DNA of 64,000 nt from Terebella lapidaria (lineage: Eukaryota > Annelida > Polychaeta > Terebellida > Terebellidae), in NCBI GenBank assembly GCA_949152475.1, contig OX424560.1, forward strand, positions 22,321,106-22,385,105. Direction: 5' to 3'. Position 1 is the stretch's first letter. Each line of letters opens with the position of its first letter. The notes under the pieces are model-generated. The model was not told where the DNA came from and did not search any database. It worked only from the letters and a program-made list of their open reading frames with translations. Positions 1 to 64,000 of this stretch are shown piece after piece. The translations under genes were made by a program, and so were the position numbers.

Positions 1-127
1 AACAGGAGGCGAACCAGAACGAATAATTTGACATGAGAGACTTTTACATTACTAAGTCGTCAGGTGTCTGAAACGGTTGCTATTTGCTTCAGGTGCTATG
101 TAAAATACATTGCTATTATTATGTTAC

Positions 128-291
128 CTGCAACTGCGTGAATGAAGTCCAGGAAACGTTTCGCGATCTTCTGCTCATATTTGGACTTGGACGCCACTTC
201 TGCTTGGACCTGTGCTGAGCTGTTCTCAGTGGGCTGTGGTGTGAACTTGATCACAAGATCATCCGTGAAGGCCTCTGGTGTCACGTGGAAC
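128..291 (-). CDS. HECT gene, coding exon 8 (last exon in the window)
   Basis: Acceptor GATGTAG ends at 292 and donor GTAACA starts at 127. It encodes FHVTPEAFTDDLVIKFTPQP, a Ser/Glu-rich linker, then KYEQKIAKRFLDFIHAVAG, the helix that leads into the C-lobe. Nothing in bases 1-127 resembles the expected C-lobe (TG..P..GF, ...TC..), so the next exon is outside the window. Confidence 0.87.
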
Positions 292-3200
292 CTACATCAT
301 TCAGCATAACATAAGTATGAAACACGAGAGGAAAGTATTCAGGGAAAAAATTGTCAGAGTTTGCACGTGATGGTGTCAGGTACCGGTAGCGGATAAAATG
401 TACTGTCCAGACTCACTTTCCATCCATCCGCTCCAATAGACATCTCAATCCTGGGTTGTCTTTTATCAATGTCACGATACCATACTCTTCCAGTCCATCT
501 CTAAACTGCGAAGCACATTCCCGATTCCTCACGACAACGTAGGCGTACAGTATATCCGCGATGATCTGATCTTTGTTGGTCATGGAAACTTGGAATGTCG
601 GTACATCTACGCCCATCTGGAAACGTGATGCCAGCTTAGTATCCATGACCGTGCGCACAGTGTCGTTGTCTTTTGCATCCCTCAACTGAAAGAACAGGGT
701 AAAGGTGTGGTAATGTACAAGGAGCTATTTCCGTTCAATGAATATTGAAAATATATTTTCGTACTTCAATTCACTAACACTAATGCTGATTTTTCTCATA
801 CCTCTTCCAGCCCTTGCAGCAAATCATATTCGCCAACTTCCTGGATCGATGGGTGCAAGTTGAGTATATCATCTGTCAATAGTAGATCAACTGTTGTAGT
901 CGACAGACAAGAGGGAGCCTCCGCGTTCATGACTAGTGCTGAACCAATTACCATCCCTGCATAGAAATAGTCCTTGCAGCGAATAGCAGATATCTTCGGA
1001 ACGAACACTTTGCACTCGGATCTACCCTCAAACATGCCACTGCAAGCGAACAGTTCATTGTTGAAAAGTCTGAAGAACTCTCTCTTAGGTCCTCCTCTAT
1101 CGACTGCTGCTTCGTTCGTCTTGAAGGTGCCGAAAAGTGTCACGAAGTTCACTTTCAAGGGATGACGTTTGTTGAATGATGGATCTCTGAAGGCTTCCAG
1201 GGCGTCTTCCATCACTGAACACCTGCATACGTTCAACGTTTTACATGCAGTTCCTTCCGAGTCCGATACTGTCCTCGCATGGTCTGATAGCAGTCGGTCG
1301 ATGTCAAGACGATGCCTGGAAAATGATATTTTAGACTGATGTTCATCTTAGGTTATTGATCATGTTACATGTATTCTGCAGAAATCAGCTGCAGTAAGTG
1401 TCGAAGAGCCTTTGCAGTATTTTTCACAGTTCGTTGACACACTCAAGCAGCATAATGATTTATATACATGGGAATACATATAAATAAATTTGTCCACACA
1501 TATATTTTGGTAATATATTATTATTATTATTATTCATGTAGAGATGTTGTTGATTGTTGTGTAACTATTGCCAATCTTACATCCGCGAATAACCTATCAA
1601 AGACTACAATTATGTATCCGCATGACTCACAGTGCCTCGCATCCCTTCGGGACTTGCTGCTTCTTATACTCTACTGGTTTTCTCTCTGGCCGCTCTGGTC
1701 TCGATATGTTTGCATACGTGCTGAAACGAAATAATGTAGCATAATGATAGAACACACGACAAACGGATGGACAACGGACGATGGAAGACGGAACAAAAAC
1801 ACCACAATGGCTCACGGCCCATATGGGTCGGTATAAAGCGGGAAATGTTGTCTAAATGTGTTGCTGTTAAAGCTCGGACATGAACAGTGACAAAATATTC
1901 AGAATATATATATATATGTAGTTCATACATATTGTATTGTGAAAAATCAGAGTTGCCACTCATCACTTGTAAATCAAACTGTTTTTCCCAACCTATGCGG
2001 ACAATGACAACTGCAGCAAAATATTTGCAAGGAGTGAACCAATCAATCAACTCAATTGGCAAGTCCTGGTTTTAATGTACTAACCTCTCCACACTGTCCA
2101 CTACCACCTCCACTTCGTACACCGTCAGGAGGCCTTCCGTGAAACACTCGTGTAGAGGTTTGCTTGTATCCAATGCCTGGTTACAATATTTCAATACAAT
2201 CTTCCCGTCCAGGAAAAACGCACATCTTGCGTGATCAACCAAGGCCTGTAATGACGTAACTCAATTCATTATACGTGTTCAAATATCACCGACGATATTA
2301 ATTTGTCGTTTTTGATGAGACACACCCCTGAAGCGGAAGAGTAGGGTACATCATACCATAAAACAATTTAACCATAAACCATAATTCTCATTACATTACT
2401 AAATATCGCAATCACATTCTGTATGTTACGTACCTGGACAAACGTGTTCCACGGGAAGCTACTTGTCACATTGCCGTTTGGACCCAGCAGTCGTACTGAT
2501 ACCTCTAATGGTATCGTGAGATCCAATTCATAATTTTCGGCGACAGAAGGTGCTGTTCATGGAAATTTATTGTGCGTGATAATTACAGTTGCACAGTCCC
2601 AGAGAATACACTCGATCGACACATCATGGATGATTAATATATATCTTGATCAGAGTCCAGAAAATAATCGTATAGTATTATATAGGCCAACTATGGTAGA
2701 TCTATAACTATCTGATATATTATCAGTAATCTTCACTAGGATAATAATCAGAGTTGAAAATATAACAATGAAATCATGTCAGGAAGATTTCGAAGAAACA
2801 TCTTACCAGCAGCTTGCTCGCAATCGAAACCAGGAATATCAGGTAGTTCCAGAGAATTATCGGCTGCCGCCGAGTCATCACCATCACCATGATCATGGAC
2901 TGGCACATCTCTATCCGGGGTTGAATGGGCTCTTGGTTTCATCTTCATCGTTGGTATCTCATCATCAAATGATTGGACTGGGATGTCTTCGTTAAGTTTG
3001 CTCGTCAGATAAAACCGCATCTTGTAAGTTTTCGCCACCTCAATCATCTCTACCAGCCTGGTTTCTTCCTGGACTTCATCGCATTTAAAGTCAGTGAGAC
3101 CTAATGTCATATCCTTCAATTCGCCTTGACTGGACATCCCGTCCGGGAAGAAAATCGCCTTCGCTTGTTGTATAATGTCTTGTTTTTTCGCAGACTTGTC

Positions 3201-5256
3201 AACGCTCAAAGTACGAGTCCCTCCGCCTTTCCTCAGCCGTACTTGGACGTACTCGTCCCTCTTGTGGCTGTAGTGCATCCAACCAAGTTCAACTTTACAC
3301 TGGGTTTTCAGGGCATTCTGCCCTTTTCGTCTGGACGCGCTGGCGCAATTTTCATCTGTCTCTGACAGCGCCCGTTTTCCCTTTCCACTGTGCCCTAGGT
3401 CACCAAAAATACAATACGTAATGCCTTCGAACCATATGCATATACATATTACGTGTATTGTATGGTGGCTGATAGAGTCCATTTGACAATCTCGTTCCTT
3501 CATTGCGAAAGAGCGAAACGAGGTAAAGAAAGAGCGATGCGAGGGAACGAGTGAGCGATACGATATTGACATAGATCCACCTTGCTTCCTCGCAAAGTTG
3601 TCTCGCTCTATCGCATGGCTCTCTCGTTATCTCTCTTTCACTCTCATTCTCTCACAAACTCACTACCTCGTTACCGCACTACCTCGTTCGTTTCCTCGCT
3701 ACCTCACACCGCTCTCTCGTTCCCTCGCTACCTCACTACCTCGTTCGTTTCATCGCTACCTCGCATCACTCTCTCGTTCTCTAGCTACATTGCATCGCTC
3801 TTTTGCTCTCTGGCTTCCTTGTACTCTCGTTCCCTCGTTCTCTCGCTCATGTGTTCGGACGCTAATTTTATTCGTTAGTACGGTAATATTTTTCGTATGC
3901 ATGTAAAAAAAATCACGTCAATTCTGCTGCATTACTAGTTACACTATGTTTTCTGTAGGCCTATTAGTAATGACGCATGGTCAAATGTTATCAGGTAATC
4001 CATATCAGGAAAACCAATGTCCCTGTCACGTTACCGAAGTAACGATTTATCATTCATTTATTAACATGCATAACTCGAGTCCACACAATATAACCCCCCT
4101 CCCCAACCATACGCACAAAATCGCTATCAACTACTGGTGTTTCGTACTATCTATTTGCCTACATAACCCCACCCCACCCCTCCCCTCCCTCGCACAAGGC
4201 ACACAATAACTGATGTCAACAAATATATTTTGTGTTATTCTTAAAAATCAGGTTTTGAACGTTATTCATCGAACAATTTTGTTTGAATTCTGACAAACAC
4301 GAAGTCGTATGTGAAATGATATATTTACCGTTCAAAACAAGTTCTGAAATCGAAACTTATTCTCAATATGAATGTAATATGTCAGGATTTTGTGCTCAGT
4401 TTTGAATGTATTAATATGATAATTTCGTCGGATTATTTTATAGGCAGTGTATCATATTTGTACATGGTCCAATCATTACGATTTCGCTGAGAGCATCTAC
4501 AACACATACACATAACTTGGAGTGGATAAGGCTCGCTACCACGTGACAGCGATATGACCAGTGAGGTGACCTGTGCACAGCGGATGAAGATGGAGCTATG
4601 CGAGGTGTGTGGGCATGGGTGGAAGGGTTCGCTACGAAATAAAAATGTATTCATCTTTTTTTATTGTGGTATCATCTATAATGTTGCACGATATGGAATT
4701 GTAATTTTCGGAACAATATGCATGGAATTCGTATAGCATAATTTCACAAGTTAATCATCTTTTCATACACTACGATGAGCCTAGTATGACAGGGGTATGT
4801 CCAGAGAAGCGGTGGGTACAGACCTTACCACTCTCCCTCCCATTATTTCCTCACACACCCATGAGTATTGTTCTATTATATACTTTTTCATGGATCATGA
4901 AGGGCCTACGTACATCATCGCATGTATATATTTATATGAAGATTTATCGTGCGAGTTATCAAAATTACCTTTGTTCGTTAAAATCTTTAGTTAGTTTCTG
5001 ACACTCCATACCTATTACATGAAAATTAATTTCTGCATATACGAGACGGCGAGAGAGCGAGAAAACGAGGGAACGAGAGAACGATGAGAGGGAGCGAGAG
5101 AGCGATGCGAAGAAGCGAGGTGGATCTATATATCGTATCGCTCACTCGTGCACTCGCACCGCTCTTTCGCTGCCGCGCTTCGCTCTCTCGCAGCGAGGGA
5201 GCGAGATCATCGATGGACGGTATCAGCCACCATAGTAATAATATAATAAAAATAAT

Positions 5257-5287
<31 letters not shown>

Positions 5288-5912
5288 TAGCAAAGTGACT
5301 TTTTTGAAACTTGTCAGTTGCAACATGTAACAATGATGCACATGCGTACATCTACATATATTCGTCACTATTCGTGGCAGAATTCTACCACAAATGTGAA
5401 TGATCAACAGAATTAAAAATTCGTGATACAGACGAACACGAACCTTCCAGTCGACTTTTCAGCTTTTTTACCAGTCCCGCGCGTTTCGATTCATCGGAGC
5501 TGCACCCGGCGGAGCCGCCGTGACGTATGAAGTGTCTCAGTGCAATTCTGTCACCGGTGATGGGGACGTACTTCGATAATTCTGCGTCGGTCATCATTTG
5601 GACTACGTCAGCATCAATCTATACATATTTGTAGAAGGATATTATATAGGAGTATGCTTCCCGTGAATCTGTGACTTTCCATTGAATGATTTTCTATCAC
5701 AAAGAAATGTAAATTTCAATGCTCATTAAACAAATTCATGACTTGGCTTATTACACAAATTCATGACTTGGTCATTTGCCAAAGTGGCAATATCATGCCG
5801 ATTTTTATATTTAAATTCACTGTATACTTACTTTATCATCTTTCATTCTTTCGATAACTTCGAGGTCGACACCCCTCCCCTCAAGAAACTTGAATAGACT
5901 TTCCTCTGACAT
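128..5912 (-). CDS. HECT-domain E3 ubiquitin ligase, SAM-like N-terminus (G2E3-like family); 3' end off window
   Basis: Eight coding exons on the minus strand give about 690 residues: 5832-5912, 5444-5618, 2807-3394, 2434-2552, 2085-2245, 802-1315, 417-685 and 128-291. Every intron is GT-AG, and cumulative lengths give phases 0,1,1,0,2,0,2 that match across all seven junctions, which is strong support for one gene. Residues 1-70 resemble a SAM-like helical module (MTDAELSKYVP, then GDRIALRHF). Residues about 105-190 carry the conserved block VELGWMHYSHK, KGGGTRTLSVDKSA and FFPDG seen in invertebrate HECT proteins that are usually auto-named G2/M-phase E3 ligases. Residues about 405-690 are the HECT N-lobe, with AVDRGGPKREFF at about 445-456. 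HECT ligases accept ubiquitin from an E2 on a C-lobe cysteine and pass it to substrates. That cysteine must lie in exon(s) beyond base 1. Substrate unknown. Confidence 0.9.
417..685 (-). CDS. HECT gene, coding exon 7 (HECT N-lobe)
   Basis: Acceptor CTTTCAG ends at 686; the exon opens with LRDAKDNDTVRTVMD and closes with RCLLERMDGK before donor GTGAGT at 416. It encodes the helical middle of the HECT domain. Enters in phase 0 and leaves in phase 2. Confidence 0.88.
802..1315 (-). CDS. HECT gene, coding exon 6 (start of HECT N-lobe)
   Basis: Acceptor TTCCAG ends at 1316 and donor GTATGA starts at 801. The encoded stretch includes MEDALEAFRDPSFNKRHPLK, then EAAVDRGGPKREFFRLFNNE, the typical DxGGPxREFF signature of the HECT N-lobe, FEGRSECKVF, and YFYAGMVIGSALVMNAEAPS. 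These match the conserved order of the E2-binding N-lobe. Leaves in phase 0. Confidence 0.92.
1509..1534. repeat. (ATT)n microsatellite in HECT intron 5
   Basis: About eight ATT units in the intron between exons 6 and 5. A short (AT)n run lies nearby at about 1904-1919. Confidence 0.85.
2085..2245 (-). CDS. HECT gene, coding exon 5
   Basis: Acceptor CATTACAG ends at 2246 and donor GTTAGT starts at 2084. It encodes ALVDHARCAFFLDGKIVLKY, then CNQALDTSKPLHECFTEGLL and TVYEVEVVVDSVE. Enters in phase 0 and leaves in phase 2. It directly precedes the linker into the HECT domain. Confidence 0.86.
2434..2552 (-). CDS. HECT gene, coding exon 4
   Basis: Too short to stand out as an open frame; found from splice signals and phase. 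The acceptor AACAG ends at 2553 and donor GTACGT starts at 2433. It encodes PSVAENYELDLTIPLEVSV, then RLLGPNGNVTSSFPWNTFVQ. Enters in phase 1 and leaves in phase 0. This and exon 5 look like a beta-rich region before the HECT domain. Confidence 0.85.
2807..3394 (-). CDS. HECT gene, coding exon 3 (conserved central block)
   Basis: The longest exon, 588 bases, from an AG ending at 3395 to donor GTAAGA at 2806, phase 1 at both ends. Order of parts: KGKRALSETDE linker; conserved VELGWMHYSHKRDEYVQVRL; KGGGTRTLSVDKSAKK; FFPDGMSSQGELKDM; KMRFYLTSK; then an acidic, proline-containing and histidine/aspartate-rich linker (DVPVHDHGDGDDS). The linker looks disordered; the central block looks folded. Confidence 0.9.
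3463..5232. mobile_element. Inverted-repeat DNA element (Tc1/mariner-type MITE-like) in HECT intron 2
   Basis: The two ends mirror each other: TGGTGGCTGATA at 3463-3474 is the exact reverse complement of 5221-5232, flanked by TA on both sides (3461-3462, 5233-5234). Beyond the perfect 12 bases the arms stay recognisable for about 130-190 bases, sharing GAGTGAGCGATACGATA and TAGATCCACC. The TA duplication and long diverged arms fit a non-autonomous Tc1/mariner-like element. No transposase frame is visible in the 1.77-kb interior. It accounts for most of the 2-kb intron between exons 3 and 2. Confidence 0.7.
3598..3860. repeat. CTCG/CTAC-rich cryptic simple repeat
   Basis: A pyrimidine-rich stretch built from CTCGCTACCTC, CTCGTTCCCTCG and CTCTCGTT variants, continuing from the left arm of the intron-2 element. 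A related, reverse-oriented GAGCGAGA-rich stretch lies at 5041-5110 in the right arm. It reads open in more than one plus-strand frame (Ser/Leu/Arg-rich), which is a result of composition, not coding. Confidence 0.7.
5237..5287. repeat. (AAT)n microsatellite
   Basis: Imperfect then perfect AAT units immediately right of the TA that ends the intron-2 inverted-repeat element, still inside the HECT intron. Confidence 0.85.
5444..5618 (-). CDS. HECT gene, coding exon 2 (rest of SAM-like module)
   Basis: Acceptor GTATAG ends at 5619 and donor GTTCGT starts at 5443, phase 1 at its end. It encodes IDADVVQMMTDAELSKYVP followed by GDRIALRHFIRHG, completing the helical SAM-like module, then a basic linker (KRAGLVKKLKSR). 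Confidence 0.87.
5832..5912 (-). CDS. HECT gene, first coding exon (start codon)
   Basis: The ATG at 5912-5910 opens MSEESLFKFLEGRGVDLEVIERMKDDK and the exon ends at donor GTAAGT (5831-5826), phase 0. A TCAAATCAG acceptor lies 3 bases upstream of the ATG (AG at 5917-5916) after a short pyrimidine stretch, so the start probably sits at the 5' end of exon 2, behind an untranslated first exon to the right. I did not locate that exon. Confidence 0.8.
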
Positions 5913-5915
5913 GAT

Positions 5916-7080
5916 CTGATTTGAGGGGAAAACCTTTATTAATTCACGCACTTTAAAATATAGCAACACACTTAGATGCAGCAAAAACAGCATGTGGCGA
6001 GAATATGACAAGTAATTATAAAGCACATATCGAAACATTGTAGCTGTAACAGGTCTACCTCAAATATCGTAATTTAGATGTATGCACATATTTTTGTAGA
6101 TACACAGTAGATATACAGATATACAGTAGATAGAACAGTAGATAAAACAGGATAACAAACACAATGTGCTATCGTACATATTCTAATTGCTGCGGCGACC
6201 AAGGTTGTCAGTGGCTCCCTACCAACTATGTTGATGGGGCATTAAATTGAGAATGAAAGAGGCAATTATAATTACATACAGAGTCATTGGCACGATAAAT
6301 ATGTCGCCTGTGTCCGTCCGTCGTGACAGTAACCTTGCTTTCTGGCGACACGCAAAGACGGACGTGCCGTTCATTACAAGCATAAGTCGATTTATCGAGA
6401 TACGTAAGTCGATTTATCGAGATACGTAAGTCGATTTATCGAGATGGTAAGTCGATTTATCGAGATAATAAGTCGATATATCGAGATACGTAAGTCGATT
6501 TATCGAGATAGTAAGTCGATTTATCGAGATAATAAGTCGATTTATCGAGATAGTAAGTCGATTTATCGAGATAATAAGTCGATTTATCGAGATAGTAAGT
6601 CGATTTATCGAGATACGTAAGTCGACAAATCGAAAAAAAAATTTAGTTGCTTGGCCCTAATCCTCTTCCGTAGATAATACTATAATTGAAACAGAATATT
6701 CCCCTCATGTTCCTGTAATAAGGCACTGATTGTCCATCGTGATGTACATGTACACTGTATGTGAGATTGGAGCATAGTTACCACCAAACATAACAATGAA
6801 CAAAGTATGATCAAACTAATAGACATACTAAGCTATTCATTATAACTACCATCAAATAACGATATACTATCTACAACAAAACATGCCCATGCGTATCGAG
6901 AGTGATTGAGAGCATGTAGCAAAAGTCTATATAATAGCAATCAATTTTGGAGAATGTGATTACCATTCATCGCCATACCTATGATGCGTGAACATTCCCT
7001 TATTTGGGACAACGCAACGGGTAAATTGAAGTCATTTATTCTGATTGTGTACGTTGCAGTAATACCGAAAATCCATTAGT
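5916..7080. other. Presumed upstream/5' region of the HECT gene, no coding seen
   Basis: AT-rich. It holds the likely splice acceptor before the HECT start, a degenerate ACAGTAGAT-type repeat at about 6095-6150, and the minisatellite at 6383-6634. The untranslated first exon and promoter of the HECT gene may lie here, but I see no distinct TATA or initiator signal that I can defend. Confidence 0.4.
6383..6634. repeat. 21/22-bp minisatellite, about 11.5 units
   Basis: Tandem units of TAAGTCGATTTATCGAGATA plus a 1-2 base spacer. Spacers vary (CG, G or A), giving 22- and 21-base units; the middle alternates in a 42-base dimer pattern. The unit core TCGATTTATCGA is nearly self-complementary. The last unit is altered (GTCGACAAATCG) and followed by poly-A. 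It lies upstream (to the right) of the HECT gene start. Confidence 0.95.
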
Positions 7081-7083
7081 AAA

Positions 7084-8965
7084 TGGTCGGTTTATGTTGG
7101 ATTCCACAAATATATTGAAAATCAACAGAAAGGGCACAAAATACGGGCGCATGAAAATAATAAATAACAATTTTGAACAAAGATAAGGAAAATATATGCA
7201 AGAATAATGGATCATTGACTTGACGTCACTTTTGGTCTAAACAAATACACTACCTTTGTTTGAAATGAGCAGTAGCATTCCATTTGAGTTGTTCAGAACC
7301 AGTAGGCCAATTAAATCTGTTGGTATTCAAATACACTACGTCACAGCATCGGCTCACTATAGGCCTAATCAACAGATACCCCGCCTGGAAATCACATCGC
7401 CAAGCTCAGCTGTTCAATGGGGTCGTAAAATTTCTAGAGGGCGTAGAAGCACCATAAACGTAAGAACGTGGTCATGTTTTGGAATTGGAAATCTCTTCAA
7501 TACTGATGTATGAGCGTCATGTGGGAACAACAGACCAATTTCTCATCAGCCCCCAAGGCAAAACATTACTTTGCTAGACTAAGATCAGTCCTTTTCGGCG
7601 ATATAATGTAATGCGCAAAAAATGTATTATGGTTCTGGATTGGCATGCGCGTCAATTAAAACCCGGTACATCAATCGTTTAGAGGAGAAAAAAACATAAA
7701 GAAAATCGCGCGCATCACTTTCTAGGAGCCGGTTTCCTTTCATTAGTAGACGGACAGCCCTACAACAATTTTGGTGAGATACTGATCGAGTAAAATAGTC
7801 CCAAATTAAATTTTGTTGACAACTTTCATATCATACTAAAGTTTCCGATGTAGAATTCACTTGTTTTCTTGGCCAGTGAGTACTGGTTATTTTGCAAATC
7901 CTCCTGGAAATCTCAACGTTGGGCGAATCGGCATAATAACCAACCTTGTATCTTGTCTGTGGAACAAATACCGATAGCGTCTGCAAGGCAATGTAAATAT
8001 TAATAGGTCCCGACTGAAATGTGATATTCCATTTATGTGTGGGAAAACTATGTTTTCGAGGAATTGTCTAATATGAACGTAGGGGTTTCTGGTGATCGAG
8101 ATAACGTCGTCCTGTTTGAATTCAAGACATTTTAATCATGTGCATATACACAGAAACTTGTCTGGATGGAGAGCGAATTGCATAACATGGTCATTGATGA
8201 AATGGCAATTACCGGCATATAGGTAACTTGTTATATTATAAAGGTAAAATAATGAAGTGTTAATAGTTATGAATCGTTAGTTCCATTCCGAGGTTTCTTT
8301 CGCTGATACACATGCTCGAATGAGAATCTATATCAAACAGTGCGTGTAAACATGTTTCGAATGTTACATTAACATCATTCAAACGAATCATGGTTCACAT
8401 GATATATTAAAAGTGAAGTACATAATTTTCCTCTGATTTCTATATGTAGAGGTGCTTTGTTACACTGGAAATTTGTTCAAAGCAGTACGAAATAAATGAT
8501 ATGTGTAAAATAGTCATCTCGATATGTCCATTTTTTATAATGAATAATAAGGGACAGAAAGAAAAGAACCATATTATTCTGTGTAAAGTTTAATTGTTGG
8601 AAAATGTCAAGTAAATGTCAAGTGGATATTATGCCTAGGACCATGCATCGCTAGAAAACTGATCTGGGTGTATGACAAGACTTCAGAGACAATACGGCAT
8701 TAGAACTCCTGCCTTTTTGTAGCTGATGTGTTTGCGAATGAAATTCTTCAAATGAAATGTACTTGTGATGATTGAGGATCAGGTTCAAATTAAAGCAGTG
8801 TTCCTTTTCCATTTGTTTTTTTCTGGATTCGTATTCCAGAATTGCAAAGCGACCAACCAGAACACACTTAATTGAAGTTTGCGTGCAGTGTTCTTTGATT
8901 ACTCAGGCATAAACGCCTGCGAAGTACGAAATTACATTACATTTAATGATGTTCGTGTTCACAAA
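7084..8965. repeat. Old segmental duplication, copy 1
   Basis: Direct, diverged relative of 11631-14450. Best-matching stretch: 7422-7580 against 12022-12176 (both contain GGGCGTAGAAGCACCATAAA and GAACGTGGTCATGTTTTGGA). Another is 8855-8965 against 14340-14450 (both contain GTGCAGTGTTCTTTGATTAC). Order is conserved. No open reading frame is conserved between the copies, so this is duplicated non-coding DNA or a long decayed repeat. Confidence 0.75.
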
Positions 8966-8999
8966 TAATCTGACTCTTTGGAGTCAAAGAATTGCTCTA

Positions 9000-10060
9000 G
9001 TGAAAGGAAAAAAGTAGGAGGAGAGAAGAGATTTGTATGTACGTTAGAGAAGTTTACATAAGTTAAGATCAGGGCGCCCAGTTTAGATTTCATTGCAATT
9101 AATCATTACATGCCCCTAAATTATTAACATGAGCTCTCTAAATTACAGAAAAATTGATAGCAAAAACACGGAAATAGCCAAGAAAACTTATAATATTATG
9201 ATATCAATATATATCTAAATTATATAACATACCATATGATCATAAATATCGTAATGAGATTGGAGAGCAAATATGATGACATACACAAGAAATTGGAACA
9301 ATTTCCATGCTTTTGAACCTGGAACCAGTACCTAGTATAAACTTCTCAGAGCAATCAAACCCGAGTTCTTTAACCAAACTCTTTATCCAGAAATCAGGAA
9401 ATTTTTCAACTCTCACAAATGGCCTAAAGGACGGGGAATCATGTGCTCCGAGAAGACCACATATAAAAAACTTTGTGAGTTTGAGCACTTTTAGTACTTG
9501 ATGGCTTGTTACTTGTTTATGTTGGACTCTGTGATTAGTGGATGGAGATAGAATTGAGAAACGATGTTTGAGCAATTCTCTTGCAAGCACCACAGTGCAG
9601 GGGATAGCTCGACTCTCGACAAAGCAATAGATGATTGCAGAGATGTCTTGGAACACCCCGCCTCTCGGATGAACAAGTCGGCCCAAGTATCATACACTGC
9701 GCCTTAATACTGCTCGTCCACTAAAAGCATGCCATTTAATCCGTCTGTCACCTTTTTAATCCTTATTGAATATAGAAGAAGGCGCAGTGTATGATACTTG
9801 GGCCAACAAGTCTTATATTTTGCAAAGAACCTACTGATCACTTCCACTGGCTTATATGATGGAATTGATAGCCGTGTTTCGAAAATGTGTTGCTAACTAT
9901 GTTGAAGTATTTCAAAAGCATGCATGTGTGAACTAGTTTGAATGGAAATATGAAAACCTACTGTGATAAACAAGAGATAATGTGGAATCCGATGCATAAC
10001 TCCCATTTGCAGTACTCATTCTAGTTGGATACATGTAGTGGATTCACACAAGATTGTGTC
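9000..10060. other. Segment present in duplication copy 1 but not copy 2; no gene established
   Basis: In copy 2 the sequences matching 8965 and 10090 are almost adjacent (about 14450-14500), so about 1 kb here is either inserted in copy 1 or lost from copy 2. A 148-codon minus-strand open frame (9240-9686) reads through most of it and includes DISAIIYCFVESRAIPCTV and FPDFWIKSLVKELGFDCSEK. I do not recognise it. The frame runs into the MITE at its 5' end, so at best it is a fragment. Confidence 0.35.
9680..9804. mobile_element. 125-bp MITE with 8-bp target duplication, copy 1
   Basis: Ends GGCCCAAGTATCATACACTG and its reverse complement; the inverted arms span about 27 bases. Flanked by a perfect direct repeat AACAAGTC at 9672-9679 and 9805-9812. 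The 8-bp duplication fits the hAT superfamily (P elements also make 8 bp). There is no coding capacity, so it must be mobilised in trans. The same element lies in the opposite orientation at 11676-11800. Confidence 0.88.
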
Positions 10061-10800
10061 TATTGTCTCTTCGAAATAATTTGTATAGATATTAGTCTAG
10101 ACAAATAGCAAAATTGTAATCAGCACAGCAATTCATTCTCCTTATTCAACGCAATTTTCAGAATTTCAAATCCCCTGATGTAACTTACAGACAACAAAGC
10201 TTCGATGATATTTTGTAACAAAATATCAGGAACGACGCTGGTGAATGTGTATGTGAAACAGATCAAGTCACCGTTATTATATTGTGTACACAACGATGCA
10301 CTTTTCAAAGTAGTCAATGGTATCTGACATGCTCAAAAGTACTGTAATCAGTAATTCCTGAATCCGTTCCTTTGTCAAATTCAACATTGAAGTGAGATGC
10401 TATTCGTTTTAATGGCAATCTAAAAAAAAGAACCAAACTCAGGTTTCTTTTCCACTGAGTGCATAGCCTCCACTGATAAAATATACGCAAATAGCAATAT
10501 ACTTGTAAGTCCAGCAGCGCATCAGCCGCTGATTATATTATCTGTAAATTTAGCTAAATACGTCTCTCGAAACGTGACAAAACTGATGATTTTCTGAACA
10601 GCCTTCCACAGAGAACAGTTGGAACATTATTCGGCACACGTTTATCACATTTACGGAAGCAGATTGTGTCTGAAACACCCGAAGACCTCTCTTCACAGTG
10701 ATGTTGCAATGAGTTGTCTCTTACCAAAATGCACAACAGCACACTAGAACATATTCTTCTAAAGAGTACGTGATGTTATTGGCCAGTTCTGTGCGCTGGT
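10060..10800. repeat. Old dispersed duplication, second block, copy 1
   Basis: Diverged direct relative of 14480-15060, 15365-15930 and, more distantly, 21060-21620. Shared landmarks include ATTAGTCTAGACAA, then TACTTGTAAGTCC, ATTATATTATCTGTA, CGAAACGTGACAAAACTG and ACACGTTTATCACATTTA. Only non-coding similarity is seen. Confidence 0.7.
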
Positions 10801-10981
10801 TTTCCAAAGTTGCAAAACCAGTACTATAAGGAAAATTCTGGAGGTGGGCGTACGGTTGTCATGATACTTTTTGTCTTCCACATAAAACATTGGTTTCTTA
10901 CATGTAAAAACTCGATACCAACCAAAAATAACAGCATTATTTCAGACTTCTTTTACAGCGGCTGATGAGTTTTATTGAATA

Positions 10982-11153
10982 TTAGCTCGTGGGCCACCAC
11001 CGATTTGCCACACGATACTGGCACCCGGGCCTAACCGGATATTGTCTTCCCGTATCAAAGTCATACAAACTGCAGATTCCGTTCTTACAATCGATTCCCC
11101 ATCTAGATACAGATACAGTATCACAGAAGGCGATAGTTCCGCAGCAAATGTTC
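10982..11153 (-). CDS. Possible 3'-terminal exon of a small cysteine-rich protein
   Basis: From an AG ending at 11154 the frame reads NICCGTIAFCDTVSV, then RWGIDCKNGICSLYDFD and RPGCQYRVANRWWPTS, stop at 10984-10982. Six cysteines (CC...C...C...C...C) in about 40 residues resemble a disulphide-rich secreted peptide. An AATAAA polyadenylation signal lies at 10976-10971, only 5 bases past the stop. The base composition is more balanced than its surroundings. I found no upstream exon, signal peptide or family match, and the opposite strand is also open, so this may be chance. Confidence 0.28.
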
Positions 11154-11675
11154 CTATGTAATGTCACTTCCGGCAAGTTAGTTTTTTTTGTTTAGTGTTT
11201 ACAGAATTTCAGAGTTCAGTCGTTTCGCCGTAACTCCGTATGCACAGGAAATCTCCTGGTGGCCTCGGTTGTGGACATATCTCATCGAAACATAATAATC
11301 AGCCAATGTTGTTGTAAGAATGGTCAGTTTTGCATCACATATTTTTTATGGAACTCATGTAAAACAAACTATTTTGGCAATCGCAACGAACTATCATTAT
11401 TCTAGATCTCCAGACACAATACTTTCAACAAAACAGCCTATGACAAAATGTAGTAAAGGTGTGTATACATGTACTATCATTCTATTCGCAACAGCCTTTA
11501 TCTCCAGACGCACAGTGCCTGAACGTCCGTTATCCGGTACACTACACAGTGTAAAATGCAGTCATTTATTCTCGTCATGTACCTTGTGTTCGGGCGTTTG
11601 AGGAATTCAGAAATTCTATTAGTATGTCGTCGGTTCATGTTGGTTTCCACAACTATATTGAATTAACAGAAAAAT

Positions 11676-11800
11676 GGCCCAAGTATCATACGCTGCGCCT
11701 TTCTCTACATTCAATAAGGATTAAAAAGGTGACAGACGGATTAAATGGCATTCATTTAGTGGACGAGTTGTATTAAGGCGCAGTGTATGATACTTGGGCC
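11676..11800. mobile_element. 125-bp MITE with 8-bp target duplication, copy 2
   Basis: Same length and terminal repeats as 9680-9804 but inverted relative to it; the interiors align throughout (for example GGTGACAGACGGATTAAATG here against its complement there). Flanked by its own perfect 8-bp duplication AGAAAAAT (11668-11675 and 11801-11808), so it is an independent insertion, not a by-product of the surrounding duplication. Confidence 0.88.
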
Positions 11801-13689
11801 AGAAAAATAACACCACACAGCTACACATGGATCAGAAATTAATAGGTTTAAAACATTAACTCGAAAATACTGTGAAGAAATATTAGGCACGTTATTAGTC
11901 CATTGTTTGAGAAGTAACATCCAGGCTTTTTTTAATACGATTACAATAAACACGAGCCCTTCCACATATAACCAACAGATACCAAGCCAAATCCTATTGC
12001 CAACCTTAGCTGTTTGAAGAGGTCGTAAAATTTCTGGAGGGCGTAGAAGCACCATAAACGTGAGAACGTGGTCATGTTTTGGAATTGGAAACTCTTTGAT
12101 ACTGATATATGAGCGTCATGCGGGAACTACAGACCAATTACTCATCAACCCTGGAGGTAAAACGTTACTTCGTTAGTATAATCATTCCTACATATATGAA
12201 CGATTATATAATGCAAAGTAAAATATCAACATACTATTCCCTATATCATGCTATATTCAAGTATATGGTGTGGAATTAACTTGCTTCCCTGACAAATAAT
12301 TTTCACTCTTTCTGTGCAAACAATCATTGTAGTTTGCCACGTTGTTTGAAACAAATTCTATGTCATTCATATTTCACGCGTCTTGTAAGTGATATTATCT
12401 TGATATAGAGATCATGGCATTACAATACATACAGTACTGTGTGATTTCATTCATTTAATATATTATCTATAGTATGCACATGATTCATGTTTTATTTTAG
12501 TACTGATGATTCTTGTTTAGTGGAGGATTACAATATATCATTTGGACGGTTGGACGCCGGTATATCAAGTCACAACACAAACACAAAACTTGTAACGTGT
12601 CTGTGGATAAAATAACGAAATGAAAAGAAACACAACGAAATTAATTGAAAGATTAATTGGCCCGACAGAAATATGATATCCCATTATTGTCTGGAATAAC
12701 CTTTTCCGAGGAATCGTGCAAATATGAACGTAAATATTATGGGTATCTGGTGATTGAGATAACAATGTCGTGCTGGAATGTATGTCGTGTCAATCAGGAG
12801 TATACACACAATCTTGAATAGTTTCAAAGCAAATTATATTATCAGATAATTGATGACGTGCTGATTATATGGTCAATTTATTGTACCAGATGGTGAATAA
12901 TAAAGTTCCGAGGTTCGCTTCACTGGCACCCAACGCCTTTGCTCGAACGAGAATATATATATATATCAACAGAATACATGTAAATATATATTAAATGTTG
13001 AAACATCAATTTATGTAATTATCGATACATTTTTTACCTGTCATCTCATCGTGCCAATTTTTAATGAAAAATGAAAAACGGCACAATTCACACATAATAT
13101 AATGCAACAAAAAATATGTTTCAATGCTTTGCCATGAAAATGAAAGGATGAAAATTGGTGGTATGATATAGGTGAAATATTAGTTATATTAGAACGATCG
13201 TTTTATTCTGTGTAGAGTAACATTTTTGGAAGCTTTGTGCATTGCCAAGTTACAATCAATCCTTGGCACACGAAGTTGTCCAGTATTTCTAGACACAAAT
13301 GTCACTGAAAGTGTTTACCTCACCCCGAAGTCAAGAATGACAACGTTTTGCTATACAGACGTCCATCAGTATGATCGGGAATACATCTCTCATTATGTAC
13401 TTCTGCTATGATTAACAAATGTCTAGTTTGATGGTGAATTCACCTATGTGTGAAATGTGATGACGATATGTCCTCATCAGCATAACAGTCAGCTTACCAT
13501 GGATTACCATGCAAATGCGATTTTGAAATGTAAAATGTCCCGTGTGAGCAAACGTGAAAGTGTGTATCAGGTTTAGGAATATTCCACTCATTTTCCCAAG
13601 ACATGAGATGTTTGGTCAAAGAGGAAGGAACCTACCCGGCGGGTACGCCTGAAACAGCTGCATCAAGTGAGTTGTGTCACAACATATTC

Positions 13690-14110
13690 TTTCAGATGAT
13701 CTATCGCCCAAGGCCGAAGGCCGCGGGCAGTAGATCAACTGAACAATCCCTCCCGAGAGAGTAAAGCACCAGTCAATATTTGCTTTAGTAAATTTCGTAA
13801 TAATATATATTAAATTAGTGGTTATATGACCCTATACAGTGCTATCATTTGCTCAATGCGATGGCCGGTCACTCATTCATTGGTGGCTTAGACACTGATC
13901 AGGCATTGTTTTCATGGGCAAAAAAATATGAGATAATCGTATGGATTAACATTGCTAGTATGAACAGTACTGTGGGATTTGTAAATGTATAGTATATTAT
14001 ATGAACATTGACTGGTGCCCCGTGTACAGACAAATATATTTGACCCGAGGGAGGGAGTGTTCAGATGATATGTTGCCCAAGACCGAAGTGTTCAGATGAT
14101 CTATTGCCCA
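13690..14110. mobile_element. Hairpin-ended inverted-repeat element
   Basis: The left end (13690-13780) and right end (about 14005-14110) are inverted copies sharing CACCAGTCAAT, CCCTCCC and a TTCAGATGATCTAT...GCCCAAGGCCGAAG tip. The tip is itself a hairpin: TGATCTA and GCCC pair with GGGC and TAGATCA at 13697-13740. The 300-base interior is AT-rich and non-coding. Superfamily undecided; no clear target duplication is visible because the right tip is expanded. Confidence 0.55.
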
Positions 14111-14150
14111 AGGCCGAAGTGTTCAGATGATCTATTGCCCAAGGCCCAAA
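14059..14150. repeat. 31-bp tandem triplication of a transposon tip
   Basis: Three head-to-tail units of GTTCAGATGATCTATTGCCC plus AAGGCCGAAGT, the terminal motif of the element at 13690-14110. The first unit differs by a few bases, the third loses its end. Confidence 0.85.
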
Positions 14151-14330
14151 GCCATGGCACCACACAGGGTCCACAGGTCCTCTGTACACCGGGCCTGGTG
14201 GTTAACTTCATGGTCTGGTAGGGACACCGCATTGTAGTTACACATAGCCCTGTCCATGAACAAGCCGCACAGCATATACCCACACAAAGAGTGATTCTGA
14301 CCTTATCGCGTCCGGAGCAGAGCGACCAAG
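14140..14330. other. GC-richer block inserted in duplication copy 2
   Basis: Noticeably GC-richer than its surroundings and missing from copy 1, where AAAGCGACCAACCAGAACAC directly follows AT-rich DNA. A cysteine-rich minus-strand frame crosses it (14101-14409) but runs into the transposon-tip repeat, so I do not call a gene. Confidence 0.4.
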
Positions 14331-14479
14331 TGGAACACACATAATGGAAGTTTACGTGCAGTGTTCTTTGATTACTTGGGCCAAACGCTTGCATGGTGAG
14401 AAAATACATTATCGTTAATGATGTTGGTGTTTACGAATAGTCTGACTTGATTCGCATATGATCAGGTTCATTGTTTTCT

Positions 14480-15060
14480 TGGAACAAATTTTACGGACAT
14501 TAGTCTAGACAATAGGCAATTGCAATCAGCAGAGCACTTTAATTTTCTTACGTACTGTTATTCATTTTTTCGTAAATTGAATTTCACCCTTGTAGCCTAT
14601 AGACAGCAAGCTTTATGCGTATATTTTTCGTTATTGTTAACATACAATGGTGATCACCATGCACAAGCGTACAAGTTGTACAAACTAGTCATTTCTGAAT
14701 CCGCTCTTTAGTCATATCAAAAGACGCAATTTATTTTAGTGTCCAAATTAATTCAATGAAAATCTAGAGTCAAACAATCTTGCAACAAACCGAAGATTGT
14801 TCTCAATTTGAATTCAAAACTTCCACCGATAAAAGAAATGCAAATAGCATTATACTTGTAAGTCCGGCAACGTGTCAACCACAATTATATTATCTGTATA
14901 TTCGATCAAATACGTCCCTTGAAACGTGACGAAACTGCTGAGTCCAAGAACAACCTTGAACAAAGAATATGTGGAACATTATTCAGCACACGTTTATCAC
15001 ATTTAGCAAAGAACATTGTGTCTGAGACACCGTGAGACCCTTCTCCAAATTGATATTACT
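14480..15060. repeat. Old dispersed duplication, second block, copy 2
   Basis: Parallel to 10060-10720 and 15365-15900 with the same landmarks, including GACAATAGGCAATTGCAATC, TACTTGTAAGTCCGG and ACACGTTTATCACATTTAGC. It ends where the SINE at 15064 begins. Confidence 0.7.
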
Positions 15061-15063
15061 GTA

Positions 15064-15318
15064 GGGGTCAGGTAGCGCAGTCAGTTAGGGCGCTCGCCTC
15101 GTGACCAGCAGGTCGCTGGTTCGAGCCGTGGCGCTGGCGCTGTTGTGTTGACTGTCTAACACATTTGGGCAAGGTTGAGGCAGCCTTACAGCTGATTGTC
15201 TATGGACAGTGGTCGGAAAGTGGTTACAGGCCATAAATCGGGGGTAATAATTGTAAAGCGCTTTGAGAATGTTGGAAAACGTTAGAAAGCGCTATATAAA
15301 AGCCTACAATTATTAATT
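15064..15318 (+). mobile_element. tRNA-derived SINE with L2-type tail, internally shortened
   Basis: The head has RNA polymerase III promoter boxes: box A TAGCGCAGTCAG and box B GGTTCGAGCC. The tail has AAAGCGCTTTGAGAATG and AAAGCGCTATATAAAAGCC before an ATT-rich end, the 3' signature shared with L2-clade LINEs that mobilise such SINEs. The family's longer copy is at 46304-46668; this one lacks about 100 bases of the middle. tRNA-like folding past box B is lost, so it is not a functional tRNA gene. Confidence 0.85.
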
Positions 15319-15364
15319 AATTATGTATTTAACTCGCATATGATTAGGTTCATTGTTTTCTTGA

Positions 15365-15930
15365 AACAAACTTTACAGGTATTAGTCTAGACAATCGGCA
15401 ATTGCAATCAGCAGAGCGATTAAATTTTCTTACGTTTCATTATTCGATTTATCATAAATTCAATTTCTTCTATATTGCCTATATACAACAAGCTTCATGC
15501 GTGTATATATATGGTTTCATAAATTTGAAAGCAACGATAACTTCACTCACTCACTCACTCACTCGTGTCTTACCGCCTCACTTGGTCAATGTGTCTTACC
15601 GCCTCACTTGGTCAATGGTGATCACCATGCACGAGCGGACATGCACAAACTGGTCATTTCTGAAAAGATGGAATTTGTTTTAGGCTTAAATCGATTTAAT
15701 GAAAATCTAGAGTTAAACAATCGTGCTACAAACCGAAGACTGTTTTCAATTGAGTTCGAAGCCTCTACCCATAAAAGAAATGCAGATAGCATTGTACTTG
15801 TAAGTCTAACAAAGTGTCAACCATAATCATATTATCTCTAAATTCGATCAAGTACGTCCCTTGAAACGTGACCAAACTGCTTAATCTTCTAAAGAGTATT
15901 TGATGTTGTTGGTTGGTTCTGAAGGCTGGT
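15365..15930. repeat. Old dispersed duplication, second block, copy 3
   Basis: Third direct copy of the block at 10060 and 14480 (GACAATCGGCAATTGCAATC, TACTTGTAAGTCTAAC, CTTGAAACGTGACCAAACTG). It contains a short (CACT)n run at about 15543-15562 and a 25-base tandem at 15577-15618 (GTGTCTTACCGCCTCACTTG twice). Confidence 0.7.
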
Positions 15931-17340
15931 TTCCTAAGTTTGCTGGCAAAAAAAACCAGGGGGATTTTCGACCTAGAGCAACTGTGATTTAATGGGTTAA
16001 ATAGCATTGGTTGAACGACTATCAGTCATATACCAAATGATCGGGAATTAGCCATAGGAAAATACAGAAATAGAAGGAAGCACATTCAGTCAATAGAAAT
16101 CGAATTATTGAAATTTCACGACTTCTCTGTGACTTTGCCCTCACCGTTCATCATTGAGCTCTAAATATTTAATAAGTCAGGTACATCACATGAGTGAAAA
16201 CTGGTAAACAAACTTGATCTCGAATATTGAAAGACACCAAAATCGTAAATTAGTGACTGAATTATTGTTCGACACTAGGCCATAATGGAGAGTTTTGAGC
16301 ATAGAACCAGTGGCCATAACCGTATGATACAAAATAATTCGAAAAATGTCTTGATCAGAACCGATGGTAATGGCAGATATGCGATTTTCGTTTTCCTTTC
16401 TTCATAGCAATCTAATTTTGACCGAACGTGAAGATATCCGAGCCACTCAGGCTATAACTTTCAAATCGACCTCACCATTTCTATTCGGAACATGTTGATA
16501 GAAGCCTCACTGAAGGGAATAGACATGTGGAATTTGGAATATACTTGCATGAAAAACAACACCCGCGTAGCATGGTTTCCAGCGCAATAGATGTAGGTAT
16601 TACACAGTGTACATGGCACTATATAGCTATATTTGTGTTGGGTGGTCTACATAGTATTGGTTATCATGTACAAACCCCGTACAAAGAATCCCCAGGTATC
16701 ATTCGAAGCTGAATGACTGAGAACTACTCTTGTGCCAGTTTTCTAAGGTTTGTGAAGTGTTGGGAAGCTGATGTCACTCAAAGTGTCAAGGCATGGCATG
16801 TGTTTATCTAACCTAGGATAATCTAGTTTCCAGAGAAGGGATTACACCAAAGAGTGAGTAAACCCCAACTGAAAAAGCCGAGATATAGCGAAGTGTCCTG
16901 TGAGATTGTGTTTCATGTTTGGAACTTAAAACAACAACAAAATAGTCCCCCAAGTACTGAGGAATTGCCAGTGAACAACAGTTCTTCTTGGCCAGTTCTT
17001 CATTTCAGAGATGTTGGCCATAATAACATGGAAAGAAAATGAGTCAGATACACATTATCCTAAAAAAGCACTGGCAACAATATATTTACTTGAGTAGTTT
17101 ACTTTAGTCTGATGTACGAGTATGATTCAGAAAACTGTCTTCCGATGAGCATTAGATAATCCAAGAATAATCAATGCTAAAATTTAATTACCAGACACAC
17201 AAACTATGTAATATAAGGCCAATGAACAACTTTAAGTGCAAACTAATTATTTATGACATAATGTTTTTTGTAGTTTGACATAATTTTACTGAAATTACTA
17301 CAAGTGAAGCTATTGTATAATGTGGGTTTCATCATAACAC
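15930..17340. other. AT-rich DNA, no gene seen; partial similarity to later array
   Basis: No credible coding frame. The stretch around 16625-16700 (TTGGGTGGTCTAC and following) resembles 22508-22570 and, more weakly, 31030-31090, so the degenerate array of 21.9-48.7 kb seems to have an outlying fragment here. Confidence 0.4.
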
Positions 17341-17349
17341 AAAATACAT

Positions 17350-18513
17350 CTAGAGAATGGCATATGGATTTAAGATAAATAATATTAATTTAATAATGTT
17401 AATAATGTTAACTGTAAGAGTGATAATTATTTTGGTAACCGAATTAGATTCACAAAATCTTGAGCAATCATCATTCACGTTAAACGCTGTCAGCTTGCTG
17501 GAATCAAGGTTGGAATCAAACATTGTTCTTGAATCTTCCAACAGTTTGACGGTTTGAATCAACAGTTTGACTGTCAGATGCAATAATAAATGTAATACCA
17601 CATCTGCGGCATTCATTTCGTTATAATTGTGTTTACCCTTCTTCCTAACCCGGGAAAGTAAATACTGTCCAAATAAAGCCATGTTGACCAACCACTTAAC
17701 CATAATTGCGTGCAAAACGAGCATTGTTTTCACCAACGAACCTAACATTATGAAGTTTCGAATATTCAATAAAACCATTTTCATGGTTGTCATTCCATTT
17801 ATGCGATTCCCAATATTTCCCGTTGCCTGATTCTGAAAATAGCTATATCTTATTGTTCGTTGATAGCCAAGAGTAATCCCAATCTATCCCCATTATGTAC
17901 TGTGGATATTCATTTGCCAAGCATGCCTTCTCAATGACAGTTTGATTGATGAATCTGACGCAAAGGTCCATTCCGGTGATTGCACCGTTCGCAATTAACA
18001 TCAGTATTATTAAAAATGTTTGATCTGCAAATCTTTGAACAAGACAGCCGAAAAATGTTCTTGGCATCTGATAATTTATAAATAAACAATGCAATAAAGC
18101 GATGAAAAATAATGCATGTTTGTTGGTGCGTTTGTTTGAAATCAAAACCAGTTTTGATTAGTAATAGGTAGCAATTGCCTATTAATGCCACCATATTCCC
18201 CCCGAAAACATTGAGCATGAGTGACAACTCGACCAACAATCTCATTTTATATTTGTATGCCCCTCATTGTTATGTGTGATTGTGAGCAACTATGCTGCTT
18301 TTTCTTAGGATTTGACCCCCAATCGTTGTGGCATAGTCTGAAAGCAAGTCCATTAGCTGGATAAAAGAACATGAATATGTCATTGAACGATATTCCAATT
18401 CCAGTCACATCTGTGGCATACACTTTTACTTTTGCCTTAACAAGTTGCTTTCTAGTGATATACATGAGCATGTGGCCAATGGAATTGATTAAATATTGAT
18501 GATGACACATCAT
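17350..18513 (-). pseudogene. Hydrophobic, possibly membrane-protein-like relic (unproven)
   Basis: Four consecutive minus-strand open stretches in three frames (18247-18513, 17931-18245, 17843-18145, 17350-17793) encode hydrophobic segments such as NMVALIGNCYLLLI, QTFLIILMLIANGAITGMDL and FIMLGSLVKTMLVLHAIMVK. The spacing would fit a decayed multi-pass membrane protein, for example a 7TM receptor, but AT-rich DNA yields Leu/Ile/Phe-rich frames by chance. A diverged copy of 18330-18510 occurs at 41400-41590, again with GTGGCATA / GCGGCATA and ATTCCAATTCCAGT, so part of it is duplicated. No family motif (DRY, NPxxY) is seen. Confidence 0.2.
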
Positions 18514-18519
18514 TTTTTT

Positions 18520-21050
18520 GCAATTTCACTTATGTCATATATTTTATTTTAAAAACATTTATTACCATCCAGCCAGTAATGCTGCTTTTCTATAATATAA
18601 TATTCAGGCTGGCACTGTATGGACCAGATTGAATGCATCGGATGGCACTGTATTGCACCAATATTACACTGTACTATATGTATAGTATACATAGCAATAC
18701 CACGTCTCTTTGTCGCCGATTGTGAATGCATGTGATAAAGTGTTCGATTCGTAAGACTCGCATTGTGAATGTATTATTTTTGACATTAGAGCTCTACATG
18801 TCTATGTGCTGACTTTTTTATGGAGGTTTCACGCCAACTTATCGACGCACATTTTGGCATGTAAACATTTAGATACCTACTTCAAATGAGGATTTTCTTC
18901 GTCCTTGACATAAAATCTCTCGAATTGATGGGAAACTTCACTATTCCACAGATATGTCAGGCATGAATCGATGCGCTAGGTTTGAGAAAATTACGTAAAA
19001 TGTTCAAATTATCTTAAAACGTCCCAAAATGGCGGAGCCGATGAAAATTGACGTTCCCAGAATGCAAAGCAAATTTTACCACAATCACGCGTATTTTGGA
19101 ATACAATTTCTGTTCAGCAATTCGTGCATGCATACATGCATGTGGGCATCTGCGTGTGGACATTTTTGGCGTTATGAAGTAAACACAACGATTCGTCTGC
19201 GATGCCACGGCTACATTTACCGTAATTTGACGTATTTTATCAAATGATAATTAAGCTGGTGTTCTGTTCTGTGTTGGATTGCGAAGTCTTAACTGGTATT
19301 TTAATTTGCCCAGTAAAGGCATGTGTTAGGCTATATCTGATGATATCAGATGCAGATATTCCTCATAATTTCCAATGTTTTGAGGATATTTTAATGAGGT
19401 TCAGGCGTATCTGTTCCATTGATCGATTTAAAAATAAATGTTTACTTATTAGTGATAGGAATGAAGTAGGCCATGCATTTCATCCTGGTATGTACGGAAA
19501 TGAATTGGAATCATGTAAGGGATAAGATTATGGCTTCTTTTTTCTTTAGGGGTGGGGAGGGGGGGGGGGGGGGTAACGTTGTGTAAGATACATTCAGCTG
19601 TCGTGGTGCTGATGATGTGCTCAAGCTCTAATGTCGTCTTCCGCAGTTTGCTGAATTTTCTTGTTTGTTCTGATATCCCAATGCTGTGTAAAGGTCGAAC
19701 ACTCCCCAGGTCAAATAATCAGAATACTGTTTAAAACAAAAATTGCTCATCTGTACATCCTGAATCCAGGAATCTGTACATCTAGATCCCATAGTGGCAA
19801 TTCTACGACGATTTCTGGGCTCGAACTTCTGAAACGACAGAATCAATCTAACCCGGGTTATACATACATGTACTGATAGGAAAGTATCATGTTGTTTTGG
19901 TGAAAAAACAAAATCCTAATCCATTATTTCAATTCTTGTGTCATCTATGTTGACCTCGGGCCCCTTGTCCAGACGTTGGTTGAATTTCATTTACCATGAC
20001 AATGCAATGTCCATATCAGCTATTACTCCATGATTTTATTTCATCAATGTACATCATACACATACTGAAGAATGTGAATGCCAATGTTCTTATATTCTTA
20101 TATTCAAATATTCTGATACTATTAAACGAAAACCAACAGTTCATTATGAAATATTTCAATTGAGAAATTAGCGAAAAGGACCTAGAAAGGTTGCCGAATT
20201 ATTGTATTGTGTTGAGCCACAACTCTTTGTTTGTTCATGAATCATTGTTTGTTTATATTCAGTGCCAATATGGGAGCTCTATCTTGGAGTCTCCTTAGAG
20301 TTTACTCGGTAAGAATGAAACAGCCATTACTGTATTATGAAAAATCGAAATTGCAATAGCTTTTTTTTACATTTTTGGGGTGAAATGGCTCAAAACAAAT
20401 GTAGACTTGATTTCGGACCAGTTTGTCGATTCAAGGGCAACAAATATTGTACACATTATAGGATTCTGATGCACGAATAAAAAAAAAAGTACAGAACAGA
20501 TTGTGAGGAAACAATCACCATTTTGAAAAAAAAATACAAAAAATTGAAAACTACAAAATACCTCCCTCTTGAATTATTTTGGGGTATTTATTTTTGTTAA
20601 AAATATCAGAAAAATTTGACCGTAAACTATGAGGTTAAAACGATGCTGACGAAGGACGCGATGCCATGTCAATATGTTACCGGGTCAAAGGTAACAAATA
20701 TTCAAATGAACTGAAGTGTTCCAAATAGCTCAAATCGATGTGAACCAGGCACTGAATCCCACAACTCCAGTCAGAATTGGTTATATGAAAATATTTGCTT
20801 CAAACACATCACGTGAAATGACACCGTGTTATGTCAATATTTTATCGACAATGTGTATATATTTTTTGCTTTGTTTTTTTAAATATATTTTTATTATGAA
20901 AAAAACTCTCTGTTTGCTTATTTTTAGAGGGTTTCTCCATTCATATTCCAATACATCCAAGCCAGTATGACCGACATCCATCAGTTGAATTGGCTCAGGT
21001 CACATTTAATACATAATGTCATTGTACCCCAGAAATTCCCTTTGGACAAA
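18520..21050. other. AT-rich intergenic DNA with a poly-G tract
   Basis: No gene supported. It contains a poly-G run at about 19558-19574 and several poly-A/T runs between 20340 and 20900. A 93-codon plus-strand frame at 19244-19525 (CPVKACVRLYLMISDADIPH) has no recognisable relatives. Confidence 0.4.
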
Positions 21051-21059
21051 TTTTGAAAA

Positions 21060-21620
21060 CAATAGTCTAGACGAAGTCATTTTCAATCAGAACACCAAAG
21101 TGATTTGCATGCATTTTTCTACAATTTAAGTTGACTCGAGTACCACGGGTAACAATTACAATTGACTCCATTTCAATTCAGTGAATAATCAGGGAAATAC
21201 ATTTTTTCCATAGTAAGTCTCACCCAATAAGCTAGAATATTTTCCAACGAAAATAGATCTTTGCTGACTCACATATTTACGTGTATTTCACAATACAAGT
21301 AATACCTAGCAAGCATCACAATATACAACTAACTGTTCTTTACAATCCTGCATGCTATGCTACAAAGCACTCATGTTTGCACTAGTAATCATCCATCACC
21401 TGGCTGGCGAGCGGAATAAGAAAAAGTCGCACTAATAAGACGTAATCCGATGTGAATTTGTTGAAAGGAAAGACATTCAAAGTATCTCATTCTACTGCGT
21501 TCAAAGCCTTTCGAATGGCAAGAGAAATGCGAATAGCAGTTTACTTGTAAGACGCCCAGCATTCCACCTTAGATTATATTAACCGCGTGTCCAGCTAAAT
21601 TTGTCATCTGAAATGTGACT
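21060..21620. repeat. Old dispersed duplication, second block, distant copy 4
   Basis: Keeps the order of the block at 10060: AATAGTCTAGACGAAG, AGCAGTTTACTTGTAAG, TTAGATTATATTAA and GAAATGTGACTAGATCA. It is more diverged than copies 1-3 and interrupted by the 21223-21414 repeat. Confidence 0.5.
21223..21414. repeat. Recent 193-bp direct repeat, left copy
   Basis: Nearly identical to 21703-21896 at an offset of 482 bases; only a handful of differences seen (ACTAGTAATC here against ACTCGTAATC there). It begins CACCCAATAAGCTAGAATAT and ends CACCTGGCTGGCGAGC. AT-rich, no coding. Confidence 0.9.
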
Positions 21621-21702
21621 AGATCACATTTTGAATAGATGGTATTTCATTTGACATAACTTTGGGAACGTGACGATTTGTTCAGAATATATTTCAGAAT
21701 CC

Positions 21703-21896
21703 CACCCAATAAGCTAGAATATTTTTCAACGAAAATAGATCTTTGCTGACTCACATATTTACGTGTATTTCACAATACAAGTAATACCTAGCAAGCATCA
21801 CAATATACAACTAACTGTTCTTTACAATCCTGCATGCTATGCTACAAAGCACTCATGTTTGCACTCGTAATCATCCACCACCTGGCTGCCGAGCAT
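21703..21896. repeat. Recent 193-bp direct repeat, right copy
   Basis: Partner of 21223-21414. The 290 bases between the copies belong to the older duplicated block. The high identity contrasts with the strongly diverged surroundings, so this duplication is much younger. Confidence 0.9.
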
Positions 21897-23149
21897 CATG
21901 AATATACTTGATATGAAAGAAAGGTGATGAGTGACTTTGCCATCATGTAGCGTTCCTATTGCGTGTCCATGTTCTCAGGAAAACGAAACTACATGAATTG
22001 ACCATGCTGTGCCAATGTAATCCTGCTTCAAAGCAGATACACCGGGTGGGGAAGGTAGCGGGGGGTTAGATAATGGGATTTTCTCTGTCTTGCTCATGTA
22101 AAAAGGCAAAACGCCGAACGCTGTCAGATATTATATTATATGCGCTATATAGACCATTATTATAATTGAACCAATTCAGTCAATTGAAAAATTATAGAAC
22201 ATAATATGATCATGTAATTGATATTTTCACCAAAAGATACATCTCCCAAAAATGTCAAGAGGTCAAAATTCATCAAGACGTTTGCATCATATACGTCTAT
22301 AGTTCTGACCGATTTGAAAGAAATGCCATTTGTGTTTGCTGTTGGGGTTTCGTTTGATCAATGACATTCTTTGCTTGACATACTTTGTATACTCAGTATC
22401 CAGTATGTGTTTCACAAATATATAAAAAATTTACATTGAGTGGGCAGAACCCATGAATGACAGCGGCAATCACGTATATTCACAGATACATCAATCACGG
22501 ATGTGTATTGGGTGGTCTACTGTTCTTTATAGGCACCGAGCCGAAACCTCCCAGATATCGTTACATGCGAAATAGCAAATATTAATCTTGTCAGTTCTCT
22601 GCGTAGTCTTTCGGGAGCTCGCAATGTGAGATGCCTGAGAAGAAATGAAACGCCAATCAAAATGGCAGAGTTTCTCGTAAGTGATTTTCTTCTGACAGTA
22701 CACAAGCAGGCAGTATCACATGGATTTTTTTTCTCATAGTGAATAATGGAATACGCTCTGGTGGCCTCATAGCCTGTTTCTTACTGCTCCCCCCCCCCTC
22801 CCTTTTTCTTACTGACCCCCCCCCCCCCCCGACTTACTGACTCCCCCTTCCCTTTCCCTCGAACAAATTTACCGTACAGTGGTGGATTAGAGCACATAAT
22901 GATTACCAACATTCATGTTGTTCTCAAGAATACTTCATGAAAACTCAACTAGGGAACTAGTTTCTTGTAAGTAATTTACTAATAATATTTGTGATCCTGG
23001 TATATACCCATTCTTACCCATCAAATTTTATGCAAAGTGTATTTCATTGGCCTCCTACGATTCATGGTTCTCCAGCCGTGTTTCAAGTACTTTCTTGAAC
23101 GTTCATGGTGATCGCATCTAAATCCAAACCCTTCCTCTGACATTGGAAC

Positions 23150-23445
23150 GTGTTCTTGTGAAGTGTTCATAATATTTATACAGAGCAAAGACCCAGATGG
23201 ACAATCTGAGTTCTTTGACCTGGAATGGAGTGTGAGGACACAGACAAGTCTTTTGTACTCGCTGGCAGCATGACGTGACCATGTATTCTGGGTCCCTAGC
23301 TTTCTTTTTCATTCTGCTCAATCTCACGCCTATTTCTAGACATTGTCAGAGTCTTTGGTGCTAACGAAGCTCTACAGCTATATGAGAGCGAAACCATAGC
23401 AATACCATGGTGGCTTGAGCTGTCTGATCACTAGCCAAGGAAAGA
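23150..23445. repeat. TATA-bearing block, copy A
   Basis: About 300 bases similar to 27990-28280, 32400-32690 and 42690-42890. The copies share TCTTGTG(A/G)AGTGTTCAT, AGCATGACGTG, GGGTCCCTAGCT and CTGCTCA(G/A)TCTCACGCC. Here the TATA position reads CAGCTATATGAGAG. Confidence 0.75.
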
Positions 23446-24033
23446 TTCATAATTGCAACCTTTGTCCTGATATCAGTACAATATTATAAGAAGGACGTTA
23501 TGGAATGAAGGTTTGATGTGCTGGAGAAAGTGCTTTTCATACTTCAATGGTTCTTTGTTTTTAGTACTCTGAAGGCACAAAAACCTGATATGACCTACAA
23601 ATTTGCTGAATTATGATATCATAGCATATGTAAATTTCTAGAATTCGAAATAATTGCTTGAGATCCAAATTGTGTGTATGTAAATTAATATCGACGTCGG
23701 ATAGATATCCTTTTGCTTCGTCATGATCTTGGTGATTGATCAATATATACACTACAGTGAGTCAAATGTCAAATAACACAAACAATTCCATGGTGTTGGA
23801 TATCCCGGACTATTGGATGTGTGTTGTTTGTTTTGATGTGTGTTGTGTTGTTTTGAAGTTACGATTTATAAACCCTACAAAATGAACAATAACCTATATA
23901 GGGTTCGGTGCATGTGATCAAATTGCAAATCAATTCAATTAGAACTACCTCGATACACAGTAAATACTAAACTTTCTAGTCATGTATTTTTTCTCAGTTA
24001 CTCTTTGTATATAATGAACATCCTATTTACAAA

Positions 24034-24310
24034 TTGCTTGATTGGAACGTCAGTGAAGTCTGTGACCAAGTAGATGGCACTGTCATACTTGTATATTCAT
24101 CTGATCGAAAATTCATAGTCAGAGCACAGGTTCTGACTTACAAACCGCCCAATCAAGGTTACGAAATGCCTAAACTGACGCAGACATTCAAAAGGTTTTA
24201 TGGTCGTCACGATGTTCTGTTTGAAGATTACCCCAAGCCTGTCACACATATGGTGGAAGGTATCACACCATTCTTATGGTTTTGTGCATATATTTCTATC
24301 TCGATATGTC
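24034..24310 (+). mobile_element. Penelope-like retroelement, 3' fragment
   Basis: The plus strand encodes RAQVLTYKPPNQGYEMPKL and QTFKRFYGRHDVLFEDY, which match the C-terminal part of the better copy at 28864-30193 (RAKMLTDKLLKQGF and STFKKFYDRHQELIDHF). The following non-coding stretch (about 24295-24330) also matches 30232-30275. It is an old, broken remnant within copy A. Confidence 0.7.
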
Positions 24311-24639
24311 AATATGGTCATCACAGAGGGTGTCTCACGCGGGCCTGAACACTCAGCTGGCTGGGTGTCTTTGATGTTTTTATGTCTTTGACTTTGATAC
24401 TTTAATATCACTCAGATTTGAACTCTCACACCGATTTTGTAAAGTTCGTGTATGGATTCGGTTTTGGGATGTCATTTCGTCTGTTTGTTGGTACCCATTT
24501 ATACTTGAAAACGCTACATCCAAGGATCTTTTGAATTGTGATGAAAGTTCTGAAGAATCCATGTTGTTCAATTATAATACATGTAGTATCGACATGAAAG
24601 GAAAATAACAACTGATCATCCACGAACAAGACCACCAGC

Positions 24640-25480
24640 ATGAGCTGCAATAATAAAACAACAGTGAGCAGATGTTAAAACACTAGAAACAACACAGAAC
24701 AGTTATATACAGTGTATTATTATCAGGGTGTGAAACGGCGTGTGTGAAACCTGCTGAGAAACTAATTATCCAAAAGCATTTCCTTTGAACACACCGTTAA
24801 CGATTTTGTGAGAGAATACCTTTGTAATGTACTGATCACTCTGATTCACAGTTGCTACATTGAAGACTGTTTTGCAAGGGTGATAATGACATGACCAGCC
24901 AAAATAACCCTTTGCCAACTCTCCATCGGTCATTAGTGGGGTCATGTAAAGTTTCAACCGCATTTCATTCTCAGAGTGTTGCAGATGATATGTGTGTAAT
25001 AGATCTACCACCAACAAGAATGAAATTACCAAAAAAAAATTATCTATGGAATTTGTGTAAACACAAATGGAAGCATGGTGAAATTTCTATTGGCGATCAG
25101 ATACCATATCATGCAGACATGTACTGTCCTGTAAAATGAAAGGCGTGCGCTCACATAAGAATTCACCTCAAAGGGCGAATTCTCAGGAATAATGGGACAA
25201 AATGTACAACATTGTACATCACAATGAAGATGAAAAACAATCTTGGTCGGGTCATCTCATCCCAGAATATAACTGAAAATTTTGACATTTACTGAAGGGG
25301 GTGTTTTATACATAACCTCTTTATATCAAACGGAAACAAAGAGAGACTGGATAAGTGGTGGATTTTCAAAATGAACAAAAATTCCAACGTAGACCATAAA
25401 GAGAAAGTACAGCGTTAAGTAGACCGGTGTGTTCTGACTGGCAAAGGATATTCCTAGACGAAACACACTTCAATGTGGTA
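24640..25480. repeat. Array block shared by copies A and B
   Basis: Direct counterpart of 36040-37080, with shared TATTATCAGGGTGTGAAAC, CCTGCTGAGAAA and GGTCATTAGTGGGGT. AT-rich; no coding frame conserved between the two. Confidence 0.75.
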
Positions 25481-25482
25481 CA

Positions 25483-25885
25483 AATAGATTAAATGCTTAG
25501 GTACATGTAGGTGTAAAAAATTTTCGCCACTAAATATTTACTTTCCCCAACAACAACACCTTCAGACATTGCATTCGTATTCGTGCTATTGTCACATCTA
25601 ATGGTTTCCATCATATACAATGCTGATAACCCTCTCTCTCGCCCCTTCATTCCACAATGGATACAAAATATGACAGCCAAGAGGCCAGTTTATTGTTCCA
25701 CATTCGGCGAGAGGTCAATATTAATAAACAAAATAATCACACCCCCAGAGGAAAACAAACCAGCGGATGATTTGGGCAGCAAGCCAAATAAACATGGCTA
25801 GCCATCTAGACGTTATGTCGTGTGTACTCTTACAGCTTACATGATACTTTTGATTCAAATTTCCTGGTAGGTTATTTAAACACCT
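25483..25885. repeat. Best-preserved array block (copy A) and empty site for the 37.4-kb insertion
   Basis: Matches 37080-37407 strongly: both contain GAGGAAAACAAACCA, GGATGATTTGGGCAGCAAGC and CATGGCTAGCCATCTAGACG. It ends GGTTATTTAAACACCTAG, which is uninterrupted here but split by an 893-bp element in copy B. Weaker relatives occur at 28570-28735 and 44330-44440. Confidence 0.85.
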
Positions 25886-27499
25886 AGTCATACCAAGCAT
25901 ACAATATATATTGCATCTCCAGTTATCATACCAAGTATACGATGTATATTGCATCTCCAGTGATTATATCATTCATCTGTCATACAGCCTATCATCTGAC
26001 AGTTCTAATCTATTGTAAGCAGATGCTGCCCGCCTCTCGTCTCCTATCCAAACATTCAATGTCCCTGATCGAATGAACCTGGAAAATTTTGCACCTGGAG
26101 AAACCCATCACTGGGGAATGCTGGGTATGAGTGGACTTTCATTATCGAAAGTTTATCGTATGCACATTTATAACAAACTTCTAAAAATACGTCATGAACA
26201 TTAGGCAGGAAATATCAAATTTCAATTCGGCGTTTTTCAGGATGGTACTTACTGTAGTTAATAAGAAATCCATTAGTGTATAATTACTGAACATTACAAT
26301 TTCAAAATATTCATAAAGTTGTCCAAATATCCTTTGGAAAATGTAGAATTTGTCGTTTGGCTTTTTTTATTTACTTCACAACCAACATTTGTTAGTGGTA
26401 TGTTTGAAAAAGAATTGAGTCAGTAAAGCCCTTTATGGTTAAACGTGCAGCTTTAAATGGCGCACTGCACATGGATGAATATGCATGAACTTTGACCACG
26501 ACCAGAAATATCTGCATTTTGTATATCCAAGTTCATCGGCATACAGTATACAGTATGGGACCAACCTTCCCTTAGGACAAGAAGCGATACAGTGGTTTGC
26601 ACTAGAATAGCTGTGTTGTATTGTTTGGTGTTGTCTCAGCTGATCAGTTCACTCCATATCTATCTCTAATTAAGTGATATTCCGGTTCATCTCATGAAGC
26701 ATCGTATTTCACAGCAGACCTATCGTATTGTCCGGTATCGATTCAAAATATATTTCAGCATTTCCATCCCACATGTTTTCCCAATTCTGTCCACTGAAAT
26801 AGTTTTCAGGAGACATTGCATACGTTGCAAATAAATACCTAAAACCTCATCCGTCAGGATTTTAATCCATAATAAGTGTATTTAGTTAAGTGTCTATGAT
26901 AAGCAGTAACCTCCAACCATAGATATTTGTAAGTTTACTCCATGTATCAGTTTCAGATGTTTCAGGTCAGATGTTACATGAGGTCGTCGGTTCTCAATAC
27001 TTTTGATCGAGAATATCATTGACATACAATGTGAAACTCGGGTCATGTACATTACTTTCATTATGTAAAATGTTGAAATGGAATTGTCATCAAGAGATAC
27101 CACAATTGGATGCATTCAATTTTTGTTCTTGTACATGTGTTTGTTGTGGAATACTGATATATCATGACTCGAAACGATGAAATCTGGTGCGAACCTCTGA
27201 AATGTGGAGCGCTTAATAAATGAATGCACAACTATGCTTGGCGTTAGGGTGATCTGCGAGATGTCATTAAGTGTTTGGCTATGAATCAATTTGACACTAA
27301 TCATGTTATCTGTTTCCCGATACGATACTGATTAATGATTGTCTTCTCCACTAAGACTCGAAGTAATCCCCTTCGCTGCAAAGTAATCCCCTCACCACAT
27401 ACTTTTGCTGGTATTTATTTCAAATTTCCCTGAAATATTGCCCCACATGAAGTGATCTATTTTCTTTCCTGAACGTGATGGACTCACGAGTTGAGGTCC

Positions 27500-27940
27500 T
27501 TGCTTCAGAAAGTTGGTGATGTGAGAAAGTGAAATATCCCCTATTTCCTGTCATCGAAACACACCCTCTATTCCTTGTGCTAGACTCTTACCTTATATGA
27601 AGCTTGAAATTGCATGTACGCACAAATCAACCACTTTTAGTTCGATCGGGTATGCTACAGAGGCTGAACAATATCCCCTGGGAATTGTAGGTTATGCGAA
27701 TCTGAACAGAGGACAGTCATAATCTTTTCCAGTTTGAGGAGCATTATCCGGATATGACATTTTAAGTGACATTTGTACATTTCCTAAGTTCTACGCGTGT
27801 GTTGAAACTCTTAGCCATATCCATTGAGACCGCTACATTGTACTCTTAAATTATGAACTGCACCGATTGACAATCCTTTAAGTGATGTTTATTTCAAAAC
27901 CAGTTATTCTGAAAATAATCAGAACTAGCTTGTCCTCAAA
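27500..27940. other. AT-rich spacer, nothing recognised
   Basis: Between the end of copy A and the partial copy at 27950. No coding frame, repeat ends or RNA gene recognised. Confidence 0.4.
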
Positions 27941-27949
27941 ATTCTCCAC

Positions 27950-28735
27950 ATTATGTACATCTAAATCTCAACCAGACATCTGATATTGGCGCGTGTTCTT
28001 GTGAAGTGTTCATGATATGTATATGGAGCAAATTCCCACATGGACCAACTGTGTTCTTTGAGGTGGAAGGAGGTGTGAGACCACGATAGACAAGTCCACT
28101 GCTGTCGTCGCAAAGCATGACGTGACCATATAAAGGGTCCCTAGCTTTCTTTGTTACTCTGCTCAGTCTCACGCCAATGGCTAGACAGTGTTTAGTCTCT
28201 GGTTTTATCGAAGCTCTACAGCTATATAAGAGAGAAACCATAGCAATATCATGGTGGCTGAAGCTGTCTGTCAAGGACATAGTAACTATCATTACATTTG
28301 TCTTGATATCAGTACAATTTTATTTCAAAGGACGTCTTGAATTGATGGTTTGATTTGCTGAAGGCAGTCCTTATACTTCAATGAATCATTGATTTTATTA
28401 CTCGGGAGGAATTGCAAGTTATTAGCGTTTATATACGTTGTAAACTCAAATTTATTTTGAAGTAATTGTTTAGGATCCAAAGATGTATTGCATTTTTACG
28501 TATGTTCAGGAAAGTCAACGTCAAATAGGGCTCCTATTTGCTCATCATAATATTATGGTACCAATGAATGAAATGCTTAGGTACACGTATCCATCACAAA
28601 TTTTCTCTGCTAAATAATATTCATATTTCCAAACAACAACACCACCAGACATTGCTTTTGTGGTACCGTCATATCCACTGGTTTGCATCATACAAAATGT
28701 TGGTGCCCCATCGCTGAATCTGAAAGCCATGATGC
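27950..28735. repeat. Partial copy of the array unit with TATA-bearing block
   Basis: Contains the TATA-bearing block (27990-28280), the GGATCCAAAGATGTATTGCA landmark (28470) and a short version of the 25.5-kb block (28570-28735), with the intervening parts missing. A 113-codon minus-strand frame (27951-28292) includes GVRLSRVTKKARDPLYGHVM. The same frame is open in the 32.4-kb copy, but frame-shifting length differences in the 23.1-kb copy argue against coding. Confidence 0.65.
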
Positions 28736-28863
28736 CTGATCATTAGTAAATCCTAATGCACTTTGTACATTGTACTATAATATAAATATTCAAGCACAAG
28801 AAAGAGTATTATACACGAGGAGAGGAACGCATTCAATTTGCATAACACGAAAAGTGAGCATTG

Positions 28864-30193
28864 TGCTGGCGAATTGTTCAGGATATACTTTTCTTCGTCA
28901 TTGTTCCAGCTGACAAGGCTGCCAACAATATTGTATTCATATGTAAACAATATTATTATGAATGTCTGATTACAGAACATATTATTTTTAACACACAGGG
29001 GAATCCTACATATAGCCCCATCACACAATCCAAAAAGGAGGTTCTTGACAACCACATGTCAGTTCTCGCCTCATATGGCATTGCAACTCCTCAGAAAGAA
29101 CTTGACCTTCCCGCTCTGTACTGGACTCCAAAATTACACAAATGTCCTTACAAGCAACACTATATTGCAGGGTCAGCTGTGTGCTCCACCAAACCATTAT
29201 CAATATTATTGACTAAATTATTATCTGCTGTAAAGGAAGGACTTCAGAAGTATTGAGATACTGCTTATTCCAGAAGTGGAATTAATCAGATGTGGATTTT
29301 GAAGAATTCAAAAGAGCTTATTGAAAATCTCAAATCACGCTCATTTTCCAAAATAACCAGTATCAAAACTTTTGACTTTTCTACCCTTTACACAACCAAT
29401 GCTTTTTCCATAAAAATGGGAAAAAAGGCGTTATAAGTAGCTGGTAATTAATTATAAATATGTTTATTTCGTTCCAGAACATTCATCATCAGACACTAAA
29501 TATACTGAAACCGATGTTGTTGGTATGTTGGAATTTCTAATCGACAACATTTTCGAAGAGTTTGGTGGTGAAATTTTCCAACAAACTATTGGAATTCCAA
29601 TGGGGACTAATTGTGTTCCATTGTTGGCAGATTTGTTTTTATATTCATATGAAGCAGAGTTCATACAATCGCTTCTGAAGAGAGGAGAAAAGAAACTAGC
29701 CAGTTCATTCAATTTTACATACAGATACATTGACGATGTAATTGTCATTGAACAATCCAAAGTTCAGTGATTATTTACATCTCATATATCCAGATGAACT
29801 GGAAATTAAAGACACCACGGACTCCTCCAAGTCTGCAGCATATCTTGACCTGTACCTCGAAATAAACAAAAATGACAATCTATATACCAGATTATATGAC
29901 AAACGTGATGACTTCAATTTTCCCATCCTAAATTACTGAGTAGTAACATACCAGCAGCTCCTGCGTATGGCGTCTATGTGTCTCAACTCATTCGATATGT
30001 TAGAGCATGTTCCAATTACCAAGATTTTCTAGCCAGAGCCAAAATGCTAACTGATAAGTTATTAAAGCAGGGCTTTTTGAGACCTAGATTGCAGTCGACC
30101 TTTAAGAAGTTTTATGATCGTCATCAGGAATTAATAGACCATTTCGGTCTGTCTGTAACTCAGATGATCGGAGATCTTATCACATCATGTTGA
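28864..30193 (+). mobile_element. Penelope-like retroelement with reverse transcriptase, broken
   Basis: The plus strand encodes the Penelope-type RT in order: VPADKAANNIVFICKQYYY near the start; LYWTPKLHKCPYKQHYIAGS; FDFSTLYT; IPMGTNCVPLLADLFLYSYE; catalytic YIDDV at about 29729-29743; LEIKDTTDSSKSAAYLDLYL; YDKRDDFNFPI; and the C-terminal FKKFYDRHQEL segment. This order and wording is typical of Penelope-like elements rather than LINEs. No GIY-YIG endonuclease is visible after the RT. The copy is 5'-truncated and interrupted in a few places, so it is a fossil, though better preserved than 24034-24310. Confidence 0.87.
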
Positions 30194-32399
30194 TTGGTAC
30201 TTGTAGAGTCGTTATTATAACCTAACTATGTCCTTCATCTCGATGACATTTATTTTGTATATCACAGTGGGTGTCGCATGCGAGGCAAGAGAAGCTTACC
30301 CTTACTGGTACACCTGATCTCATATTTGGCTTCGCCGGATGTCTGTGATATTCAAATTGCTCGGACCTTGATCACCAATTTTGAATTTTTGTCCAACCTT
30401 AACATACTGATTGTGTAAATTTTGTCCATGGATTTTGCGTTTAGTCTTGCGGATTGCTTGGTGTTTGGTATCGTACTTTTCTGTTACGAAGAAACGTGGA
30501 GAAAGACTTTGCCATCGTGTAGTATTCCGCTTCATGGCAATGCAGTCAGGGAATGATATTACGTGAATTGACCATTATATGCCAAATTAAGTTTTAGTTT
30601 GAAACAGACACATGGGAAAAAAAGGAAATAAGTAATGTAATATTCTCTATCTTGTTCATGTAAAGAAGCAATAGGTCAAGTGCTGCGAGATATCATATTT
30701 TATGCATTATGGACAATTTTCATTATTGAATGAATATTTTTTATACTTCATGGTTGTTGTTCTGTTACACGACCCCCCTGTGCCCCCCCCCCCCGCCAAA
30801 TTTTTTTTTCTCCAAAATTCCCATGGGGTTAGCACCGATTTGACTCGGAATGCCATTGGTGTCTGATGTTGGGGTCGTTTCATATGACATTTTTTGCATA
30901 CTCATTACCGAGCGTGAGTATGTGGTTTATAAATATATAACACATTTACACTAAGTCGGCAGGAACCTTGACTGACAAAAGCAATCACAGGTATTTTCGA
31001 GAAGTAAATCAATCACATATGAATATCTGAAGGTCTACACAGAACTGTTAGTTACATGAACCGAGCGGAAACTTTCTAGACATCATTACATGTGAAATAG
31101 CAAAATATCAATCTTGTCAGTTCTCTGTCAGTCTTTCGGAAGCTCGCAATGTGAGATGCCTGGGAAGAAATGAGATGTCACCAGCGCCAATCAAAGTGTC
31201 AATGTTTTGAATTTCTCGTAAGTAATTGTCTTCTAAATACGGCTGGGAAAATCCGGCTGGGAAAATCTAAGCAGCAGTATTCACGTGAAGATATTTCTGC
31301 TATTGAATAGTGTGATTCGAAACGTGGCATCGTAGCTTGTCTCTGGACAGTTTACTGACTCACCCAAGCACAAATGTAACAGATGGTGAATGTAAGATAA
31401 AAAAAACAATGATCACCGACTTGCTTGAACAAATCGCCAGGGGCGTATCTCTACATTGCAAATAAACTGCAATATACTAAAATAATGAAAACAGAAAAGT
31501 AACTCATGTTGTGAGTTCATGTTTTTTGGGTTTTTTTACTAAATATTATTTTTAATCCTAGCACGTACACATCATTGAGTGTCAATTTTTTGCAAAGTGT
31601 ATTTCTATTGCCTCCTACGATTCATGTTTCATCAACCTTGTTTCAAGTACTTTATTGAACGTTCATTGAGAACGCCTCTCCATGCCAAGGCCAAATTAAT
31701 GTCACTCTTCAGAACTGGCTACTTTTGATGATGTTTAAAAATGTCAGTGAAACGCCTTTTTCTGTTCATTTTTCATACATCATTACCGTATATCGTGCTT
31801 CAATGCACATGTGCACACAAATCAGCTATATTCTGTTAACATCAGGTATACTATGGATGCTGAACATAATGATTCTGGGAATAGAGAGTTTGTAAAATCT
31901 GACCAGACAAATGTCCAGTTTGAACAATATCAGCCGGATATATTATTTCGAGTTACATTCCATGGGGTTTGTGTCAGATTTCAAAATTAGTTTCAGGGCA
32001 GTTGTATATCAATTTCACCAAGGGTACAGTACACACTGTTTGCCCTGATGACGACCGTGTGATTTGGATAAAATGATTGGTCAGACTTTGTATCTATTGC
32101 AAGATTTTGTATTTATGTTTGCTTCTGGAATCATCTAGTTGTTTTGGTGGTATCAGATTAATAGTTACATTTCCATTGAATACCTTGAATTTCACCCATT
32201 TCAGTTCTACATGTCTATCGAATGCTCTGTTCATAATCACTGATATCCGTACATAGTATGTTTATGTTGTATGGGCTGCGCCAATTGGCACTATATGATC
32301 TGAAGTTCATTTCAAAACGAATTATAATGCAAATAACGAGAAACAATTTTTCATCAACATTCGTCACATCGTGCACATCTCAATCCAAAATAGACGTCT

Positions 32400-32690
32400 G
32401 ATATTGGCACGTGATCTTGTGGAGTGTTCATAATATAGCAAAGACAACCATGGACAAGCTGAGGTCTTTGACGTGGAAAGAGGCGTGAGGCCATGATAGA
32501 CAAGTCTTTGGCTTTCGTCGCACAGCATGACGTGGCCATGTAATGGGTCCCTAGCTTCGTTTGTTACTCTGCTCAGTCTCACGCCAATGGCTAGACAGTG
32601 TTTAGTCTCTGGTTCTATCGAAGCTCTACAGCTATATAAGAGAGAAACCATAGCAATACCATGGTGGCTGAAGCTGTCTGATCATTTGTC
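32400..32690. repeat. TATA-bearing block, copy B
   Basis: Very similar to 27990-28280, including CTACAGCTATATAAGAGAGA, a good TATA-box match on the plus strand, followed about 22 bases later by ACCATGG. No open frame follows that ATG, so this may be a fossil promoter or simply a repeat. The opposite strand holds a 95-codon frame. Confidence 0.65.
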
Positions 32691-33614
32691 AAGGAAATAT
32701 TGATTATCATTACTTATGTCATGATATCTGTACAAAATTATATACAATAACGTCTTCGATTGATGGTTTGAGTTGATCGAGGCAGTCCTTTTTATACTTC
32801 AATGCTTCATTGTTTTTAGTACCCTGAAGGCATTGCAAAGATGATATGGCATACGAACATGCTATGTTACGTGTACGAAATCCCAGCGTTGATATAAGTT
32901 TTAAAGTCAAAATATTTTGAAGTTATTGTTTCGGATCCAAAGATGTATTGCAGTTTTACGTATTTTCATGAACATTTTTGTTAAATGGGTCTCCTATCGG
33001 CTCGTCATGATATTATGCTGTTGGGAATTGATCGATATATATATTTACTACAATGTATCAAATGTCAAATACCACAAAGCGTTCCATGGGGTTCGGATCT
33101 CCTGAAATATTAAAAGCTTGCTATTCGATGACAACTACTGCACGAAATATAAACCCTACAAAATTTTTATTATTATAATAGCCTATACTATTGACTGTAG
33201 CAATCAAATTAACATTTTGGATGGTCCACGTCGAACTGTCAGTCAGCCTTGTGTGCCAAACATCAAATCTGGTGATTACATTCTATAAAAAAAAATTTTT
33301 TTTTAATAATTTGGTCTCAGTCTCCTTTTGATACAGAATTTGAGACTCAGTCTTAAACCTACCATGTTCTTTTCGCGAAGAAAAAGGGTTTTCAGACAAG
33401 CCAATCAAAATGCAACAGAAGTGTTTTTTACAGACTGAATAGAACAAGATCTCTAAGTGTTTTAATATTCCAGTATTCCTCTCAAGTTTGATATGCTATG
33501 ACATGATATGATTTTCTTTTCATATGCTATATAATACACAGCAGAATAGATGCAGAAACAATCAATTGAACTTTAACAACAGACAAGCTTGTGATGATTC
33601 TGTTTGGGAAGGCC

Positions 33615-33858
33615 TCACCAATTTGCGCAACCTTCCCTCAAAAGAGTCAAGCCCGTTTCTGTTGATATGCATTCATGTTCGAGCGCCCCACGTTGCCACG
33701 TTAAGGCCAGTGCTTCAGGATGGCTACTCTTGATATGTTGAGAAATGTCATCGACACGCCTCTCGACTTCGGACAATAATAGTAGTCTTTCATTTATATC
33801 CAGAATCTGTTTGTTGCTGTGTTCAGACAATTTAGTGAATGCCTTGTTGTTTCTCCAT
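33615..33858 (-). pseudogene. Possible isolated coding relic (helical peptide)
   Basis: A minus-strand frame of about 80 codons reads KLSEHSNKQILDINERLLLL, then SEVERRVDDISQHIKSSHPE and ALTWQRGALEHECISTETGL. The composition is balanced and amphipathic, unlike random AT-rich frames nearby. A diverged relative of its middle (31677-31770, minus) would encode a similar RRFTDIFKHH...LALAWRG string with an internal stop. It may be a decayed exon of a gene once present in each array unit. Family not recognised. Confidence 0.25.
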
Positions 33859-34319
33859 CACTTGTATAAAAGATCAGACCATTTTGTTCAGTAAGAAATC
33901 CCAATCACCACACACTACTTCCGCGTCAGTTTGAAATATTAACACACATAATGTACACTACTCAACAGATCATAACACATATAGTAACACGGCTGATATC
34001 ACACATCAGAAAACCTTCCCATGCACTGTATTCAGTTTTTGAAAATTTTGGTGACATTCATGCACATTTTTTATGTGTGCGGGAATTTAATAGTGTGTGT
34101 AGTTTAAACATAGGGCCAAGAGCCTTGTAGCTCATCGGAAGACCACCAGAGTATTTCACCAAGTTAAATGATGTGCATATATGACTTCCTATATCATATA
34201 AATTGTATTTTTCAATTGCATACATAATTGGCGGCAATTCTGTGAGCTACTATGTTTCCTGAGTGACAACATGGTGAGCTACTGCCAAGATTTGATTACT
34301 GTATGTTTATTCTTGAGAA

Positions 34320-35045
34320 TTAGGGTGTGATTGCACGTAACTTACCGGTGACTGCACTGAGGCACTTTTCCATTGACTTATAATGTGAAAGTAAAGGTAA
34401 CAAAATCGCCAAAACAATACAATCCCCTGACCTAAAACTTGGCTAGCACACACACATATACTCATGGATGATGAACCGAGACATGTTTTCATAAATGATA
34501 TCACGAAAGCTGTGCAATTTGATGATTAGATAAATCATTTTATACGTTTCACCAAAACGAAGATCCGAGTGTTCTGCTTGACAAGCACTGGCTGTTGCAT
34601 ATATTTATTCCTTGTTGTCGTCAAAATAATGAGAATATCTAGGGCTATACTTTCTGTGAGATTAATACAATGAGCTGAACTTTCATAATCCCAAACATCT
34701 CGGTGCACCCGAGTGCCTATCACCTGTGAGTTTTACTGGCCTCACTAGCTATTTGCTGCACAGCATAATCCTTTCACTCGCCCTGTTGAGAGTTTATTTT
34801 GTAGACTGAGAATTAGGTCGGGAAATGACATATGAAAACGATGAATTTAACAAATTTAATATTGCTTAGTAGAAACAGAGTCTCGGTTAGTAATCCTTGA
34901 TGGCTAACAATCAGAAAGGCAAAGTTTCACGTTGATTGGAAGTGTGTAAATTCATGAATTTGTTACCTTTATATTTACATTATAAGTGAATGGACAGCTG
35001 GTCACTGCCAGGTTCATGACGATCACATGCAATCAATCCTTAAGA
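34320..35045. mobile_element. Possible inverted-repeat element
   Basis: Bases 34320-34405 and 34960-35045 are inverted copies sharing CACTTATAATGT / GACTTATAATGT, AAAGGTAACAAA and GATTGCA(C/T)GT near the outer edge. The arms are about 80 bases and diverged; the 550-base interior is AT-rich and non-coding. I see no clear target duplication, so the exact ends and family are uncertain. Confidence 0.4.
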
Positions 35046-35340
35046 CGATCTCGAGAAAGGTCCATGGCAAACTTGGGCATTCCAAAACCTTTGGTATTCC
35101 AAGATTGTCCTGTACAAACTGACTTGCCCAAGAATCCCACATTCCCAAAGAATGAGCATGACATTCTTCTCACGACGTGAATACGGCAAATACGGTGATA
35201 TTCATGCTTTGACATGCATACTGCATTGGCCATATCTAGGTTCCCTAGATAACTTCGTTGGTCTGTCTTCGTTGGACACTTTTCTGGGTGTATGGCGCAG
35301 ATGTCACGTAGTTTTATGTATATACATGTATATACCACCG

Positions 35341-35615
35341 AACCAGTAGTGTAGGGGTAAGGCGTCTTGACATTGGTTCGGGAGGTCGAAGATTCGAACC
35401 TCGCTAGAGGCTTGTTCTGATGTGGCCGGTTGGTGAGCCGCCAACTAGTTAAAGAATGGTTACCGATTGCCTCCCTGCCGGACGCCTGGCATATAGGAGA
35501 GGAATCGGGGTAAAGCTGTGCAAGAGAACGAAGTGTCTCATAAGCCCGATTGAGGCTGGCCGTTTCAATAGGAGTGACACTATGATAAAAAAAACACTTT
35601 ACCTTTACCTTTTTT
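35341..35615 (+). mobile_element. tRNA-derived SINE, second family
   Basis: The head AGTGTAGGGGTAAGGCG matches an A box region, and AGATTCGAACCTC gives box B about 45 bases downstream. A unique body follows, then a (TTTACC)n-type tail (ACACTTTACCTTTACC). The head is related to a tRNA, but the 3' half of the cloverleaf is not preserved. It is a different family from the SINEs at 15064 and 46304. Confidence 0.8.
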
Positions 35616-36039
35616 GTATGCAGTATCATTCAAACTCAGTTCAATTAGAGTGCCTGGGACCCACATTAATTACTCTCTGTTTGAGTCACAGAATCTTGCT
35701 CATTAACACATTGTGTATGATATAATGACAACCCCCGGTTTGGGCCTCATCCTGTACAAATTCCTCAATTGACCGTACGAAAAAAAGCACGTGTTTTTAT
35801 GTGATCAGTAATGTTTTCCATTGTTTGTCTGAATTGTACGCCTTACAGAAAACGTGTTTAACCATGAACTGCTCAGCATCTTCGTGTGGTCAATTGCAAT
35901 GTCAGGATTAAAACGAACGAAAAACAAACGTCCATGAATACGTTGAATCGTGATGACAAATGTGATGACTTAAGGTATTGACTTACAATAGATATAGTTA
36001 TCACCACCATAGGAAAATAATAACTCATCATCCTTAAAC

Positions 36040-37407
36040 AAGATAACAAACATGGGTTGCAACATTAAAAACAACAGCGCGCAAATAATAAAGTATCGGA
36101 AACAACAGAGATCAGAGGCCTGAATGAATCATTATCAGGGTGTGAAACCTGCTGAGAAAAAAATTACCCCAAATTTTCCTTTGAAGATCCTGTTAATGTT
36201 TTTTGTAATGGAATGCCGTTCAATCGACCTGATCAGTTACCTTCACAGTTGCTCCATTACAGACTATTCTGCAGGGGCATGGCATTAATATTCTGTTAAT
36301 GGCATGGCCAGCCAGACTGACCATTCGCCAACTCCTCATTGGTCATTAGTGGGGTGATGTAAAGTTTACACTAACGTACACGCAGCAGCTGCACGTGTCC
36401 AATAACCGGATTTCATTCTCAGGAGTGTTGCAGATGATGCATAACGAACGAGTTGAGTAATGGCAAGTCTAAGGCATTTTATTTCCTATTTAGGTTACTT
36501 TGGGTTATGATAGCTTTACCGTCAACAAGAATGAAAGCATTATGTATATTGCAGACTAGTTACATAGACTGGTTTTGCAACTAGAAGATAATCGTGTCTT
36601 GTGGACGTTCTCTGCCACTGTACATGTGCAGTTCTTGCAGTAAATATCTAGTTGATATGCTCTCTACAATAACACAACAGACGTGCTCTCCATACAAGTA
36701 CTTAATTACTCATTGATTAAAGAGGTCAAGTTTTAGAAGTAAAGGATAGTCCATTCCATATCCTGCTTTGGGCGTAGAAACATGGGACGAAATGCACATG
36801 GTCCTCACAGTGAAGCTGAAGCATAACGGCTGCCCTGGTGGAATCATTTTATCCCAAAATACCTAAAAATAACTAAAAATGATTAACAATGTTTGTCCAT
36901 TAAAGCAGGTGGTTTTATACCTATTTAATATTTAATCAAACGGAAAACAACAAAAATATGATATGAAAAAGAAACAAAAGAATATTCGAAGTAGACCATG
37001 CAGAGAGAGTACAACGTTCAACAGGCGGATGTGTACTGACTGACAAAGGATATTGCCGGACGAAACACACCTCAATATGGTTCAAATGAATGAATTGTTT
37101 AGGTGTATGTATCTATCACAATATTCTATGATAAATATTCACTTTTGACAAACAACAATACCAAAAATACTAATACCCATCGCCCCTTCATTCCGCGATG
37201 GGAATTAAACTGATAGCCATTGTTTCACATTCGACCAGAGGTCAATATTAATAGAGAAAATAATCACAGCCCCAGAGGAAAACAAACCAACGGATGATTT
37301 GGGCAGCAAGCCAAATAAACATGGCTAGCCATCTAGACGTTATGTCGTGTGCACTTTAACAACTTGCATGATACTTTTTATTTGAATTTCCTAGTAGGTT
37401 ATTTAAA
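36040..37407. repeat. Array blocks in copy B (partners of 24640-25885)
   Basis: Direct counterparts of 24640-25480 and 25483-25880, with the end GCCAAATAAACATGGCTAGC at about 37311 especially well conserved. The block is interrupted at TTAA (37403-37406) by the element at 37407-38299. Confidence 0.8.
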
Positions 37408-38299
37408 GTACTAGTATAGTGAAAATATGATGTGAAGGTATATGAAAGATTTCATTTATCTGAGCAAAATCGTTTTTACGGAATGTAAATATCACAATCC
37501 GTTCAAAAGTTATAGCACTTTAAAGATGGAAATCGGCAAATCTACTTTTTCAAAACAATTTAACTAATTAGTATGCAAATGAGATATTCATGACGTCATC
37601 AGGGGAAGCTGTTTTAATTAGGTACTTTGATATGTATTGTTCATTCATTTAATGTTATGATTATTCATCAAAACTTATTCTATACAGATGTTAATATGAA
37701 TAATCAGTGTTTTCACTTACCTGTTGTTGTCAAGGTAACCAGTGACCTGGTATGGCCCATAGCAACCATGGTTGCTAGGGCCAGAAACCCACTTAGAACA
37801 GGGTATGCACAAATAAAAATGGTGCCAACTTGAGCTCTATAATAATTTATTTCATAAATAATCGATAGAAAGTCTGTGGATAGACTGACTGGGCAGTTAA
37901 TTGCCATGGCAACCATGGGTAACTACGGCTATAGGGAACGACTGGTAACCATAGCAACAGTACAGTTTGTGTGGATATTGACTATGTATGGTACATAATA
38001 ATATGCACTAGTCAGATCGTCAGAACCTCCAATAAGAATCATTATATCATGGCTTGAAATATCCTAATTAAAATTTGTTCCCCTCGTGACGTCATGAATT
38101 CTCATTAGCATCTAATTTGCATATTAATGAGTTGCTAGAACTTTTCGAGTGGCTTCTGTAATGTAGTGCAGAAATGGCAGTTTCAAATGGCTGTAACTTT
38201 TGAACGGATAGAGATATTGGTATACCGTAAATACCATTTTGCTCAGTTCAGTGAGATCTTTCATATAACAAGACATCATGTTTTCACTTTACTAGTACT
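37407..38299. mobile_element. 893-bp inverted-repeat element in a TTAA site (Kolobok/piggyBac-type MITE)
   Basis: The left end AGTACTAGTATAGTGAAAA and right end (complement AGTACTAGTAAAGTGAAAA) start arms of about 220 bases that stay similar inward through GACGTCAT. Flanked by TTAA at 37403-37406 and 38300-38303. Copy A has the uninterrupted site TATTTAAACACC at about 25876-25887, so the insertion boundary is supported by an internal empty site. The TTAA target fits Kolobok or piggyBac; the AG start favours Kolobok. The interior is non-coding, with several CCATGGCAACCATGG-like palindromes. Confidence 0.82.
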
Positions 38300-39230
38300 T
38301 TAAACACCTCTCATGCCAAGTATTCCGTTAATATTGCATCTCGAGTGAAAAAAATCGTGCATCTGTAATGCAATGAAATCGATATAGTCAGTCATAGGTC
38401 CTATCCTATGAAAGTAGTAGCTTAGTGTCTACAGCTGTTTCCCTCATTTTGTGTTCTATCCAAACAAAGACTCTGGCTGAACGAATGGATCTGGAAAGTT
38501 TTGCACGTGAGGAAACATATCACTAAGAAATGTTTGGAATGAGCGGCGTTCCATTATGGAGTGCATATCGTTTGCATATCAATCATATATTTATAAGTAA
38601 CTTCTGAAAACACGTCATGAACATTAGGCAGGATATATCAAATTTCAAGTCGGTGTTTATCAGGATGGCACTCACCGTAGTTATTACGAAATCCATTAGT
38701 GTATAATGATCGCGTGTTACACCAAGTATCCTTTGGAAAATGTAGATTTGTCTGTATGGCTCTTTTGAATCATTTCACAACCATTACTAGTATATGATAG
38801 CGGTATGTTTTGAAAAGATTTTGTGTCAGAAAAAAAAACTATATAATAACATAGGCAGCATTAAATGGGCACTACATAGGCATGCGTTTTATATACATGC
38901 ACTTTGAACACGACTACACATATCTGAATAACTGTATATCCACGTTCATTCAGGTAGGAATGCGATACCTAGTGAGAGATCCACCTTCCCTAGGACAAAA
39001 AACATAGAGTGATTTGCACTAGAATATCCGTATTGTTTTGTGCAGTGTTTTTTCTAGTTCATCTCTATGATATTCTAGTTCATCTCTATAAAACACAATT
39101 TTTCACATCAGAGCTCTCGTATATTGTTTGGGCATCGATTCACATTATATTTCAGTATTTCCATTGCACACGTTTTTTCCAGTTTAGGCCATTGAAATCG
39201 TTTTCACAGGCCACTGCATTGTACACATTG

Positions 39231-39548
39231 CAAATAAATACCCAAAACACCAGACACATTCATATTTCAAGGCCAAAGCCATATATATGATGGGGATACC
39301 TACAAAAGACCAATGGAATACCATTCACAAAGAGTCAGGTTTTTAACCGACACAGCAGAATCCATCATAGGAATATTCAATTACGTTTGCAAATAAATAC
39401 GGAAACACCAGACACATTCATATTTCAAGGCCAAACACATATACATGTTGGATATATCTACAAAAGACCAATGGAATAGCATTCACCAGGAGTCAGATTT
39501 TTACCGGACCCAGCAGAATCCATCCTAAGTACATGTATATTGATTTGC
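39231..39548. repeat. 159-bp tandem duplication inside copy B
   Basis: Two head-to-tail units (39231-39389, 39390-39548) sharing CACCAGACACATTCATATTT, CAAAAGACCAATGGAATA and CAGCAGAATCCATC. Copies A and C have at most one, more diverged, version of the segment (around 45170-45310 in C), so this duplicated after copy B separated. Confidence 0.85.
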
Positions 39549-40303
39549 GTGGCTATGGTAATGATAAATGTGAAAAACAACCTTTCACCAAAGATAAGTG
39601 TACATGTTCATTCACGTTGTTTCAATTTCAATGACGAGTCTTACACGTGTAGACAATCAGATGTTTCAAGCATGTCGTCAGTTTTGATACTTTCTATAGA
39701 AAATAGCACTGATATGCAACTGAAATTCGATCATATAGATTAATTGGATGAATATGTAAAATGTTGTGATTATCTCAACACACTATTACATTATACCATT
39801 AGGTATTTTCATGTACAAGCATTAGTTAAACACTAATAAATATCATGACCGAAGACGTCGAGTTGCGCTGAGAACCTTTGAAATGTTATGATCGTTATAA
39901 ATGAATGTGCAACTATGATTGATGCTGGAGTGAGCTGCCGGATGTGAATAAGTGTTTGCCCATGAATCAAGTTGACACTAATCCTGTATTCTGCTCCCCG
40001 CCAAAATACTGATTAATGACTGTCTTCGTCACTAAGCCTTCAAGGAATCTCATTCTCTTGCCTGATTGCCCATACACTTCGCCTGATATTCAGTTCAAAT
40101 TCCACTGGAATACCGGCTCACAGGAAGTGATCCAGTGAGCGGCCATGAAACGTGCGTGCAGCAAGTGAATGGGCCAATGAGAATGCTCTATAAGGTGTCG
40201 CCATCAGTTGCTAAGATATATAGTGTATTTTAAATAGAGACTGGGCATCACTAGTAAGCATGCCACTTGTATATCATTCACATATTTACATCAGCTGACA
40301 ATA

Positions 40304-40728
40304 GGGAGTTTAAGCTACACGTTTTACAGTAGGCTTACGGGTACGGGTACAGGTGTCTCCACAGCGACTAGGAAATAACGTCAAACTAACTGTATGACGT
40401 TTTACTAGCTACCCGTTTCATACGGGTAGGCCTTCAGCCGGTTTCACGTCACATGTGTTGAACGCATGTGCCACATACATGTAATTGAACCGTCCCAGAC
40501 CTCAACCAATTTATGAAGGTGACCGTGGCTTATGAGAACTCGGTAGTTTGACGATGATTGCAAGATACTAGTAGGACCTACATCTACTGTATCCTTTACA
40601 GTGTAGGCTACCCGTATGAACGTGTAGCTTAAAGGAATTTATATGTTACCTGTACATGTCACGTCATTACGTTCTATGACGTTTTCTTACCTGTACCCGT
40701 ACCCGTAAAACGTGTAGCTTAAACTCCC
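40304..40728. mobile_element. 425-bp inverted-repeat MITE at a TA site
   Basis: Ends GGGAGTTTAAGCTACACGTT and its reverse complement, flanked by TA (40302-40303 and 40729-40730). The arms run about 60-100 bases and include TACGGGTACGGGTACAGGT near both ends. Non-coding interior. The TA target suggests a Tc1/mariner-mobilised element. Confidence 0.8.
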
Positions 40729-40729
40729 T

Positions 40730-42036
40730 AATGTTCTGACAAATTGTGTCTAATCATCAACCAGCTTTACAAATGTGTGTCAGTAAATGTTGAGTTTCTT
40801 GCCATGATGCGATATAGCTTGGAAAATCATAGACTACAAGACACTGTTGACGCCATTACTTGCGGTTGTGTGACAATATACTAAATAGAAACACTCCAAT
40901 TATGTGTACAAACAACGTAATATTCTTGTCATTGTTCACTTAATCGAAGCATCGTAAGAATGTGCATTCACACACGATTGATTACACACCTGTTCATTAT
41001 CAACTGTTGGCTGGGACTACTGCGTAACTCGAATGTGCGCCGCACTTGACGTTGATAATCTCATACACAACACTACGCAAATATATTAATGCACAGTGAT
41101 ATGATAACTAATTATTAGTACTTAGAACTAACAAAAGTAAAAATACTGAAAAGCAATAACGTTTGCGGTAACGTGTTCAAGGCTGCATGTGATGATATTA
41201 ATTTTTCCATTTTCTTCTTGAACTGCACTAATCATATGATAATTCGGATTGGTCGACAATCTTTGGCAGTCTAGGCAATGGAGGTGATGATATAGTGAAG
41301 GTATATTGATATCTAACTGACTCAACAGTAGGAACTGATGAACGATGAAGTCACTGAATTCAATCTATATTTGTCAACTGAATCAACATAACATGTTCAG
41401 AAAGCAGATCGCGGAATGAAAGTCCATTAGCCAGATACAAAAACAGAGAGATGTCACGATTTTCCAATTCCAGTTACACCTGCGGCATAGACATTCACTT
41501 TTGTCTGATACAGACGTTTCCAGTTATATACATACATATGTTTTAAATGTAGCTAATGGAACTCGTTAAAAATTAATGCTGATACATTGTTTTTTTTTTT
41601 TTTAATTTCAAAGATCGGAAATCATAATATCACTGGTCAGCCAATTTTGCTGCCGTTCCATACATTTAAACTCCACACAAATCGAGTAAACATCTCTGTC
41701 TTAAATCCGTTATGTTACAAGAACGTAGTCAAATGATGTTATTTTCTTAAATTTTGTCAATGAAATAATCTGTAATTTTTTAATAATTTTAATAATTTTT
41801 TAATAATTTGTAATTTTTAATCTGTAAAGTTGCATATCCAATTTTAGATGATGAAAACTGACAGATATAAAATTATGTGTTTTAATGCAAGAACACAATG
41901 TTTTTTGTGTGTGTGGCAATTCTTAGCGATGAAAATAAATAGAATAGGCTATCAATAGAGCGTGTGACCTTCATGAGTATCTTGACAATGAGAGCAGGTT
42001 CTGTACTAACAGTTGTTGCAATATATTTTCATTATG
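40730..42036. other. AT-rich DNA between arrays, partial link to the 18-kb relic
   Basis: No gene supported. Bases 41400-41590 are a diverged copy of 18330-18510. Poly-T (about 41588-41603) and ATTTTTTAATAATT-type repeats (41770-41820) follow. Confidence 0.45.
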
Positions 42037-42038
42037 TA

Positions 42039-42208
42039 GGGCTGGAAAGTCACATGACGTCACGGTATGATTTTGGGGACAAACAAATATACACCCCTTG
42101 TTTACTTTGAGAACAGCTCGACGTGAATGGAGTTGCTCACAAGAAACCATGTGTGTATATTTGTTTGTCCCCAAAACTACACTGTGACGTCACGTGACTT
42201 CACAGCCC
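42039..42208. mobile_element. 170-bp MITE with CRE-like palindromes in both arms
   Basis: Arms of about 57 bases: GGGCTGGAAAGTCACATGAC on the left and the near-complement on the right, both continuing through GACGTCAC and GGGGACAAACAAATATACAC. Flanked by TA (42037-42038 and 42209-42210). A central 50 bases are unpaired. No coding capacity. Probably Tc1/mariner-dependent. Confidence 0.85.
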
Positions 42209-42239
42209 TATTACAGATATGGATATTATGTTTTGATGT

Positions 42240-45200
42240 TAGGTTATGCTGTTGGGGTTTCGATTCATTATTGTTTACAACAACATTTACATTTAGCCGA
42301 CGGCAGCCTCGACTGGCACACAAGCAATCATCTAGATTTATTGAGTAGTCTACACATAGTGAAATTCAACTACATGTACATGTATCCATGGAGCACAAGA
42401 ACCCAAGATGTCCTTTCAAGCAGAATGACAGACTAGTGAGCTTGCCATGTGTCTGCTCACAATAGATAGGTGCGTCCTCAGGAATAGAAGCAGGACAGGT
42501 TGCCAGCTGAATCAATACACTCTGTTTGCCATTAATGCGTTCCCATTCATGATTCGACTTATGACAAATGAACTAGGAAACCGAAAGTTAAACATCGAAT
42601 ATTATACATGATAAAGCTATAACAATGTAGCTTTTCCTGGACAAGCAGGTTTAAGTCCATAACAAACGTTTTATATTGGAACGCGTCCTTGCTCTGTGTT
42701 CATAGTAGGTGCAAAGACCCACATGGGCAATCTAGGGTCTTCGAGGAGGAATGGGGTGTAAGGACACGACACACCGGAGTATTTAGCTGTCTATGCAGGA
42801 CGTGCCCATATAATGGGTCCCTAGCTGGCTTTGTAACTCTGCTCAGTCTCACGCCAATGTCTAGACAATGTCAGGTCCTTTATTGCTAACGCAGCTGTAC
42901 TTTTGTTGGAATCACGACAATGCTATAATCATTTACCAGGGAATTCTTAGTTACAAACACGTTTGTCTATTTATCAGCATATTGTATAAAAAGACGGTTT
43001 GGTTGATAATACAGTTAGGACAGAGCCAGTCTATCTTCATACTACAATATGCCAATGATTTATTTTACTCATTGAGCAGATGATTAGCTTACAAACATAT
43101 GTAGATATTATAGCATAGCTTTTATATAAGCATTGTACCCTGGGATACTTTGAAATTATTGCCTGAGATTCAACGCTGAAAGTTTGTGCATGATCATAAA
43201 TATCATAGGGTGCTTAAGATAGGGTATTGGCTCATCACAGTCTTATGGTATTGGGAATAGTCAATATATGCAGAACAGTGGGTGACATGTTCAACGCCAC
43301 GAACATAATGCTCATTCGAGTTTTTTTTATCAAAATCATCATGAACAAAATCAACACCACATCAAAAGGAAACATCTCAAACAAAACATTGAAATTATGG
43401 TCGGTCATCATATCTTATTATATACACGGACCCTGGATATGTGGTTCATGCCGTTAATGCAGACTTTGTTACCTGGACCTGTTCTGGAACACATATAGCA
43501 TTCCATTCTCTGGTACTAAAGCTTTTAGTAGACATCTTGGTGACAGCCTCATTTCTTGTAATATAAAAGATGCGAGTTCCTCGCAAGCATTAAATTATTC
43601 ATGGTTGGAAGAGATGAATTCCTAGCAATAAAGTACGACTCATACCATATTCTGCTTTGAAGTCACACACATAATGGAACAAAGAGTATGTCGTCCTTCT
43701 TTGCAATAAAGAATATGGTTTATTTTAAAGTTTATATTTTTCTATATCCCTTGTGAAACAGTAGGCGAAAATGATGACTTGTTAATTGTTAAGTTTCAGT
43801 TTCATATATCATAGTAGACCACAGCACGCAGGAAAATTATTCAGGCCCTATGCTTTAATAAACTTAAGTGGATGGTTTGTATAGGGTGAAAATGAATGTC
43901 AAAGGCTATTTTTTGTAGGAACCCAACTTCAAAATATTTCCGATAATTGATTCAGTGACCCTCCCATCACAAATCACTTCCAGGATACCCAAATGTGCTA
44001 ATATCATTCGTGGTACACATAAGTGTACATGTCCCTATGAGCGTTTGCTAACTTATAACAAAATCGCCAGCAACAGCCACTTGCTCTTTGGAAACAGAAG
44101 ATACTCACGGTACAGTTCCGTGTGTCTACCGAAGGTAATATAACAAAGTCAGCTGACAGTAATACATGTAAGTTCACCTGAGAAGATTATACCCCTAACA
44201 TACTTACACTCATCAGTTATACGAATACTAACTGTCCACAGACATTGTTTGCTTCACAAGAAATGTGCTTCACCTCAACGCCCATACCCTCCACCTCTAT
44301 AAATTAAATGAAACTGGGAGCGAGGATGCCTATTCATATTTTCGTATTGGGATAGAGGCCAATATTATTAGACAAAACAAGCCGCAGACAAAAACAACAC
44401 GGGGGATGACGCGGGCGACACGCCAACTGAACTGTCTATAGCAACCTATTTTGGTGCTTAGTACACTGAGCACCAAAAGATTAGGTTCAACATGTAAGCG
44501 ATATCATTATTCAGCAGTGGCCAGCTCAATGTCCAGATCTGAACCTCTTCCAAATTCTATCTCATACCTTAATCAGTTGTTGCACAGAGGCCTCCAGACA
44601 CCCTGACAGCCCTTGAGATGAGTCTGCGTGAAAACTGGGCAAGAATCTCCCAGGATGCTTATCTGAATCTGGCCAGGAGCTTGAAATTAATCTGGCCAAT
44701 ACCATTTTGGAATCAAAAATCTTACCATGTTGCTCTTTTTATGTACCTAACAACCCATATGTGTGTTTTTATCTGATGTCATGGGGCATGAAATGTGAAT
44801 GTGAGCTAATGTAGGTTGCACATATTAAAACCATTAGTTGCTTCTCTGCATGACGATAAACTATATATGTCGTATGTACCACACTGTATGGAAATGACCC
44901 GACATGTCATCAATACCTTCACTAAGGACGAACAGTGATATTCCTAATTTGCACTAAAGTAGGTTATTGTTTTAACTTTTGGCCCAATGTTGTCTCAGCT
45001 GATCATTTCACTCCACATCCATTTTTAAAGAGGGATATTGTAGTTCATCACCATCAAACATCATTGTTTCCAACAGAGCTCTTTTATTGTTTTTGGTATC
45101 GATTCACGTTAAATTGCAGCAATTGTAGGCAGTCTATTGCACATAATATTGTTCAATAATATTGTACGTATCATGAATAAACAAGACAACCAGACAACTC

Positions 45201-46270
45201 TATATTTCGAGGCCGAATCGATGGATGTGCTGTGTTTCCCTGCAAATGTCACATCGTCATAAAGAATCATATTTTTTACCTGGTACAGTCAATTCCATCA
45301 TAATTGTATCCATTTACGTGGCTATGATAACCAGTAACCTTCAAGTACAAACTTTTATGTTCATTCCAGCAGATTCAGTTTTGTAAACTGATTATTGCTG
45401 GGCTGAAGTTTCAGCTTTCCAAGGACAAGATCTACACATGTAGACACTAGACAATCAGAGACTTCTTGCAAGTTGTCTATTTGTGATACTCCTGATAAAG
45501 GACATCCTTGGAAGCCAACACGACATTCAGATATGTAACTTCAATTGTTAGAAAGACATGATTATTTCTATACAGATTTTAGTGATATCACCAAATATGA
45601 AGCTTCACTTGTTACAAAGTCATGATTATGTCCACACAAGAATCATTGTTATCATGTAGACATATCGTTTCTAGAATGTTCTGAAATGTGCATTGGTGCT
45701 GTGTATTATATAATGTACATTGGTTATTATTGTATTAAATGTCATACACTGAAACCATGAAAACTTTTGCGAACCTGTAACTATTGTAAAGCCAATGAGG
45801 TTCCTGTTTGCCACCAGGATCGCCACCATGTAATTCGGGTATAGATAAACCATAGAAACAGTCTACTGTGTCATATAATACACAAACGTTATAGTGTTGC
45901 ATTAAAATTTTGTCATGTTTGTTTTTGCATAATGCAGACAATGGACATGACGTTTTTTGTACTTTGTAGGCATAATAGACTGTTTCAGAGCCCCAAGAGC
46001 ACATGGCTTCAGCAGGTACCCCATTGTGAATGCACATATATAAGTGATGTTTTACTAAACTGCAAGTATGTAAATATGTGTTTACTTGTTATAATTAATC
46101 AAGTTGATAGTAATTATGTCATCTGATCCATGCCATAAACTTGACAATGACTACCTTCGTCACTAAGCCACGACGCAGTCTCCATCTTGGTACTTCCGTG
46201 ATACTCATCTTGGTATTCAGTTCAATTTTCGAGGATGTTATCCAGTGAGTGTTGTAATATCAGCTGACAT
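42240..46270. repeat. Degenerate multi-kilobase unit, copy C
   Basis: Landmarks in the same order as A and B: GCTGTTGGGGTTTCGATT (42249), TATA-block relative (42690-42890), a GAGGCCAATATTATTAGACA block (44354), TTTGCACTAAAGTAGG (44949) with GTTGTCTCAGCTGATCA (44989), and CTACCTTCGTCACTAAGCC (46150). It is shorter and more diverged than A and B. Confidence 0.55.
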
Positions 46271-46303
46271 GATAAGTTTACCGTGCACGGCATTTGTTGT
46301 GTA

Positions 46304-46668
46304 TATAATAATAATAATGATTGTAGGTTTTTATATAGCGCTTTTCAACGTTTTACAACATTCTCAAAGCGCTTTACAATTATTACCCCCGATTTTATGG
46401 CCTGGAACCACTTTCTGACCACCGTCCATTGACAATCACCTATATGTTGCAGCCATTGGCGTAAGGTGACTAAGTCATACGTACATTAGCAAACACTACC
46501 AATCGGGTACTCATTTGTACGACTGAGTGAACCGAGACACGTTGTGATGCACACACCTTGCCCAAGGGTGTTAAACAGCCAACACAGCAGCGCCAGCGCC
46601 GCGGCTCGAACCAACAACCTGCTGGTCACGAGAAGAGCGCCTTAACTGACTACGCCACCTGCCCTCAC
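46304..46668 (-). mobile_element. tRNA-derived SINE with L2-type tail, full-length copy
   Basis: Same family as 15064-15318 on the opposite strand. In + strand view it begins with an (ATA)n tail, then TTTTATATAGCGCTTTTCAA and CTCAAAGCGCTTTACAAT, and ends at GGCTCGAACC (box B complement) and a box A complement near 46645-46660. It has about 100 middle bases that the 15-kb copy lacks, so it is probably closer to the family consensus. Confidence 0.85.
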
Positions 46669-46699
46669 AACGCATGACGTTTTCGGTAGTCTAAAATAA

Positions 46700-49330
46700 A
46701 CACCTGAAACATGTCGCTGTGTCGTGTTCATGTACACTCGTTCTGAAATACAGTAGGAATATTACAGTGAGTGATCTTAAAACGTGCGTGCAGGAAGTGA
46801 AGGGGACAATGAAAGTGTTTTATGAGGTAGTACCATCAAGGATCTTTGGTACCATCATCCGAAACAATACGAAGTGCAATGAGACACTGAGACACTGGGG
46901 AACATTGGTAATCTTGCAACTTGTATAATTTTCCATGTATCTATATCTAAGGGTGCCCTATTGATTAGTGGTCCTCTCAGTAGTAACGGAAAAAAGTAGC
47001 ATAATAAAAAATGTGATTCGCAAATATTGAGTTTATCTTTCATAATTCCATATAGCTCGGAATATCATAGATCACTACAAAAAACTTCAATTATTCGAGC
47101 TAGCAATATCATATTCTTACTATTGTTCATTTCCTCGAAGTTCAGGGAAATTGTGCTAGTGTGACTGAAATGTGATTGGAAACACAGGTGAGTTATCAAG
47201 TTTTGTTCGGGGTTACTGGGTCACACCCTTAGAAGCATGCGTGACTTTGGGGGATAATGTGGTGCACGAGAGATTAATTTGAGATGTTTTTTGAGACGGT
47301 AATTTGAATGAACATTATTCTTGCATGGGAACGAGGCATTGTTAAAATTGTAATCAGCGATTTTTTCAGTAATCATTAGGATATTCATGGTGAAGTATGG
47401 TTCCTTGATGTTAATTTTGAACTTATGCAGTATACTCATACTGTGAATTACCCACGTGTAAAAAATCTAGACACACTTTTTTGACGAGAAATTTATCATT
47501 TTCTGCACAAAAAGACATGACTGGGTATGTGGAGAGATTTTTACATCTCCATTGTTGGACATCAGGAAAAAGAATATCATCATACGATCTCAAAGTCAAT
47601 TTTATTATTCCTTTACCACAGAGATCTACGCCTCTCCGATTCCCATTATTATCCCTTCACAGACCTACCATCCATGACATCGAAACACCCATATCAAAAA
47701 GCCCAAATCAGTGAGTGTACCAGTTCTGTGTTCTACAGATTCAAATACATGTACATTGTTGTTATTCATCTAAATGGTTTTATTAATGCCATAGTTATTG
47801 GTGGTGTTGTGTTCATTTATTCCCTTTTAAAATGCTGGTAATCACATGGAACATTACAACAGTTATTGTCACACTGGTTTTCGTAAAGAAAATGTCTGAG
47901 GGGTATTGAGGAAGAACTTTGATCTCGACCCAACCTTTTCTCTGAGTCGGCATTTTTTTTTTTCAATCTCAATGCATTCTATAGAAGCTTTATTTTAGTT
48001 CGCCTCCACAAAAACTCGAGCAGAGCCGATGTATGCATGTTATAATGTATGGATTCCTACTATATTCCAACTACTGCAGACACGAATCTATTCCACAAAA
48101 TGATCAATTATCAAGTGAAATTGATTTATTGGACATTACATTGTAAGAATATCTTATCGATAGAATGAGAACACAATGTCGTATGAAGACAAAACATGTC
48201 GTATTGATGTCATTCCAGGTTATATATATATGTAACTGCTTGCTGTGAACAAACAATCAATTGCATTACCCGAATCAGTAAAATACGCAGCCAACTCGGA
48301 AAATGAAAACAAAATTGTATTAATGATTAAGGTCTCTGTGAAATTAATGTTTCAGTGAAATGCAAAGACGAAAAGTGTTTACCTGTACATCAAGTTGACA
48401 CTGATCGTATTATCTCTTCTACGCTAGGACACTGATTGATTGACGTCTTGCCACTAAGCCGCGGAGAAATCTCCATCCCTTCCCAGACACTCGGTCTAGT
48501 ATTCAGTTCAAATTCACAGGGCAATTGCCTCACAGGAAGTTATCCAGTGCGCGGCCATGAAAGGAAGTGAAGAGGACAACGCGAGTGCTTCACAGGATAT
48601 GTTTATGGCATATCAGCTGATATCTGGTTCGTTCAAGAGATTGAAACACATCAGTAATAGTGCAGATTGTGTATTTTATCTTTTATGTACTTTATATCAT
48701 TACACTACGCCACTACATATTACAAGTCATAGACTAGCACCAGAGGTTTTTTTTAACATTTGTATATGCTTATAGCTGTCCTGCAACAAATGAATCTGAA
48801 ACTAGCTGAAATGAAACCAACTGAATCCCCTAATATTCTGAAAATATGGAGGTCCACCACCACTGAATATTGCCGAACCAGGAAACCATTATTACACATG
48901 ATGCTGCGCGTACTTTTCACCATATTTTTGATATAATTTCTACGCTCATATTTTCACCACACTGTAGATCATCATCAGAGCATCACTAAGCTCCTCGAAG
49001 GAATTAGTTCCAATAAATATTCGTGTACATGCATGACTGAGCCCTCTATCCTTTAGACGCGTGGTCGGGTGCTTGGTCTTTGGAAACGTGAGTGCACATT
49101 GCATGTGGCTCTTGGAAATTGTTTGACTGTGATCAGGGCATATCCATTGACTGAAGTTATGTTAATTTCAGTACGATAGGCTAAATTGTTTTGTCTTCCT
49201 TCAATAGACAATTCCACAGGAAAATGTCACTGAGTAAATTATCTTTGAATGAATGTTATAGATTATGTGAATTGTCCGTAAGATTAATATATTCGAACAA
49301 AAATTCCTGGAGGTGAATCACTGAACCCTC
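46700..49330. repeat. Fragments of further array copies (copy D) in AT-rich DNA
   Basis: Bases 46774-46860 (AAAACGTGCGTGCAGGAAGT) match 40150-40210, and 48390-48620 (GGACACTGATTGATTGACGT, CCAGTGCGCGGCCATGAAA) match 40000-40170. So the right-hand end of the unit occurs at least twice more here. The remainder is AT-rich with no supported gene. Confidence 0.5.
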
Positions 49331-49552
49331 TATCTACTCGGAGCGATTTTGGGTGCACATTAATTGAACACCTGAGTGCAAGCTGAATAGCCCTTGACTA
49401 TGGATCAGTCATTGCGAGGGTATGTCCACCAACGGACATTCAGTTCATTTCAGTACGATACTAAACAAGGACACAGTATATCGGTATATTTACCCTCGCC
49501 CCGATAGGGGCAGAGGGTATTGCAATTGGGTCTGTCCGTTTGTATGTTTGTT

Positions 49553-52500
49553 ACTTGGCGAAATCTTCGATTTTGCCAAGTATGTTGGTTGGTTTGGATG
49601 TATGTATGTTTGTTAGTTTGTTTGTATACACGTTCGCCCTCTAGAGGGCACAATTTTTGTTCGATTTTTGTGAAATTTTCACCAGACATGCACATCCAAA
49701 TTGTTAGATCCCCCATTGTTTTTCAAGGTCGTAGGTCAAAGGTCAAGGTCACAGGAACGTTTTGAAAATCGTTTGCCATTTAAGCCAATGATAAACTTAA
49801 AACGTCCATATCTCAAAAACTATTGCAGATAGAGCAAAAATAACGTTATTTTCGGATCAGTCACATAGGTTTAATATATGAAAAGCATAGATTATGCAAA
49901 TTAGCATGTATATCACTATGATGACGTCATCTCACACCAAACCGGAAGTAGAATTATTTTTCAAGCAAATGAACTCTGGATGCCCAAGGGTCAGTTATTA
50001 GGCCATTTTTGTGTGTTTCAAGGCCAAAAATTGATACTTTCCTCTATTATCACCCACTTTCCATAAAAACCTCCATATCTGTTTCCCAGCTCAGTGATGT
50101 CCACATGATCTGATAAAGCCTAAAAGTCACGCCTCAATGCAATCTGTATGAAGCTAGGGGCTCCTAAATATTGGCATATTTGGGGGTGACGAACCGGCGT
50201 TGGCTAGGCAGCACTGTTGCGTGTCTTAAGCAGTGATGAACTCATGACCAAAGATCCTGTACATACACCTGATATTGTCTGCTTCTTATTTTACATGCAG
50301 GAATCTTTGTTCACACCATACCGGCCACAATTTTGTGTCATCCTAACCAAACGTATCACACGTAGGAACTACCTGCTACCTCAGATCATCCCAAATTGTC
50401 ATGGTCGAGATTCGAATGATGGTGTCACAAAAAAGATGGCAAAATTCCTATCATTGGTGTCTTTTTTTTTAATTTTCAGAAATTCACACGGCAGTCAAAT
50501 TCTGACCGATTTTTACAGGGTTCGGCATGCTTGTATCGATTGATATCCTATATGAAAGAATAAAGTTTTGACTGGATTGGTTGAACGCCAAAGACTTCAT
50601 GATCTAAAACGTGGATTTTACAAATAGGTTTATATAATGTAAAGTACAGCTGTATTTGCCTTAGAGAGAAGCAGATTTCACTGTTGTGAGGCTTGATGAA
50701 TTCTGGTTCAATTTGTCACTGTCTGATATACCATGATAATTTTATTTGCTATAACGTCATGAACGCAGAGGCAGGTGGGCCAATTATCTAACTGTTCAGC
50801 AAACATTCACTGTGCACGCAATTTCAGAACTATGTGCATGTTATTTTGAGGACATATGTTGAATATTGATATCAAGCCATACACCGAGTTCTGAGATGCT
50901 ATTTGGAAGGTAGATTCAATTTTCGAAGTACAGTTCTATTGCGGGAAGTATTTGGTAGTCCTAGAGTGGAACTGATCACACCATTGGAAAGCTTGTTCAA
51001 TTCTGCTCAAGGTAGGTCATGTGCAATTTTGCTCTTCCACAATATATTTTCCACTATGACGTAATAAACGAAGTCTCGTCATGTCAATTTTTCGATTTTT
51101 CAACGAAAATTTAAAAATCCACTGTACACTCAATTTTGAAGCTATTCAACTGTAATTTTAAATACCTGTATGAAATATTATTACCCAAGGATTCCCCTTT
51201 GTTTATACAGTAAGCAACTATCGATATACCGGATGTTGTCCATTCTGAAAACCGGCCATATTCCTGTGACCCAACCGGCCATACTTATTCTCCAAACCGG
51301 CGTTACCCCAATAATTCAAAACTGCGGCATGTCAATTGCAATCAGCCGCACTTCATCGGATCACAGACCGATGTCAGAGGCTGCGCTTTAGTCACACGTC
51401 TTTGAAAACACAACTGCATCGGGAACATGGCGCTCACAAATTGTAATTACCAACAACTAAACTTCGTTAGTTAGGGGTCGTTTGAAGAATTCATGATTTA
51501 CCTGACTTTCTCGAGTAAATCACTGCGAGCTCATCACTGGGGTGACACGCATTGTTCAAAGTGATAATTAATCAGTGCATGCTATAAACGCAGACAACAA
51601 TTCTATGACACCATGCAATCTTGTCCTACTATGTATTTTCTGCAGTTGGCTTTAAGATGTGCTAATTGCACAACATCATAATGATGTCAATAGAAAACCT
51701 ACAATTCATAATCCATTAACTAAAATTGTTTACTTGAATGTTCTGCAATAAATCTATACAGATCCGACCTATTACCAATAACATAATATTAGCTACACCG
51801 ATGTCCATGAAGTTTGTATCTACATGTACTTAAAATAGCTGGCCGGTATTTAGTTACGTTATGTTGTGTAACAGTGAAAAACGAAGTCGGCCGGTATCTG
51901 CATATCGGGTGAGAAGATCGATGTTCTCTCTCTCTCCAGACTCTCGATAAACCGGCGCTCTGTCCATACCGGATTTTTCCCCTGGTCCCATGGAGATCCG
52001 GTTTATACAGAGTACACTGTACTGCTATATCTCGGTTTTTAATCATTGTAGATTGAATTACAGCATTGCAAAAAAGTCAGGTTATGTGTGAATCTTGTCT
52101 ACGTGGACACAATTATTATGCTATATCATACATGTATAAGTAGATACCTTCATACCAGTTATTCAACTTTTCACCGAAATTTCAAACATCCACTTTGCAC
52201 TCACTTTTGAAGGTATTGTATTGTTCTTTTGAAATATATGGGATATCGACTAGCTTTGAAACTGCTCAACATATGATACCACATCATTTATCATCATATG
52301 ATAGCTTTTTGTTGCTTCCTCGTCTACGTGTATCCTATTCTTGTAACCTGTAAACCAGTTACATTGTTGTAATCCAGTTACATCATTGTCATTGTGTATA
52401 CAATTTTGTTAACCTCTCTAACTGACATGCTGTGAATATTGACGAGTTATTGGCACAGTTGAATCAAACAATTGAAACCAACGTTACAGGTAATAACCGC

Positions 52501-52716
52501 AAAATCCTATTAATTTTAACGTGTCAGATTTTTTTGGAGTGTCAATACCATCTATTGACATCTACGTGATTCAGCTACATTTATTGACATCGAAAATGCA
52601 TGTAGTAAGTGCAAATGTCCCACCATTACAGTTTTTGTTTATAACACAAACTGCTCGTCAATGACATTTCAGAATTAAAAATTCAAATAGTTTTTTACAG
52701 TCAGATTTCGCCAAGT
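49553..52716. mobile_element. Inner element bounded by ACTTGGCGAAATCT inverted ends
   Basis: ACTTGGCGAAATCT at 49553-49566 is the exact reverse complement of 52703-52716. The left end folds on itself (ACTTGGCGAAATC, loop TTC, then GATTTTGCCAAGT). Just outside the right end is another hairpin (TCACTGC, GGA, GCAGTGA). A related TTTCGCCAAG followed by a hairpin recurs at about 52977-53000. The interior is AT-rich, non-coding apart from the pogo-like element. Confidence 0.45.
51208..52019. mobile_element. Pogo/Tigger-like non-autonomous element, 812 bp
   Basis: The left end CAGTAAGCAACTATCGATAT is followed by ACCGGAT; the right end in complement reads CAGTGTACTCTGTATAAACC then GGAT. Flanked by TA on both sides (51206-51207, 52020-52021). 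CAGT starts, a TA target and ATA(A/T)ACCGG subterminal motifs fit pogo/Tigger MITEs. Several ACCGGC(C/G) repeats lie in both ends. The interior carries no transposase. Confidence 0.55.
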
Positions 52717-53006
52717 GTCACTGCGGAGCAGTGATAAAAAAACAACCACTATATATTGCAATTAATCAAAGTATCGCTCAAGACGTCAGATCTAAAGTCT
52801 GTCCAGCTCAATTTTCAAGCAATTGCTCAACATCACCTCAAAACAATTGTGCACAGCGCTCATGTAAGCTCATTGTAATGCTATTATCTAGTTTTATGTA
52901 TGACAAAAATCATCAAATCTGTCAAAGTTCTAAAACCTAAAACGCAAAAAATCTAAAACGCGAAAAAGACGCTGCATTTCGCCAAGGCTGCTTGCAGCGT
53001 TTTCTC

Positions 53007-54560
53007 GTTTGTTTGTTTGTTTGTATGTTTGTCTGTCCGCGCGCATATCTCAAAGGAGAATGGTCCGATCAACATGAAACTTATAGGGATGAAGCGGTAT
53101 CTCAGTGGCTCGGTCCTCCTCGAATCTGGTCAAAATCGGACAAAAACTGTTGCCATGGCAACGGAAAATGTAAAAATCAATAATTGACCATAACTCCATT
53201 TATATTCAAGATAAATTTTTCTAACTAATTTTGTATTTTTCTATGGCCAATTCCTGATCATCTGATATATGGACCGTGGTCGTACGACGAAAACTCTCCA
53301 TTATCGCCCGATGTCGAAAAATTGGGGGTCACGGTTTCGATTTTTTTTTGGCCAGCGACGTTTCAGTGCAAATGTCTGCGCTCATAACTCAAAGGCAAAC
53401 GGCCCGATCGATTTGAAATTTATTTGAAATTTATAGCTGGCTCAGTCCCTTCAAATTTTTGCCAAAATCGGATGAAAACGGTTGCCATGGCAACGGAAAA
53501 AAAGAAAATCACATAATTGGCTCTAACTCCGGTTCTACCTGATATTAATTTTTCCAACTATTTTTGTATTGTTCTTTGGCCAATTCCCGATCGTTTGGTG
53601 TACGACCATCGGCCGTACACCGTACGATCCGGAATTGGGCAAAGAAAAATACAAAAATAGCTGGACAAATTAATATCAAGTAGAACCGGAGTTATAGCCA
53701 TTTATGTGATTTTCACTTTTTCCGTTGCCATGGCAACCATTTTTATCCGTTTCCGACCAAATTTGAAGAAGACCGAGCCAATACCATAGCGCTTCAGTGC
53801 TATAAATTTTAGAACGATAGATCCATTTGTTTTTGAGTTATAAGCGCAGACATTTGCCCTGAAAAGTCGCTGGCCAAAAATAACCGAAATCGTGACCCCC
53901 AATTTTTCGGCATCGGGCGATAATAGAGAGTTTTCGTCGTACGACCATCGGTCGTACACCAAACGATCGAGAATTGGCAAAAAAAAAATACAAAAATAGT
54001 TGGAAAAATTAATATCAAGTAGAACCGGAGTTAGAGCCAATGATGTGATTTTCTCTTTTTCGTTTCCATGGCAACCGTTTCCATCCGATTTTGATAAAAT
54101 TTTAAAAGGACCGAGCCACCACTATAGCACTCTCGCCCTATAAACTTCAGATTGATCGAACCGTTTGCCTTTGAGTTATGAGCGCGGACATTTGCACTGA
54201 AACGTCGCTGGCCAAAAAAAGTTCGAAACCGTGACCCCCAATTTTTCGACATCGGGCGATAATGGAGAGTTTTGGTCGTACGACCACGGGCCATATATCT
54301 GGTGATCAGGAATTGGCCATAGAAAAATACAAAATTAGTTAGAAGAAATTATCTTGATTAGAACCGAAGTTATGGTCAATTATTGATTTTTACATTTTCC
54401 GTTGCCATGGCAACAGTTTTTGTCCGATTTTGACGAGATTCGAGGAGGACCGCGCCATTGAGATTCCGCTTCATCCCTATCCCTATCGAACCATTCTCCT
54501 TTGAGATATGCGCGCGGACAGACAAACGAACAAACAAACATACAAACGGACAGACCCAAT
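53007..54560. repeat. Head-to-head fold-back of about 340-bp subunits
   Basis: The left arm (53007-53620) has two forward subunits; the right arm (about 53630-54560) has three in reverse. Each subunit has, in order, ATAACTCAAAGG...CGATC, GTTGCCATGGCAACGG, CATAACTCC, TTTTTGTATTTTTC, GGTCGTACGAC, ATTATCGCCCGATG and TTGGGGGTCACG. The symmetry centre is near 53600-53630 (GTGTACGACCATCGGCCGTACACC region). If transcribed, the arms could form a hairpin of 600 bases or more. The open frames found here (for example 53702-54040 minus) come from this repeat, not from genes. Confidence 0.9.
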
Positions 54561-54599
54561 TGCAATATCCTCGCCCCCTACGGGGCGAGGGTAATAACA

Positions 54600-55401
54600 T
54601 ATTTGAAAAGTACTCTCAAAGACCTTTCAAACAAGCTGCTATATGATACGTTCGAAAAAGTTCAAGGTCAATGTCATTTTCAGGTCAACTTCGACCTTGG
54701 GCGCTTGGAAAGGCAATATGTCATAGGCCTTAGGTCTGAATACAAAAGTTGCTGGGCTACTTGCAGAGTTGCTGGAGACAACTATTTTTTATGAAAGATT
54801 GCCCTTGAACGTTTGGATCAAGATCAAAAGTTACTCCGAGATCACGTAGGTATCACGTAGGGAAGACCCTGACATTATCTACAATATCAACTTTTTTTTA
54901 AGTCTCTATGGTGATTAGAATGGAAGTTATGGCCGCAAATGTGTTTTTGACGTTTTACGTGACCTTGACCTTGTTATTTGACCTTGAGCCTAACAAAGGG
55001 TTTGTGCTCTTCCTTTGTAAGCCATAAACCTTTCCACCAAAAATTGCATAAATTTCCAATGAAAACTGGGGCCTAGAAAACATACGGAATCGATCAACAT
55101 ACTTGACGAAATCTTTGATTTCCTCACGTAAAAAGCAAACTGGAATATTTCACTAAGAAGCAACCATCACAGCAACACGCACGTGTTTATTACAAGTCAG
55201 TGGGTAGATTCATGTGGTAGCTCCATGTGATTCTTGATCGATGGTTGCATGGGTTTTCAGCATACTGTTATAAATCAATGTTGTGGTTGGAGATTTATAT
55301 GTACACATTTACTATGGGAATGTGTGTCTTCGGAATGCATTTTCCTTTTATATTTTACCTAATTACTACCTTATCACCATCAACGCTGATTTAGATATGT
55401 G
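54600..55401. other. Right flank of the composite element within unit 1
   Basis: No gene. It contains TTGACCTT/AAGGTCA-type short repeats (54660-54700, 54960-54990), which resemble nuclear-receptor half sites but are common in such repeats, and AT-rich DNA to the unit end. Confidence 0.45.
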
Positions 55402-58400
55402 TCTACTCGGAGCGATTTTGGGTGCACATTAATTGAACACCTGAGTGCAAGCTGAATAGCCCTTGACTATGGATCAGTCATTGCGAGGGTATGTCCACCA
55501 ACGGACATTCAGTTCATTTCAGTACGATACTAAACAAGGACACAGTATATCGGTATATTTACCCTCGCCCCGATAGGGGCAGAGGGTATTGCAATTGGGT
55601 CTGTCCGTTTGTATGTTTGTTACTTGGCGAAATCTTCGATTTTGCCAAGTATGTTGGTTGGTTTGGATGTATGTATGTTTGTTAGTTTGTTTGTATACAC
55701 GTTCGCCCTCTAGAGGGCACAATTTTTGTTCGATTTTTGTGAAATTTTCACCAGACATGCACATCCAAATTGTTAGATCCCCCATTGTTTTTCAAGGTCG
55801 TAGGTCAAAGGTCAAGGTCACAGGAACGTTTTGAAAATCGTTTGCCATTTAAGCCAATGATAAACTTAAAACGTCCATATCTCAAAAACTATTGCAGATA
55901 GAGCAAAAATAACGTTATTTTCGGATCAGTCACATAGGTTTAATATATGAAAAGCATAGATTATGCAAATTAGCATGTATATCACTATGATGACGTCATC
56001 TCACACCAAACCGGAAGTAGAATTATTTTTCAAGCAAATGAACTCTGGATGCCCAAGGGTCAGTTATTAGGCCATTTTTGTGTGTTTCAAGGCCAAAAAT
56101 TGATACTTTCCTCTATTATCACCCACTTTCCATAAAAACCTCCATATCTGTTTCCCAGCTCAGTGATGTCCACATGATCTGATAAAGCCTAAAAGTCACG
56201 CCTCAATGCAATCTGTATGAAGCTAGGGGCTCCTAAATATTGGCATATTTGGGGGTGACGAACCGGCGTTGGCTAGGCAGCACTGTTGCGTGTCTTAAGC
56301 AGTGATGAACTCATGACCAAAGATCCTGTACATACACCTGATATTGTCTGCTTCTTATTTTACATGCAGGAATCTTTGTTCACACCATACCGGCCACAAT
56401 TTTGTGTCATCCTAACCAAACGTATCACACGTAGGAACTACCTGCTACCTCAGATCATCCCAAATTGTCATGGTCGAGATTCGAATGATGGTGTCACAAA
56501 AAAGATGGCAAAATTCCTATCATTGGTGTCTTTTTTTTTAATTTTCAGAAATTCACACGGCAGTCAAATTCTGACCGATTTTTACAGGGTTCGGCATGCT
56601 TGTATCGATTGATATCCTATATGAAAGAATAAAGTTTTGACTGGATTGGTTGAACGCCAAAGACTTCATGATCTAAAACGTGGATTTTACAAATAGGTTT
56701 ATATAATGTAAAGTACAGCTGTATTTGCCTTAGAGAGAAGCAGATTTCACTGTTGTGAGGCTTGATGAATTCTGGTTCAATTTGTCACTGTCTGATATAC
56801 CATGATAATTTTATTTGCTATAACGTCATGAACGCAGAGGCAGGTGGGCCAATTATCTAACTGTTCAGCAAACATTCACTGTGCACGCAATTTCAGAACT
56901 ATGTGCATGTTATTTTGAGGACATATGTTGAATATTGATATCAAGCCATACACCGAGTTCTGAGATGCTATTTGGAAGGTAGATTCAATTTTCGAAGTAC
57001 AGTTCTATTGCGGGAAGTATTTGGTAGTCCTAGAGTGGAACTGATCACACCATTGGAAAGCTTGTTCAATTCTGCTCAAGGTAGGTCATGTGCAATTTTG
57101 CTCTTCCACAATATATTTTCCACTATGACGTAATAAACGAAGTCTCGTCATGTCAATTTTTCGATTTTTCAACGAAAATTTAAAAATCCACTGTACACTC
57201 AATTTTGAAGCTATTCAACTGTAATTTTAAATACCTGTATGAAATATTATTACCCAAGGATTCCCCTTTGTTTATACAGTAAGCAACTATCGATATACCG
57301 GATGTTGTCCATTCTGAAAACCGGCCATATTCCTGTGACCCAACCGGCCATACTTATTCTCCAAACCGGCGTTACCCCAATAATTCAAAACTGCGGCATG
57401 TCAATTGCAATCAGCCGCACTTCATCGGATCACAGACCGATGTCAGAGGCTGCGCTTTAGTCACACGTCTTTGAAAACACAACTGCATCGGGAACATGGC
57501 GCTCACAAATTGTAATTACCAACAACTAAACTTCGTTAGTTAGGGGTCGTTTGAAGAATTCATGATTTACCTGACTTTCTCGAGTAAATCACTGCGAGCT
57601 CATCACTGGGGTGACACGCATTGTTCAAAGTGATAATTAATCAGTGCATGCTATAAACGCAGACAACAATTCTATGACACCATGCAATCTTGTCCTACTA
57701 TGTATTTTCTGCAGTTGGCTTTAAGATGTGCTAATTGCACAACATCATAATGATGTCAATAGAAAACCTACAATTCATAATCCATTAACTAAAATTGTTT
57801 ACTTGAATGTTCTGCAATAAATCTATACAGATCCGACCTATTACCAATAACATAATATTAGCTACACCGATGTCCATGAAGTTTGTATCTACATGTACTT
57901 AAAATAGCTGGCCGGTATTTAGTTACGTTATGTTGTGTAACAGTGAAAAACGAAGTCGGCCGGTATCTGCATATCGGGTGAGAAGATCGATGTTCTCTCT
58001 CTCTCCAGACTCTCGATAAACCGGCGCTCTGTCCATACCGGATTTTTCCCCTGGTCCCATGGAGATCCGGTTTATACAGAGTACACTGTACTGCTATATC
58101 TCGGTTTTTAATCATTGTAGATTGAATTACAGCATTGCAAAAAAGTCAGGTTATGTGTGAATCTTGTCTACGTGGACACAATTATTATGCTATATCATAC
58201 ATGTATAAGTAGATACCTTCATACCAGTTATTCAACTTTTCACCGAAATTTCAAACATCCACTTTGCACTCACTTTTGAAGGTATTGTATTGTTCTTTTG
58301 AAATATATGGGATATCGACTAGCTTTGAAACTGCTCAACATATGATACCACATCATTTATCATCATATGATAGCTTTTTGTTGCTTCCTCGTCTACGTGT

Positions 58401-61400
58401 ATCCTATTCTTGTAACCTGTAAACCAGTTACATTGTTGTAATCCAGTTACATCATTGTCATTGTGTATACAATTTTGTTAACCTCTCTAACTGACATGCT
58501 GTGAATATTGACGAGTTATTGGCACAGTTGAATCAAACAATTGAAACCAACGTTACAGGTAATAACCGCAAAATCCTATTAATTTTAACGTGTCAGATTT
58601 TTTTGGAGTGTCAATACCATCTATTGACATCTACGTGATTCAGCTACATTTATTGACATCGAAAATGCATGTAGTAAGTGCAAATGTCCCACCATTACAG
58701 TTTTTGTTTATAACACAAACTGCTCGTCAATGACATTTCAGAATTAAAAATTCAAATAGTTTTTTACAGTCAGATTTCGCCAAGTGTCACTGCGGAGCAG
58801 TGATAAAAAAACAACCACTATATATTGCAATTAATCAAAGTATCGCTCAAGACGTCAGATCTAAAGTCTGTCCAGCTCAATTTTCAAGCAATTGCTCAAC
58901 ATCACCTCAAAACAATTGTGCACAGCGCTCATGTAAGCTCATTGTAATGCTATTATCTAGTTTTATGTATGACAAAAATCATCAAATCTGTCAAAGTTCT
59001 AAAACCTAAAACGCAAAAAATCTAAAACGCGAAAAAGACGCTGCATTTCGCCAAGGCTGCTTGCAGCGTTTTCTCGTTTGTTTGTTTGTTTGTATGTTTG
59101 TCTGTCCGCGCGCATATCTCAAAGGAGAATGGTCCGATCAACATGAAACTTATAGGGATGAAGCGGTATCTCAGTGGCTCGGTCCTCCTCGAATCTGGTC
59201 AAAATCGGACAAAAACTGTTGCCATGGCAACGGAAAATGTAAAAATCAATAATTGACCATAACTCCATTTATATTCAAGATAAATTTTTCTAACTAATTT
59301 TGTATTTTTCTATGGCCAATTCCTGATCATCTGATATATGGACCGTGGTCGTACGACGAAAACTCTCCATTATCGCCCGATGTCGAAAAATTGGGGGTCA
59401 CGGTTTCGATTTTTTTTTGGCCAGCGACGTTTCAGTGCAAATGTCTGCGCTCATAACTCAAAGGCAAACGGCCCGATCGATTTGAAATTTATTTGAAATT
59501 TATAGCTGGCTCAGTCCCTTCAAATTTTTGCCAAAATCGGATGAAAACGGTTGCCATGGCAACGGAAAAAAAGAAAATCACATAATTGGCTCTAACTCCG
59601 GTTCTACCTGATATTAATTTTTCCAACTATTTTTGTATTGTTCTTTGGCCAATTCCCGATCGTTTGGTGTACGACCATCGGCCGTACACCGTACGATCCG
59701 GAATTGGGCAAAGAAAAATACAAAAATAGCTGGACAAATTAATATCAAGTAGAACCGGAGTTATAGCCATTTATGTGATTTTCACTTTTTCCGTTGCCAT
59801 GGCAACCATTTTTATCCGTTTCCGACCAAATTTGAAGAAGACCGAGCCAATACCATAGCGCTTCAGTGCTATAAATTTTAGAACGATAGATCCATTTGTT
59901 TTTGAGTTATAAGCGCAGACATTTGCCCTGAAAAGTCGCTGGCCAAAAATAACCGAAATCGTGACCCCCAATTTTTCGGCATCGGGCGATAATAGAGAGT
60001 TTTCGTCGTACGACCATCGGTCGTACACCAAACGATCGAGAATTGGCAAAAAAAAAATACAAAAATAGTTGGAAAAATTAATATCAAGTAGAACCGGAGT
60101 TAGAGCCAATGATGTGATTTTCTCTTTTTCGTTTCCATGGCAACCGTTTCCATCCGATTTTGATAAAATTTTAAAAGGACCGAGCCACCACTATAGCACT
60201 CTCGCCCTATAAACTTCAGATTGATCGAACCGTTTGCCTTTGAGTTATGAGCGCGGACATTTGCACTGAAACGTCGCTGGCCAAAAAAAGTTCGAAACCG
60301 TGACCCCCAATTTTTCGACATCGGGCGATAATGGAGAGTTTTGGTCGTACGACCACGGGCCATATATCTGGTGATCAGGAATTGGCCATAGAAAAATACA
60401 AAATTAGTTAGAAGAAATTATCTTGATTAGAACCGAAGTTATGGTCAATTATTGATTTTTACATTTTCCGTTGCCATGGCAACAGTTTTTGTCCGATTTT
60501 GACGAGATTCGAGGAGGACCGCGCCATTGAGATTCCGCTTCATCCCTATCCCTATCGAACCATTCTCCTTTGAGATATGCGCGCGGACAGACAAACGAAC
60601 AAACAAACATACAAACGGACAGACCCAATTGCAATATCCTCGCCCCCTACGGGGCGAGGGTAATAACATATTTGAAAAGTACTCTCAAAGACCTTTCAAA
60701 CAAGCTGCTATATGATACGTTCGAAAAAGTTCAAGGTCAATGTCATTTTCAGGTCAACTTCGACCTTGGGCGCTTGGAAAGGCAATATGTCATAGGCCTT
60801 AGGTCTGAATACAAAAGTTGCTGGGCTACTTGCAGAGTTGCTGGAGACAACTATTTTTTATGAAAGATTGCCCTTGAACGTTTGGATCAAGATCAAAAGT
60901 TACTCCGAGATCACGTAGGTATCACGTAGGGAAGACCCTGACATTATCTACAATATCAACTTTTTTTTAAGTCTCTATGGTGATTAGAATGGAAGTTATG
61001 GCCGCAAATGTGTTTTTGACGTTTTACGTGACCTTGACCTTGTTATTTGACCTTGAGCCTAACAAAGGGTTTGTGCTCTTCCTTTGTAAGTCATAAACCT
61101 TTCCACCAAAAATTGCATAAATTTCCAATGAAAACTGGGGCCTAGAAAACATACGGAATCGATCAACATACTTGACGAAATCTTTGATTTCCTCACGTAA
61201 AAAGCAAACTGGAATATTTCACTAAGAAGCAACCATCACAGCAACACGCACGTGTTTATTACAAGTCAGTGGGTAGATTCATGTGGTAGCTCCATGTGAT
61301 TCTTGATCGATGGTTGCATGGGTTTTCAGCATACTGTTATAAATCAATGTTGTGGTTGGAGATTTATATGTACACATTTACTATGGGAATGTGTGTCTTC

Positions 61401-61470
61401 GGAATGCATTTTCCTTTTATATTTTACCTAATTACTACCTTATCACCATCAACGCTGATTTAGATATGTG
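55402..61470. repeat. 6,069-bp direct tandem duplication, unit 2
   Basis: Copy of 49333-55401 at constant offset 6,069, with no insertion or deletion seen. It carries the same nested elements: outer ends about 55559 and 60663, inner element 55622-58785, pogo-like element 57277-58088, and fold-back about 59076-60629. Confidence 0.97.
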
Positions 61471-62700
61471 TCTGCATTTTGGACTTCAGTTTATAACACA
61501 GCATGCGTGCTAACGTCAATCGACCCAATATTGTGTTTTTCTTCAGCTCAGCAGTCAATTTGTAGGTAAAGCAAAAGATCCCCCATATACTGAGGATTTC
61601 AACCGTGACGAGGACGTATAAATCTAATGTAGACTATAGTGTATTCTCAAATTGACACACAAAGCCCGAATCTTAGTTCACACAGTCTATTAAACAAAGG
61701 CGAGAGCGATGACACATGTAAAGATAATGTGACGACGCATATCAGGGGTGAATCCAGGAATTCGGGGGAGGGGGGGGGGGGGGGCAATAAACCACCCGGA
61801 AGAACCCAAAGTGAATGAATCTAGTCCATTGCGTCCAGGAATCTGGGTCACGCTCAAAATTTGAGGATGTACTGTGGGACACATATAATTAACTGGACAT
61901 GTGTAACTGTCAGATGGTTGGGCGGATTATCACATTCATCAATAGTGATGAAGTCCGACAGTAGATCGGACTGGTAGATTAGTCCGGATACCAATCACAT
62001 GTTGATTTATATAAAACCAGTGAAGTTGCAAATGCGCGATGATTTAATTTTAGATGCGTTAAATTGCACTCCATATTAGCAGCAATCGTGCTTCCTGGAA
62101 AGTTGTATTGGGGAAATCAACTCAAATCGCCTCCTATTCATTTCGCATCACCGTCAAAATATCCAGATTTAGGCATTGTACATGAACCCCGTGGATCCTT
62201 GAACTTCAGTAGAAACTAGCACAGGGAATTACCGGGTGTGCGGCTAACAAGTTTAGATGGAGAAGGGGTGACAGAGAGGGCGTAAGACATTGATGATATT
62301 AAGTCAGAATAAAGCTTATCACCTTCGTGCACTGGAGGACCTTAAAAGGGTAAAATGGGACGCTTTACTTTCTCTTGTTATCTGGACTCAACAATCACAT
62401 CAAAAACAGCGCCTGTTATGGAAGCAGGAAGGCTCTCAAGGTTAAACTTAAGAAGTTTGTCCTCATGCAGTGTCAGAGGCAACACAAGAGTGTAATGGTT
62501 GTGCTATATACATTATATTGTGTGCTATATGTGATGTGTATTTTCAGTCTCTGATTCTGTTGCCAATATATGATTATCATTCAAAATGCAGTATTTGGTT
62601 TGTGACTGTGCCTACATTTCAGACAGATGAGTACATGTATAACATTGTTCTACTCATTCTATTCACATCATGGATGGTTTAAAGGTAATTGAGTGTGAAT
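61471..62700. other. Right flank of the tandem duplication, no gene established
   Basis: Less AT-rich than the arrays. Contains a poly-G tract at about 61765-61784. No frame with recognisable features. Bases 62300-62460 are fairly balanced in composition but read closed in all frames beyond 40 codons. Confidence 0.4.
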
Positions 62701-62714
62701 GAAAGCAACTGTTA

Positions 62715-63682
62715 TGTACACTAGGTACATCAAAATGTACTACATCCTCACAAAACATTGGTCTGATAAATGATCATGGCTCAGTAATCTTTGATGAGTC
62801 CCAGGTTGCCAATATTTTTAACAACTATTTCTCCACTATTGCTGATAAATTGGTACAACTTCCAAGCAGCCCGGGCAAATATGATAAAGATCACACAACC
62901 AAGTTCTACAGTGAAAAAGGTGTTCATCCAGATAATTTTGGTCTATTCCAGGTGACTGAGGAGAAGATTTTGGACATACTCACCTCCCTGAACCCTAGAA
63001 AGGCAACTGGCATTGATAAAATTCCCTCCAGGTTTGTAAAGTTTGGAGCTAGGTATTTTGTATCTCCCTTAGCTCATATTATAAATTTATCTATATCTAG
63101 TGGCATTATTCCAGATGATCTGAAAGCTGCTAGAATAAATCCAATCCACAGAAAGAACTCTAAGACTGAAGCTGGCAACTATCGACCTGGGTCTATATTG
63201 AGCGTTATCTCCAAGGTTTTGGAAAAAGTTGTATGCGAACAAGTCCATCACTACCATCAAGCTCTAATCTCAAAATTTTATCATTCCAAGCAGAAAATGA
63301 CATATATACCTATTTTCAATTTTATTTCTTTTCATCTTGTATTTGTGTCTTTTGTTATGTTATTCACTTTATTACCTTCTAATTATTACCGGTATTGTTC
63401 TACATATCCCTTATTATTATTATTATTATTTAGTATATTTGTTATTATTTTTAATATTATTAGCAGTATTATTTACATTTACCATTGTTATGTTTATTTT
63501 TGTAATATTGTTAAATTCTCTGCCGTCATATTATTGTCTGTGATCATATTGGCCACAATGGAAACCAGTGATTTTTCGCTTCCTTGTGTTACTCTGTGTA
63601 TTTTATAGTATCATTTACATTGTGTATTTATACACTTGTATTTTACTTGGAATATGCAAATAAACTCAATCAATCAATCAAA
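62715..63682 (+). mobile_element. CR1/L2-type LINE fragment, truncated and internally deleted
   Basis: The plus strand encodes DESQVANIFNNYFSTIADKL, then VTEEKILDILTSLNPRKATG, IDKIPSRFVKFGARY, SPLAHIINLSISSGIIPDDL, and GNYRPGSILSVISKVLEKVV: the first RT blocks of a CR1/L2/Jockey-group LINE (usual motif NYRPVSIL; here G replaces V). Coding stops matching after about 63,290; the catalytic YxDD region is missing and the sequence jumps to an AT-rich 3' part ending GCAAATAAACTCAATCAATC, i.e. an AATAAA-like signal and a (TCAA)n tail at 63667-63682. 5'-truncated with an internal deletion; not functional. Confidence 0.87.
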
Positions 63683-64000
63683 TATCGCCAATGAACCAAT
63701 ATCACATTCGACGATTTCAAGGTTGGGGAGAAAAAATCATGTTGAAAATACGACAAAATAAACTTTCCACCTTGACAATACAGTAATTGATTTACAAACA
63801 TCAGTGCGAAGCTTGATACAACTTATGTTTGCATGAATGACTCGAACGTTAGCCAACGGTGAGTAAGGCGTCGTATGTGTGGAAGGTGCTGGCAATGGAG
63901 GTACCGAGACAGAATGCAAATGGCATTCACGGGGTAACTTAATCATGAAACGTGAGTGGCATAGAATTTAGTGTTATTTGCATTTTGTCACAAAATATCA
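63683..64000. other. Unannotated right edge
   Basis: About 300 bases right of the LINE tail. A 69-codon minus-strand frame (63737-63946) has a PPLPAPSTHTTPYSP stretch; too short and featureless to call. Confidence 0.3.

What the first reader, a model, noticed from the sequence alone, without database searches (positions are those of the whole stretch)
49333..61470. Near-identical 6,069-bp tandem duplication with a 3-bp junction
Two adjacent units with one noticed substitution (55022/61091) in a region where all other duplications are badly diverged. The breakpoint shows only TCT microhomology, so it was not mediated by the repeats inside. If real, it is extremely young, probably polymorphic, and doubles a fold-back element. 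If not, it is two haplotypes or a repeat placed twice in assembly.
Basis: partly seen in the sequence, partly recalled or inferred. Interest (0 to 1): 0.75.

Follow-up and report, generated by a model that had tools for sequence, protein, structure and literature searches.

The report
Very young 6-kb tandem duplication
A worm chromosome carries the same 6-kilobase stretch of non-coding, transposon-filled DNA twice in a row with a single base of difference, most likely a recent copying accident during DNA repair rather than an assembly error; it is well described but ordinary.

Summary
Confirmed. 49333-55401 and 55402-61470 are 6,069-bp direct repeats with one mismatch (C at 55022, T at 61091) and no indel. 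TCT stands at the left edge, the junction and the right edge. A query across the junction matched in full at one place in the 762-Mb assembly. The genome is probably an annelid's (mitochondrial gene order; label recalled).

Diverged paralogues nearby keep sequence from both sides of each outer join in order, so the internal 55401/55402 join is taken as the derived one. Relatives of the mismatch site carry C in 18 of 18 rows (14 distinct places), so T in copy 2 is derived. The breakpoints lie outside the transposon and share no longer homology than shuffles give.

Best reading: one recent end-joining or template-switch event copied a nested fold-back transposon (49490-54594) with 157 bp and 807 bp of flank. 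Three bases of microhomology is weak evidence: 6.5% of random breakpoint pairs reach it. Reads are needed to exclude a false duplication.

Similar near-identical repeats turned up at six other repeat-rich places in this assembly, so this one is not unique there.

The parts
49333..55401 (+). tandem unit, copy 1 (6,069 bp), C at 55022 (ancestral state)
   Evidence: base state
55402..61470 (+). tandem unit, copy 2 (6,069 bp), T at 61091 (derived state)
   Evidence: base state
55402..55404 (+). TCT at the novel internal junction 55401/55402; the same triplet stands at 49333-49335 and 61471-61473
   Evidence: full match across the junction at one place in the assembly
48706..49479 (+). left outer join (left flank to unit start); both sides found in order in diverged paralogue L028:2176-2822, although about 70 bp around the breakpoint (roughly 49310-49378) mostly lack a counterpart there
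61432..61587 (+). right outer join (unit end to right flank), also present in diverged paralogue L030:1737-1891 (77%)
49490..54594 (.). fold-back composite transposon in copy 1 (inverted ends of 62 and 63 bp, TTACCCTCGCC...GGCGAGGGTAA), no coding capacity recognised; copy 2 is the same at +6069
   Evidence: no convincing Pfam match in 9 reading frames tested
49553..53020 (+). inner non-coding repeat nested in the fold-back element; relatives elsewhere 78-93% identical over aligned pieces longer than 480 bp; boundaries approximate
53006..54548 (.). inner fold-back region with overlapping inverted repeats (largest arms 341 nt, 93% complementary); 53600-54429 has a 339-bp period
54595..55401 (+). 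807 bp of locus sequence in the unit to the right of the transposon (54596-54759 and 54876-55140 are dispersed repeats; no match elsewhere was listed for the rest)

Best explanation
A real and very recent tandem duplication of a non-coding, transposon-filled 6,069-bp segment. SHOWN: two head-to-tail copies, one derived C-to-T in the downstream copy, an internal join with 3 bp of homology and no inserted bases, outer joins with counterparts in diverged paralogues, and no transposon end at either breakpoint. INFERRED: a break or stalled fork in the germ line was repaired by copying about 6 kb from the sister chromatid. The extended end was then joined at TCT to the other end, by polymerase-theta-type or other end joining, or by a microhomology template switch, leaving the copied stretch twice. 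The inverted repeats of the fold-back element may have caused the stall, but nothing here tests that. No function is inferred for the duplicated DNA.
For: Exact anatomy. Full match across the junction at one place, and no other near-identical copy among the scored candidates. Both outer joins have ordered counterparts in diverged paralogues. T is derived: 18 of 18 aligned rows, 14 distinct places, carry C (the six loci that hold the two copies themselves were left out). No longer homology between breakpoints: the best direct local score was reached by 61 of 200 shuffles and the inverted one by 25 of 200. No N in the window or in any of the 47 loci. The size fits break-repair tandem duplications in C. 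elegans brc-1/brd-1 mutants: 1 kb to 1 Mb, mostly about 10-20 kb, microhomology at the joins, dependent on polymerase theta (PMC7368036, passages read). In Drosophila, 262 of 644 CNV breakpoints (41%) show microhomology of at least 2 bp without added bases (PMC4056370, passages read).
Against: No reads, depth, second haplotype or second individual could be examined. Three bases of microhomology arise by chance in 6.5% of random breakpoint pairs, so blunt end joining fits almost as well. About 70 bp right at the left breakpoint mostly lack a counterpart in paralogue L028, and the right join rests on one paralogue. Near-identical local repeats at six other places in the same assembly could also mean that the assembly over-duplicates.
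Confidence: 0.8

Rival explanations
1. False duplication in the assembly: one true copy placed twice (homotype), or two alleles laid head to tail (heterotype).
For: The assembly holds other near-identical local repeats. False duplications on the same scaffold remain even in assemblies made to avoid them (PMC9516828, passages read).
Against: No gap between the copies, whereas that paper lists gaps between duplicated pairs as a mark of false duplication. The copies differ at one base whose derived state is plausible as a mutation, though a base error would look the same. Two alleles with at most one difference in 6,069 bp is improbable at 0.2% heterozygosity or more, though the species' value is unknown.
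Confidence: 0.16
2. Unequal exchange between repeats (NAHR), or a transposon-mediated duplication.
For: The unit is 84% transposon (5,105 of 6,069 bp), and related repeats lie in near-identical tandem arrays elsewhere.
Against: Breakpoints lie 157 bp and 807 bp outside the transposon ends. No homology beyond TCT was found at the breakpoints.
Confidence: 0.02
3. An old duplication kept identical by gene conversion between the copies.
For: Adjacent direct repeats can convert each other (general knowledge).
Against: Near-identity runs to the exact edges of the unit with no diverged end zone; the diverged paralogues of the flanks are 67-80% identical to them.
Confidence: 0.02

Closest known systems
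Polymorphic small tandem duplications in Drosophila (PMC6380325, passages read)
   Same: head-to-tail; most tandem duplications there have no divergence between copies (1,560 of 1,920)
   Different: here one assembled haplotype of a probable annelid, no population data
Tandem duplications from polymerase-theta end joining in C. elegans brc-1/brd-1 mutants (PMC7368036, passages read)
   Same: kb-size unit, short microhomology, simple join
   Different: single natural event; pathway not tested; most of theirs were about 10-20 kb
False duplications in assemblies (PMC9516828, passages read)
   Same: two copies on one scaffold
   Different: no gap, only one mismatch; depth and read spanning unknown

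Membership tests
Recent microhomology-type tandem duplication | two adjacent head-to-tail copies with near-identity | tested here: met
   6,068 of 6,069 identical, no indel
Recent microhomology-type tandem duplication | internal join is derived, outer joins ancestral | tested here: met
   paralogue alignments across both outer joins; on the left about 70 bp around the breakpoint mostly lack a counterpart, on the right one paralogue only
Recent microhomology-type tandem duplication | short homology (2 bp or more) and no long homology at the join | tested here: inconclusive
   3 bp present but 6.5% by chance; no long homology
Recent microhomology-type tandem duplication | junction carried by single molecules, depth normal | not testable with these tools
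   no reads available
NAHR product | long homologous repeats at both breakpoints | tested here: not met
Heterotype false duplication | copies differ at the rate of alleles | tested here: inconclusive
   1 difference in 6,069; heterozygosity of the species unknown, no second haplotype found in flank searches
Homotype false duplication | gap between copies or abnormally low read depth | tested here: inconclusive
   no gap; depth not testable

The most novel reading that the evidence does not exclude
The fold-back element acts as a fragile site that duplicates its own neighbourhood: its inverted repeats stall or break forks, and repair copies the element with short flanks. This would make such elements drivers of tandem duplication without transposition. 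The unit fully brackets the element (157 bp and 807 bp of flank); by my arithmetic from the coordinates, about 9% of randomly placed 6,069-bp segments that overlap the 5,105-bp element would contain it whole.
Probability: 0.12. Interest if true: 0.45.

Novelty: new member of a known kind. Interest (0 to 1): 0.22.

Why it matters
If real, it is a clean, roughly datable, possibly segregating example of how kb-scale tandem duplications start in a repeat-rich invertebrate genome, with old and new joins both readable. Together with the other near-identical local repeats in this assembly it gives a test: true duplications with end-joining joins would point to a high natural rate; duplications that fail read support would point to an assembly problem. 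On its own it duplicates no gene recognised here.

Tried and rejected
NAHR through internal or flanking repeats: disfavoured. Transposition of the unit: disfavoured, no transposon end at the breakpoints and no other near-identical copy among the scored candidates. Retained haplotig on an unplaced contig: left- and right-flank searches returned the own locus, the second copy of the unit, diverged local paralogues or short dispersed pieces, 5 matches each. Coding content of the unit: no match in 3 unit frames and no convincing match in 9 unit frames that overlap these, the only row being Sec7-like_HUS at 18.8 bits against a cut-off of 27.3. No Rfam match in 48000-62500. A wider Pfam scan took 59 of the 282 frames counted (window without copy 2, and loci L027-L030); transposase, integrase and reverse-transcriptase families matched in one member each. 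The transposase is L027:3059-4084; which members carry the other two was not resolved. tRNA search of the mitochondrial pieces with ARAGORN found none. Paper searches served to find comparisons, not to show absence from print.

Full report
OBSERVATION. Copy 1 (49333-55401) and copy 2 (55402-61470) were compared base by base: 6,069 bp each, one mismatch (55022 C / 61091 T), no indel. The periodic match ends at 55404, which gives TCT at the left edge, the junction and the right edge. The window lies at G000:C6:22321106-22385105 of a 761.6-Mb eukaryotic assembly in 438 contigs. A 905-bp query across the junction matched in full at one place only (40 of 2,067 candidates scored). A 1-kb query from the unit found these two copies as the only exact full matches; the next best match was 90% (40 of 1,907 candidates scored). 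There is no N in the window, nor in any of the 47 loci.

ORGANISM. The mitochondrial contig C438 (15,973 bp) holds a cox1 that reads in the invertebrate code. Its large frames lie on one strand in the order nad4, nad1, nad3, nad2, cox1, cox2, cox3, nad6, cob, atp6, nad5, and a trnN-like stretch seems to follow cox1. The gene names other than cox1, the trnN reading and the judgement that this is the annelid order are from recall; ARAGORN reported no tRNA in either piece.

POLARITY. The neighbourhood is a set of diverged local duplications. Paralogue L028 aligns on both sides of the left edge of the unit, in order (48706-49479 with L028:2176-2822), but about 70 bp around the breakpoint itself (roughly 49310-49378) mostly lack a counterpart. 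Paralogue L030 aligns across the right edge (61432-61587 with L030:1737-1891, 77%). In L028 the best alignment to this side with sequence beyond 62000 left out was 61325-61488 with L028:2973-3130, score 43.2 against a maximum of 33.8 in 20 shuffles; it overlaps the much better match of 62023-62091 to L028:3079-3148, so I do not count it. The right edge thus rests on L030 alone. On this evidence both outer joins are older than the duplication, and the internal join is the new one.

THE ONE DIFFERENCE. The site lies in a dispersed repeat. All 18 aligned rows that cover it carry C; the six loci that hold the two copies themselves were left out of that search. Four rows repeat a place already seen in another locus, leaving 14 distinct places, many of them members of tandem arrays and so not independent (the count of distinct places is mine, from the coordinates). 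The T in copy 2 is thus derived, as a new mutation or a base-calling error would be.

AGE. One difference in 6,069 bp is 1.65e-4 (95% Poisson 4.2e-6 to 9.2e-4). At assumed rates of 1e-9, 3e-9 and 1e-8 per base per generation this is about 82,000, 27,000 or 8,000 generations, with wide limits. The rates are assumptions. At 0.2% allelic difference or more, two alleles would show at most one difference with probability 7e-5 or less; at 0.1% it is 0.016 and at 0.05% it is 0.19, so a nearly inbred individual would not be excluded.

ANATOMY OF THE UNIT. 157 bp of locus sequence; a fold-back element 49490-54594 with inverted ends of 62 and 63 bp; 807 bp of locus sequence that includes two dispersed-repeat pieces. 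The element is a nest: an inner non-coding repeat of about 3.5 kb, whose relatives elsewhere are 78-93% identical to it over pieces longer than 480 bp and less over some shorter ones, and an inner fold-back region 53006-54548 with inverted arms of up to 341 nt and a 339-bp period over 53600-54429. Relatives of the inner repeat on C7 and C273 are 98.0-99.97% identical to each other over 2.8-2.9 kb (L033-L036), so that family has spread recently. No convincing protein family and no Rfam family was found in the unit.

MECHANISM. The breakpoints lie outside the transposon. A local alignment of 600 bp around each gave a direct score that 61 of 200 shuffles reached and an inverted score that 25 of 200 reached, so long homology is absent. 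A match of 3 bp or more at random breakpoint pairs in the collapsed window occurred in 6.5% of 20,000 draws (5.9% from composition), so TCT is suggestive only. The form fits end joining of a sister-copied end, as described for C. elegans brc-1/brd-1 mutants (PMC7368036, passages read), and the commonest class of CNV joins in Drosophila, 262 of 644 (PMC4056370, passages read). The exact pathway is inferred.

ARTEFACT OR NOT. Features listed for false duplications include half or very low depth and gaps between copies (PMC9516828, passages read). Depth could not be tested; there is no gap. Against my reading, near-identical local repeats appeared at six other places: C6 lag 4,263 (6 mismatches in 8,294), C8 lag 4,338 (4,060 aligned, no mismatch, one indel), C4 lag 46,773 (2,094 identical), C4 lag 73,614 (2 mismatches in 1,570), C5 lag 27,015 (3,000 of 3,000), and C273 lag 1,757 (2 mismatches in 1,166). 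They were picked from hits of transposon-derived queries. Four of the pairs (C8, both C4, C273) run to an edge of the fetched stretch and the C5 pair fills it, so their extent is unknown, and whether they are true duplications, recent transposon copies or assembly errors is open.

VERDICT. A real, very young tandem duplication is the best reading (0.8). It belongs to a known kind. Interest is low unless the fragile-site idea or a genome-wide excess is shown.

Noticed in passing
L029/L030 (window coordinates 76884-81111 and 81533-85757): A second, older local duplication just downstream: 4.2 kb at 94.7% identity with 421 bp between the copies.
   Followed up: partly
L037-L038 (C6:38168255-38180811), L041, L042/L043, L044/L045, L046/L047, L036: Near-identical local repeats (99.8-100%) at six other places of the assembly, lags 1.7 to 73.6 kb.
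   Followed up: partly
L030 and L040 (window coordinates 87024-87760 and 100294-101030): A pair of 737-bp direct repeats, TG...CA, 2 mismatches, with GAAG directly outside both: a young LTR-type insertion. A 1,189-aa frame on the minus strand of L030 between them had no Pfam match.
   Followed up: no
L010, L011 (C417, 61 kb): A second COX1 split in two pieces with many TGA codons on a contig whose fetched piece has 24% GC; perhaps the mitochondrion of a ciliate living with the animal (ciliate is a guess from recall).
   Followed up: no
L027:3059-4084 (-): A 342-aa frame matching Tc3-type transposase families (PF01498, PF13358).
   Followed up: no
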